From Nymphaea colorata (Eukaryota; Streptophyta; Magnoliopsida; Nymphaeales; Nymphaeaceae), in NCBI RefSeq assembly GCF_008831285.2, contig NC_045139.1, positions 23,972,412-24,036,411 of the forward strand: DNA of 64,000 nucleotides, written 5' to 3'. The notes beneath the pieces were generated by a model. That model saw only the letters and a program-made list of their open reading frames with translations, ran no database searches and was not told where the DNA came from. The position numbers were made by a program, and so were the translations under genes. This document shows positions 1 through 64,000 of this stretch, piece after piece. Every line of letters starts with the position of its first letter. Positions within the stretch are counted from its first letter, which is position 1.

Positions 1-270
1 GACAGTACAATAGATTGTCTTCCTCTACCTGTTATTAGACCAAGAAAACCTGCGAAACAGGTCTAGAATATCTTTGAGATTGCAATCAGACAAAAAATTA
101 TTAAAAGCAGAACAAGTAGCTTGGTCAGGTCCAAGAGAATCTCTAAGGGAGCCATCTACGATGCCCATCAACATTTCATTAGTTCTGCAAGCCAGCCACC
201 TATCAGGAAACATGCTCTCCTTGACCCACATGCAAAATCCTGGTCGTCTCTCACCTCAACGTTAATGACA
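1..270 (-). pseudogene. LINE (L1-type) endonuclease fragment
   Basis: The minus strand of 25-231 encodes a 68-residue piece whose end reads FNNFLSDCNLKDILDLFRRF followed by SWSNNR. This matches the C-terminal part of the apurinic-type endonuclease of plant L1-like LINE retrotransposons, where F..F....L.DL...G..FTWSN is a signature. The piece continues past the left edge, apparently with a frame change just after SWSNNR. No reverse transcriptase is visible and upstream residues are poorly conserved, so this is a dead fragment. Family assignment rests on the WSNNR block only. Confidence 0.55.
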
Positions 271-429
271 GCTTGGTCTATGCGTTTCAATCAGATTCCG
301 TTGACTTCAGGAAAGGGGCTGCATTTATGGTGTGATCAGCAGATCCGATTCAAATCTAATATATTCATTACCATAATATCAATATATTCAGATTCAAAGT
401 CAGGCTCAAATGCAAATAAAAAATTATAT

Positions 430-560
430 AATATCTGAATCTGACTTCTAAGTTTAAAATCTGAATTCGACTACTAAATTCAAAATCTAAATCTAACTGA
501 ATCCGACTTTTAAATTTAAAATCTGAATTCGACTACTAAATTCAAAATCTAAATCCGGTT
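430..560. repeat. AT-rich tandem repeat, two ~64-bp units
   Basis: A segment reading CTGAATTCGACTACTAAATT occurs twice about 64 bp apart (around 460 and 525), each time embedded in longer similar sequence. No coding content. The 560-1340 stretch that follows holds no recognisable gene or RNA. Confidence 0.6.
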
Positions 561-1339
561 GACTTTTATATTTGGAATCTGATTTTGATCCGAATCCTAC
601 CTCATATTCAAGATCTAAAACCGATCCAAATCCAACTTTGAATTCAACATCAGAAAAACAAAAAGATAAGTAGCTAATGCAAGACTATATCAGCATAACC
701 TGAACCTTAAAATTGAAAGATATTTTGATACATTTTTTGCTTCTGTCGATATGCATCGTGACACGTGTTAAATAAACAACCCCATCCGCAGGCTTGTTCT
801 GTATTGGCTGGTACAGCCTTTCTATTGAGTGACACATTGTTAAGAAATGTTAATCGGTTAATTATTACTTTTAAAAAATGAATTTTGTTATGGACGACAA
901 AGATCACGACAGTTGACAACATGTTATCCAGCACATTTACCGATAGCGCTTGATACAATTCAAAAAAATCAAAGATTAGCAACATTATTTAAAGCATGAA
1001 GGAGGAAGCTTTGGCCTTTCACAAGTGATCCTATGTAGGCGTGTCAAGGTTGCGATCATTGTAGACAGCCTCACCACATACTGCGGTCACTCAAAAAGAG
1101 CACAAGATATCTCGAGACAAAATATTTTACGCACATCTTAGTCTCCACACATGACAAGCATCCTCCCACTACTATTATGATTTTCAACAAGTAGTCACAT
1201 AAATTCTATTATTGAGGGTTGAATAGCCCTATGTTTTAATTAGAGATATCAGTTTGATTTTTTCAACTACATCAAACCCTAGCCAAGAAGCCCTACTGCA
1301 GATAGCCTCACTTTATTACACAGATGTACGAAGTAGTTG

Positions 1340-1765
1340 ACCTTTATTTAGGGATGTCAATATATTCAATTTGAATCGGATATTCGACTGAATCGAACCA
1401 AAAAAATCAGATATGAAAACAAATTTAATATCTGATTAAGAAATCAGATCGGATTTAGATTTAATAAATGGCATCCAATCATATTCAGATATACATAAAT
1501 ATCTGATTGGATATGGATTCAGATCAGATTAAAATATCCGATTGGCTTTGGATATGGATTCAGATCAGATTCATTTTTAAGCAAATATTTTGTATCTAAT
1601 GCTAATACATTTTGAAAATTGGCAAATTGGATTTAGATTGTAAAATTGGATTTCGAATACGGATTCAGATACGGATATGACTTTTTCTTATTTGAATTTG
1701 AATCTGAATATGTGAATATCCGAAAAAGCAGATATGGTTAAGGATATATCTGATCTGTTGACATC
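1340..1765. repeat. Degenerate ATCCGATT/GGATTCAGAT repeat tract
   Basis: The tract is made of imperfect permutations of ATCNGAT, GGATAT and CAGATCAGATT. One 22-bp phrase starting GGATATGGATTCAGATCAG appears at about 1507 and again at about 1550. It looks like satellite-like filler. I see no ORF or structured RNA in it. Confidence 0.5.
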
Positions 1766-1891
1766 CCTACCTCTATCTCTCTTTTTTGTTATGCATCTAG
1801 TCTTTTCCTATCCTTTTGTTTCTGCATAATTTTTGTTTTGAATAAAAGATCAAAGCCTTCATCCTCAAAATTTTTATTTAGTGGTTGCCGG

Positions 1892-2318
1892 AGTTGCTCG
1901 GCTCATTGTTTAGCCCTACTAAAAAGAACGACAATGCTCGGGCGATGAGGTAGTCCAATAATGGTCCGCTCTTCACAGTTGCTTCGGACAGGTTGTTGGA
2001 ACTATAAATTTTGATAGGGTTGATAGGATTCTCCAACCATGGAGGAGAAAATTCGAGAGAAATTGGGGGAAGAGACAAATCGAATAAAAATAAAGGGTCG
2101 GGCATCAGAACGAGTTTTTGCACGTCATAAATGTTGAAGTTTTTAAAAACTCAGAGGTGAGTCTAGTTAGCTGAATTGAGTTTAGTGAACTCGAACTCGA
2201 CTCAGGTAACAAGTCAAATGAAACAACTTGAGCTTGGCTTGTTTAGCAGCAAAAGACTTGGCTCGAACTAGAGCTGGAGCCAAGCTCTAGTTGCTTGGCT
2301 CATTGTTTAGCCCTACTA
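1892..2318. repeat. Pair of 30-bp direct repeats flanking a ~370-bp insert
   Basis: The phrase GGCTCATTGTTTAGCCCTAC, inside a 30-bp match with one difference, occurs at 1892-1921 and 2289-2318, immediately before the CRK exon. The insert between them ends in GCTCGAACT-type repeats like those at 13.2-13.5 kb. The repeats may be left by an insertion or a local duplication; no terminal inverted repeats were recognised. Confidence 0.5.
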
Positions 2319-2912
2319 TTTCTTTGGTCAACCAAACACTGAAGTTGGTTGTGTTTGGCAATGGGTCAATAGGAAGCAGGAACGTGGAAGTCCCTAAAGC
2401 CTTCAACGAGAAGTTGGGCCCTCTGCTGATGAATCTCACTTCTTTAGCAACAACAGAGCCTTCAAAGTTCATGTTTGCTACAGGCAACATCCCTTACACC
2501 GATCTACAAACGATATAAGGGCTCGTGCAGTGCACAAGGGACAGCAGCCTTCCCGATTGCAACCAGTGTCTGATTAGCACCGTCTCCCTAATCCAACCCA
2601 ATTGCAACAACTCAAATTACTGTGACATTGCCACAGTAAGTTGCCGGGTGGTGTATGCACCGTCTCCCCTTTCCTCTCTCACACTCCCTTATACTTGCAG
2701 GGTCTCACAAAATTATAAGCAAGAAGTTTATGCTCATCATAATAGTCATTGCCATCTTGATTGCCGTTCTTATTACTTGCGTAATTTGTGGCATTTACTA
2801 TGGGAGAGAGAATTTTGTTGCTTTAGGAGAAAGATCAATGTTGAAGCATGGCGGATTCCAGCAGAAGCAGAAGGAAGGAGAAGAGGAGGCCTTAGAACTA
2901 AACGAAAAGTGA
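2319..2912 (+). pseudogene. Cysteine-rich receptor-like kinase (DUF26/CRK) pseudogene, copy A
   Basis: CRKs are plasma-membrane receptor kinases with extracellular Gnk2/DUF26 domains. Here the first part reads like the end of a DUF26 domain (FATGNIPYTDLQTI), then an in-frame TAA stands where families have Tyr. The reading then continues LVQCTRDSSLPDCNQCL, with the C-x8-C-x2-C pattern that defines DUF26. After a plausible acceptor (CTTGCAG, about 2694-2700) a second exon encodes a hydrophobic transmembrane stretch (LIIIVIAILIAVLITCVICG) and a short charged tail. No kinase domain follows. The internal stop, frame changes and lost kinase make this a pseudogene. Its 3' part from 2472 is repeated in copy B at 18.5 kb. 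Confidence 0.8.
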
Positions 2913-3104
2913 AAAGAAAAGAAGAGGCACCAGAAATAACGTGGTTCGGTCATCTTCATCACAGGCTTTACCGGCCCATTTCTCTGTCCAGCATTTGCTG
3001 GACAAACATCAAAATTAAAAACTTGAATGTCGATCCCTCTTTTATATCAGGATTCCGGTGGCTCAGACTTGCCTTTAGTGATTTCCGTAGCCAATAAAAG
3101 GTTT
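2472..3104. repeat. Segmental duplication copy A, left part
   Basis: From ACAGGCAACATCCCTTACAC onward this segment aligns by eye with 18482-19639. It continues, after removal of the inserted LARD element, at 12806-14991. The left breakpoint lies inside the DUF26 exon. Copy A carries the longer CRK and the complete UGT, so it is taken as the parent copy. Confidence 0.85.
3100..3104. repeat. Target-site duplication GGTTT, left
   Basis: The 5 bp directly before the TG of the left LTR are GGTTT. They are repeated directly after the CA of the right LTR (12806-12810). Confidence 0.95.
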
Positions 3105-5059
3105 TGATAGGACCTAAATCCCGAACCTCCGCCGGATGTCGATCCTCTCCCAAGATCTCTCGGAGGAGCCGTCGGACAACGCTAAAATCCAGTTATTTAC
3201 AATAAAGAAAACCCGGCCGGACAGGACCCCGGCTCAAAATACCCTAGGTAGCGGTACAAGTAGGGGAAACCCAAAACTAACTAAGATTGACCTACTACAA
3301 TTGACTACGAAGGTGGTGAAGCTTTACAATTTGCGAGCGATACAAATATTTAAACCTCTCACAGCTCACTCACAAACCATACAAACCACACTAGCGGCCA
3401 AACCACGCCCTTAATCCAAGTAGGTAGGTCGGCTCCTTGCGGTCGTGTCTCGGGCACAGTGCCCTCGAGGTACCACGGAAGGGAGCAAGGCTGAAGCCGG
3501 GCTAAATCAGGAAACAAAAGCAAACTAAGATGCTTCCTAGATGCAAAAGCAAAAACTACCACCCCGATAGCTACAAGGGGGAGAAGAACACGATACCAGC
3601 CAAGGGTATTCCTTGGCGCAGCCGGATTCGGACCACGGGGTGAGAACCAGTCCCCGGGTATTGCAGCTCACGGTTCACGGATGTCGGCTGAGAAGGGCCT
3701 CCTCGAAGCGCCTACACTGATGACGAGCGCCGATGAGGAAGGGCTTAGATTCGGCTTGTCGCCGATGCCGCTGGCTAGGACGCCGCCTAGAGTGTCGAGG
3801 GGGGCTGCTGCCGGGAAGCGACAGCGCCTACCTGCCTTCGTCAGAAGGTGGTTCGACCACACGCGCCGTGCGATGCCGACGGAGTGAAGGTGGCCGAGGA
3901 AGGGGGCCGGGTGTAACCGGCCAAGCCTAGACCTAACTAAGGCTGGGGTTGGTTTGGTTCGGCAGGGCTCTATAGGTAGGCTGGCTTAGTCAAGATAGGC
4001 TAGGGTTGGGGTAGGCTAGAGGGATCTTGTGGGTTTAGGAGGGAAAGTAGGTAGCCTAACTACGAGGTGAGTCTAGTCGGGCTGGTCTGGGTCGAGCCTA
4101 GGCTCAAGGTCAATGGTCACTGTTGACCAAATGTGGGTAGAGGTTGACTAAATAGGAGGTTGACTAATGGACCGAGCTTAGTAGGTCTGGGTCAAGTAGG
4201 TCAAGAGGAGTCACTCGAGGTAGGCTCGAGTCAACTAGGCTAGCTTAGAAAGGAGGTGAGCTAGGTGGGGTCAATGTTTCCTACTTTAGTCTAAGGCAAG
4301 TGGGGAGGTGGCGGCTTAGGACCAGTCCAGAAGGAGTGGGTTGCTTAGGGTAGGTGGCGGCACAAGAGGGAACCTAGCTAGGTGGGATGGGACTTGGCTG
4401 GTCGTGCCAAGTGGATGTGCCGGATCCTTGCCACGTGGCAAGATGAGGGGAGCAAGACAGAGAGAGCTAGAAAAGGGCTAGCTATTAGGGAAAGATTTGA
4501 ACTCTTTCCTAACTGATAGGGAGGAGCTCGACAAAGGAGGAGAGGGAGATTTACGGCTGAGAAGAATAAGGAAGATCGGCTAGGTGGCAATGATCTTTCC
4601 TAAACGATAGGAGATGGAATCGGGAAGGTAGGGAAGGAGATCTCACAAGGAGCCACCGGCTGGACACGTGGAAGAATGCGGGACCAAGATGGTGAGGTGG
4701 CTGATGGGCTGGCTGATGGGGTGGAAAAGGGCTAGGGAGATAGCGACACTTGGCGAGATGGAGGGCTGTGATGAAAAACGGATTAGGGTTGACGATTTCT
4801 AAAGAGACAAAATAGGGAAGGAGATTCGGCTGCTAGGGATCCTTCCTAATAGGTTGGGGCTCGAGATCCTAGACTGATCTCGAGTGGGACAGGTGTAGGC
4901 TGACTAGGACTTGACTTGGGGGAAAGTAGCTAGGATGCTGACACGTGGACAGATGGAGGGACGTAGGCCAAGGTGGGGAATTAGGGTTGAAGGGCGAAAA
5001 GTGTACCGAAAAGGAAACAAGGGGGACGCGGCCAGGGCTCTTCAGGCAGCCCTGTTTCC

Positions 5060-5590
5060 GGCGGACTTTTACCGGCCAAATGAAGTCCGATCACTGCGAT
5101 TTTTGGATATGTTGGAACTGGGATCGAGACGATTCCGACGGTATCAAGAACGCCTTCAAACTCCCGACAGATCGCCGGGAAATGGCCGTTGAACAGGCCG
5201 GTCTGCTGCTGTCCGCTGCAGAACGACGGCAGCGACACAGAACTGTTTCGCCACCGATTTCGATACCCAAATGATCTCGGATCTTAATGAAATTTTAACA
5301 GAAGATATCTGACCTTAAGACGATTCTAACGGCGTATTGTACGCATTGAAACTCCCAGGGAATCTACAGATCCAGATCAAAGAACAGCAACCTGTTTCTG
5401 GAAATGACAGAATCGCGGCCGCGGAAGGTGTTCTGTTCCTGCTCCGATTTGACCGACTAAACGATCTCCAATCACCACCAGATTTGGGTATGTTGTAGAG
5501 ACGTCAAGACGATTCCAACGGTATATAGATCGTCCTCTAACTCTCGGTAAATCTTCAGATATGGCTGTTTTAACAGGCGGCTGTTTCTGA
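5060..5590. repeat. Degenerate ~200-bp subrepeats inside the LTR
   Basis: Three blocks share the order TTTGG(G)TATGTTG, GACGATTC.AACGG, ACTC(C/T)C...AAATC, then a CTGTTTCTG phrase, at about 5100-5240, 5290-5400 and 5485-5590. The same array is in the other LTR at about 11230-11760. Similar phrases (ATTTTCAG..CGATTTGACC) occur in the interior near 8890-9110. Function unknown. Confidence 0.5.
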
Positions 5591-6092
5591 ACTTCCGCCT
5601 GCCGCGCGCGACCGAGAACGTGAGAGATCCGACGGCGGGAAACTTGCTTCGTTCTTCCTCTTCACCGTCCGAACTTCTTCAAGAGTGGCTTTGAAAGCCG
5701 TCGATATTGAAGACGTTGCCGTCTTCAATCTTCCCAGCATAAGATCGGCCTCTCAACTTCTGTGTGGGTGAGAAGAAGGCACCAGAACTTACTTGTATCT
5801 TTGCACGAAGGGGGAATAAACCGTGGACAAAGGAGGGACCGTCGCCGTTGGGGAAGATCCGCCTAAGCCGTGCACCTTATGCCTGTGTCTCCAAGGACTG
5901 CGGCTCTTCAAGGTGTGTTGTGGATGAGGAGGCGCCGTGGAGGTAGAGGACGCGAGGTGGGAGAAGACACCAACTCTCGGCTAGAGCATGGTGGGAGACG
6001 AGAAGGGAGATGCCTCGAGAGAGGAGAGAGATGAAAAACGCCCAAATGGCCACTTTACTCAAAATTTTCCCCTAATCTACAAGATCCAAAAA

Positions 6093-6100
6093 CTTATATA
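6093..6100 (-). promoter_or_regulatory. TATA box of the 3' LTR copy
   Basis: Minus strand TATATAAG at the position equivalent to 12264-12271 in the 5' LTR. In this LTR it could drive read-out transcription leftward into the CRK locus. Confidence 0.45.
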
Positions 6101-6501
6101 CATTCCTAGTGTGAGCCGGGTCTACAATCCAAATCCGGCTCTCTACCCAGACCCAAGTACTATTGGTGCAAGGCACAACCCGCCTTGCTAGGTCCCTACT
6201 TCGAAACTCAATGCTAACATGAATTTAAAGTGCATAAAGCTAAAACCGGGCCTAACACCCAATACGAAAAGCAAATGAAAAGTCCCTGAGCCTTGCGAGC
6301 CCAGGGCGGGGACCTCGTGCAGGTAACCGCCTGCACTTCGGGTTAGGGTCAAGGGCTTGGTCTCAACTCCGCCCAAGTCTTGTCTCCTCCTTTTGGACCG
6401 TAGCTGCTCCTCCCTCTCCGCCCACTGCAGCCGTAAACGAGTTGCTCATAAGGTCGACATAGGTTCAAACCCAAACCGTGCCACGGTTTAGCCTCACAAG
6501 T

Positions 6502-8478
6502 TCACAAGGGTGTAGGCTCGATAGGTGGTAATCGACAAGCCCAGCTACACCCTACGCCACTAGTTAGGCTTGCACAGGGTCCTTCGGCCATGCTGCCCGC
6601 TGGCCGCATACATGCCCAATTTTGGCATGTATCAGATCCACCCTCCTTACATCGAGCTTGACCCCAAGCTCGTCTCATGTTGTCATCATAGGTGATCTGC
6701 ACCACTCCCATCAACTTACCCACGTACTTAGTATGAGGTCCGTAATCTCTAGGTAAGTGCTCTAGGGAATTCTTCGGAAGAGAGAACCTTTGCCTCGGTT
6801 TTCTCATGTAAACCCATAAGAGGGTTCCCGCTTCCTTGCCCCTATCAGATGCTCGACCATCTGACTGTCGTCTTGGACCATAGTCCCGTGGTAAGAGGCC
6901 AAGTAGTGACCTTTGCTGCCCAAGAACATGCTCGGGCTCTTGCGGGTTCTCCAACACATCACGCGGTTTGCCTCTGTCATGGGCCTGCCATATACGACCT
7001 ATTCTTGGGATCCCATATTGTCCCACAAGGGATACTGGCTGGCCTATATTAGTTTCCACGTCCAGCCATGCTTCGGCTGCGCCACTAACTCTTGAATCAT
7101 GCGTAAGGGGGAAATGACTAGATCCGAGAGTTAAGGCCTCTAGTGGACTGGGTGATTCTCCCAACTTGGCCACACAATCCTCTAGATCTGAGCAAATGGA
7201 TCTCTTCCAAGGCGTGGGAAGGAGATCGACTTTTCCATTATGGCCTGGACCTTCTTTGGCAAGCTCTTCATGAGCATCGTATATTCTTCTTTCTTTTTGA
7301 CAAAGCTCATGGGTGGCTGTCCTCTGTAGGTTGCTCCTCACATCTTCCTTATCATTACCACCCTCCTTAGGCTTTGCCTTACCCTTAGGAGTGAGGGGCT
7401 GTGGTGGTAATGTAGCACTCGAAGCACATTCAACTTGTGTGGAAGGCACAAGTTGCTTGTCCTCTTCGTCGAGCAGTCCTATGACATGATTTTTAGGGAC
7501 TGCGCAAGAGGACTCGGGTATCCAATCTTCGCTGAGGACTGTAAGAGGCTCTTTAGCATAGCCATGGGTGGTGCCGAGCTTGAGCTCGTCTCGTAGCTGG
7601 CCTCGTATCGCTTCTATGTCATCGTCAGGCCTGATGCTCTCGAGAGATGTGGGCATGTTTTCAGCTAACTCCTGCCATTCAAGCCCCATGTAGACTCGGC
7701 TATTCCCTTTGGTGCTTTCCGACTCGCTAGGGGAGACCAAGATTCTCTTAGTTTTCGGTCTCTGGATTTTAATTCTAAGAATTCGGTACCCCTTCTTAGA
7801 TTTCTTGGCCGGCTGGACTGCGCTAATTTTCTGTGAAGCTCGTAGGTCCTCCTTGGACAGTAAGACCACTTGTTCGGAACCGCAAACCTTGTGAGTTTGC
7901 CCCATGGTTGGTTGTTGGTCTTGGCTCGTATCACTTGGCGCTGTCTCATTTTCGTTCGACTCTTCGCATTTTAACCTTTCTCTTATCAGGTCGATCTTTT
8001 CAAGCACCTTTTGCGCCATTTCATCCCATGTAGGAGGTCTTGGGCTTTGGGCATTCGGCCCATAATGCTCCTCATAGGATTCCGTTCGCTTCTTCGCATA
8101 AGGAGAGGGTCTTTCCTCCAGCACAAAGCAACGGTTCATGAGCCCAACTTGGATAGTTTCCCCAAGATAGATTCGCTCCCAAGTTCGAGGTCTCACCTTG
8201 TGTCCAGCCACAATCAATCTACCCGTGTAGGTGGTATTGGCTATCCATAGCGCCGGGGTGACTTTATCTATGGCCAACTCGAAATGGCGTCCTTGTACGC
8301 TAGGGTGTCGGAACCACAAATCACACTCGGGATTACTACCGGCCTTGATATACACCCATCTTGGACCTTGGTCCATCTCATCGCCTCTTAGCAATAGGGT
8401 GTCCTCCATGAATTCCCCGTTCAGGTAGGTGCTTAGAAGTATATCCATTTCGTCAAGACGGGCACCTATATCCGCCAT
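6502..8478 (-). CDS. LARD-encoded protein with N-terminal FHA-like domain
   Basis: A 658-codon uninterrupted ORF and the only long one in the element. It starts about 800 bp from the 5' LTR and ends inside the 3' LTR. Residues ~38-121 resemble a forkhead-associated domain, a beta-sandwich fold that binds phosphothreonine peptides. Matching parts are AGSNPECDLWF (G47, C52, D53; family pattern GR..xCDI), HPSVQGRHFELAI (family VSrxHaxi, H65), LWIANTTYTGRLIVAGHKV (family dl.StNGtfvNG..l) and LGETIQVG. The Arg and Ser that contact phosphate are replaced here (S48, Q62), so binding is uncertain. The remaining ~530 residues are charged and unrecognised, with a duplicated LPRDYGP phrase. There is no CCHC knuckle, protease DSG or RT motif. 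It could be a diverged gag, a captured host gene or a regulatory protein. Confidence 0.65.
   Translation of the reverse strand: MADIGARLDEMDILLSTYLNGEFMEDTLLLRGDEMDQGPRWVYIKAGSNPECDLWFRHPSVQGRHFELAIDKVTPALWIANTTYTGRLIVAGHKVRPRTWERIYLGETIQVGLMNRCFVLEERPSPYAKKRTESYEEHYGPNAQSPRPPTWDEMAQKVLEKIDLIRERLKCEESNENETAPSDTSQDQQPTMGQTHKVCGSEQVVLLSKEDLRASQKISAVQPAKKSKKGYRILRIKIQRPKTKRILVSPSESESTKGNSRVYMGLEWQELAENMPTSLESIRPDDDIEAIRGQLRDELKLGTTHGYAKEPLTVLSEDWIPESSCAVPKNHVIGLLDEEDKQLVPSTQVECASSATLPPQPLTPKGKAKPKEGGNDKEDVRSNLQRTATHELCQKERRIYDAHEELAKEGPGHNGKVDLLPTPWKRSICSDLEDCVAKLGESPSPLEALTLGSSHFPLTHDSRVSGAAEAWLDVETNIGQPVSLVGQYGIPRIGRIWQAHDRGKPRDVLENPQEPEHVLGQQRSLLGLLPRDYGPRRQSDGRASDRGKEAGTLLWVYMRKPRQRFSLPKNSLEHLPRDYGPHTKYVGKLMGVVQITYDDNMRRAWGQARCKEGGSDTCQNWACMRPAGSMAEGPCASLTSGVGCSWACRLPPIEPTPL
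6635..6655 (-). promoter_or_regulatory. Polypurine tract of the LARD element
   Basis: On the minus strand AAGGAGGGTGGATC lies directly before the 3' LTR TGATA. This is the expected position for plus-strand priming in LTR retrotransposons. Confidence 0.7.
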
Positions 8479-9261
8479 CTACTCTACTAAAGCAACTGCA
8501 AAAGCACACTGATGCTGAAATAAGAACTGACTAACTTCTTCTACGGAAATCACTGCTGCACTGTCTTGGCTGCCCCCGGTGCCTTGTTGAAATCTGCCCC
8601 GTGTGTGTCTAAGGAAGACGGAACCAGTCCGCCTGTCACCGCGCCCGCCTGGCGCCTCGGTGGCTAACTCTCGCTCTCAGCCGGGCCCAAGAGTGGGGCC
8701 TAAACTGTCGCGTCCGCCTGACGCCTCGACAGCGCACCTCGAGCTCAAGCACCTTAGTGTTGTGCGGTGTGCACAACCACAGTCTAGACCGTTTTTCAGG
8801 CAGTCAAAGACCGACACACAGAAACTCCAAATGGTGGAATTTTGCCTCCAAACTTGATCAGCACAAATTTGGGATAGTTATCTAACTACCCACCAATTTT
8901 CAGCTCGATTTGACCACAGGAAGCCTTCGAAACAACGTAATTTTCCTGGCAGACTGTCACCAGGACAGGTTCTGTCCGCCCAGGCCTTCAGTCCAGTTCA
9001 GGGCCACTCTCTCAAATATTTCGGAAGAATCTCGTCAAGTGCCCTAAATAACTTTTGTAGATTATGTAATTACGAAGTTCCACACCAAATTTCAGTCAAT
9101 TCCGAGGTCGTTTGCTATCCGAAACCGCCTGAAAACTCCTGCTGGCTGTGACAGTCCAGAAAACAGAAACTGCTACAAACTGAAATTCTGCTACTCCTAT
9201 TAACACCAGAAACACCGAAACCAGAAATCTGTCCCACACTTCACGACTGTACTCCAAGCTT
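8479..9261 (-). other. Untranslated leader of the LARD element
   Basis: About 780 bp between the primer-binding site and the ORF start. It contains two GC-rich related phrases, CCGCCTGGCGCCTCG and CCGCCTGACGCCTCG, about 65 bp apart near 8645-8730. The phrases may belong to a packaging or dimerisation signal, but that is inference. No ORF. Confidence 0.6.
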
Positions 9262-9273
9262 GCTCTGATACCA
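9262..9273 (-). promoter_or_regulatory. Primer-binding site, initiator-Met tRNA
   Basis: Minus strand TGGTATCAGAGC, complementary to the 3' end of plant tRNA-iMet including CCA. Two bases (AT) separate it from the end of the 5' LTR. It fixes the element's orientation. Confidence 0.95.
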
Positions 9274-9275
9274 AT

Positions 9276-12200
9276 TGATAGGACCTAAATCCCGAACCTC
9301 CGCCGGATGTCGATCCTCTCCCAAGATCTCTCGGAGGAGCCGTCGGACAACGCTAAAATCCAGTTATTTACAATAAAGAAAACCCGGCCGGACAGGACCC
9401 CGGCTCAAAATACCCTAGGTAGCGGTACAAGTAGGGGAAACCCAAAACTAACTAAGATTGACCTACTACAATTGACTACGAAGGTGGTGAAGCTTTACAA
9501 TTTGCGAGCGATACAAATATTTAAACCTCTCACAGCTCACTCACAAACCATACAAACCACACTAGCGGCCAAACCACGCCCTTAATCCAAGTAGGTAGGT
9601 CGGCTCCTTGCGGTCGTGTCTCGGGCACAGTGCCCTCGAGGTACCACGGAAGGGAGCAAGGCCGAAGCCGGGCTAAATCAGGAAACAAAAGCAAACTAAG
9701 ATGCTTCCTAGATGCAAAAGCAAAAACTACCACCCCGATAGCTACAAGGGGGAGAAGAACACGATACCAGCCAAGGGTATTCCTTGGCGCAGCCGGATTC
9801 GGACCACGGGGTGAGAACCAGTCCCCGGGTATTGCAGCTCACGGTTCACGGATGTCGGCTGAGAAGGGCCTCCTCGAAGCGCCTACACTGATGACGAGCG
9901 CCGATGAGGAAGGGCTTAGATTCGGCTTGTCGCCGATGCCGCTGGCTAGGACGCCGCCTAGAGTGTCGAGGGGGCTGCTGCCGGGAAGCGACAGCGCCTA
10001 CCTGCCTTCGACAGAAGGTGGTTCGACCACACGCGCCGTGCGATGCCGACGGAGTGAAGGTGGCCGAGGAAGGGGGCCGGGTGTAACCGGCCAAGCCTAG
10101 ACCTAACTAAGGCTGGGGTTGGTTTGGTTCGGCAGGGCTCTATAGGTAGGCTGGCTTAGTCAAGATAGGCTAGGGTTGGGGTAGGCTAGAGGGATCTTGT
10201 GGGTTTAGGAGGGAAAGTAGGTAGCCTAACTACGAGGTGAGTCTAGTCGGGCTGGTCTGGGTCGAGCCTAGGCTCAAGGTCAATGGTCACTGTTGACCAA
10301 ATGTGGGTAGAGGTTGACTAAATAGGAGGTTGACTAATGGACCGAGCTTAGTAGGTCCGGGTCAAGTAGGTCAAGAGGAGTCACTCGAGGTAGGCTCGAG
10401 TCAACTAGGCTAGCTTAGAAAGGAGGTGAGCTAGGTGGGGTCAATGTTTCCTACTTTAGTCTAAGGCAAGTGGGGAGGTGGCGGCTTAGGACCAGTCCAG
10501 AAGGAGTGGGTTGCTTAGGGTAGGTGGCGGCACAAGAGGGAACCTAGCTAGGTGGGATGGGACTTGGCTGGTCGTGCCAAGTGGATGTGCCGGATCCTTG
10601 CCACGTGGCAAGATGAGGGGAGCAAGACAGAGAGAGCTAGAAAAGGGCTAGCTATTAGGGAAAGATTTGAACTCTTTCCTAACTGATAGGGAGGAGCTCG
10701 ACAAAGGAGGAGAGGGAGATTTACGGCTGAGAAGAATAAGGAAGATCGGCTAGGTGGCAATGATCTTTCCTAAACGATAGGAGATGGAATCGGGAAGGTA
10801 GGGAAGGAGATCTCACAAGGAGCCACCGGCTGGACACGTGGAAGAATGCGGGACCAAGATGGTGAGGTGGCTGATGGGCTGGCTGATGGGGTGGAAAAGG
10901 GCTAGGGAGATAGCGACACTTGGCGAGATGGAGGGCTGTGATGAAAAACGGATTAGGGTTGACGATTTCTAAAGAGACAAAATAGGGAAGGAGATTCGGC
11001 TGCTAGGGATCCTTCCTAATAGGTTGGGGCTCGAGATCCTAGACTGATCTCGAGTGGGACAGGTGTAGGCTGACTAGGACTTGACTTGGGGGAAAGTAGC
11101 TAGGATGCTGACACGTGGACAGATGGAGGGACGTAGGCCAAGGTGGGGAATTAGGGTTGAAGGGCGAAAAGTGTACCGAAAAGGAAACAAGGGGGACGCG
11201 GCCAGGGCTCTTCAGGCAGCCCTGTTTCCGGCGGACTTTTACCGGCCAAATGAAGTCCGATCACTGCGATTTTTGGATATGTTGGAACTGGGATCGAGAC
11301 GATTCCGACGGTATCAAGAACGCCTTCAAACTCCCGACAGATCGCCGGGAAATGGCCGTTGAACAGGCCGGTCTGCTGCTGTCCGCTGCAGAACGACGGC
11401 AGCGACACAGAACTGTTTCGCCACCGATTTCGATACCCAAATGATCTCGGATCTTAATGAAATTTTAACAGAAGATATCTGACCTTAAGACGATTCTAAC
11501 GGCGTATTGTACGCATTGAAACTCCCAGGGAATCTACAGATCCAGATCAAAGAACAGCAACCTGTTTCTGGAAATGACAGAATCGCGGCCGCGGAAGGTG
11601 TTCTGTTCCTGCTCCGATTTGACCGACTAAACGATCTCCAATCACCACCAGATTTGGGTATGTTGTAGAGGACGTCAAGACGATTCCAACGGTATATAGA
11701 TCGTCCTCTAACTCTCGGTAAATCTTCAGATATGGCTGTTTTAACAGGCGGCTGTTTCTGAACTTCCGCCTGCCGCGCGCGACCGAGAACGTGAGAGATC
11801 CGACGGCGGGAAACTTGCTTCGTTCTTCCTCTTCACCGTCCGAACTTCTTCAAGAGTGGCTTTGAAAGCCGTCGATATTGAAGACGTTGCCGTCTTCAAT
11901 CTTCCCAGCGTAAGATCGGCCTCTCAACTTCTGTGTGGGTGAGAAGAAGGCACCAGAACTTACTTGTATCTTTGCACGAAGGGGGAATAAACCGTGGACA
12001 AAGGAGGGACCGTCGCCGTTGGGGAAGATCCGCCTAAGCCGTGCACCTTATGCCTGTGTCTCCAAGGACTGCGGCTCTTCAAGGTGTGTTGTGGATGAGG
12101 AGGCGCCGTGGAGGTAGAGGACGCGAGGTGGGAGAAGACACCAACTCTCGGCTAGAGCATGGTGGGAGACGAGAAGGGAGATGCCTCGAGAGAGGAGAGA

Positions 12201-12805
12201 GATGAAAAACGCCCAAATGGCCACTTTACTCAAAATTTTCCCCTAATCTACAAGATCCAAAAACTTATATACATTCCTAGTGTGAGCCGGGTCTACAATC
12301 CAAATCCGGCTCTCTACCCAGACCCAAGTACTATTGGTGCAAGGCACAACCCGCCTTGCTAGGTCCCTACTTCGAAACTCAATGCTAACATGAATTTAAA
12401 GTGCATAAAGCTAAAACCGGGCCTAACACCCAATACGAAAAGCAAATGAAAAGTCCCTGAGCCTTGCGAGCCCAGGGCGGGGACCTCGTGCAGGTAACCG
12501 CCTGCACTTCGGGTTAGGGTCAAGGGCTTGGTCTCAACTCCGCCCAAGTCTTGTCTCCTCCTTTTGGACCGTAGCTGCTCCTCCCTCTCCGCCCACTGCA
12601 GCCGTAAACGAGTTGCTCATAAGGTCGACATAGGTTCAAACCCAAACCGTGCCACGGTTTAGCCTCACAAGTTCACAAGGGTGTAGGCTCGATAGGTGGT
12701 AATCGACAAGCCCAGCTACACCCTACGCCACTAGTTAGGCTTGCACAGGGTCCTTCGGCCATGCTGCCCGCTGGCCGCATACATGCCCAATTTTGGCATG
12801 TATCA
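9276..12805 (-). repeat. 5' LTR of the LARD element
   Basis: 3530 bp, TGATA...TATCA, matching 3105-6634 almost base for base. Read on the minus strand, a TATATAAG box lies about 535 bp in. U3 would then be roughly 0.5 kb and R-U5 about 3 kb, an unusual proportion. Small ORFs in it are mirrored in the other LTR and resemble nothing known. Confidence 0.95.
12264..12271 (-). promoter_or_regulatory. TATA box of the LARD 5' LTR
   Basis: Minus strand TATATAAG, a canonical plant TATA box in a GC-balanced context. It predicts transcription starting near 12230-12240. Confidence 0.6.
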
Positions 12806-12810
12806 GGTTT
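12806..12810. repeat. Target-site duplication GGTTT, right
   Basis: GGTTT directly after the right LTR, identical to 3100-3104. The sequence beyond (GGTAGTATAGCAGCATTTT) continues the duplicated segment seen at 19640. Confidence 0.95.
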
Positions 12811-14638
12811 GGTAGTATAGCAGCATTTTGTAGTGGTTTTAGCACTTTTTTGTGAATTTTTGAATTTTATGTATTCGGTAAATATCCAGCATCCAACAGC
12901 ATTAATTAACAAACTAACTAGCTAACTAATTGGACAGCTCAGGTTTGATGCCCCTGATGTCCAAATTTTTGTAGATTCATCATTCAAATATATATATATA
13001 TACAAATATTTCAGCCAAGCAGCTGTTAAAAGGTTAAAAAATATATATACTTTTAAGCAAGTTTTCATGAAACTCTATTTTTTCAAATCCAAACTTCTTG
13101 AGGGTGTCATCTAAACACTCCCTTTGTCATTAACAACAAACGCAGTCCAAATGCCACTTTTAGCAACAATGTTTTGGAGGCAGAACCATGTTCGCTGCTG
13201 TAACATGAGTTTGGATAGTCATCCAAACTAGTAGGGCTGCACACAAGTGGAGTCAAGCTGTATCAGTGTGACTAGAATCAGCTCATATGTTACTTTGCTC
13301 AAGTTCGAGTCGAATGTACAAGGTCAGCTCCAGTTTGACTCGATAGCTTGACTTGTTTAAGCTTGTTTACCAACTCCTCATTTGTCTTGATGTTGTAACA
13401 TTGAAAATTATAAAAGAAAACAATAACATAGGTTAAACGAGCTTATACAAGTTTATTCAAATCAAGTTCGCTCATTTGTAAACTCAAGTTTTCAAGCCAA
13501 TCAAAGACAAGTTAAACTTAACCGAACAAGTTGGGCAGCAAGCACCGGTTCGGTTGGGCTCGGGTTTGAACCTAAAAAAATCGGTTCAAGTTGACCTCAT
13601 AATATATTAGGTCAGCTCGATTTGATTTGATATATTTTTTAAATATTTTTATTTAATAATATGTATATATTATAAAAATATATTTTATTTTTAACGAAGC
13701 TGGACTAAGCTGAATCCGAACTCAATTTTCAGGTGTCGGGTTAGCCCCAACCCGACTCTTATAGCGTCAGGCCACACTATCCAGACCTAGTGAGAGCCCC
13801 AAAGGCAAAAGCTGCCCAATGCACGTGGTTTGATACTCTTCTTTTGTTTTCAACCAAACCAAACCCCTTTTTAGTGATATTATAATTCAATACAAACCCC
13901 AAGAATTATGGAATAGCTTGTTTAGAAAAACTTAGTTGTAAATCATATTGTGAGCAATCATGGTGTCTTGTTTATCAAATTAATTTACATATCTGATTCA
14001 TTATCAAATTAATTCAAATATGTGGTTCTTTTTCTTTTAACCATTGAATACTTCATATGGTTTCTATGTGTCTCACATCATCAGCTTCTATTGAAATTCA
14101 AGGGTTCTTCAAATGTTCATCAACTATGAAGTGCAAATGTAGACTCAGTATTACACAGTATAAAGGGCAACGAGTGCCCACTAAAATCATAGAATGAACC
14201 AACAGCTAACTGAAAAAACTGGTGTATTATGTCTTTCTCGGACCACATAAAAGTTGCAATAAGTGATGACCTTTTTTTTTGTTTTCATTTCATTAAAAAT
14301 TATACAAGCTTAAACAATTTGTTTTCATTTTCATTAAAAATTATACGAGCTTAAACAAGTCGAGCACAAACTCGGACTCGCCTCATAAAGATCAACTCAA
14401 GCTCCAAGCAAAGCAATATGCTACTGGAGGCAAGCTCGAGCTTGGCCCGTTAGTTGTAGTTTGGCATTTGTGGGCTAGAAAAGATAAAAGGAGCCATTAA
14501 ATTGGGTGGAGCACAATTATTAGCGAATGGATTCATAAAAGCGCACGCTGAGTCCAATACCAACGCGGTTGATCAATCAATCAATTACATCCCTTGCACT
14601 TTTTATTTAGAATCATGAATTCCCTAGCACATAACTAA
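12806..14638. other. Segmental duplication copy A, right part: intergenic CRK-UGT spacer
   Basis: This spacer aligns with 19640-22311 in copy B and holds no gene. It has a short TA run near 12985. Near 13230-13520 and 14330-14460 it has GCTCAAG/GAGCTCG-type degenerate repeats that look like old transposon debris. It contains the 3' flank of the UGT gene. Confidence 0.75.
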
Positions 14639-16084
14639 CTAGGCGCCCCCATTGTCTGTGGCTGCCCTTTTCTCCCACTCATCACCCAACCTCGCCAGGC
14701 TCGCCCACGAGGACCCACCTTCCTTGACTGCTGTGGCTGCGGCGTCCCTGGCCGCCTCTGCTCGCTCCCTCAGTCTAGCCCCTTCCTCCGATCCCATCAG
14801 CAGCCGGACACATCTCTCCACCTCGGCTGCGCTCACCATACCGTCTGGCCCTTCCTGAACGGCAACAGCCAGACCCATCTCGCTCACTAGCATCACCCGG
14901 TTCATGCGTTGTTCAGCGTACAGCGGCCACGCGACCATGGGCACGCCCGCACTCACGCTCTCCAGCACCGAGTTCCATCCGCAATGCGTCACGAACCCGC
15001 CAATCGCACCGTGGCTCAGCACCCTCGGCTGTGGCGCCCACGACTTGACCACCAGCCCTCTGTCACCAGTCCGCTCCAAAAACCCTTGCGGCAGCAGCGC
15101 TTGAGGGTCCGCATCCTCAGAAACGAGAGCTGATCCTGACCCACTGCCGGGGCTTCGAACCACCCAAATGAACCGCTGGCCGCTCCGCTCCAGCCCATCT
15201 GCGATCTCCCTGAGCTGCTCCATGGAAAACCGGCCGAGGCTCCCGAAACACAAGAACACGACGCTGTTGTCCGGCTGGGAGTCGAGCCAGTTGAGGCACT
15301 CCGCGTCGCCGTCCGCCTTCTTCCAGGACGCGATCACAGGCCCGATCGCATGAACGTGAGACGGGGGTCCGTTGGGCACGCAAAGGCCGTCTGAGATTGC
15401 TTGGAGCGCCCGTGGCTCTAGTGCATCAAAGGTGTTCACTATGAGCCCCTGGGCTCGGCTCAGCTGGGACGACGCCTCTAAAAGCAAAAAGTAAGTTTCT
15501 TCGCGATCCAGCGTCAGAGGAGGCATATCCAGGGAAGGCAATGGGGGGATGCCGGGGATGTGCAGATCTGCATTGAGACTACGGAAACTGAGGTCGGTCT
15601 GGTGATGTAGCTCGTTGAGGTACAAGAACGTCGCAAGTGCTCCAGCAGGGGAAGTAAAGTAAATATACACGGGTAAGCCCAGGCTGCCGGCGGCGACGCT
15701 CATGGAGGAGATGCAGAAGAAGTCTACGACAAATGCTAAGATGGTAGAAGACTGGGAGATGAGCTCCAACGCATCCTTGACGTGGGGGTTACAGGCGTTG
15801 AGGAATTCGCATATGAGAAGCTCGTGGTGCTGGGCATTGTGATGTTGGTTGGAGAAATCGAGCGGCTGGGGAAGATGGTGGAAGGAGACGCCGAGATTAG
15901 AGGACTCGACGGCCTTGATGTAAGGGGTGGAGTCGCCGAGGTTGAAGGGAGGGGAGGCGATGAGGACGGTGACGGGGAGGCGGAGGCGGAGGTGGATGAG
16001 CTTGCCGAGCTCCACCATGGTGATGAGGTGGCCCATGCCGGGAGAGGGATACAGGACCACCGTCCGCCGCTGCTGCTGCTTCAT
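14639..16084 (-). CDS. UDP-glycosyltransferase, UGT88-like, intact
   Basis: A single-exon, 481-residue family-1 glycosyltransferase, normal for the family (about 450-490). Such cytosolic enzymes move sugar from a UDP-sugar to hydroxyls of flavonoids and other small acceptors. The catalytic His is H19 (PSPGMGHL) and the partner Asp is D121 (VVDFFC). The 44-residue plant signature box runs W349-Q392 and contains HCGWNS (367-372) and the terminal Q392. W370 and Q392 fit UDP-glucose as donor. The N-terminal half (LPVYIYFTSPAGAL, HIPGIPPLPSLDMP) is typical of the UGT88 group. The acceptor cannot be read from sequence. The ATG at 16084 is the first in frame and gives the normal N-terminus. The gene is much more GC-rich than its surroundings. 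A truncated, stop-containing paralogue lies at 22312-22664. Confidence 0.93.
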   Translation of the reverse strand: MKQQQRRTVVLYPSPGMGHLITMVELGKLIHLRLRLPVTVLIASPPFNLGDSTPYIKAVESSNLGVSFHHLPQPLDFSNQHHNAQHHELLICEFLNACNPHVKDALELISQSSTILAFVVDFFCISSMSVAAGSLGLPVYIYFTSPAGALATFLYLNELHHQTDLSFRSLNADLHIPGIPPLPSLDMPPLTLDREETYFLLLEASSQLSRAQGLIVNTFDALEPRALQAISDGLCVPNGPPSHVHAIGPVIASWKKADGDAECLNWLDSQPDNSVVFLCFGSLGRFSMEQLREIADGLERSGQRFIWVVRSPGSGSGSALVSEDADPQALLPQGFLERTGDRGLVVKSWAPQPRVLSHGAIGGFVTHCGWNSVLESVSAGVPMVAWPLYAEQRMNRVMLVSEMGLAVAVQEGPDGMVSAAEVERCVRLLMGSEEGARLRERAEAARDAAATAVKEGGSSWASLARLGDEWEKRAATDNGGA

Positions 16085-16150
16085 CTTTCCTCGACCTCAC
16101 CAAGATTACTCTGCAAGCGGTGTTCATCGGAAGACTCTGCTGCTCCAGCT

Positions 16151-16160
16151 TACTTATAAG
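16151..16160 (-). promoter_or_regulatory. Putative TATA box of the UGT gene
   Basis: Minus strand CTTATAAGTA lies about 70 bp upstream of the UGT start codon, a reasonable distance for a plant core promoter with a short leader. Confidence 0.45.
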
Positions 16161-17092
16161 CCATTTGATCTCGTGTTCTCGTTTCCGCCGAGTCTGTCGG
16201 AAATGTCCTATAAAAATGACTGAAAATCATTTAAAAAAAATATTTCTGAAGAAGACGTGAGCGGTGACGACAAATTTCAAATAATTTTTTAATAAAAATT
16301 AAAGACAAAAGGAAGTAAAACAAAAACACTTATTCGAAAACCAAAAATGTTGTTTCAAAATAAAATGAGCAACAAGTACAAGAAGCGTACTTTTATCTTA
16401 AAACGTAATATCAAACATTTTAAACAAGTACAGGATGAGATATATATGTGCGATACTGACATGCGTAGCTAACTTGAAGGGCCGTTGCAGCCGTCGGTCG
16501 TACCTAACCTGTCCCACAACGCTGCAACTACCACTGTAGGATGCCTGGTCCCGCAGCAAACTATTTGTTGGAGGTTTTCCTACAATCTTGAGCTTTTCTA
16601 TCAGTCTGCCTTTCTGCCTTATCCAAAAAAATAGGACCTTTATTGCAAATATCACACTTGTGAGCATGTGGAAGAGAGAGAGAAAGGGAGTAAATTTGAA
16701 AGAGTCACATGTACCTCAACTTATCAATCAACTAGAGAGAGAGAGAGAGAGAGAAAACAAAGCAAGTTGATAAATAAACATATATTAACTTATCAATCAA
16801 CTCTAGAGAGAGAGAGATGAGTTTGAAAATAGTATATATCAATTGGTCAACTGGTATAAGGGTCAGGCTAATGACAATATTTAAAACTTTCAAGCAGTAT
16901 TGTAAGAGTCGGTTCTCAAATTAAACCAATGACAATATTGCTCTTGTCATTTCATCTCTCAGCCATTCGTTGACGCTGGTGCCCAAACTATATGAAATCC
17001 AGTAGAAGTGTTTATTGAACTTCAAGTCCCAACCCTTTCCCCAAAAGGGTGGGAGTTGCAGTACTCTAACTCTCGAAATAAAGGAAAACTTA
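16161..17092. other. Intergenic, with GA microsatellites
   Basis: AT-rich spacer between the divergently arranged UGT and TIR sequences. It holds a GA run at about 16732-16754, shorter ones near 16673 and 16805, and a repeated phrase AACTTATCAATCAACT near 16716 and 16788. No gene seen. Confidence 0.6.
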
Positions 17093-17516
17093 ATGATGAA
17101 GAGGAAGTACAGGGAGGAGGAGGCAAGGGCATCAGGTAATACATCTTCCTCAAACGATATGGTGTTTTTCTGTTGGATGTCTTCTTGAGTTTCAGGGGAA
17201 CAGACACCCGCCAAGGCTTCACAAGCTTTCTTCACCAGGCCCTGAAACAATTACCGGTGAGAACTTTTATAGATGAGGAGGAGCTTCCAAAAGGTGAAAG
17301 AATTACCAAGTTGTTGGAATACATCGAGTCATCACAGATCTTCGTGCTTATCTTGTCGAAGAACTATGCGAAGAAGAAATGGTGCCTCTTGGAATTTGCC
17401 AAGATGGTGAAAATTTGTGAGAGGGACCAGCAAAAGAGGGTGATCATTCCTGTGTTTTATAAGGTTGATCCTTCTGTGCTCGGATGTTGCACCATCATAC
17501 ATGCATACATGTGGTA
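17093..17516 (+). pseudogene. TIR domain of a TIR-NBS-LRR resistance gene, truncated and frameshifted
   Basis: TIR-NLRs are cytosolic immune receptors whose TIR domain has NADase activity. From about 17170 the reading DVFLSFRGTDTRQGF is the canonical TIR start. It is followed by FIDEEELPKGERI, LIESSQIFVLILSKNYA-like sequence, WCLLEF, which includes the catalytic-region Glu, and VIIPVFYKVDPS. The N-terminal lead from ATG 17093 (a charged KRKYREEEA stretch then SSSND) is in another frame, so a frameshift lies near 17155-17170. After VDPS the protein loses similarity and stops, so the TIR end, NB-ARC and LRRs are missing. The fragment shows the host lineage keeps TIR-type receptors. Confidence 0.85.
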
Positions 17517-17733
17517 GAATTCCGTAGGGTGAAGCGCATTTCCGGCCCTGTTTTCAAACCGACTCCATTAAACGAGTTGGGTTTAAATTTAGCGACTTGT
17601 TTAGTTGTAGAGTCGAGCTCTAGTTCACTGTACTCCACTAGGCTTACTCCTCTCAGCCAAGAAATCGAGACAGAGAAATCAAACTCCAAAAAATAATCTT
17701 AAAACTCGTAGAATAATGTCAAGGAGCCAAGAT

Positions 17734-17738
17734 TTTCT
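17734..17738. repeat. Target-site duplication TTTCT, left
   Basis: TTTCT precedes the solo LTR and is repeated at 18032-18036. Confidence 0.75.
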
Positions 17739-18031
17739 TGTTAGGAACAACACACAATAAACTCTCCCCTCACACTCTCAAGAGAGGGTTAGAAGCAACA
17801 AGGAAGAAGACAACGATTTACGTGGTTCGGAGCAATAATCTCCTATGTCAACGGTCGCACAGATCTCTTGTATTCTCTCTCTCAGAAGAACACACAGACA
17901 GACACTAACAAGCGGCGGCCATCCTCAAAACATAAGGATTAAGACAAACCCGCATTTGTACAAAATGACATATATGAATCCACGGTATTGCAAATGAGTG
18001 TCCAATATGGATCAAGTTCCATATACCAACA
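17739..18031. mobile_element. Solo LTR, probably Ty1/copia
   Basis: 293 bp starting TGTTAGGAAC and ending ATACCAACA (inverted ends TGTT/AACA), flanked on both sides by TTTCT. No primer site or interior follows. This is the product expected from recombination between the two LTRs of one element. The size and TGTT...AACA ends resemble the copia LTRs at 51-58 kb, but the sequence differs from both. The interior contains ACGATTTACGTGGTTCGG, a phrase common in plant copia LTRs. Confidence 0.75.
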
Positions 18032-18481
18032 TTTCTGGGTCTGACAATGTGAGAGAGGAGCCACTTTCCCCGTCTACCAGATTGCAGTGGTCCACACGAA
18101 TTACAATAGAGTCAAAAGCGATGGCCCACAAACCTGAAGTGGGTCCCTTGGCTTGACATGGACATGATTGATTAATTAATATTTATTGCCATTGCAGTCC
18201 AACTTTCTCATATTGTTTAACAAGTTATTGTTCATTTGTTTGCTCAATTCCAAATTGCATAGGCAAGCTTTTGTGAAGGCTTAAACCCAGTGGACTTGCT
18301 AGACTTTGGTGCAATTGACAAGAAATTCTTATTTCTAGATTTTTTTCAACTCATTCGGATGACAATTATGGGGAGGCCAAGGCAAAAGCTGGAGACAAGT
18401 TGGACACTTGGACTGTTCATTGACTTGACTTGTCTTTAAAATTGAAGTTGCAGAGACAATTACAATTATTTTGTTTGTTCA
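18032..18481. other. Intergenic
   Basis: About 450 bp of mixed AT-rich sequence between the solo LTR flank and the duplicated segment. I see no gene, RNA or repeat. Confidence 0.5.
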
Positions 18482-18897
18482 CGTTTACTACAGGCAACAT
18501 CCCTTACACCGGTCTACAGAGGGCCCGTGCAGTGCTGCACAAACACAAGGGACAACCGCCTTCCCGATTGCAACCAGCTCCTGATTAGCACCGTCTCCCT
18601 AATCCAACCCAATTGCAACAACTCAAATTGCTGAGACATTGCCACAGGAAGTTGCCGGGTGGTGTATGCACCGTCTCCCCTTTCCTCTCTCACACTCCCT
18701 TATGGCAAGAATTTATAGTTGCAGGGTCGTCTCACAAAATTGTAAGCAGGATGCTTGTCATAATTGTCATTGCCATCTTGATTGCGGTTCTTATTACTTG
18801 CTTAATTTGTGACAGAGAGAGAATTTTGTTGCTTTAGGACAAAGATCAACGTTGAAGCATGGCGGAAGGAGAGGAGGAGGCCTTAGAAAAACAAGGT
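18482..18897 (+). pseudogene. CRK (DUF26) pseudogene, copy B
   Basis: It begins mid-exon at ACAGGCAACATCCC. Frame-broken matches follow to the CRK C-x8-C-x2-C region (DNRLPDCNQL-like), where the second family cysteine context is altered, and then to a transmembrane stretch (LVIIVIAILIAVLITCLICD). There is no signal peptide, first half of DUF26 or kinase. Compared with copy A it has extra small indels and is a remnant carried along by the segmental duplication. Confidence 0.75.
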
Positions 18898-18899
18898 AA

Positions 18900-19490
18900 T
18901 TGGTAGAAAAACGAAAAAAAATGAGAAGAGGGAGAGAGTATACGAAGTTTAGATGGTCAAGTACCTCACAATGCATTGACCTGTTCCCGGCCCACAAAAA
19001 TTTTTAAAGGCTTGGTGTCGTTGGTACGCTTAGGCGATCAATATTGGTGCACGTTTTTTTTATTCGCCGGTATAGTTAATGATTAAAATAATTTATTTGG
19101 ACAAAATTGAAAACAAAAAAATAAAAAAACTATAAAAGACATTTTAGTAAATTATTAAAATGTCCTTCCCAACTTTACTGTGCACGGTGCAAGAAATTTT
19201 GTTTAAAACCCATATAGCCCTTTGATTCCCAAACCTAGTTATATGTTTCACGCTGAGACAGGAAATTTTGGTGTATGGTTATGAGAAAAATACCGTTCAT
19301 TTACATAGAAAAAGAAAACTTGGTAGGCCAAAAATGGAAATGAAAAAAAAAAAAAGTAAAAAACTATAAAAAACATGGCTTTTTTAAAAATTATTAAAAT
19401 ATCTCCCATTCGCACGCAGCTCAATCTATTTGATCTCTCCCTTGTGTCGATTCTTTTCTCCGGCTGTTTTTCTGACCGGAGCTCGATTGA
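18900..19490. repeat. Block unique to copy B with two related AT-rich subrepeats
   Basis: This sequence is absent from copy A. The phrase AAAAACTATAAAAGACATTT...AAATTATTAAAAT recurs about 240 bp later (about 19125 and 19362). It could be a small inserted element; no terminal repeats or target duplication were identified. Confidence 0.4.
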
Positions 19491-19634
19491 CCATTACATG
19501 CTTTACCGGTCCATTTCTCTGTCCAGCATTTGCTGGACAAACATCAAATTTAAAAATTTGAGTGTCCATCCCTCTTTTATAGCAGGATTCCGGTGGATCA
19601 AACTTGCCCCTAGTGATTTCCGTAGCCAATAAAG

Positions 19635-19639
19635 GGTTT
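19635..19639. other. Empty (pre-insertion) paralogue of the LARD target site
   Basis: Here GCCAATAAAGGGTTTGGTTG runs unbroken, matching GCCAATAAAA-GGTTT on the left of the LARD element and GGTTT-GGTAGTATAG on its right. Only one GGTTT is present, as expected for an unoccupied site. Confidence 0.9.
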
Positions 19640-20735
19640 GGTTGTATAGCAGCATTTTATAATGGTTTTAGCACTTTTTGTCAATTTTGAAATTTATGTA
19701 TTCGGTAAGTATCCAGCATCCAACAGCATTAGTTAACTAACTAACTAGCTAACTACTGGACAGCTCAGGTTCGATTCTCCTGGTGTCCAAATTTTTGTAG
19801 AGTCATCATTCAATTTTTTTATATATGAATTATATAGATATATATGTATATAAACAAATATTTATGGAAGTTGTTGTTAGAGGTTTAAATATATATATAT
19901 ATATATATATTTAACCAAGTTTACATATTTTTTGGAGGGTGTCATCTAAGCACTCTATTTGTCATTAACAACAAATGCCACATAAACACTTTAGCAACAA
20001 TGTTTTGCAGGTAGAACCATGTTTGCTGCTATAACATGAGTTTGGATAATCATCCAAACTAGTAGGGCTACACACAAGTCGAGTGAGCTATATCAGCGTG
20101 ACTCAAATCAACTCACATGTTGCTTTGCTCAAGCTCGAGTCGAACTGTGCAAGGTCAGCTCCTATTTGACTCGATAGACCAAGTCCTACCTCAAACTGGA
20201 CTTGTTTAAGCATATTTACCAACTCCTCATTTGTTTTGATCCTTTTGTTGGTTGTAACATTGAAAATTATAAAAGTAAACAATAACATAGATTAAACGAG
20301 CTTACTCAAGTTTATTCAAATCCAGTTCGCTCATTTATAAACTCTAGTTTTCAAGCGAATCAAAGACAAGTTAAACTTAAACCGAACAAGTTGGAGAAGA
20401 CTTCGAGTTGGTTCGACTTACAGCCTTATCCAAACCCCCCACAGAATATAAGTTTATAACCTCCCAATTTAAGTGGTTTGAATGAAAAAGAGGAGCATAT
20501 GGGGATCCAAAAGCGACAAAATCAAGGCCCCAACCGTTTACTTCCACCGTACCTTGAAACCCAAATAAGAAGACTGTTGGAAGCCGGCCACGATTACATG
20601 TGAGACTCCCACGAACTTCAAATCTCATCATCCCAGTTGCCTATTACTACCAAATGATCCAATCTTTACGAAAGGATGAACAAGGGGTTCCGGATACACG
20701 TTCAGGCCCATGGGTCCTCCATAGACGTTCAGGGC

Positions 20736-20891
20736 CCCAGTACATGGGTACCGGTACTCGGTTCGATCGGGTTTGAATACGAGTCTGAAAAAATCGATTC
20801 GGGTCAGCCCAATAGACGTTTTGTCCCAGTACATTGGGTACCGGCACTCGTGTCGATCGGTTTTGAACACAAGTCCGAAAAAATCGGTTCG
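20736..20891. repeat. Two-unit tandem repeat, 89-bp period
   Basis: The unit starting CCCAGTACATGGGTACCGG at 20736 repeats at 20825 with about 85 percent match by eye. It includes GTTCGATCGG and CTGAAAAAATCG phrases. It lies in a block absent from copy A. Confidence 0.6.
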
Positions 20892-22311
20892 ATGGTGCTC
20901 GATTCAACTTGATTCATATTTTTAATATTATTTTTGTTTTAATAATGATATATATTTTATTATTAAAAATATATTTCATATTTATAATTTTTATTTTATA
21001 TTTAAAAAAATTTTCAACAGGCCGAGTTCGGGCTCGAATGTCAGGTATCGAGCCAACCCAGACTCGATTTTTGGGTGTCTGGCTGGCCCGAACCCAACTC
21101 TTATTGGGCCGGGCCGGCTTGTTGCCCAGGCCTAATGAGAACCCCCAGAAGCAAAAGCTGCACAACGCATGTGGTTTGGCGCTCTTCTTTTTTTTTCATC
21201 CAAAACCAAACCCCTTTTTAACGATATTCTAATTCAATACAAACCCCAAGAATTATGTAATCACATTTTTAGGAAAACTTAATTGTAAATCATATTGTGA
21301 GCAGTCATCGTGTCTTGATTATCAAATTAATTTACATATCTGACTCATAATCAAATTAATTCAAATATGTTGTTCTTGTCCTTTTAACCATTGAATACTT
21401 CACATGTTTTCTATCATCAACTTCAATTGAAATTCTAGTGTTATTCAAATGTTTATCAACTATAAAGTGCAAATCAAGACTCAGTATATAATGGCTTCAA
21501 AAGTAATAAATGTGTTTCCATGGCACTTTTCAGCTCCTAAAATACCAGAAAAATTCTATTATATAAATGGCCATGGGGCGATTGTGGTGGCAGAGCCTAG
21601 CTGATTTAGCCTATAAACAAATATACATTATTTACATATACAAATTTTATTTATTTTTAGTTATAAGGACGTCTTAAAGTTTGATATTTAAACTTAGAAT
21701 GCTTCATAGCTAGAAATTTCTAGCTCAGCCACTAGGCGATTGCAACAGGTAACCAACAGCTCCCATCGACGGTGCTAGATCCTCCCAATCATGCACTAAT
21801 CTAAATCCTTGGAATCTAACAATGCGGTTATAGCAAGTTCACTTGGATGCCCTTCAAACAAAGATGCAAACGTAATTACCGTATCAACGACACATAATAA
21901 TAAAAGTGGAATTTATGAAGGGCAACGAGTGCCCACTAAAATCATAGAACGAACCAACAGCCAAATAGCTTGGACCACATAAAAGTTGCAATAAGTAATG
22001 ACTTTTTTTTCTTCATTTTCAGTAAAAATTATACGAGCCCGGACTCACCTCATAAAGATCAGCTCAAGCTTCAATCAAGCTCAAGCAAAGTAATATGCGA
22101 CTCGAGCCAAGCTCGAGCTTGGCCCGTTAATTGTAGTTTGCCATTTATGGGCCAGAAAGATAAAAGGAGCCATTAAATTGAGTGGAGCACAATTACCAGC
22201 GAATGAATTCATAAAAGCACACGCTGAATACAATACCAGCGGGGATCATCAAGCAATCAATCACATCACTTGCACCTTTTATTTTGAATCCTGAATTCCC
22301 TAAGCACATAA

Positions 22312-22664
22312 CTAGGCGCGCCCATTGTCCGTGGCTACCCTGCTCTCCCACTCATCACCCAACCTCGCCAGGCTCGCCCATGAAGATCCACCTTCTTTGA
22401 CTGCTGCGGCTGCTGCATCCCTGGCCGCCTCTGCTCGCTCCCTCAGTCTAGCCCCTTCCTCCGATCCCATCAGCAGCTGGACACATCTCTCTACCTCGGC
22501 TGCGCTCACCAGACCACCTGGCCCTTACTGAACAGAAACAGCCAGACCCATCTCGCTCACTAGCATCACCCGGTTCATGTGTTGCTCAGTGTACAGCGGC
22601 CACACGACCATGGGCATGCCCGCACTCACGCTCTCCAGCACCAAGTTCCATCCGCAATGTGTCA
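22312..22664 (-). pseudogene. UGT88-like pseudogene, C-terminal fragment
   Basis: It matches the last ~117 codons of the intact UGT at 14639, beginning inside the signature box at HCGWN. It includes the counterpart of LYAEQ (changed to LYTEQ) and [18 protein letters not shown] replaces the GAA codon after the AVSVQ phrase. Everything upstream, including the catalytic His and Asp, is absent because the duplication breakpoint cuts the gene at about 22664. Not functional. Confidence 0.9.
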
Positions 22665-23234
22665 TTCTTATCTAAATTAAAGACATTCAACTCTTGTCAA
22701 CCTAGTGCTGCAGGCAGTGTTTTCATTTAATGCAGACAAATAGTGGACCCCATAAGCTATTCTTTATCTCGCTGTCCACTTGTTGCGTTCTTTATGACAT
22801 TCTACCATAGTTGTACTTGTCATTATTGACAATTTCCTAAAAAACTTGACTATCTTAACATTCTTGTTTGATTTAGATCAATTCTTGTTGTCATGCATAC
22901 TTCAATTGAAGAACAAGACCAGTTGTTTCATGCTGACATTAAATTAAGAACATCTATGCATTGAACACAGGATTGTTGTTGTCTAAGGGCAAAATTAGTT
23001 CGCATGGTTGTTGGAAAGAATCTGAAGATGCTTTTGGTAGATGGTCAAGCCCGTTATGTTATTTGATGCTTTCTACATTACTTCAACTACTCGATACCTA
23101 AGGGCAAACACTTGTTGTTATCTGTTTATCTTTTGAACTGAGCTGCTAAAACAGGGATCAAGGGAAAGACAACATACGTTCTTTCTTTTCATTGGACTGG
23201 ATATCTATCTTTTTCAAATGCCTACACAATTCAG
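22665..23234. other. Intron-like or intergenic
   Basis: AT-rich sequence after the duplication breakpoint. It may be intron of the gene whose last exons lie at 23235-25564. No exon recognised. Confidence 0.4.
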
Positions 23235-25564
23235 GTATGGGAAAAAGTTGAAGGAGTTGAAGAAGCAAGAGAAGTTGAAGAGGGATAGGTGCATAAAATT
23301 TTCAATTTTTTGCCTCTCTCATTCTCTGGGATGGGATTCTAAATAGAGCTCGCTGCTCCTCCTTGTCCCTTTTTAAAGGTGGGACGAATGTCCCACCTTC
23401 TTTGCCATTTTTCTTTGTAACCTGATTTCTTGACTGTTTTGGGAATCTAGATTCTTAGTTTGTTTAGGAAACCTAGTTCCCTAATTGTTTTTAGGAACAT
23501 ACATTCCTAATTTCAATTGTGGCACCTCCTCTTTCCTTTTTCTGTAGTAAGTCCTTTTTGGAAAAAACAATTTACTAGAACATGTTTTCATCAAATAAAC
23601 TATTCTTCAAGTCTTATTATCTGACCAATTTCAATTTAGATCAACTAGCATGGATGAATTCATAAACTGCTATAGAGAATTACAAGAGGTTTAACACATG
23701 CCAAGGAGGACAATATTGTGTAGATACTCCTTCTAATACTAGTGGCGCAAGATGGTGTACCTTGCCATTGATGCAACAAAAAGGAAGGAAATTCATGTGA
23801 AGTTGATGTATCTTGTATTTTCCAGTCATAAGTCTTAATGTTTTCTGCAATAATGATTTGTGAACTATTTGAAAAATGAAACATGAAGCACTATTCTTCT
23901 ACTCTTGGTAACTCCTAATTTCATGAAAAATATGGTTGGTACTATCTAGTTCAGTGGCATGTTTAGGTTTCAGTTGTGGTTTCTCTGCCTTGTCAGCTAC
24001 CAGGAAGTCACATGCTGCTGTTCTGGCAGCTTCCATTTCTCACTGTTGAGAGCTTATTGCCATTGTGCTTCATCTAGCAGTTCATTGACCAAGAACTAAA
24101 ATGTGAAACCCATTGCAAGTCACTCAGTCTCATTGTGATGGGACAATGATGCATTCCAGGTTCACTTATGGTATATCACAACATGGCACCATAACTTGCT
24201 CCAGTTCATTGTCTATGTTATGCCATTATATGATGGTTCCTATTCTGTCAATCATGCAACTCGACATTCATGTATTGAGTCACTATAATTTTGTCTATTG
24301 CATTGCAAGATTGTGTAATGTTTTGGAAAAAAGTTTGTTTGCTTGTGAGGGGTTTTTCATGAAAAACATATTTATTTAAGGACCCTGTTAATGATATCAC
24401 CATATTCCAGGTGATGCTCCCTGCAGCTTCTGATATATCCGGGGTTCTCATTTAGGGAGACAATGCTGATAATTAAGTTGCTTTCTGACATTGCCATCAT
24501 TATTATCGTTATTCAGCATTGATATTTTGTGAGGGAATTGTAGCAATCTCTCCATCCTTTACCATGGTATCTGTTAAATGAAGAACAACGAACCCTCTTT
24601 TCCATCAAGTAGTGTAATAATTGAGCCGCTTTTATTTAGTCTGATGTGCTATGGCATGCTGCCGCTAGTTAATTTTTGTTGTTCTTTCTAGCTAGTTGTA
24701 TTTGCTCGCAAATCACCATTTTTTTACCTATCTCCATGGGCATAAGTTTGTCATGTTGGTTTCTATATATGAATTATTCTTATCCAGATTCTCTATTATC
24801 TCACTAAGACAGCTGATTTTATGCCATTCGCCCTTAAACTTGCTTCTAGGTATTCTTTTGATAATCCAGTTTCAGCTACTACCTGTATCTGCCGTTCCTT
24901 TTGCTTGGTCTCATGTTCAATTCTTTTTCTGATTCAATAGTCAATGTCAAGGCACTAGCTATACAAGAAAATCTTTCGACAGATATTGTTATAAGTGATT
25001 TATGTTAACAATGTTTAATATTTGTTCTCCCCTAACAATAGCGTTCCTTTCCTGAGCATATTTAACGTGTAAAGGGTATATTCATGCATCTTTTCTAGTT
25101 ATTCACATGATTACTTGTTTTGAAGTTTATTACGCTCTCTTTTCACCACATTATGCAGACTAGTTGACCACCAGCATGTTGCATCACGTTTGCAATCGTT
25201 TGTCCTGTACCTGCGGGTCACATTTGACTTTACCAATCAAGTTGATGGAAAGATGGTTCCAGTTGAGCCAATGGAAAGAAAGTCACCCGTTCCAGAGACC
25301 ATCCAGATGAAACTCCTTAACCCTAGTTCTGCACTTTCATCACGTAAAGTTAGTGCCTCATCCCATTTGATTGAAGATTCGAGCATCTATAGAACAAGTG
25401 GTGCCTTTCCTCCTTTGCAGAAGCTGCCAAAATTTCCTATGACAGCAAAGCACACTAATACTAGTGTAAATTCTGTAAGCAAAAAAAGCATCTCGCATAA
25501 AATCCGGCTACCTGTCAAAAGGATATGTGCTGAAATTGATGATGACGGTGATGATTTTGTTTAG
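23235..25564 (+). CDS. Unrecognised gene, last two exons
   Basis: Exon 23235-23288 (acceptor ATTCAG, donor GTGCAT) reads YGKKLKELKKQEKLKRD, strongly basic and coiled-coil-like. Its last two bases join exon 25159-25564 (acceptor TATGCAG) in phase to give R-LVDHQHVASRLQSFVLYL, then a Ser/Pro-rich tail ending in an acidic run (EIDDDGDDFV) and TAG. The exact splice phase, long open terminal exon and charged tail argue for a real gene. I do not recognise the family. A nuclear protein with a coiled coil is a guess from composition. No 5' exons were found; the segmental-duplication breakpoint lies 570 bp upstream, so the gene may be truncated. Confidence 0.5.
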
Positions 25565-28500
25565 ACCTCGTGCATTTTCTTTTTGTACAGATAGGCAATT
25601 CCACCAAGCAAGATATGGCCTTCAAATCTCGTTGTTTATTCTTTGAGTTGGGGCCGAGTTGCTAAATAATGATGATGTGACCTACACTCACCATTTTAGC
25701 AGTGTTGTCGGTATTGTTATCGGCACTGTATTGGTCCACATGGATCATCCTGCATCGGCCTATTTCATTATTTAATTTAAAAAATAACTTACATGCATAC
25801 AAATTCTACGATGCTAAATCTTTTTGCGATTCGAATAGAACACTTTCTCAGTTGCATAGGAAACTTTCGCATCTGGTTAAAAAGGAAAATTATGATATCT
25901 GTTCTTCCTGATTCTAAAAATAGCACTTGGATGTTTTTGATATACCTTTGACAATTTAACATTTGCGTCTACCGCAACATATAACTAGTAAGCTGTCTTG
26001 TACAGGATTTTGACAGATAGGCTTTTTGCCTAATTATGGGGCTTTTCAGTGATTGATTTTTTGTTGGATGCCGTCCATTATTTTCAGGTCTGTACAATTA
26101 AAGTAGGATTCATATGCACTTCTGAGTGAATTCCATGTGTAAAAGTCATATCTAATTTTGATTTGGTGTGGATAAAAAAACTGACATGAACATAACCTTT
26201 ACAAATAAAGCACATGTTATTTGTTATTCTCGTTAAATCTGATACGTTGTTGGGCACATTTTATCAGATCCTTACATTCATCAAATTTCTGGATTCGGGC
26301 AGCTACAACTAATTAGGTTTTTGGGATCTGGATGGTAACTCAGAGCTAAAACCACTGTTTCGAATTTGGATTTCAGATATAGCATGATCAAGTCATCTTG
26401 CAATTCAATAAAGTACCAGGGCCCCAGCCCCATTTTGTCCATTTTCCAGCCCCATTTTGTCCATTTTCACACTCTGTAACGTACTGTTTCATGAATATAT
26501 CTGAAACTTTGAAGCAAAATCACTCGACAGTAATAAGCTGTTATGGATGCCAAAAGAGCCTTTAAGTGTTTTAAGTTGCTATAAGCCCTAATGGCAGCAG
26601 TTTGTTCATCCCTAAACTGTACTTCCATCTTTGTTTAATAACAGCATTAACATTGGCTGCTTCAGCCCTGGCTATTTGGGTTTGTAATCTCCATGAAAAT
26701 CAAATCTAGGCAAGACTGCAAAATACAGTTGCCTACTTGTGTCTTGTCTCCAATTTTTCAGTCAAACACTATTATGATCATGGGCCCTGCTTTTTTTTTC
26801 CCACTAAAACTAAAGGGATATGCATCATGGTTATTTATGGAGCAAGTTAATGCACATGGTTTGACATGTAGAAAGAGGACAATTTAAGATGCTAGATGTT
26901 AGAGGATGGCTAAAAACTTAGAAAAATATCTCTAGAAAAAGTCAGTAAATTGACATTAGCCACAGTTTATGGTGCAACGATAGTTTATGGTAATTTTAGC
27001 GACTGTTTATGATCATGTCAGTGACAAATTTTTGAATTTTAACCATAGGACAACTATCTAACACACAACAACATTGACTTTTGGTTTCACTGGATAGTCC
27101 AAATGCAACATGAATTCTGGGAAACAGGTGAGTTGTTGGGCTACCGACAGGTCAGTTAAGAAAGATTATTGATACCAACTCATGTTGTTCACAATTTAAT
27201 GAAAGCGACATAATGAAGTCCTCAGTAAATTTATGTTTGACCTGCAAAAGCTTCCTCATTTAATGACATAATATTGCAAGAAGTTGAAGTCTTTGGGATG
27301 ACCTTTGGTAGAAACTAGCACAAAGGAGCTGGAAGGTTCGAGTTAAATATGGAATTGCAACGGATATACGAGATGAGGGCATTTTTTTTTTTTTATAGTA
27401 GAGGACATTTTAGTCTTTTTCTTTTTTAATCCTGGTTTACTCTTATAAAAAAAAAATTATATATTTTTAATAGGGACATTTTGGTCACTGCATACCCTTG
27501 TGCACAAAAAATTCGTGCACAGAGATGGCGTGTATAACATGTTTCGGTTAAATACTTGGTCGCAATGCCCTCATATTGTGTAATTGGATTTTGGCTCCAA
27601 TATGGATGCTGTTTTTATGAACTGAATCCAGATTGGACTAGCATAAATGCATGTAATATTGGTTTTTTATCGGAACTGGCCAGTTGGATATCAAATTTGA
27701 ATTCAGATTCGGTTATAAAACTGCATACAAAATTGAAAGTTGATTAGTAACATTTGTTTTTCATGTCCGACTAGTTGAATTCTAGATCTTAACAATAGTC
27801 GAACATGTTAAATCCACTTACATGCATCCCTAGACTGCGGCTGCACATGTTGAGCTTTTCTCTATTGTTTCATGCCCATTTTGAAATTGTTTCAAACTAT
27901 GTTGGTTGAGCAGGAAGTATTTCATCATACATCTCAACAAAAGAACCAAGCTCCCATCCGTGCTCTTATCCCTTCAGAGTGCCAAGTCTGCTTTTGATGT
28001 CTTGGGATGACATCCTTGTCGTCTTCAACTTGCATATCTGTATCCTCCTTTTACAGTACAAGAATTTGACATCTAGAGAGCTCGAAACAAAAGCTGGCAG
28101 CCTATCAACCCCACTATGTCAGTTGCGGCAATCCCCTTTGGGATGTTATAGACTGTTTTTATTTGGCTGGCTGCTTCAAGAAACAACTCCTTAGACAAGA
28201 GAAGTGAACTGGAACACAACTCCTTACCCTGAAGTATGGGCCTCTCCTAGGTGAGGCGTATGCTTCACCTTCCTTTTTACCTAGTGCCTGGGGCATACGT
28301 CTCAAGCATGATGATTTTTTTTTAAAAATAATTTAACAATTAAAATAGAAAGGTTTGAAATTAAATGAAAAAGGCACTCGAAAAACTTGTCAAGTTTTAC
28401 TTTTCATATAACACTTGATACTGTAGGTAGTTTTTTAGCATATATTTTATATTCTTGTGCTGCTTGTTATATGTTGCTGGTTGTGGTAGCCAATTGTCTT

Positions 28501-30155
28501 GTGGCTTGGAGTCTTCAGAGGAGCATATGGTCGGATAGAGCTCACAACCCGCTCTCCAAGGACACTAACTATGCTGAAATTGGACTATGTGTGTTGAAGG
28601 CTCATTCTTTGATGTTTGCAACCCTTACATTAATTGTATAGCTCTGGCTGGTGGAAACCATTTCTTGATATTCTCTAATTGTGCAATCCCTTGAACTGCA
28701 GTTATTGGAATGGAAAAAAATATAGTAAGAACTGAAGCAACTACAACATCAAGAAGGCAGTGGATATCAAATAGCTATATGGCACAGCAAGATTGTTCCA
28801 TAGCACATCTCTTGGTTCTAGGGTTGGTTCAGTGATCCATAAAAGTGGATCTTCATATTGTTGTGTTTGTGAGGCCAATGCTGCACCTTGCCATGAATTA
28901 AATGACACAAATGCAGCTGGTAACTCCTAACAAAACAGAGGATTATTAGAACAATATTACCGTAGAGTGAAACAAGGTCATGCACCAGTAATGCATCCAG
29001 TCTACATTGCACATGGGCATAAAAACACATCACAAATAATGGAGTTATTTAGGTGCAGCAACATGAAATAGTAGAGCACTCTAGATGTTACTTCATATGG
29101 ACGTCTCACTTTAAGAAATTTAGTCACATAATATCTCAGATGCGAATTGACCTGCAGTCTACTCTATTCAGCCATCCGAAGACAGACAATAACTAAAGAA
29201 TTGCAAAATGTACAATTATATATATATATATATGTTATGAGCATCACCAACAACACCACTTATAACCCATCGCTGAATGTGACAACTAACAAGAGTTACA
29301 TTGATAAAGACACCTTTGCATGCATCATTCTGGAAAGGAGGATGCAGTAAAAACGTCATCACTCATTTAGACAATTGACCAACTATCCAATGAACAAGTG
29401 TTACAGCAACAAGTTCTTTAGCCGAATAAAGATGCAACCAGAAGTAACAAGGTATACCAAATTAGAATAAATTTCGAATTTCACCAATGAATAAAATCAC
29501 ACATCCTTAACAACAGCTGTTATAAAGAGTTATAAATTGTGGACAAAGTAAACCACATTCAGTCATTCACATAGGAATGTATCACTTCAAACTGATTTGC
29601 ATGAAAGCAGTTAATTGTGCACGCAAAAGAAACTTCAACTCGAAAATCGGAACAACCATAATTTGCATTATCCACCTATACAATGTGTGCCAGCCTAAGA
29701 AAAAAATCTCAGTTAATGTCATCCTAATATAAGTTTTCTTTGACCATGGTTTTTCTTGTACTGCAACACCAAAGCATTCAAACAACCAACTACCTATATC
29801 ATATGGGTGTGGACACGAGTACAGCAGTGAAGGTACAGGCCACCATTTGAAAGAATTATGGGTAAGGGAAAAAATAGGGTGTGTGTGTGTCGATATATAT
29901 GTTCCACAAAAAACAGGAGGAAAATACAAAAACTAGATGGGAAAGAAACAACACAGAAAGAGTAAAAATCAAAATTAAAGCAAAAAATAAGTATGAAAAC
30001 ATAAATTTTTAAGCTTTAAAGTACAGCCATACCCAGTTGTACCCATGTACCTGTGTCGTTGTACCCATGTACCATGTACGTACAACATATTGTATACATA
30101 TGTTACGTTATACATATAATACATATATAATATAATATTACATATATATTTTCTC
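25565..30155. other. AT-rich intergenic, no gene recognised
   Basis: Short ORFs here resemble nothing known. Visible features: a perfect 22-bp tandem duplication at 26424-26467, an A/T-rich element-like patch at 27380-27530 with ACATTTTAGTC and ACATTTTGGTC phrases, a GTATGC/GGCGTATG palindromic phrase near 28235-28300, and a small TA run at 29217-29232. Confidence 0.5.
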
Positions 30156-30161
30156 ATAATG

Positions 30162-30206
<45 letters not shown>
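30156..30206. repeat. (TA)n microsatellite
   Basis: About 20 TA units at 30167-30206, preceded by degenerate ATATAATAC repeats and by duplicated GTACCCATGTACC phrases near 30035 and 30060. Confidence 0.9.
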
Positions 30207-30211
<5 letters not shown>

Positions 30212-33200
30212 TAGCATATAAAAATCAATGCACATCATGGTATGTTTAGATCTAATATAAACAAGATATAGGTCTTCAAAAAGTCAATTCAGATCATGGT
30301 CCAAAAGAGTGCAATGTTTAGTGTGAGATCCAAATTCAACATCTAGATGGATATGCAAAACAAAATTTTTGTCATATCTAATATCAGCATGGACCCTCAA
30401 AGAATATCCGTAAATGAAGCATATAACATATCTTTGAACCAACATAAACAAGATATGGATTTTTAACCAATATCCAAACAAATTTAGATCTAAATGCATC
30501 ATGATTCAAACTAAAAACAAATATGGATCTTAATCAACAATCAGATCCAAAGCAAAAATCCAAATGATTATCTCGATTCAAATCATACTGATGTGGATCC
30601 ACACACAATGACATCAACACTAGAAAATATGTACTTACACAAAGAAAGATGATCCATGTTCAAAAGTACAATGTGAACATGGTTCAACATAATATCCATA
30701 TCCAAATAAGATTTTAGTTAGTGTAGAAACACAAGGTTTATACCGCCATTGGGTCATGCATGCACAAAATAATAAAATTGCATAAGCATACATACATGTT
30801 GCTAACCATTTAGTCTTTCGGTCTTGCCCAGTTTTGAGGCTCCCATACTTGAAGTCATTCTGAATTAATTTCATGACAAGTGAAGAATAATAAAGGGAGA
30901 ACAACATAAATTATATCATACGAGGAGATCTCCAATAATATTCTAAAGCATGCACAAAAATCTCAAATTTAAACTTAAACTTAGAACCTCAATTTCCCTT
31001 TGCTTTTCAAATATTTTTTCCGAGCCCTTTTTTGGCAATTTAATAAGCCTAAGGGTACCAGTTCGTAATTGTACATAAATCTTTGGTTTTCCGCAGAAAT
31101 TGCAAAACTTTTCCTAGAAGCCTCTTTCAGCAATTTATAATAAATCCAAGGGTATTACCACGCAATGTGACTTAACATGAAAACTCTAGATTTAGCTAAG
31201 TAGAGGCATGGACACAGTTTATCATCCATAGCATGAAATTTGAAGGATACGTCTTATGGACTTGGATGACTGCCTATCAAATGAGATTTGAAGGATATGA
31301 TTTTAGTAGTGAAAAATAGAAAAATGTGTTGGCATTTGAATTTATAGTACTTCCAAATTGCCCATATTTTTTTTCTCCATCTTTCACTCGAGGAGATGAC
31401 TGAGAGTTTAGGATATGCTACAAATTCTAATGCTTCTATATTCTTTTCTTATGTCTAAGATTCTCACTCTTGTTGTCTCGTCAAATTTCATCTCGTGGAG
31501 CCTCAAGTAGAGCTCCAATAAACATAGGATAGCTGGTCGGGCTTGTAGGAATCATGCATTTGCATCTTAAGTGATAGGGTGCGGTATCCCAGCTGAAAGG
31601 CACAATGAACAATGCCGAAGCAGCCCAAGACCCCATAGATAGGGAAAATGTGGTTGTCCATTAGGCCTTTTTTGTGGGTGGTGTGTTGTTAATCACCTGA
31701 AAATCTCATTCAATAGATGACGTGCAGTAATCCATAGAATTCAATGCCAGATCTCACGCAATAGACTATGGATGGTAGTCATACAATCTAATCTTTTAGT
31801 CAATCCATAAAAGTGAATTATTTGTACAGTCTTCCGACTACTGAATATGTAACTGTTTATTGAATGCCAAAATGTTTACTGGATTTTGTACATAATTTAA
31901 GTAAGCACTATGCAGACCGTAGCTTGAGGCCCACAAGAGCAACTCATAAATGTTGACAATGTACATATCTTAATGAACCATGCCTTTTTAGTGGTAAAGC
32001 CAATAAACTTATTTTCTATTTACTTATAAATGAGATGAGAACTTGAAACTGAGATCAATCATAGAGAAAGCAAACAATAATGATTTCCCTTAGTAGCAGG
32101 AAAACGAGGATAAGCCAAGGCAATATAAAACATGTGTTTTTGGTACACGGTCACTATATTTTCTCGTAAAGAAATGTGCTTTTAGGTGGTTGTCCCTGGT
32201 GTGTTCTTCTTTCTGTAGAAAAAGTTGATAAATTTGCATTTTTTCAATGATCAAATAATGTATGTGATGCAGAAATAGCGTTAATTAAAGAGTTTGTTCT
32301 AAGTTTGGACCATGGATAGATGTGGCCTTTTGGACCACCTGATGATACCATACTCAAATCATGTGGACTTCCTCAAAAGCAGATGATGTGTGGGCTAGCC
32401 CTTCGTCATAAACTGCCAAGGGTGTCTTGGATGTTCTTCCATTCATCCTTCATATGTGGAACCCACCTTTTTTGTTTTTCATTTTTCTGTCTTTTTTTCC
32501 CCCCATTTGTTTTTGGGGCGCCATGGATGGAACTTGGAAGCTCTGTGTCAGCTTCCAGGGACGTCGAACACCACCAAGTCAAGGGTCAAACACTAGTTCG
32601 GCTGAGTTCCAAGAAGAGTTTGGACATAAGTCATGTGTGAACCTGATTTGAGTCAAATGTGGTGAGCCATCACTTTCTCATGCATTTACTCAAGTTTGTT
32701 GCTTCTTTTCTCTTGTTTTTGGTTTATGCGATATAACCAAGTGACACTTTCCTACCTACTTTTTATCATATAAAGCTAATTAAGTTGCACTCTTGTCTTA
32801 TCTGCTCTTATGTCCAAATTGTCAAGCTAAATTTGGTGAAAACCATGGAAATGTGGCTCCTCTTAGGGACGTGCTTAGAACAGAAAGTCCTGTTCTTAGG
32901 ACACTAGGAGCCAAAGTCCCGTTCTTAGCATCCTCAGGATGGGATCAAAAAGCCATAGTTTCCATTTTGCGTGTGGACCCAACAGGCATCCTTGCATCTT
33001 GTTTCGGGTTCATGTCCACCGAAATCATGAACATAAAGAACACCCTTTTTTCCTTTTTGTTGTACATCTGCCTTTTGCACAGCTCTCCATACAAAACAAA
33101 CACTCCGGTGGGAGCACTGTGTACACGAGGACAGGCTGTGACACTGTTTTAGAACAAGATTTTTTGGATAGTTTGTCCCCTTGGCCCTTGTGGTTCAGCC

Positions 33201-34179
33201 TAGGACAAGAATGTCGATACCACCTGTTCGTAGTTTAGAGGACCTACACTTGTTGAGACACTAAAATTTATTTTATTTCAAAGGAAAAATGTTGTTCGAT
33301 GTCCTTCGATTATTAGTGCAGCTCCAAGAGGTTTCCTTGGTTAATGGATTCCTCAATTTATTTTAATTTCAAATAAAGGCATCCAAAATTAAGAAAAAGG
33401 AAAATATGATATTCCATTTGCGACTTATAAGAGGTACACTGCATATCAAGATCTAAAAAAAAAAATTGAAAATTTGTTATTCTCTTGAACTTAAGAAACT
33501 TCAATATTTATTCTTCCAAGTACGTGGGGAACGAGTCAACATCAAAAATACCACAAAGTCTTTTCTTAATTTTGCCATCTTAATTGATCAACCAAACCCT
33601 ATACATATATATGCATCCATGTTGGGGTTTATCTTCTTCTTATCAAGAACATAAAGAAAAAAACTATCTAAAATAAGAAGAGGATTTCATCGTACCACTC
33701 AAGATGCGAACTGAAGCCTGAAGGATCCAAAGCTGAGTGCACCTTCACTTCTCAATAACAAGCAAAGGTATTCGTAATTATGCAATAATTAACGAAGGGA
33801 CATAGGTCAATAAAACCCCAACATCTTCCATTTTATAGGCAACATGAGCACACTATAGTGATTGGATAGACATGGTAAGAGTATGACATGTATCAAACCA
33901 TATTTTAAAATGTACGTATGATAATATGTTACTACTAATGCACAACCAATTTGGCCGACTTTAAATGGGCAGAATCATTGAACCGACCGATTCATTTTCG
34001 AAATTTGATTTGGACAATGCCATCGCCTTTCTTTCCATCTAATTCATATCAAACACACACAATAGGGCCAAAACTTGATCCATATTATTGAATTTGGAGT
34101 CTAAAGAGTAAAGAGCAAGGGAACTATAAAAATAATTCAAAGAATGAGAATTCAAGTTCAAGTTTAAGTATTACTTTTT
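30207..34179. other. Intergenic, no gene recognised
   Basis: Mostly AT-rich with degenerate AGATC/ATCCA repeats at 30250-30620. 32300-33240 is less AT-rich and has moderately long ORFs (106 and 119 codons), but neither shows a recognisable motif nor flanking splice signals. Confidence 0.45.
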
Positions 34180-34425
34180 TATCGACTTCATTCATTTTTA
34201 TGAAATGGCGTTATTTCGGTTCCATTTTTATTTTTGAGAGCCAATCTTGACGCACACATTGTTGATCTAATCGGGTTTCCACTTTCCATCTCCTCAACTT
34301 TGAGCGGTTTTTTTCACGGAAGTTCAAATGGCCGTTTTGGATGTTTCACGACTTCATTCATTTTTATGAAATGGCATTATTTCGTTTCCATTTTTATATT
34401 TGAGAGCCAATCTTGACCCCATCAA
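34180..34425. repeat. Direct repeat, ~78-bp units 167 bp apart
   Basis: The phrase CGACTTCATTCATTTTTATG and about 55 more bases up to GAGAGCCAATCTTGAC occur at 34181 and 34348 with few differences. The intervening ~90 bp is unrelated. This may be a local duplication or LTR-like debris. Confidence 0.65.
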
Positions 34426-34479
34426 GGTGAGTCATCATCAGTCATCCCTCTTTTCTCTTTCGAATTTAGGGTTTAGTCC

Positions 34480-34699
34480 CATTACTACAGTATGTGGTGC
34501 TCGGCTTCTTCCCTCTGTTAAAATCCCAACTAGGTTCCCTGGGTTTGCGAATCTGAGGAACCTCATGTTGAATCTCTTGCAGAAGACGAAGCGCTTCCAA
34601 GCCCGTCTGATCGGCAGCCTTGGACCTTTTCTCCCATCAGACGAACCCTTTCGCGTCCTGCTTGCCTACTTGGCAGCAATCGAGGGCCTGATTTTCAGG
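34480..34699 (+). other. Possible orphan exon, unrecognised
   Basis: A GC-richer open stretch (ending LAYLAAIEGLIF) runs to a good donor CAG|GTAATG at 34699/34700 and stands out from AT-rich neighbours. I cannot assign a family. It may be a 5' exon of a lost gene. Confidence 0.25.
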
Positions 34700-35459
34700 T
34701 AATGTTCATTTTATGGTTCTTTCTTTCATGCCCAAACCACTGCCTGTGAATAAACTCCTCTTCTAAAGGTACTAACTGTTTTTTTTTTTCTTCTTTTTAG
34801 TTGGCGTGGTGTCCTTGCTAGATGTATTCATCACCAAAAACATCTGGCGATCTGGGTTCTGATCAGTTGCAACAACAATGTAGCAATGACCACTCTTCTG
34901 CTTCTTCTTTTCATGGTTCTAACGTGTTCACAATTATGATTTAGTTCAAGTTCTTTTTGTAAAAAAAATTGATCTTTATACTACCAAAATTTTGATGTTA
35001 TAAGAGCCGTTCAGTTTTTAACTATTAAAATTTAAGTAAAAAAATAACTAACCTAATATATGTTTATCATCAACTCACTCTTAAGATCTTATAAAAATTT
35101 CAAAAAACTTAGTTTAATAATTAATTTTAATAAGTCTGGTTTTCATTTCCTACCCCCAAGTGCTCTGGTTTTTACCAACTTAGATGCTTCTTCTAAGAAA
35201 ATAAAAATAGAGGCACCGAGGTTTTGATTATTTGTTAAGAAAATTTTCATGTTCGATCCTACTTTTTACCAAAAGGACAATTTTTTGTTTTGTGAATAAG
35301 GAGCGATACGATTCGTTTAGGTAGAAACTTAGAACCGTTATGGTTACACTCCGGCTCGATTTGAACGTGGCATTCTGCGGTTTTGCATGTAGCATTGTAG
35401 CCCCGCACGTACCCTCATTCTCTCACTCACTGCCCACTTCTCTCTCTCTCTGTGAATCC

Positions 35460-36605
35460 ATGGACTCTTGAAGAGCCCGTTGGCATCTGCGTCAATCAAC
35501 ATCGGCCTCCTCTTTATCATCCTCGTACTGTTCTCCATCTTCAAGAAGCAACCAGGGAATGCCGTCGTATATGGCGCTCGAACCATGTCGAGGGATGAGG
35601 GGGCTTTCCCCCCCGCTACCAGGAAGACGCCTTCTCGTTCCGCAGGTTTCTTCCTTCTTTCGAACGGGTAGGGCCGGCGTTTCGGGTAACAGAGGACGAC
35701 TTGATGAGGAACTGCGGCCTGGACGCCTTGGTGGTCATTAGGCTCTTCAAATTTGGGTAGCCTTCTTTTGCTATTTTCTGATGTTGTTGGTTTTTTTCTT
35801 CCTTCTTGTTCTTCTGGGAATTTGGTGTCTGGGGCATGAAGATTGTTGCTGTGTTTCCCCTTTTGAAACAGTTTCTTGAAGTTGGGTGAGGGGAAATCCT
35901 GCGAGGAAGTATCACCTTAAGGTCTTTCAAATTTGATGGGACACAGAGTTCGATTTGTGTTGTGTAGCGGCAGAGATTTCTATCCGTCTAACAATTTTTT
36001 TTCTGACTTTTTCACTCTTGGTCAATAGAAATCGTTGGTCCACTCATTGGTCGTCACGTTTGATGGGCCTTTGCGGTATGGTCTTGTTCTTCTGATGGTA
36101 AAGAGGTTTGCCTTTTTCTTTTTCCTTGTCATGATCCATCGCTTTACTTTCCTTTTTCTTGCTTCTGTTTCTTTTCCGATGTCTGTTCCTTCTTTTTGTT
36201 GAATTCGAGTTTGATGGGTTTCGGATGTGGTTTGTGCTCTATGTTTACATCCTGCAAGTGAACTCTTTTCTTCCTTTCTGTCTGGATCAATGATTCTTGT
36301 TTTTTTCCCGTCAAATCCTTATTCTTCTTTTGAAATTCTCTCGACAGCATAATTTATGCATGAGATATTCTTATATTTGCAGTAAGCATGTTTTTTGGAC
36401 CGTTCTGTATGAAACTATGATTGACCATATTTGCATTTCTGTGCTTTTTCTTCTTCAGCACAAAGCTTTTTATGCCGTGTTCAGTAGTCGGATTACTGGT
36501 GCTTGTGCTTGTTAATTGCACAAGTCAAAAGAGATCCTCCAGAATCACCCTTTCATATTCGATTGATTCTTTTACCATATCGAATATTGGAAGACGATAT
36601 AATAG
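35460..36605 (+). pseudogene. OSCA/HYP1-type (DUF221, CSC1-like) channel, exons 1-2
   Basis: OSCA proteins are plasma-membrane, osmotically or mechanically gated cation channels. Exon 1 (to 35756) reads SINIGLLFIILVLFSIFKKQ then PGNAVVYGAR, the first transmembrane helix of the HYP1 branch. After a frame change in a run of seven C (35608-35614) it continues RYQEDAFSFRRFLPSFE and NCGLDALVVIRLFKF. Exon 2 (36459-36605) joins in phase and reads SVVGLLVLVLVNCTSQ then SIDSFTISNI, aligning without gaps to the family's second helix. Both exons have GT/AG borders. The ATG at 35460 is out of frame and meets a stop after three codons. No later exons were recognised. Two frame lesions and the missing rest of an expected ~700-residue protein indicate a pseudogene. 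Confidence 0.8.
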
Positions 36606-37806
36606 GTAATACATTCTTGGGTTATATGAATGTTAACAAGAATTATTATTCCTTATGATTTCCTGAAAAACATTGTTCTTCACGCTTACTATTTGGTGAA
36701 CTCCTTTTAAATTCACAAATTATTACTTTAATCTTGAGTAGGTTTGTTTTGCTGCAATGGTGAACTACACAATTCGTAACTTGTACGTGAGGATGAAAGA
36801 AAACCGATGCCATACACTGATCATTATCGTTTGATTCATTTTGCTGCAGAATTGTCAGGGCTCTTTCCTTGCTGGCATTCTTTTCATCTTAGTGAATGTT
36901 TTATGTCATATGCTTCTTTTCATCAGATAGTACTTTTAAGTCTTTGACTAACTATTTCCCAGCTTTCTTTAATAGAATGCATCTCGATCATATATTTAAT
37001 AGGCCATTTTCATCCATCAGCTTAGGGAAACATAAAAAAAAGAGTACTTACTTTGACATGCAATAAGACCGGGGCAGAGCTAAATGTGGGCTTGTGTGGC
37101 AGTTGCCCACACGGTCCACAAAAGTTTATGGATTTACATATTCTTTAGCGCCAACTGTTTGCTTATTTATTCTCCTTCGACATATTTAAAACTTTGGATT
37201 TTTTGCTATTCGTTCTTGTTTGGAGCTTGATTTAACAACCTTGGAATGACTGCCCAGATGATGCAATATTTTAATGATATTTTAGATGAAAAAGTCTGAC
37301 TCATGACACTTCATTGTGCTTCTTGATGCACCGTGGCTGTAGAATCGAACCATGTACTACTGGTGATATGCACTGTGATTCAGTTGGAGTAACTTTGCTA
37401 TGTTATAGAGCATATTGCTTAGTGTTTTATGCAATTTATACCTAAAATCCTATGACTTCAAGATCAGCAGTATTGTGAGGTGAAGATAATGTGGAAGAGC
37501 TTTTATGTTCATCAGGGGCGCACATGCATACACGATCATGTGCATACACGAATTGCAGATGAAGTGTTCTTTCATCAATCATGTGCATGCACGAATTGCA
37601 GATGAAGTGTTCTTTCATCCATGCATGCAAATGTTGGGATAAATAGTAATTACCATATTATGACTTTGCATTTTAAATTTTGTTTTAGTCAACCTTCATG
37701 ATTTTTTTTTCCGGCTTGTATATCCTTCAATACTCCTCTTGAATTTTCCAAGTTATTTAATTCAGTATTCTGCATTGTATGTTTTACACATAAAACGAAA
37801 ATATAG
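36606..37806. other. Intron-like; contains an 85-bp tandem duplication
   Basis: AT-rich, no exon recognised with confidence. A possible degenerate third OSCA exon (RLIHFAAE near 36828) lacks a proper acceptor. A 43-bp unit is duplicated at 37536-37620 (GCACGAATTGCAGATGAAGT phrase). Confidence 0.4.
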
Positions 37807-39610
37807 GTTGAGCTCCAAACAGTTGATGGGCTAGTGAAAGAAAGCACTCAGTGTGCTCCAAATGGTTATTATTTCATTCCAGTTTATGATAAGGTATCAG
37901 AAAAAGGTTCATTAGCTTTCTTATTTTTCTGGTTGCCTGGACGTTTTGTAAGTTTTTTGCTGGAAGTGTTGTAGTAAATTAAACTGCAGTGCTGTTCCAC
38001 TCCTAACAGATGTTTCTATCGGTTTTGTTCACTGTTTCTGTAAATGTCTCTTCTTCATTTAATGATTCCAAGAGTTTCCTGAATCAAGCTGCTGAATTTT
38101 GTCACAACATATTTTTCTGTCATGTAAAACTCAAGCCTCTGCAGTTTATAACTGTTTTCTGCATCAAAAACTTATTGGTAATGTACTTTTTAATGCTGCT
38201 CACTTTTTGATAAATCAATAGGTTCTGGTTACTTTAGTATCTGTTGGTCCTTTGTGCAGCTTTCATGTTCATTTACGTGCAACTTTCATGTTCATTTAGG
38301 TTTTAGGACACTTAATATATAAAAAATACCCCTTTGATATGAAACATCTGATAATGAATATGGTTCGGGAACTTTAGAGTTTAGAGATTTACTCTTCATT
38401 ATAGTAAATGGGTAAGAAGGCAGGTGAATTATTACAAAGTGAAAGATTGTTTTGTATATTTTGGTAAACAACATGGGGTATGGGAATTGCCCTGGAGTAT
38501 CTGTGTTGGAATGGCTTTTTTTTGACACAGATATGCCTGGGGCCCTGAGCGATTGAGTATGTTAGATGAGATTTGGTCAGATCCAATCCAAAACATTAAA
38601 CTTAAGAAAGGGAAAAAGAATGACACCCTTACCATGTACAGTTTACCAGCGAGAGGGAGAGAGAGAGAGAGAGTACCAGCAAGAAGAATCTGATGGTAGC
38701 GAGTTAAGACACCAGAGGGCAAGGGGTGAGCCACCAATGAGGGCAGATAACTTGCAAGAGAGAGATTGCGTGAACCGATGGCCTCCTAGAGCTGGGTTTC
38801 CCCTCCTTCATAATGACTGATGAAGAGAACCTGTATATATATGCTGCTGTGTTTTAACCCATATTGTCAATTGTCATAGATGCACCCACACTCATATCCA
38901 TATCCATGTGACACAGATATTTTGGTGGTGAGGTGGGCTGAATTGGTTGTTTCTGCTGAAGATCAGCTTTTAGTGATTGTCTTAGACTTAGTTGTTCAGT
39001 CTCTCAAATTTTTGTACAAAAATGTAAAATGTTCTTATGAATCACTAACTTAGAACTCCAACTCCTTTTTGATATTGAAGAAAGACTTTTGTGTTTGGCA
39101 TGTTTCTAGAAAGAAAACAACCTTATGGTACTTGGTCTATGTTCTTTTATCTATGTTTGGAACTTTATAATTCAGTCCTTATGGTTTTCTATTGCATAAG
39201 GTAGGTAAGAATATTAATTTATGGGCATTTATAATCTAGTATGGTCTTTTGGGGATATTACCTGAATGTGCCAACTATATTCCATGTATTTGTGCAATAT
39301 TTAGCTAAGACTCTCTAACATGTGCGGTATCAAGATGTCAGGTGCTTTCGTAGAGACGTATACACACACACATGCTTACATTTTCGCATATAATGAGCTA
39401 CCAATTCATCTAAGAGACAAAGGAATAAATGGTGTGGCAGCTTAAAGCCTTAGGCAGAAAGGATCTCTTCTCTTACTAACATTATGCATGTTCACTATGT
39501 TGCTGATGTCCTTTGTACTTACTAACATTGTGTATCTTGTGTTGTAACTTTAGGGTTCTTTTGTTGTCCAAATTAAGGGACCTCATGGATGGTCATGGGA
39601 GCCAGATCAT
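37807..39610 (+). pseudogene. NOMO (nodal modulator) N-terminal exons, orphaned
   Basis: NOMO is a large single-pass ER membrane protein of about 1200 residues. Exon 37807-37893 (acceptor ATATAG, donor GTATCA) encodes exactly 29 codons, VELQTVDGLVKESTQCAPNG through YYFIPVYDK, the near-invariant N-terminal block of plant NOMO. Exon 39554-39610 (acceptor TTTAG) continues in phase, GSFVVQIKGPHGWSWEPDH, ending at a GC-type donor (CAT|GCAAGT). The exon before (signal peptide and GCGGFVEASS region) and the many exons after were not found within about 10 kb. The surviving pieces are well conserved, suggesting a recent copy of a functional gene elsewhere. Confidence 0.8.
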
Positions 39611-42290
39611 GCAAGTTGCTGCTTTCTGGTCCCATGCTTGCCTTTAAAATTATGTTCTCTATTTACTTGTTGTCTTTTGTTAACTCCTTCAGTTACTTTC
39701 CTGAACCTTCTTACTTTTGGTATGTGACATGCGAACTTTGGCTGCCAATATTATCGTGTTTTAAATTAAGCTCATGACTACACGGAAGCTTGCATTCTTC
39801 TGCAACTGACAAAGCATTAGTTTTGTTCTGTTGGCAACTAGATCCCTGTTTCTTTTTCTAGTTAAGTATGTCCCTGAACTTTCAGTGAAAACGTGTAAAT
39901 ATGGTAAAGGATTCTCTTGATGTGGATCCAACTTCCACGTAGACTATTTGGCAGTATATATATGCCAAGGGCTTGAGGTTGTAATTGCTGGTTAAAGTAG
40001 TCCTGTATAGACTGATTTGCTATAATTGGAAAGGTTTGGATTGTGCGTCTTCTGGAAAGTTTTTCTCATCCCCACACCCAAAAAAAAAAAACACACCCTT
40101 CCCACCCTTAGGACTAGCTTGACGCAACTGTAGGACCTGAAGACACTTTCAGCAAAAGCTTGTTATTCATCTGAAACCAGGGGAATGTTAAAGATGTTAC
40201 CGCAGGAACTGGGATATAGTGGAGCAGCACAATAAGGATTTGATAACGAACTTCCCACATTACTCTCAATAACTGAGCATAAAAGATTGTAGTTAGCTGG
40301 CAGGAGAAAGAAGATGTGAGGTGTGGGATAGTGTGAAGATGAAGAACATTTATGAGGAAGATGAAGGAACCTCTGTGCTGTGTTGACAGTGCATACAGAT
40401 TCAGCTCTGGGCAGATTAAGGAGCTGAGATTGCTGATTTTGATAAAACAGGAGTTGTACCGGAGCCTGTGTTCCATTTATTACTAGAAAATATGGGAGTT
40501 GTTCGACAAGGCTGATGTCAACCAGTAATTTTTCAATCTATTTTACGTTTAAGTTGAAGGTTGTTAATCACATCCATATGTAAGTGTATAAGATGATGGA
40601 AGCATCTTTTCTACCATTGATTTTATAGATGGCTATGCCACACAGGTACTTGTCAAAGGCCCAAGTACACACATATTGTGTACATATATCATATATAATA
40701 TATGTAATATACTTGTATATGTCATATCTAACAATATATTATGTATACATATAATTTATATGTAATATTGCTTATAATATATTGCATATATTATACAACC
40801 TAGGATTATATATGTATATAGCTTATAACGTACGTTATGTATATGCACCATAATAACAATATATAATATATGTTTATAATCTGCTATATATGTTGTATGA
40901 GTTCTTTTGAGAATTTTAGAAAGCTTAAATGAAATTATTAAGAACTCATGAGCTGCTTATATATAAATGTTGGGTACTCTTAAGGAACTAACAACAAGAT
41001 TAAGATATACTTGACTGTGACTTAAGTATAGATTAACCTTAATTAATATAAGTTTAATTAAACTATTCCATAATTAAGAGTTACTAAATACCTTTCAGTT
41101 TGAAAGTAAATAGCTTCAAAATTGGGGACAAGATTGAAAAATAAAATAAAATAAGAGGGAGGTCGTTGCACGACCCCCATTTCAAGACCAAAAGAGAGGG
41201 ATAGAAGAAAGAGACGAGGGGAAGGGAGGAGACTGATTTTCAGGCGGTCAAATCAACAAGAATCAGGTATGGTGTCCCTAGCATCCCTTTTTGCTTTCGG
41301 AAATGGTTTTGATTCAGTTAATGCATAATTTCACACCATATTTTTGGAATCATGCTTATTTCATGTGTTGCACGCGTTGATAACTTTTGCTTGACCAAAA
41401 ATGGTGCAGACTGGGATATTATGCAAACCCCCAACTAGCCAGTTTGTGAAATAGCGTCTTTGCAGCTAGTTTTTGAATTGCCCGAGCCATTTTGCCAGTC
41501 GTCGGCGGCTGACCATGGCCAGTCCGGCTTGACCACAACTCTATCCGTGGCCACGTATTGCTGCTGGTGGTCCGCTTGGCTTGTTTTTGACTTCTTGAGG
41601 TGCACTGCGTACCTTGTCCTGTTTGGGGTTTGTTGTGCGCACGTTCCCATGCGAATGATTATGTTGTTGATTTTTCCATCACCTATGTAATTGCATGAAT
41701 AGTTGAACGTGATTGCATGAATAGTCAACTAGGCAACCTTTAGCAGACCTTATTATGTTTGGGGTGTTGTGCCATTTGACCATAGAAGTGTACCGCCAAG
41801 AAATGTTAGATTGATCCTCCCTAGTGGGGAATGAATCAAAATTATATCTGTTGCATGGCTTGTTCTTATACTTGTTACGTACTATTTATAGTTGCATGTT
41901 ATAATGTGGTATGTGGATGTGCTGCGTATATGACAGGTGGAGGTTGGAGTCATGACTGACGCCAATGTGATGTAACAGACCTAGTGAATTGCATATGGGC
42001 AGATAGATAGGCTTAGCCTTTGGATATGTGTTCTCTTGATCTCTTGATTCACTGTTATGTTTTGTTGGTTCATGATTATTGTTATGTTTTGTTGGTTCAT
42101 GATTATTAGTCTGATGTTAAAGAACCTGACTTGGGCTCCACAGGTCCTGCTCCTTATCATGATCATCTAGATGCATTAAGAAGTAAATTATTTAATTGTT
42201 CATGCGACATTATCGTGAAATGAAGAAAACATGCATCAATCTTTTCACTCCATAGCCGCTTTGCCACTCAGTTTCTTAGTTATTCGTAAT

Positions 42291-42331
<41 letters not shown>

Positions 42332-42640
42332 TATTTATATGATTTGTGAATTTATATGGTCAGGGTGTGGCCATAGAAGTCACACGCTACTCACACACAT
42401 CGCAATGCATTGCATTAGAGCTAAAGCCACCCAATAATTTTTATCGGGTGGCTGTGGAAGTAGGCCTGAACTAGAAGCTAAAACTCATTAAAGCTTGGCT
42501 GGAGCTCAAGCCGAGTATTAACCATGTACGAGTTCATGACTCAACTGGTTTATGTAAGCGGAATGGAGTTGTTCACTGAATCGGTTAGTTAAAGCGTGAC
42601 TCGGTTCAAAAGATAACTGGTTTGAGTTGTTGCAAGAAAC
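39611..42640. other. Intergenic or intron-like
   Basis: No gene recognised. It contains ATAT-rich sequence at 40670-40900, a perfect 27-bp tandem duplication at 42054-42107, and a TA microsatellite at 42293-42329. Confidence 0.45.
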
Positions 42641-42938
42641 AATTCGCACAACTCCTTTTTTAAATATTAAACCGCTTTCCAAATGTGACACGAACGATCG
42701 GGCGGCGGCGGAATTCTTTCTTTCGCTTCACCACTCATCCTCGGTGGTCGTCAAGTCCTCCGTCGCCTTGCCTTGCCTCTTCTTCGTCGTTCATCGAGTT
42801 CTTCACTCCCGACTACTGCTCTCCCTGGTCGGCCGCCGCGTCCTCCAACTCTATGACGGTCGATCTCCCGTCCGGCGTCCATACCTCGGAAGCTCCTGTG
42901 ACTACAGTGTCCCGTCGGTCGTCATTCGTCAGGTTACT

Positions 42939-42999
<61 letters not shown>

Positions 43000-43160
43000 C
43001 TCTGTTGTGGGTAGGTGGTAGCCGAACAGCGAATCGCTTCTCGGCGTCTCGAGCTCCCTTTTCTGTTCCACCGGCAGCCATCGGCCCATTGCTATTTACG
43101 ATGGCTGCCGATGGGAAAAATAAAGAAGGTGGGGGGGGGGGTTGGAATTTATGAGGTTTC
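42641..43160 (+). other. GC-rich, promoter- or first-exon-like block with (CT)n
   Basis: After 3 kb of AT-rich DNA the composition turns GC- and pyrimidine-rich (CGGCGGCGGA, TCCTCGG, CGTCGTTCATCG). A 54-bp CT run occupies 42943-42996, as is common in plant 5' untranslated exons. A small ORF (MAADGKNKEGGGGGW) follows. The long ORF through this block gets much of its length from the CT run, so I do not call it a protein. It may be the 5' end of the gene whose PPR remnant lies at 45.2 kb. Confidence 0.3.
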
Positions 43161-43649
43161 TCTTTGTGCTGTTTACCAACATTAGGGCTCCTTACTATGT
43201 CTGTTTCCCCTTCTCTTCCTCCCGGTAACTTCTATGCCCATTGCAGTCGTAGAATAGAAGTTTTGTTGGAGGATTTCAGGTATTCTTTTTTGGGTGTTCT
43301 CATAAGAACCGTCGACTGCATTTATTGTTTTCGATTCAATGTCTGTTTCCTTTCTTGTGTGAATTCTGTTGTTGGGTGTGATGCTTTGGTGATGTTTAGG
43401 CTTTTATGATTATTCTTGCTTTTGCTGATTCTGTTGTTGGGATTGGGTTCATGACGGATGCCTGTTCTTGGGCCTGGTTTGGATATGTTGGTCTTCAATT
43501 TTAACCTTAGTTTCGTGTATTTTGATTTTGCTGGTAGCCTGGTCTAGTTTTCATGATAACTGCTACTACTTTTATTGGTGTCGTGTGTAGGGTTTGTTCT
43601 CTCCTTGATGGTGATCCTCGCTTTTATGCTCTCTCTTTCTCCCATTCTC

Positions 43650-43652
<3 letters not shown>

Positions 43653-43703
<51 letters not shown>
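43653..43703. repeat. (CT)n microsatellite
   Basis: About 25 CT units. It is the second long CT run within 0.8 kb. Confidence 0.95.
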
Positions 43704-43704
<1 letters not shown>

Positions 43705-43724
43705 AGGATCTCAACTCTTATTGA

Positions 43725-44095
43725 CTATCTTGTGTTCCTTTGATTTAATGAGTTTGGTGATATCCTTGGTTTATTGTTTGAATGATTTTCTTTTTTTCCA
43801 AATTGCAGGATATTGTCTGATATGCAGACACTTACCGCAGAATGGATGTCAAGCACAGCCAACCCAGAAGCTGCGTTGGCACCGGTGTAAGGTACTCTCA
43901 TGATGAACAAGATAGACTAGTTTGTGTTCCTTTGATTCAGTGAGTTGGGCTTTATCATAGGTTTCCTTTTTTGAATTTAAGTTTCCAGATTGCAGGATAT
44001 TGTCTGCTATTGGGAAACTTTTCAGCAGATTGGATGTCAAACATACGTAACCTACAAACTGAGTTGCCACCAGTGCAGCATCCAGGTGAGGATTG
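43725..44095 (+). repeat. Tandemly duplicated exon-like unit, ~190 bp
   Basis: Two successive units share CTTGTGTTCCTTTGATT, a polypyrimidine stretch, the acceptor TTGCAG and GATATTGTCTG..., then GGATGTCAA and a downstream donor-like GGTACT or AGGTGA. The first reads RILSDMQTLTAEWMSS before a stop; the second diverges. This looks like duplication of an intron end plus exon, later degraded. It may belong to the PPR gene downstream. Confidence 0.5.
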
Positions 44096-45159
44096 CAATA
44101 GGAACAACTTTCACTGTTAGAGCAGTTGCTCTAACAGCAGCTCATGTTTGCTTTCATTTCTTACGCTGTTATGTTTCTCATGGTTATTTATTTCTAGTTG
44201 CCTGTTGTTAAAAAGATAACTATGTTGCATTTTCTAGTAGTATATAACCTTATTCCTGGTTTTTGGCACTTAAAGTTCAAATTTTGCTGTCTTATGATTT
44301 TGCTGCTCAGCATGATATCAAGTTGAATCATGTTTAAATTGTTTATCTGGCTCATTCTGTTAAAAATTTGAGTATATCTGGGAACAATATGTCACAATGG
44401 CTTATATCATTATTATATGGGGATCAATTAGTTAGTTTTTCTGGTCAAGGAATAGATACATGTATGCAAGTTCCTAAGGAAGGTGGTATAGGTATTGGGT
44501 CCCCCTTTTCAAGTTATTACTAATATTAATTTTCTCTGCATGCATGTCTTTTATGTGCAGATGTGCATGAGCATGTGTGAATGCATACGTGCATGGTCCC
44601 TATTCGAGACACTGTGTGAAGCGTTCGACATGTTGAGTTTTGGAAATAAATACATCTACATGTTAGACATTGTATTAGTATATATGAGTGTACTAATGAT
44701 TCTACTGAGAGGTATATCTGTAGCTTTAGTTGTTTAATGGTAACTAAAGTCTAAAAAGGGTAAAAAGCCTTTAGTAGCTTTCAGGTCAATAGGTAACCTA
44801 AGGACCTAGACTTTGGTAGCTAAACAACTTTTCTCTTTCTGAGATTAAGAAGGTGCTTGCATCACTACAATCATTTTCATTCTTTAGGTATACATCCTTT
44901 GGAAACTCTGAACTTACTCTTTTATGATATTGAAGAATTGCTTGCATCGATAAAATCGTCATATGCTAGTTGAACTTTTGATACTACTTTTGTCCGTGAC
45001 CTTCATGCTTAATCACTCTATGGTTTCAAACCTGATTTTAGAGTGGTGCTTTTTTGTTAACAAGTGGTTGTGTGATTTGTACAGTTAGCAAGGTGGGGTT
45101 TGCGCCTGAACCTATGTTTTTCTTTATCATTTACATTATCATATCATCTTATGTGGCAG

Positions 45160-45323
45160 ATATGTATACACAAAACTCTTGGCAATCCTTGGAAAAGCAA
45201 GGCGACCTGTAGAAGCTTTGGATATGGAACGGAGGGGAGTAGTTGGGTCAGCTAGTGTGTATTATGAACTGGCTTGTTGCCTTTGCAATAAATAAAGGAA
45301 GGTGTTGAGATGCTATGGTTCAG
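45160..45323 (+). pseudogene. PPR protein (DG1/EMB2279-like) fragment with internal deletion
   Basis: These proteins are organelle-targeted RNA-binding pentatricopeptide proteins. After an acceptor (GTGGCAG, ending 45159) the reading is YVYTKLLAILGKARRPVEAL, a hallmark of the family, then DMERRGVVGSASVYYELACC and LCNK. In intact proteins these blocks are separated by roughly 200 residues; here EAL runs straight into DMERRGV, so several PPR repeats are gone. A TAA follows LCNK, and the normal continuation GRWQDAM survives in another frame with W to C and Q to stop. A CAG|GT border closes the exon at 45323. Clearly dead. Confidence 0.75.
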
Positions 45324-46629
45324 GTTTGTCATTTTTAGTTTTAGCAATTTTGTCAGCAGGTATATTTTTCAACGAATTTCCTCTCTTCATGTCTTTCGTG
45401 ATTTATGACATTTTTTTTGTTCCTTTGGCGACTTAGGTGGTTTATTTTGTAATTCCAGGCTGCTGACGTATGAGTTAGTAATCTTCCTAGTCGATTTCAT
45501 AATATTTAAGCGGTTGTTGTAAATGATCACAAGGATTTTAGATGGCTACAAAATCTCAGGATGGCTTGTATTAAATTCTCTGAAGTATTTGTCTTGTGCT
45601 GAGTAAACATTGTTCCTTGTTGGATAAGCTTCAAACAGGGCTGACTCTATGCCAGTACTGTCAAAAGAGGGCCAGTTCCCTTAGTGCTTTTCCACTCAAC
45701 CGTCTCTACTGGGAACCAAAACAGAAAATGCTTTTACTCTTCCTAGTTAAGAGTGTTATACCAGTATGCATGTTCTCAGATTTTTTTACTTCCTTTAGAA
45801 AAGAGATGTTCGGTTATAATTTTTCCAAGTGTTTGTTTCATCTTTCTAGTTTTTATTTATGATTTTTCTTTAATTTTTAGGCGTCTATATCTCCATCAAA
45901 TAGAATACAATTTTGAACTTGTCTGCACTAGAATTTCCACTTAGGGAGATGAGGGTATTTTAGGACTTGCGTGGTGATTTTGCTTTGATTTCGGCAGATT
46001 GTTTTTTGTGTCTTATTGCTAAGAGGATTATCTAAAACCATTTAAACCATTCCAACTCGGCCTGAAAGTGGTTTTTAGGTGGATAGGAGAATGAGCTATA
46101 GAAGTAGCAATTTCCCGTTAGCAATCAATGATCCATCCCTTTGCAAGAAAACCTCACAACAGGAGAATTTGGAGAAGATTGCTTGGCATGATCGTCTCTT
46201 TTTTTGAGAGTTGAAGGAGAACCCGTCCCTTGTGGCATTATCCTTTTGCAAAATCGTCATTTCGCAAAGTCCTCCTCATGTAACTGGGGCACAAGACTGA
46301 TCTAACTTCGCTGGATAGTGGTACATTTTGAGCCTAACAGAGTCCAATCCCATAGTTGTCATTATCATGCATTTGATGATTTTACAAAACCCACCACACA
46401 GGATTGGTTTGTCCTGGGCTTCCTTTGGGATAAGATAAGAGCTTAACCTACACCATTAGTAAAACTTCCAATCAGTTGAGGACTCTTAACATTTATTTGA
46501 AATCATCACCATTAAACCAACCTTTTGTATAGAAGTCCCTAGGAGAGTTGGTGAAGTTCATTTTTCTACCGAACCAACCTACGTTGTTTTGCATTCACCC
46601 TCTTCTTTAGAGTAGAATTCCTTCCTTTT
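45324..46629. other. Intergenic
   Basis: No gene recognised. An 88-codon ORF at 45596 has no familiar motif. Confidence 0.4.
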
Positions 46630-47550
46630 GATGATATATTATTTGATGTCAAGATTTTTTTTGTGAAAGTGATAATTTTCAGTTTTGTTTGAAAACATTT
46701 TAAAAGTGTCTTCTCACACCATGATGTGGCTTTGCTTTATTCTTAGTACCTCCTTGAGTAGAAGAATAAAATTTCAAGTTTTTGTTGCCAAACAATGGAA
46801 GAGGAAAATTATAAAGATCCTGGAGGAAAGGTCCTGTGAAGTTGAGAAAGTCCAGACTAGGAAATGCTATTGACTCTGGTAATCAAGCATTTGCAAGGAT
46901 TTTGCAGGAAAATATCTTGAGAGAGAAGCCAAAATGCTTTGTAAGATCTTGGAAGATAGCAAAATGAGAGTTGAGAGATGGGCTCGGGGCTTGTGTAGTC
47001 GTTCCTCTGGGTCAGTAATCAAGAGTACCGGGTAGGCATATAGGTGATTTATGTCTATACCGCGAAGATAACGACTTATGAACCTTTGGCTCGTCGAAAA
47101 TCCGTTGAAAACCCGCAAGGTGAAGCGGGTTGGATACGCGACAAAGCTACACACAACCACCAAAGGGGTGGAGCTTCGTAGTAGCCTTTGGGGTGGTGAG
47201 GTATTCCCTCGAAAATCAAAAGACAAAAGCTCAATGTTAGAGAGAAAAAAAAAAGAGAAAAAAAAAGCAAAAGGTGCCTGCCAAGAGATTAAAGGCAAAA
47301 AGGCTGAACTCGCAGAAATTGAATGTGACAATCTTTGGTAGATGTGCGATTCTAGGGTCAATATCTTCTTCTATTTTTTATTAGGATGATTCCTTTATGT
47401 TCATATTTTGGAAATTGAAAGACATTCCTTCTAGACATTTGACGGTATTGACGCGAAATGAATTCTAATGCTTGTACGGTACTATGTGTAAAGGCCATAT
47501 TATTTGCACAACACGTCGTTTTTGAATTATTTCAAAGTAAAAACTTGACA
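46630..47550. repeat. Dispersed repeat family X, copy 1
   Basis: It aligns by eye, at perhaps 65-70 percent, with 50070-50970. Shared landmarks are AGGAAATG(C/T)TATT, GGTGATTTATGT, CGACAAAGCTACACA or GTGACAAAGCTACACA, GTAGCCTTTG.GGTGGTGAGG, an A-rich AAAGCAAAA tract and GCCAAG.GAT.AA. It is likely part of an old retroelement, but no conserved protein is readable on either strand. The 164-codon minus ORF across it is not conserved in copy 2. Confidence 0.6.
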
Positions 47551-50069
47551 TCTCTAGTCATAGGAGGAACTAACCAATCTCCTTTGGTCTTGAAAGATGT
47601 TTGTCATTTCATTACCTATCCCCTTTGGCTTTGAAAGATGTTGGTCTTTCCATTACCAAACCATTAGTCCATTCATGGGATAGATGAAACTCCTCAAACC
47701 TAGTCAACTCCTGTTGAGTGTGACAATTTCATTTTCTTTGTCTCAAGAGATGCATATCATTTGGGATAAATGATTAAAGCTGGCCCATTATTCCATCTTA
47801 ACCGAGTGTCTTCAACATAACCCAGTCTTAGGATTGAGTCTGTCATAGAAAACCTCTTATCTCTTTTCAAAAGGATGAGTCAATTTTTTAGTCGATTTTG
47901 AAATGTGACATTTTTGAAAGGTTCTATTCGTTGAAGTTGCATGAGTTTTGGGTTTTATGTCCTCGGGTCCTTCATGGTTAAAACCAAGTTAGTACGCAGA
48001 TTCTTTCTTCTTGTGTCACGTTAGTGTCAGGTTAGTTGAATTGATCCTTTAGTTTGCTATTGCACATGTTCAGGATAGGTTAAGGTCATTGCCTTGATTT
48101 GTTTTCAATAGGATCTTATTTTGATTTAGTTTGATTATTTAGTTTGTTGAGTTGGGCTGGTTTGATTTTATAGTAGTTTGCTTATTTTCTGCTTTAATGG
48201 TTTCCAGCATATTGTCATGTTTAGTTTTCACGTTCATTGTGACATGGGTTGTTTAGGTGCTTTGTTGTCTTAGTTGCTTGGTTTTCATTTTTCAATGCAT
48301 TCACTTGTGTCGTAGACCGACTATCCTTCCGCATATGTGGTAAAATTTCAATAGTGAATGATCTTTTGATCAAGCCAGAGGTTTGGTACTTGTCAAGGGG
48401 TTGCACTTGTTTAATTATAGCTTCAAAAGCCATCAAGGGGACTCTCAAAGTCCATTTTCTGGCCATACTGTAAAATGTGAACTGTGTTTTCTTTCTTTTA
48501 CTTTTAATTAAATTCGGTTAGATCTATGTGTTTGTGTCAATTAATGGCTTTATATGTTTTAATGGGATAATGGCTTCTTAAACAGAAATTAAATTTATGG
48601 CAACTTTTTTTGGTGGACGAACCAATTCTTGGTGGAGCAAAGATAGGTTGTAACGTCATAGTATAAACTCACGAGAGAGAGACAGAGAGAGGCTTAGGCT
48701 GGAAAAGGTGATCTTTACCTCTTCGCTCTTTCCGTTGTTCATTAGCGGTGTTCTTTAATATACCTCTTCACAATGATGAGGCTCACTCAAAACCGCTCTT
48801 CTTCAGGGTATGCACTAATTCTCAGGCAATTTAATTCTTTAACTTCCTTTTTTTCATGTTATTCTTTGAGGCATCCAAGGAGAAGCAGAATTATTTAATT
48901 GATTTTTTTTTGTAGCTGTTAAAATGAGTGAACGTATATGTATGTAATCATCATGTGATAATCGATTGTTTTCCAATGCATCCAGTTACGATATTTGTAT
49001 TTCTGTATACATTCATTCACATTCTGGAATGCCAAGGGATTGGTTAAACGAGTCTTGATCTGTGCCATAAGTGGATGAAAAAGCTTGCTGTGGTGGACAT
49101 GATTTTCAAATATTGCTACCAAACACTGAATATCTTTTACTGTAGATGACATCTACTATGTTAGTAAGTCAGCAGTATGTTTTTCTTTTTGCTTTGTGTA
49201 ATCTCTTATTTTTTATTTTCTTGTCTTTGTAATCTTTTATTCTTTTTATTTTCTGCTTTCCGAGCTGAATATCTTAGCTGTAGAGAGCCGAGGACTCTGC
49301 AATGGCTATGTTTCAAGCTGTTGGAGATCCCAACAGGTCATGTTGTTTTCTGTTTATTGTCCTATCAAGCTCTTAAAGAGCTTAATTCTTAACAAATTAA
49401 TTTGTGAGATATTCATTTTGTTCACATGGTATCTGTGATTTGCTTTGTTCGTCAAGTTGGAGCTTCTTTCTCAAAGAAAAAAATGAGACGGTGTGCTGCT
49501 ATAAGTTTTCCTGATTGATTCTGAATTGGTTGTTGACTTATTTGAAGATCTGCGTCGGTACCAATTGTTGTGGCAATTAGAAGACTGGTTGTATATGTTA
49601 CAGCAAGTAGATTGAATCTTGCTGCTGCTGATTAGGTTGAGAGGATTGAACTGTCATGTTTCTCATTTCTAGTATGCTATATCTCTTCCATAATCTAAGT
49701 TAATTTATTCTATATGAAATGGAAGGCAAATAGTACCTTTCCCTCGGACCATTCCTTAAAGTTACACCTACAAATTATGTGTCATGGGCTGTGGTGTTTT
49801 AGTTGGGTAGGAGAAACTTTTTGCCTAGTCAATTTTTTCTCTTTTTCTCAAGGAACCCTTATAATAGGAGACTTAGTCTGAGGAATTCATCTTGTTATGA
49901 ACCCTTCCATCACAAAGACCTATATTTACAGGGGAGGAGGAGCTTGTGATGTTTAGTTTGCAAAAACCATCCTAGTCATTTCTCTACTTCCAACCATAGG
50001 TCACTTGGTTTTATAAACGTTTTTTTTTTTATGGAAAAGGGAAAACAATCTAGGCAATATATCACATGA
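47551..50069. other. Intergenic
   Basis: No gene recognised. Short TTGGTCTTGAAAGATGTT-like phrases repeat near 47583 and 47628. Confidence 0.4.
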
Positions 50070-50970
50070 CGTCAAGAATTTTTAAAACCTACTATTCTGA
50101 AAGGAAATTTTGCGACACTTTGTCTTAGGTATTCCTTTGAGGGTAAAGGAGGAAGTTTCAAGCCCTTGCTGTCAGTCAATTGAAGGAGAAGACTGGAAAT
50201 ATTCTTTGTGTGAGCTATGAAGATGGGTTCAGTGATGTTGAGGAGCTCAAGGATTAGGAAATGTTATTCGCCTTTGCAATCAAACATCTGCAAGAATCAA
50301 ACATGGAAGTGCATGAGGTGGAAGCCTGAGTGTTCTTCAGGTAGCAAAATGAGGGTTAGTAATTGAGAGTACTCGGTATGCATAAAGGTGATTTATGTAT
50401 ATTCCATGAAGATAACAATCTATGAACATTTTGTCTTGTTGAAACTCACAAGTTGAAGTGGTATGACACGTGACAAAGCTACACAAAACCATCAAAGAGA
50501 TGGCGTTCTATAGTAGCCTTTGAGGTGGTGAGGTATTTCCCTCAGAGGTGAAGGTCGCCCTAAAAAATATATATATGAAAACAACAAAAAAGAAGCAAAA
50601 AAAACACAAAGCAAGAAAAAGCAAAAGAAAATCAAAAACAAAAGAAAGCAAGAAAAAAAAAAGTGCTTGCCAAGGGATGAAGGACATGAAGGCTGAAGTC
50701 TCTAGCATTATTTTAGATCCTTTGTGGGTGAATGATTCGAGGATAATATCTGCTTCTTTTCTTTGGTTTCCCATGAAGCTGAGAAATTATGCTCATACAT
50801 TGAAAATGGAAAGAAATCCCTTCGGGAGCATCAGTGCGATTCTAAATCCTAATACTTCATCGAATACTTCAGCACAGGTAAAAGAAGGTTTTGTCTTTTG
50901 CACACATGCACTAAAAGCCTATTGGCAAAAATTTGAAAATAACAAGCCATTTCAAAGTTCAACTTGATGT
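50070..50970. repeat. Dispersed repeat family X, copy 2
   Basis: Direct-orientation relative of 46630-47550. Continuous alignment runs from ATGACGTCAAGAATTTTT to TTTCAAAGTTCAACTTGATG. The copia element at 51108 inserted shortly downstream. Confidence 0.6.
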
Positions 50971-51102
50971 CTTTTGCTATATTCCTAATTGGTGAGTATA
51001 CGAGGCAATATAATTCCCTTTAGATCATTTTATGGTCTTATTGTTGAGTGTCAACCTGGTTTAGAGTCTTTAGACTTTGAGACTCATGTTCAATATTTAT
51101 TT

Positions 51103-51107
51103 ATAGC
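51103..51107. repeat. Target-site duplication ATAGC, left
   Basis: ATAGC precedes the left LTR and is repeated at 56390-56394. Confidence 0.95.
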
Positions 51108-51390
51108 TGTAACACGCAATGGAGGAAGAAAACGAAGACAAAACACAAGATATACGTGGAAAACCTCAGGAAGATGTGAAAAACCACGGAGAAGCTCTAA
51201 CTTAGGGCAAAACCGCAACCCTAGGAGAGAGAAAGTTTATTTCCCCTTAATCAACAATTTACAATAAGTGGAGATTATAAGAGAGAGAGGTAGAGAGCCC
51301 CGCCTAGGGTACCGAGCCAGCCTCGGTATCCGTGCCCATGGGACCGGGTTCATATCCGGACCCGGTTCCCTATTACAAGATATTCTAACA
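51108..51390 (-). repeat. 3' LTR of copia 1
   Basis: TGTAACACGCAATGG ... ATTCTAACA. It lacks three bases (GAA) present near the start of the other LTR. Confidence 0.95.
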
Positions 51391-51402
51391 CTCCCCCTCA
51401 AG
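51391..51402 (-). promoter_or_regulatory. Polypurine tract of copia 1
   Basis: Minus strand TTGAGGGGGAG immediately before the 3' LTR. Confidence 0.85.
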
Positions 51403-51418
51403 CTTGCTAACATTCTTT

Positions 51419-54400
51419 TCAAATTGAGATGTACATAAGATGTTTGTTTTCAAATTGAGATGTACATAAAAATTGAGATGTACATAAGGCTTTAGTCAAA
51501 ACATCTGCAACTTGATCTTCAGACTTCATATAAGGCAGGATCAATTCCTTTGAATCTATGCGTTCCTGTATGAAATGACGATCTATCTCCACATGTTTGG
51601 TTCTGTCATGAAGGACCGGATTATTAGCTAGGTTAATCGCAGACTTGTTGTCACAATACATCTTCATCTTCTCTTCCATTTCAACGCCATCTCTTCCATT
51701 TCAACGCCAATATCTGCTAGAAGAATCTTTAGCCATAACATTTCTATAACCCCTATAGCAACTGCCCTGTATTCAGCCTCAGCACTGGATCTAGAACAGG
51801 ATCTAGAACAGACTTCCTGCTTTTTACTCCTCCATACCACTAGGTTACTCCCCAGAAAGATACAGTACCCTGTGGTAGACCTTTTAGTATCTGTGCACCC
51901 TGCTCAATCGGCATCAGAGTATCCTTCAATATTCAGTTGGTCCTGCTGAGTATACAGTAATCCTTTCCCTGGGTCATTCTTTAGGTACCCCAACACTCTT
52001 TCTGCACTCTTCCAGTGACTCAACACATTTACATCAGGGCGAGTAAGAGTAAGATAAATAAGCTTACCAACCAACCTCTGATATCGTCCTTTTCCTTCAT
52101 CATTCAGGATGTTACCAGTTTTGATACTTATCTTTGTACCAGACTCCATTGGAGTTAGAAAGGGCCTGCATTCCAGTTTACCTGTCTCTTTTATAAGATC
52201 CAGAGTGTACTTCCTTTGGCTCATAACAAGTCCTGTCTCTGATCGAGCAATCTCTATTCCCAGAAAGTACCTTAATTTTCCCAGATCTTTAAGATCAAAT
52301 TCAGCAGCTAATCTCTCCTTCATCTTCCTTTTCTCTTCTTCGTCGTCACCTGTGACAATCATATCATCAACATATACAAGAAGAAGGCTCACCAACATAT
52401 ACAAGAAGAAGGCTCACCAGACCATTTCTCTGCTTAATGAATAGGGTGTGATCACCGTTTCCCTGTTTGTATCCATTAGTCTTCATTACTACCCTCAGTC
52501 TTTCAAACCATGCTCTAAGAGATTGCTTCAGTCCATACAAGGCTTTCTTGAGATGACAACATTTTCCGCTTTGGGCATACCCAGGAGGCATGCTCATATA
52601 GACCTCTTCCTCTAGATGGCTGTTCAAGAATGCATTCTTGACATCAAGCTGGTCCATGCTCCACTTCTTTTGCACTGCTAGTGCTAAGATGACCCTCACT
52701 GTCTTCAGTTTAGCAACAGGAGCAAAGGTTTCATGATAATCAATTCCATATTTTTGGCTGAACCCATTTGCCACTAGGCAAGCCTTATACCGTTCCACAG
52801 TACCATCAAGTTTGTACTTCACATTAAACACCCACTTGGAACCAACTAAGTGAGTCCCCTTGGGAATATCAACCACTTCCCAAGTGTTGTTCTTTGCCAA
52901 GGCATCCATCTCATCTGTCATGGCCTGTAGCCATTTAGGATCCTCTTTAGTCATGGCCTGTAGCCATTTAGGATCCTTTTTAGCATCTTCCACACACCTG
53001 AGAATCACAGACATAGACAAGGAAGTAATAAAGCATTTGTAATCCTTGCTGAGTTTTGCATATAAAACAAATCTCTGAATGGGGTGAGAAGTACATGACC
53101 TGGTTCCCTTGCGCAAGGCTATGGGAAGATCTTCATTTAGTGGACTTGGTTCATTCGGGGAACTCATAGGATTGGGATTGGTTACATCAACATCTTCAAG
53201 CACATCTTTCTTCTTCCTGGTGTACACCTGGCCAAACAAAGGACCACGGGTAGTGGGCTGTTCATCCCCAGGGCCCCCTTCCACATGACTCTCTATCATG
53301 TCTGAGTGTGTCTGCCACACTGTGACTAACCTTGTAGTCCAAGAAATCCATAAACTGAATCAGCTGGTTTGAAGAATACTCTTCCACATTGTTTCCTATA
53401 CACTCCCCCTGAAGAGGATTCACAGGAAAGTACGCCTCATGTTCATAAAAGGTAACATTCCGGGAAACATAAATTTTGGAGGTGGTAGGATAATACATTT
53501 GTATCCCTTCTGAGTTGAGGAATACCCTACAAAGACAACTTTGATAGACCGAGGGTCAAACTTCTTGAGGGTTGGACTGTGGTCATGGACAAAACAAATA
53601 CACCCAAACACCCGAGGAGTAAGAGGCCAAGGGTTATGAGTGGGCATGAGGGGGAACGACCATTCAACACATGAGTAGGCATACGATTAATTAGGTGGGC
53701 ACTAGTGAGAAGAGCATCACCCCAGTAGCGCTTAGAGACGTGTCTATGAAACATAATAGCCCGGGTGACGTCTAATAAATGGCTATTTTTCCGTTCAGTC
53801 ACGCTGTTTTGGGGAGGTGTATAACTACAGGACGTCTCATGAACAATACCCTTGCTCCTCAAGAAGTCATCTAGGGATTGGGAGACATACTCTCGAGCAT
53901 TATTAGGAAAGCCTGAACAGATGTCTGAAATGGAGTCTCAACAAATGCAACAAAATTTTTGACAATGACGGGAACTTCACTACGTTCTTTCAACAGGTAC
54001 ACGAACGTACAACGGGAGTAGTCATCAATAAGAGTCATAAACTACGTTCTTTCAACAGGTACACGAACGTACAACGGGAGTAGTCATCAATAAGAGTCAT
54101 AAAGTAATAAAAACCAAAGTAATAAAAACCAAGGCAAGTGAGTACTCCCGAAGGACCCCAAACATCAGAGTGAACCAAAGCAAACGGACGGGTGGTTTTA
54201 TTGAAAGAAATAGGGTACGAAGCCCTAACATGTTTAGCCAACTGACACACTTCACAGGTGAAGGAGTCCATGGAAACAGAAGTAAAAAACCTAGGAAACA
54301 ACTTCTTAATCAACTGGAATGGGAGATGTCCAAGCCGCTTGTGCCATCACATGATAGTAGATCTGTCCTCCACGCCTGACAAATGTCCACTAGTGGCTGA

Positions 54401-55803
54401 AATGAGAGCAGAAGCAACCTGGACGGGCAGTCTGTAGAGTCCATCAATAACCGAACCAATCCCAATCTTCTTCCCCGTCACCAAGTCCTGCAGGAAACAA
54501 CGATCAGTAGAGAAGATTAGATTGCAATTGAGTTCTTTGGTAATACTGCTGACAGATAACAGATTCACAGGAATATTGGGAACATGAAGAGCATTATGAA
54601 GACGGTATTTATTCAACAAGGACAAACAGAAATAGAAGACTCATCAGTCATAGACACGCGTAGCTGCCCGAAGGACAATTTGTATTCTTGAAACATCTTA
54701 GGGTCCTCTGTCATATGATGCGTAGCTCCGCTGTCAATAATCCAATCACCAAGAGAGGAATTACCTTGATCGCTTGTGGCAACAAGAGCTTGGGCTAACT
54801 TAGCTCCCTCAGACGTGGATGCTTCCTCCGGAGTAGTAGAGGCCATAGATAGCCGACTGATGTAAGCTTGCAATTCCTTGATTTGATCAGAGGAGAGCTT
54901 TAATTTTTCAACACTCGAGGAGCTATCCTGACTAGAAGCAGGCACAGGAGGACCCCGCCGACCAGAAGGAGGACGACCATGGGTAAGCCGCTTTTTAGGG
55001 TGAATATCCCAACAGAAATCCACAAAATGCCCCAACTTGTTACAGTGACTACAACGTCGAACAGGACGCTGTCCAGTCCCTGAAGTACGGCTAACAAAGG
55101 CAGAGGGGGAACTCTCATGACTGGAGTGCATCACCTGACGTCGTTGTTCCTCAGATTCCACCCGAGCATACACTTCCTCAATCCCAGGGATCTCATCACA
55201 ATTGAGAATTTGACTCCTAATGGATTCAAATTCATCACGCAGACCCCCAAGAAAAATAAAGGTCTGGTTCATCCATTCTTTTTTCCAGTACAAGGCATGA
55301 TCAGAACCACAATTCCAGTCATCATTCACATGATAGTCCAGTTCCTCCCATTTAGTTTTCAGGGCTGCATAGAAGGATGCCACAAACAAGTCACCCTGTT
55401 TAAGGGAGTAGATGCTACGTTTAATCTGGTACGTACGCAGGACTCTTTTCTTACGGCCATACATCCTCGCAAGCACAGTCCACATATCATAGGCGGTCGA
55501 CTTTCGCAAAATAAGTGGCTGAATATCAGCAGAAACAGAGCTAATGATTCACACCTTAACTTGACTGTCTTCCAATGCCCAAGTCGCCCAATGAGGATCT
55601 GTTTTACTAGGCGCAGGTTTCTCTCCCGTGATATAAGAAAGACGACCGCGACTAGTTATCCCTATTTCGAGTGCAGCAGACCAAGAGAGATAGTTGTCTT
55701 TATTCAGCCGAATGGAGGTGACTTGAACCAGCAAGTGCTCGCTCTTGGTATTGTTGTTTGTGTCAAAGGCAACATCGATCTTGGGAGTCATTTCTTCTGT
55801 CAT
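51419..55803 (-). pseudogene. Copia 1 gag-pol polyprotein, broken
   Basis: Gag starts at ATG 55803 (MTEEMTPKIDVAF). An in-frame TGA near 55548 replaces a Trp codon, and gag resumes to the zinc knuckle CSHCNKLGHFVDFC (about 55012-55053). The protease motif DWIIDSGATHHM is near 54735. A frameshift follows near 54610. Integrase pieces lie at 54625-53527 (CEVCQLAKH, HSDVWGPSG, LIDDYSR). Reverse transcriptase is at 53320-51904 (QLDVKNAFLNSHLEEEVYM, YVDDMIVTGDD). RNase H is at 51679-51419 (MYCDNKSAINLANNPV, DRHFIQERI). The normal product is one polyprotein cut by its own protease; here at least five lesions prevent that. Confidence 0.9.
51420..54130. repeat. Seven perfect short tandem duplications inside copia 1
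   Basis: Units and places: AAATTGAGATGTACATAA three times at 51420-51487; a 20-bp unit at 51671-51708; 13 bp (GATCTAGAACAGG) at 51787-51812; 26 bp at 52368-52419; 33 bp at 52918-52983; 62 bp at 53979-54102; 15 bp (AAAGTAATAAAAACC) at 54101-54130. The 62-, 26- and 20-bp units shift the pol frame. Confidence 0.9.
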
Positions 55804-55859
55804 CAGGAACACCAAAGAGAGACAAAAAACAGCACCAGGAAACACGACCAGGGTTGTGG

Positions 55860-56010
55860 CCCAAGAACCACGACGATGGCAATGGAACAGGCAACGGTGG
55901 CGGTGCTAAGAAGATGACGGCGATGGAACAGGCAACGGCGGCGCCACTAAGAAGATGACGGCGAGGGAACAGACAACGGCGGCGGCGCTATAACAGACGA
56001 CGGCGATGGC
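55860..56010. repeat. 41-bp tandem repeats in the copia 1 leader
   Basis: ATGGAACAGGCAACGG-type units start at 55882, 55923 and 55964 (GC-rich, GCGGCGG and AAGAAGATGACGG phrases). They lie between the primer site and the gag start. Confidence 0.75.
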
Positions 56011-56088
56011 GGCTCAAGGAGAACCGGCGGCGGGAAAGCACAAAGCAGCGATGGAATCACACGATCACTGAACAAATCCCACACGCGC

Positions 56089-56102
56089 TGGCTCTGATAC
56101 CA
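56089..56102 (-). promoter_or_regulatory. Primer-binding site of copia 1, initiator-Met tRNA
   Basis: Minus strand TGGTATCAGAGCCA, directly abutting the 5' LTR. Confidence 0.95.
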
Positions 56103-56389
56103 TGTAGAAACACGCAATGGAGGAAGAAAACGAAGACAAAACACAAGATATACGTGGAAAACCTCAGGAAGAGGTGAAAAACCACGGAGAAGCTCTAACC
56201 TAGGGGCCAAACCGCAACCCTAGGAGAGAGAAAGTTTATTTCCCCTTAATCAACAATTTACAATAAGTGGAGATTATAAGAGAGAGAGGTAGAGAGCCCC
56301 GCCTAGGGTACCGAGCCAGCCTCGGTCTCCGCACCCATGAGACCGGGTCCATATCCGGACCCGGTTTCCTATTACAAGATATTCTAACA
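56103..56389 (-). repeat. 5' LTR of copia 1
   Basis: TGTAGAAACACGCAATGG ... ATTCTAACA, 287 bp, aligning throughout with 51108-51390. Confidence 0.95.
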
Positions 56390-56394
56390 ATAGC
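56390..56394. repeat. Target-site duplication ATAGC, right
   Basis: ATAGC directly after the right LTR, identical to 51103-51107. Confidence 0.95.
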
Positions 56395-57958
56395 CATGCT
56401 TAGTTTGAGTCAGTTTCATGTAGTGCATAAGTTGACTAGAGTACTTATTGTGTATAGTCTAGCATAGTAGGGACATGGGTTAAAGTTGTGTTGTGGTTCC
56501 ATGCTTGTTAGAATCTTAATTATAGTAGTTTTTGTTTGATTGTTAACTGTCGTCATCTTTTCATTGAGCATTTGATTCTATTTAAAACCATGTACCTAAG
56601 TTGTACATGTCCTAGCTATACCGAGGTATGGTTCAGAAGAACTGTGAATGTTAGAGTTGTTAAACCTTGGTATTGATTTCATGTGTTTGTTGGTTTTCAC
56701 TAGGATTGTCAGAAGTTAGAGCATATGCTTATTGATTGTATTTCTAAAAGGCCTGAGCCAAGTTAGTTAGCTGAATTATTTTGCAATCATATTAATTCTT
56801 GAAATGTTTTCTCACTTTTTGTGTTTGATAGTTAAGATTCCCTGCATCATAATTATTTTCATCACTTGTTCACTGAACTTATGTATGTATTTATGTTCTT
56901 AAGGTGTTGCTGGTTTTGATAGTCTGGTTTTTGGTTTAAGATAGTTCAAATTTTTTATTGATCTGAGTATTATACTTTGCCAAGTTGAATTGTCTAATAG
57001 TGCTTTGATCGGTTTGGTTTCAAATTTCATAGAAGGTTAGTTTCTTTACCATCGTGAACCATCTCTAGTTTGAACTTTGCCTCTGTCCTTTCTTTTGGCC
57101 TGAGATTGGGAAGCAATTTCTATATCAATTCGAAAGATTTTTCTACTCAGTTTTCTCTTGATCAAATTTGGTGAATTTTGGAGTAGATTTAATGGGCCGA
57201 AGTCAGTTTCTTCCAAACTCCGCTTCTGCAACACTGTTGCAGTTGTTGGGACAAAACAGGACAATTGGGGAACCATGTTTATGAATGGCTATAACTTTTG
57301 ATCCCAAAGTTATGTTTGAGATTTATAAAATGGACTATTTTCATGGAAACTTTAGCTTCAAAATGAGATACATTTTGTTAAATTTGGACATCATTTGCCT
57401 TTCCTAATCTCTATTTTTACAGAAATCTCTCCAACGAGGTTCATAACAGTCTTATTAGTGATTAGATTTTGGACATCCTCTTTTGTCACTGTTGTGTGTA
57501 ATTTTTTTCATCTTTTTACCCTTTCGCATCATAGGGAGTCATTTTGCATGTTTTTTTATATAAATTTGTTGAATAGTTTATAGATTTTTTTTCTTTTGGG
57601 TTTCAAGCTTTGACTAACATTTGTGGAGCATTGAAGATATTGCATTCAGCAATGGAAGAAATTACCCTCGTTTCTATTCCCGTGGCTTTTTTTGTTCTAA
57701 TCCCGTGGCTTTTTTTGTTCTTTTATGTTTAAATTCTAGTACTGACATCACAAATAGAGTAAGTTTCATTTGGATGTCATTCTTACCTTAGTGAGAGTTC
57801 AGTTTTGAAAACTTTGGTGGCCAGATTTCTGTGTCTCTTGTTGCAAAATATCATTTTAAAAATCCTTAACCATAAGGTTACACCAAGTTTTTGTCACCAA
57901 GTGGCATATTTTACAGTAGGCATTCAATTGACTATGCTTTATTTTTATGTTTTGCTTT
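56395..57958. other. Intergenic between the two copia elements
   Basis: AT-rich and T-rich; no gene recognised. A CCCGTGGCTTTTTTTGTTC unit is duplicated at 57678-57720. Confidence 0.5.
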
Positions 57959-57992
57959 TGTTGCGTGATGGAGAAGGGGAGTGATGGAGAAG

Positions 57993-58057
<65 letters not shown>

Positions 58058-58236
58058 ACGGTGAAAATATATTCTATTCCATATCGTGCTCTATTCTCTA
58101 CTTAAAGAGAGATTAGGGCACGGTTGTGGCAGTTACAAAAGTAGGACAAATAAAGTAGTAAAAAGACAAAAGAGAACTCTAACTTTTAAATAATCAAATG
58201 ACTACCACACTTAAAGCAAACTTTCTAATTTCAACA
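57959..58236 (-). repeat. 3' LTR of copia 2
   Basis: The right edge (CAACA next to the purine tract) is certain. The left edge is placed at TGTTG, which gives perfect 5-bp inverted ends TGTTG/CAACA and 278 bp, similar to the copia 1 LTRs. A 60-bp GA microsatellite (57995-58054) sits inside it. Confidence 0.7.
57995..58054. repeat. (GA)n microsatellite
   Basis: About 30 GA units inside the copia 2 LTR, next to a 16-bp duplicated TGATGGAGAAGGGGAG unit (57966-57997). Confidence 0.95.
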
Positions 58237-58252
58237 CTCCCCCTCAAGCTGG
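58237..58252 (-). promoter_or_regulatory. Polypurine tract of copia 2
   Basis: Minus strand CAGCTTGAGGGGGAG directly before the 3' LTR, nearly the same as in copia 1. Confidence 0.85.
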
Positions 58253-58272
58253 AGCATAGATATCAACCATGC

Positions 58273-58716
58273 TCAGCTTGTCACAACATCTAGAGAAATC
58301 ACCAATCGGAAGAGCTTTCCTGCTTGGTCTTCAGAAGCTACATGAACCGTAGACACCACACCTTTTATAAGATGCTGAATATAATGACAACCCACCTCAA
58401 TGTGCTTAGTTCTTTCATGAAATACTGGATTGTTTGCAATATAAGTGGCAGCCTTGTTATCACAGTACATTTTTATAGGAAGAGGAACATGAATACTCAT
58501 ATTCGTTAGCATAGATTTAACCCACGTCATCTCAGTCGCCGTTTGAGCCATTGCTCTATATTCAGATTCTGCACTTGATCTAGAGACTACATTTTGTTTC
58601 TTGCTTCTCCATGATATGAGATTACCCCCAACAAACACACAGAAGCCAGTTGTTGACCTTCTATCATCAACAGACCCTGCATAGTCAGCATCACTGTAAG
58701 CAGCAACATTTAGAGA
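58273..58716 (-). pseudogene. Copia 2 RNase H
   Basis: LISWRSKKQNVVSRSSAESE, then EYRAMA, MYCDNKAATYIANNPVFHER and TKHIEVGCHYIQ are the typical C-terminal RNase H of copia pol. It is separated from RT by a frameshift near 58716-58720; the linking SDADYAGSVDDRRSTTGFC reading lies in this frame. The domain is otherwise well preserved. Confidence 0.9.
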
Positions 58717-58717
58717 T

Positions 58718-61132
58718 TCACCTTTCTTGAAGAAGAGGCCTCTCTGGGGATGATTCTAGGTATTTCAACACCATCAACGCCGCATCCCAGTGGACTTTTC
58801 TAGGCTTTTCCATAAACTGGCTTAATTTTCCAACAGCAAAGCTAATGTCTGGTCTTGTTACAGTAACATAAAGCAGTTTTCCAATGAGAGACTTGTAAGA
58901 TCGGGAATCTACTAGTTTTGATTGATCATCATGAAGATGAATACATGGATTCATAGAGAGATTAGCCGGCTTGGTCCCTAGCATCCTTGTGTCCTGCAGT
59001 AGATCAAGGACATACTCCCTTTGAGACAATACTACACCTTCTTTGTTCTCCACAACTTCAATCCCAAGAAAATATCTCAAGTGACCAAGATCCTTCGTGA
59101 CAAAATGCTTTTGAAGAAAAGCCTTTGTAGCATATATTTCTTGACCACAATCACATGTCAAGATAATGTCATCAACATATACTATCATGACAACTATACC
59201 TGTGGAGGTCTTCTTGATGAATAGAGAATGATCCAAAGGATATCGTTCAAATCCACATTGTGAAACCACCTCTGATAATTTGTGGAACCATGCTCTGGGA
59301 CTTTGTTTAAGTCCATAGATAGTCTTCTTCAACCGACACACTTTACTACACTCCCCCTGTTTCTCGAACCCTGGAGGTTGCTGCATATATACAGTCTCCT
59401 CAAGATCACCATACAGAAAGGCATTCTTCACATCAAGCTGATACATAGGCCAATCAGAGTGTACCACAACAGAAATAATAAGGCGAATAGTGCCCAATCT
59501 GGCCACTGGAGAGAACGTCTCAAAGAACTCAACCCCGTATGTCTGAGTGTAACCTTTAGCCACTAATCGAGCCTTGTATCGCTCTAATGACCCATCTGAA
59601 TGATATTTGCCTGTAAATACCCATTTGGAGCCAACAATGTCACAATCTTCAGGTGGATCGACCAACTCCCAGGTACCACGTTGTACGAGAGCATCCATCT
59701 CATCTTGCATAGTTGTTAGCCATTTACAATCTAGGAAGGCCTGTTGATGACAAGTTGGGATAGTATGAACTGCCATAGCTTTAAGAAACTGTTGTAAGTC
59801 ATCATCAAGATGGTTATCATCAAGATGGGCAGTGGAAACAAAGTGAGAGATAGGATGCATGGTACACTGTCTCTTGCCTTTGTGCAGGGCTATAGGCAAG
59901 TCGTCTGAAGGAACAACATCAGGTATACTTACTTCAGTGGAGCTCACATCTTGAGAAGAGTCTGATGGTCGACCATGAGAGGGGTCCTGTCGCTGAGTGT
60001 AGACCAATGGAAGATCTTGAAACCTATTCATAGTTAGAGTAGGAGATGGAAAATATTGCAACAGGACAGGAGAAATAGGTAAAGGGATAGGACAAGGCAT
60101 TTCAGATGATGCAGAAGTATGACTAAAGTAAGACCGAGACTCGAAAAAAGTGACATCCGCACTGATATACTCTTTGTGAGTTACCAGATCAAAGCACTTG
60201 TAGCCTTTTTGGTTTCGAGGATAGCCAATGAACACACACTTAATGGCTTGAGCAGCAAGTTTATCACGTTTAGGCCCAAGAATGTGAACAAAACAGGTAC
60301 AACAAAAAACTTTTGGTGCAATGGAAAATAAGCTTCGATTGGGATAAACAAGTTTAATAGGTACTTTGTTGTCAATGGAGGATGATGGCAAACTATTGGC
60401 AGGCCATAAGTATGGCATCACCCCAGGTACATGATTATGAAGCATTAGGGTACGAGCAACAGTTAGAAGTTGTCGATGTTTTCGTTCGGCAACTCCATTC
60501 TGTTGTGAGGTATGAGGACATGTAAATTGTGGAGAGATACCATTTTCAGCATAAAAGGTCATTAAGATAGATGATTTGAACTCAAGAGCATTATCAGTGC
60601 GAATACACTTAACCAGAGAACCAAATTGAGTCTTTATTTCAATAATCAAGTTTTTGAGAATACAAATTACTTCAGATCTTTCCTTCAAAAGGAATACCCA
60701 ACTGACTCGAGAATAATCATCAACAATGACAAGAAAGTACCTAAACTTATTTCGGCTAGCAACCCTGCTAGGTCCCCACACATCAACATGAAGAAGATCA
60801 AATAACCCTTGACTTGAAGGACTAAGACTCGAAGGAAAACTACTACGTCTGTGCTTGCCAAGTTGACAAGCCTCACACTGAAAAGACTCTGGAACTGAAA
60901 GATTAGGTAGGAGAGAACAGAGCTTGGGTGCTGAAGGGTGACCAAGCCGGAGATGCCACTGGAAGACTGTAGGCTCTGATGTAGAAGAGGTAGTAGCAAG
61001 ACCGATAGGAGCCGACAGGATGTAGACGCCCCCTTTCTCATAGCCGCCACCAATCGTCTTCCCAGTTTGCAAGTCCTGAAATGAGCATGAACCAGGGTAA
61101 AAAATAATACGACAGTGTAAATCAGTAGTCAA
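58718..61132 (-). CDS. Copia 2 integrase and reverse transcriptase ORF
   Basis: 804 codons without interruption. It begins in the GAG-pre-integrase region, then the HHCC zinc motif (WHLRLGHPS ... CEACQLGKH). The catalytic core has Asp in LLHVDVWGPS, Asp in IRTDNALEF, and Glu in SQQNGVAERKHR, the DDE triad. Reverse transcriptase follows with WELVDPPE, QLDVKNAFLYGDLEETVYMQ and the catalytic YVDDIIL, then LGHLRYFLGIEV. It ends at a frameshift before RNase H. Length and motifs are normal for this part of copia pol, but it lacks its own gag/protease frame, so it is not a complete gene product. Confidence 0.92.
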   Translation of the reverse strand: MTTDLHCRIIFYPGSCSFQDLQTGKTIGGGYEKGGVYILSAPIGLATTSSTSEPTVFQWHLRLGHPSAPKLCSLLPNLSVPESFQCEACQLGKHRRSSFPSSLSPSSQGLFDLLHVDVWGPSRVASRNKFRYFLVIVDDYSRVSWVFLLKERSEVICILKNLIIEIKTQFGSLVKCIRTDNALEFKSSILMTFYAENGISPQFTCPHTSQQNGVAERKHRQLLTVARTLMLHNHVPGVMPYLWPANSLPSSSIDNKVPIKLVYPNRSLFSIAPKVFCCTCFVHILGPKRDKLAAQAIKCVFIGYPRNQKGYKCFDLVTHKEYISADVTFFESRSYFSHTSASSEMPCPIPLPISPVLLQYFPSPTLTMNRFQDLPLVYTQRQDPSHGRPSDSSQDVSSTEVSIPDVVPSDDLPIALHKGKRQCTMHPISHFVSTAHLDDNHLDDDLQQFLKAMAVHTIPTCHQQAFLDCKWLTTMQDEMDALVQRGTWELVDPPEDCDIVGSKWVFTGKYHSDGSLERYKARLVAKGYTQTYGVEFFETFSPVARLGTIRLIISVVVHSDWPMYQLDVKNAFLYGDLEETVYMQQPPGFEKQGECSKVCRLKKTIYGLKQSPRAWFHKLSEVVSQCGFERYPLDHSLFIKKTSTGIVVMIVYVDDIILTCDCGQEIYATKAFLQKHFVTKDLGHLRYFLGIEVVENKEGVVLSQREYVLDLLQDTRMLGTKPANLSMNPCIHLHDDQSKLVDSRSYKSLIGKLLYVTVTRPDISFAVGKLSQFMEKPRKVHWDAALMVLKYLESSPERPLLQER

Positions 61133-61700
61133 CTTCTAACAGAGGGTAAATGAGATGGAAATTCAGGAGCATATAAAACATGTAGGATAGTCATAGATTG
61201 AGAAAGTTTCACATCTCCATAACCCAATATGGGTGACAGTCTACCATCTGCAATTTTTACATGACGTGGCTGGGAAAATTTATGCAGAGTAGTGAAAGAC
61301 CCAAGTCTACTGCAGAAATGTCTCGATGCTCCTGAATCAATAATCCACGAAGTACCTGAGTCAGACGTGGAAGGACCCACTAAGAAGACTCGATCAGTCA
61401 ATGTTGTGGAAGCCGAAGCCTGTGAGGCTTTGTGTGCTAAAAATTGCTCATACTCAACTCTGTCAATGCTAACTGTAACTGTCTCTGGTGATATACTAGA
61501 TGAAGAATCCTCCATAGTAGGAGTGGCAGTCTGTGCAGAGCCCATAGAAGAGTGAGTAGGGCTTTTGCCCTGTTTGGTGACCATATTTCTTCCCTGCAAC
61601 AAAGAGGATGGGTGACCATGTTTATCCCAACACCGATCCTCTAAGTGTCCAATCTTTCCACAATAGGTGCATTGGAACCTCCCACGGCCCCCAGTTTCAC
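61129..61700 (-). pseudogene. Copia 2 zinc knuckle and protease
   Basis: This frame begins with the nucleocapsid-type knuckle CTYCGKIGHLEDRC (about 61630-61671). It continues to the aspartic protease motif SWIIDSGASRHF. It runs out of frame at HVLYAPEFPSHLPSV, just where the integrase ORF opens in another frame. The gag ORF upstream is in yet another frame. Confidence 0.88.
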
Positions 61701-61777
61701 GACCTATACCTCTTCCTCTGGCACTATAGTGGAGCCATGACCACGACCACCCCCCACAGCAAGGGCAGAGGCAGGCG

Positions 61778-62398
61778 TCACACCAGCTGGTTGAGACAAG
61801 CTAATAGCAAGACGAAGAGATCAGGAATTTCACTTCCAGTGAGCATCTGATCCTTAGCAGCAACATACTCAGAGAGACCAGCAAGAAACTTTGCAACCAT
61901 AGTAGGTTCAAAGTGTGACTTACAACAAGATTTGCACGGAGGACGCAAGAATTTCAGACGTTCATAGGTAGCTTTAATTGTTGCAAAGTATTGTGATAAA
62001 TCCTGATTTCCCTGTCGGAGGTTGTGCAACTCTTCTTCAACTTGAAGGATTTTACTCACATTCTTATCTTCTGAATATGTCTGTCTAAGGAATTCCCACA
62101 TCTCCTTCGCAGTAGTATAGTAAGTAATAGAAGAAGCAATTTGTGGTTGGACGCTATTCATAATCCAAGACATAACCATGCTATCGTCCTCTTCCCAGGT
62201 TATGTACTTCCCTGACTTGTCAATAGGCTCATCCTCTTCAATTATGTGTCTCTTTCGATGTCCTTTGACTGACAACATAAAGGATCTGGAGCACAGTTCA
62301 TAGTTGTGTCCATCTAATTTAACCGTAGATCCATAGGAGAAGGGATTTCCAACTTCTTTATGATCGTTACCACCCTCTGATTTGTGGTTCTCAGCCAT
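61778..62398 (-). pseudogene. Copia 2 gag
   Basis: A 206-codon ORF with the UBN2/copia gag pattern: NPFSYGSTVKLDGHNYELCS, MVMSWIMNSVQPQIA, AKEMWEFLRQTYSEDKN and LRQGNQDLSQYFATIKATYE. The ATG at 62398 follows a ~730-bp leader. It ends prematurely before the zinc knuckle because of a frame change. Gag forms the virus-like particle in which reverse transcription happens. Confidence 0.88.
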
Positions 62399-62499
62399 AA
62401 TAAATCACAGCAAGAATGAGAATACCAAGATAAAATATATATGCAGCAACTTCGCCCAGACGAGACGACAGGAACAAAAAATAAGAAACGTGCACAAGC

Positions 62500-63129
62500 T
62501 TCTTCCACAACCCCAAACAGCAAGAAAACAGGGAAAAAACTTGCTGAAAAAAAAACTTGCTGAAAATATTCTGCTGAAAGCACACAAGAAAGAACAGGGA
62601 ACAATCTTGCTGAAATTATTCTGCTGAAAGCACAACCTTACAAACAAAGTCTGCCGCTGCTCCTACTATTCCCAACCTCAACTCTCAAACAGCAAGTCCA
62701 CATCTTGCATAAATAAGTTCCACATATATTCTGCCTCAACTCTCACACAGCAAGTCCACGTCTAGTGTAGATAAAATCTGCATATATTTTGCTTCACCAG
62801 AACCTCTTATAATCCCTTAAACCACAACCACAAACAGCATATCAACTTCACTTGAGGATCTGACCACGCCTTCCACATAGGCGAGATCAGGTCCTCCTCC
62901 ACGCAGCAAGAAATATGAGAGACAAGAGAAGATCACGCCAGCAGCAGCAAGAGAATATCACGCCAGCAGCCTGTGAAGATCACGTCAGCTGCTTGAGGAG
63001 ATCACGCCAGCGGCAGCAAGAGAAGATCCCACCAGCAGCCTGTGAAGATCACATCAGCAGCTTGAGGAGATCACTCCAGTGGCAGCCTGAGAAGATCACG
63101 CCAGCAGTCTGAGATGATCACGGCAGCAG
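62500..63129. repeat. Tandem-repeat leader of copia 2
   Basis: Three successive repeat sets: AACTTGCTGAAA / ATTCTGCTGAAAGCACA units (62530-62635); CAGCAAGTCCAC...CATATATT units about 65 bp apart (62690-62790); and GATCACGCCAGCAGC units, about ten with a 78-bp higher-order period (62905-63120). No conserved protein. Confidence 0.75.
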
Positions 63130-63143
63130 TGGCTCTGATACCA
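63130..63143 (-). promoter_or_regulatory. Primer-binding site of copia 2, at the element's end
   Basis: Minus strand TGGTATCAGAGCCA. The last element base is the A of CCA at 63143; non-LTR sequence follows. Confidence 0.9.
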
Positions 63144-64000
63144 TGTTTTTCATGTTATTTCTGCCTTTATGTTCTTTATACTTGAATGTTGCATGTTCAT
63201 TTTGGTGGTGAGCATAATGCTACGGTTTGGATAATTTTGCAGCTTTCTGTATGCATCAATGCAATTGCTCTATTTTTGGGCATGCTTGTGTTATTGCCAT
63301 CCTTTTTTCGCTTTTTCTCCATGGCTGGGCTTCTTTACCCTTTCACCGAAAGGCGCTTTGTTTTTGTTTGTTTTTTGTTCCCCATTGTTGCCATGGTCAG
63401 TGCCGTTGAAAAGATATGGTGGTTTTAGTTCATGTTCATAGTTGCTCATGTTCATGTCCTAGTTTCAACAAGGGATAGTAAATTGGATGTAAAATTGGTT
63501 TTCTTATGGATAACAAACTTCAAAATGTCTTGCGTGACTTTAAAACTAAATGTTGTGATTTTTGGGCTGCATCTGCTGCCATAAAAGGCAATTCAGTATT
63601 TTTTTGGAAGCTCATTTTCAAACTGCACGTGAGAATGACAAGGTCACCTTGTGATGTTTTATTGGTTTATTAAAATGGCTGTAACTATGCATTTAGTGCA
63701 AGACCCCAAGTTGACCTTGACTGCAGCTCTCGTGAAGTTTGTTTAGAAGAAAATGGTTAATATCCTGAGAATTGCAGATTAGTTTTCTTCTAAGGGTTGG
63801 CTTTTATCTTTACCTGCGTTGGTTTTTGGCAAAATTTGAAGCCGCATGGTCTATAGACTTATGTCGTGGTGGTAGACTGAAGAAGTGTTTGTTCTGTTGA
63901 TATTCCAGTTTCGGCAATAAAGGTCTTCTATTATACTTTGCATATCTCATATCCATGAGAAAAAGGTTCTATGTGCTATACTGATGATTTTTAAAGTATT
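63144..64000. other. Flanking intergenic or intronic sequence
   Basis: T-rich. A TTTTGCAG|CTTTCTG acceptor-like site near 63239 opens a short ORF, but no family is recognisable. Confidence 0.4.

Follow-up and report, generated by a model that had tools for sequence, protein, structure and literature searches.

An FHA-type protein as the only long ORF of a young non-autonomous LTR retrotransposon in Nymphaea colorata

Why would an LTR retrotransposon that lacks pol keep a long reading frame free of stops, and what might its product do? This question is raised by a locus in a 64,000-nucleotide stretch of Nymphaea colorata DNA (hereafter the window, i.e., C2:23972412-24036411 of the genome that we searched, 407.8 Mb in 783 contigs). 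The original prediction, made from the sequence of the window, described the locus as a young, complete element of the LARD type without pol, whose 658-codon ORF begins with an FHA-like domain. LARDs, or large retrotransposon derivatives, have very long LTRs and no gag or pol, and are described as non-coding.

A complete young element with one long ORF

On the minus strand, positions 3105-12805 of the window hold a complete young LTR element with two LTRs of 3,530 bp each and an internal region of 2,641 bp. The element carries the marks of a non-autonomous LTR retrotransposon, namely TG..CA ends on two LTRs, a primer binding site (PBS), a polypurine tract (PPT) and a target-site duplication, and its features are as follows:

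3100..3104, no strand: target-site duplication GGTTT, left copy
3105..6634, minus strand: 3' LTR, 3,530 bp, differing from the 5' LTR by 4 substitutions and 2 indel columns
6502..8478, minus strand: single long ORF, 658 codons, of which codons 616-658 lie within the 3' LTR
6635..6649, minus strand: 3' PPT TAAGGAGGGTGGATC, adjoining the 3' LTR, within the ORF and encoding KEGG
6736..6756, minus strand: LPRDYGP motif copy 2, residues 575-581, in other codons than copy 1
6874..6894, minus strand: LPRDYGP motif copy 1, residues 529-535
7358..7369, minus strand: exact internal copy of the PPT core TAAGGAGGGTGG within the ORF, a candidate central PPT
7969..8043, minus strand: conserved TWDE stretch, residues 146-170, a probable amphipathic helix
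8074..8454, minus strand: N-terminal part conserved across the protein family, residues 9-135
8143..8346, minus strand: FHA domain, residues 45-112, PF00498 above cut-off
9262..9273, minus strand: PBS TGGTATCAGAGC, 2 bases past the 5' LTR
9276..12805, minus strand: 5' LTR, 3,530 bp, with ends TGATA...TATCA
12806..12810, no strand: target-site duplication GGTTT, right copy

We take the PBS to be of the tRNA-iMet type. Assuming 1.3e-8 or 7e-9 substitutions per site per year, the divergence of the two LTRs places the insertion ~44,000 or ~81,000 years ago, respectively. Neither reverse transcriptase (RT) nor integrase was found in the ORF or in 10 other scanned frames of the element. The description of the locus as complete, young and without pol therefore stands, but the LARD label does not, as the internal region is not non-coding: it holds an ORF under purifying selection (see below).

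This ORF sits at the gag position, crosses the PPT and enters the 3' LTR for 43 codons. Its 658 codons are free of stops, as predicted, and a chance origin can be ruled out: when the region was resampled 300 times under a Markov-1 model, the longest stop-to-stop frames averaged 139 codons, with 369 as the largest. No gag or pol family of Pfam was matched by the ORF protein, nor by the 10 other frames (4 of the 31 internal frames of at least 45 codons, and 6 from an LTR), which yielded one weak DUF202 match, under its cut-off. An ordinary gag was rejected, with no gag family matched by the ORF or by 23 family proteins at E<=1. Searches of NCBIfam with the ORF protein gave no match, and viral contigs held no relatives of the ORF or of the domain alignment, a result of little weight given that plant repeats are not expected there. 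The LPRDYGP motif is present in two copies with different codons in all 5 proteins checked; one relative, L020, has a single, altered copy.

Elsewhere in the window, minus-strand frames at 51904-55509 and 58718-62398 resemble, by eye, pieces of a copia gag-pol, and a 481-codon frame at 14639-16084 (minus strand) resembles, also by eye, a plant UDP-glycosyltransferase.

The FHA domain and its replaced pocket

The motifs on which the FHA-like reading had been based (among them AGSNPECDL, HPSVQGRHFEL and LGETIQVG, in that order) are present in the protein, and the reading itself was upheld by profile searches. The Pfam FHA score was 22.1 bits for the whole protein and 24.8 for the domain alone (cut-off 20.7), sibling element copies reached 38.1 bits, and 20 of the 23 family proteins matched at E<=1 (best 1.3e-7). 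When the single sequence was searched against the PDB, the top two matches were to FHA domains, that of NIPP1 at E 0.015 and that of kanadaptin at E 0.033, followed by 4nk1, named hemoglobin-like (0.28), and 2n84 (0.96). A profile built from 17 family domains returned 22 distinct PDB sequences at E<=1 (E 6.9e-5 to 0.77, four of them <0.01), every one an FHA domain, including those of Ki-67, NIPP1, kanadaptin, Rad53, Mek1, CHFR, DDL, CEP170, Dun1, MDC1 and others. All but two of them carry the name of an FHA domain; these two, 2n84 (TbPar42) and 3gqs, are FHA domains as well. The whole-length family profile returned 2n84 only (E 0.06). A single-sequence AlphaFold model had seven strands at a pLDDT of 34, which is too low to be informative.

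FHA domains bind phosphothreonine through a pocket with canonical Arg, Ser and Asn residues. These align with residues 48, 62 and 85 of the window protein and are replaced in all 23 proteins read: Ser stands at position 48 in 22 proteins and Gln in one, position 62 is Gln, Lys, Glu or Met, and position 85 is Thr, Pro or Phe. The alignment thus agrees with the earlier statement that the canonical Arg and Ser are not conserved, which lowers the claim of phosphothreonine binding and leaves that of FHA family membership as it was.

Three loci in the genome keep part of the pocket. L048 retains the Arg (AGRHPDCDF, 49.9 bits), and L049 and L053 retain both Arg and Ser; the family profile scored them at 45, 32.5 and 37 bits, respectively, and did not report the host-like gene L047. 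Judged by its sequence, L048 is a relative of the window protein, because of this score, the likeness of VYLGLEWQALAE in its second frame to VYMGLEWQELAE of the window protein, and a reciprocal search, in which L048 matched at least 128 genome places (123 of 193 candidates scored) and recovered the window's copy at E 1.6e-5. The kinship of L049 and L053 is less sure. As copies of LTR elements the three loci are unsupported: within 3.2 kb each, none had a PBS (<=1 mismatch) or an exact PPT core, and none had DNA similarity to 13 element stretches. In tblastx against these same stretches, L048 had matches in the FHA region and in a further stretch of 14 residues, L053 had a weak one in the FHA region and L049 had none, and in a tree of 15 sequences the host-like L047 fell among the three (support 0.994 for the four). 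Several L048-like matches (on C14, C8, C12, C4, C10, C2 and C11) have a 71-91% match to the PPT and LTR start downstream.

Of note, L057 (C6:22610301-22613200), with 966 open codons belonging to a 1,465-codon frame, is related to L048 downstream of the FHA domain of the latter (34%, E 4e-26) and has YLGLKWQEMA and YLGPEWL. This frame was considered as a gag-pol partner, but the 966 codons read matched no Pfam family (E<=0.1) and the idea was set aside.

Relatives, selection and candidate helpers

Homologous ORFs, whose presence in other copies had been proposed as a check, proved plentiful: with 67 of 491 candidates scored, the ORF protein had at least 78 genome matches, the most distant at 34% identity, and the best-preserved of them lie in open frames within LTR elements. 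Four full-length copies, including that of the window, are ~100% identical and one is at 98%, and many matches are at 34-60%, mostly over residues ~9-200, with open frames of up to 916 codons. Where the surrounding stretches were fetched, the better-preserved relatives were LTR elements whose internal DNA, ~4 kb in length, has a single long ORF, and the remainder were broken or tandem. Their LTR pairs are ~88% to 99.7% identical (pairs clipped by stretch ends), and several families have accordingly been active in recent times. Two very long frames were ruled out as gag-pol fusions, as they run through N stretches.

Among these relatives we also observed tandem LTR-internal arrays with a spacing of ~7.2-8.3 kb (L009-L011, C12:5.23-5.26 Mb; L012-L013, C3:30.76 Mb), and two PBS copies 156-157 bp apart, each after CTAACAAT, in L009, L010, L011, L018, L019 and L024 (some with one mismatch). 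In L027, a copia-type frame (RVT_2) separates two portions of an FHA element, in what looks like a nested arrangement. Pfam-FHA matches with internal stops occur on the small contigs C107, C494, C35 and C428.

The 17-mer TAAGGAGGGTGGATCTG, which spans the junction of PPT and LTR, has 98 exact copies in the genome (reversed control, 0). A same-strand match to the family protein or to FHA lies between 3.5 kb upstream and 0.6 kb downstream of 59 of them (opposite-strand control, 0); the other 39 have no listed match. Junction and match are not independent in families such as the window's, whose ORF crosses the PPT. Viewed from the domain, 25 of the 69 listed Pfam-FHA places, a list that excludes the window's own copy, have the 17-mer 0-3.5 kb downstream. 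Gene annotation is affected accordingly, as by this junction criterion these 25 places lie in such elements.

The original prediction was to be given up if other copies proved randomly broken with dN/dS near 1. The copies did not bear this out: in 23 open frames we found a median dN/dS of 0.40 and a maximum of 0.69 in the FHA region, over the 167 of 253 pairs that were usable (dS between 0.1 and 1.2; the pairs are not independent). For chosen pairs the whole-ORF ratio was 0.27 to 0.60, apart from a value of 1.00 that rests on very few changes (L022 and L042) and a pair for which no ratio could be computed. Some other ratios near or above 1, also on few changes, speak against selection: 1.69 in residues 136-440 of the window and L005, 1.19 in the FHA region of L012 and L028, and 0.83 in residues 441-658 of L012 and L044. 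Between the farthest element ORFs, synonymous sites are near saturation. In two pairs, divergence is far lower in the FHA region than in the remainder of the frame (L012 and L028, dS 0.053 versus 1.75 in residues 136-440; the window and L020, 0.165 versus 0.82), and the FHA part seems to have been exchanged between element families. Given the diverged family, the dN/dS of 0.40, the association with the junction and the pocket replaced throughout, the FHA protein looks, from these comparisons, like an old, selected gene of the element rather than a recent capture.

Exact internal copies of the PPT core are found in 18 of the 23 ORFs; in L020 the core is terminal only. Out of 2000 synonymous shuffles per protein, the observed number of cores was reached 5 times for the window, never for L012, L019 and L022, 18-19 times for L011 and L028, 39 times for L015 and 153 times for L020. 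We regard the internal copies as candidate central polypurine tracts.

An element without pol would need enzymes from elsewhere. The genome contains 3,705 RT candidates (PF00078), and many of the 150 that were scored lie in open frames of ~1,700-1,780 codons. The 20-mer CTAACAATTGGTATCAGAGC, which joins LTR end and PBS and owes 12 of its 20 bases to the common PBS, has 295 exact copies (reversed control, 0), and the window's own junction is one base off (CTATCA). Among the first 100 copies, a listed RT lies downstream of 38 at a distance of 2,650-2,931 bp, and an FHA ORF lies downstream of 8 at 584-910 bp, with none having both (opposite-strand controls, 0 and 0), and on the listed part of C3 the 20-mer is present in 38 of 54 RTs. 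The RT elements that share it with the FHA elements are thus candidate helpers, probably Ty3/gypsy by their frame and position; in them the RT lies ~2.8 kb past the LTR end, which would leave room for a gag of their own. That the candidate helpers also share the PPT of the FHA elements is unsupported, as the PPT-LTR 17-mer was found within 8 kb downstream of 0 of 147 RTs (of the 150 listed). C3:28.3-30.9 Mb, which is 0.63% of the genome, holds 50 of the 150 RTs and 14 of 61 FHA loci, and contigs numbered above 16 hold 62 and 22, respectively; a listed RT lies within 50 kb of 24 of the 61 FHA loci (raw counts). The C3 cluster stands at the sequence end and may consist of centromeric or poorly placed repeats.

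Possible roles and comparison with known systems

We favour, with a probability of roughly 0.7, the reading that the window holds a recent insertion of an old non-autonomous lineage whose sole gene encodes the FHA protein, putatively a scaffold, and which would depend on a helper. The helper, probably a Ty3/gypsy retrotransposon, would supply capsid, reverse transcriptase and integrase, and would copy and insert the FHA element. Having lost the pocket in the clade read, the protein probably binds another protein or self-associates through what is left of the sandwich, its polar middle and twin LPRDYGP motifs serving as docking sites. Its likeliest job would be to promote the packaging, nuclear entry or targeting of the element RNA or cDNA together with helper proteins. 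A protein-binding scaffold is favoured because the ORF is under selection and at the gag position, the domain was kept when the pocket was lost, a probable helix follows at residues 146-170, and LPRDYGP is kept twice. A more specific history, which we consider speculative and rather doubtful, is that of a lineage that does without gag or pol by means of a signalling-type FHA scaffold: an ancestral FHA domain would have read phosphothreonine marks of helper or host proteins and so brought the RNA into helper particles, its surface being rebuilt for a new ligand in later clades, and the internal PPT copies would provide additional sites for plus-strand initiation.

The main functional rival to a scaffold is that the FHA protein replaced gag and assembles particles itself, pol coming from a helper. 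The protein is the element's only gene, it occupies the gag position and a conserved probable helix follows its FHA domain, and Quinta, a non-autonomous element, supplies GAG (PMC11302176). On the other hand, no gag family was among the matches of the 23 proteins, and the candidate helpers appear to have space for a gag before their RT, and we consider this replacement fairly unlikely. Further still from our expectations, indeed hardly credible, is a real conserved domain with a fold other than FHA: the binding residues are absent and the window sequence barely exceeds the Pfam cut-off, but each of the 22 sequences that the profile retrieved from the PDB is an FHA domain and the sibling copies score well above that cut-off.

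That the frame is a captured gene had been among the options of the original prediction, and capture of host genes by plant LTR elements is documented (PMC7264820); the domain, moreover, resembles cellular FHA domains such as those of NIPP1 and kanadaptin. As a recently captured passenger, a fragment of a host FHA gene, it is nevertheless very unlikely, since homologous ORFs stand in many element families, the farthest near synonymous saturation, with dN/dS of ~0.4, and no host paralogue was identified among those genome matches that were examined. Conservation of the stretch mainly as RNA or DNA strikes us as highly improbable too. It would fit the exact PPT-core copies, rarely matched by synonymous shuffles in most proteins tested, and the overlap of the ORF with PPT and LTR; against it stand the dN/dS below 1 over the ORF, the retention of LPRDYGP in different codons, and the finding that, of 71 invariant residues with degenerate codons, no more than 22 have the same codon in all six representatives.

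Non-autonomous LTR elements are usually viewed as empty cargo or gag donors. LARDs share with the window's element the very long LTRs and the absence of gag and pol, but their description is that of non-coding elements, whereas a gene under selection is present in the FHA lineage. The FHA domains of cellular proteins (NIPP1, kanadaptin, Ki-67 and TbPar42) match the family profile over the domain; unlike them, the element clade read is without the phosphothreonine-binding residues.

TR-type non-autonomous plant LTR retrotransposons (PMC9784723) have a single ORF that encodes GAG, RT, RH or INT-RT. Two LTRs and a single ORF are thus common to TR-GAG, the other TR types and the window's element, but the ORF of TR-GAG encodes a retroelement protein, GAG, whereas that of the window encodes a protein that has an FHA domain and matched neither gag nor pol families. 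The precedent for a helper partnership is the pair of Cereba (autonomous) and Quinta (non-autonomous) from einkorn centromeres (PMC11302176), in which Quinta encodes GAG and a domain of unknown function, and the two are paired by identical PBS and LTR termini and a conserved second half of the LTR. As here, the non-autonomous partner has its own protein, and the LTR-end and PBS 20-mer common to many FHA elements and the clustered candidate helpers may be the counterpart of the termini shared in that pair; in contrast to Quinta, the FHA elements have no gag, and their PPT is not shared with the candidate helpers.

Conserved, non-canonical element proteins of unknown function have been described (PMC11963269), yet these are additional to gag-pol, lie between pol and the 3' LTR and are in many cases antisense, whereas the FHA protein is the only gene, in sense, at the gag position. 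Similarly, LTR elements of bdelloid rotifers keep a domain of a cellular kind as an element gene, the DEDDy or GDSL of ORF3, which is extra to their other ORFs and is not FHA (0 occurrences in the available text of PMC5408684). Neither FHA nor forkhead appears in PMC7264820, and the titles and abstract starts of the open-licence PMC papers retrieved by our searches held no FHA-bearing LTR element. Non-autonomous LTR elements that encode a protein are known, and an FHA protein in that role is new within the literature searched. The lineage raises the questions of what a non-autonomous retroelement gains from such a protein and what the FHA domain does after the loss of its pocket. The set of elements is diverse, and its sole gene, of a cellular-signalling domain type, has been kept by selection, so non-autonomous elements of this kind can operate with proteins that they encode themselves.
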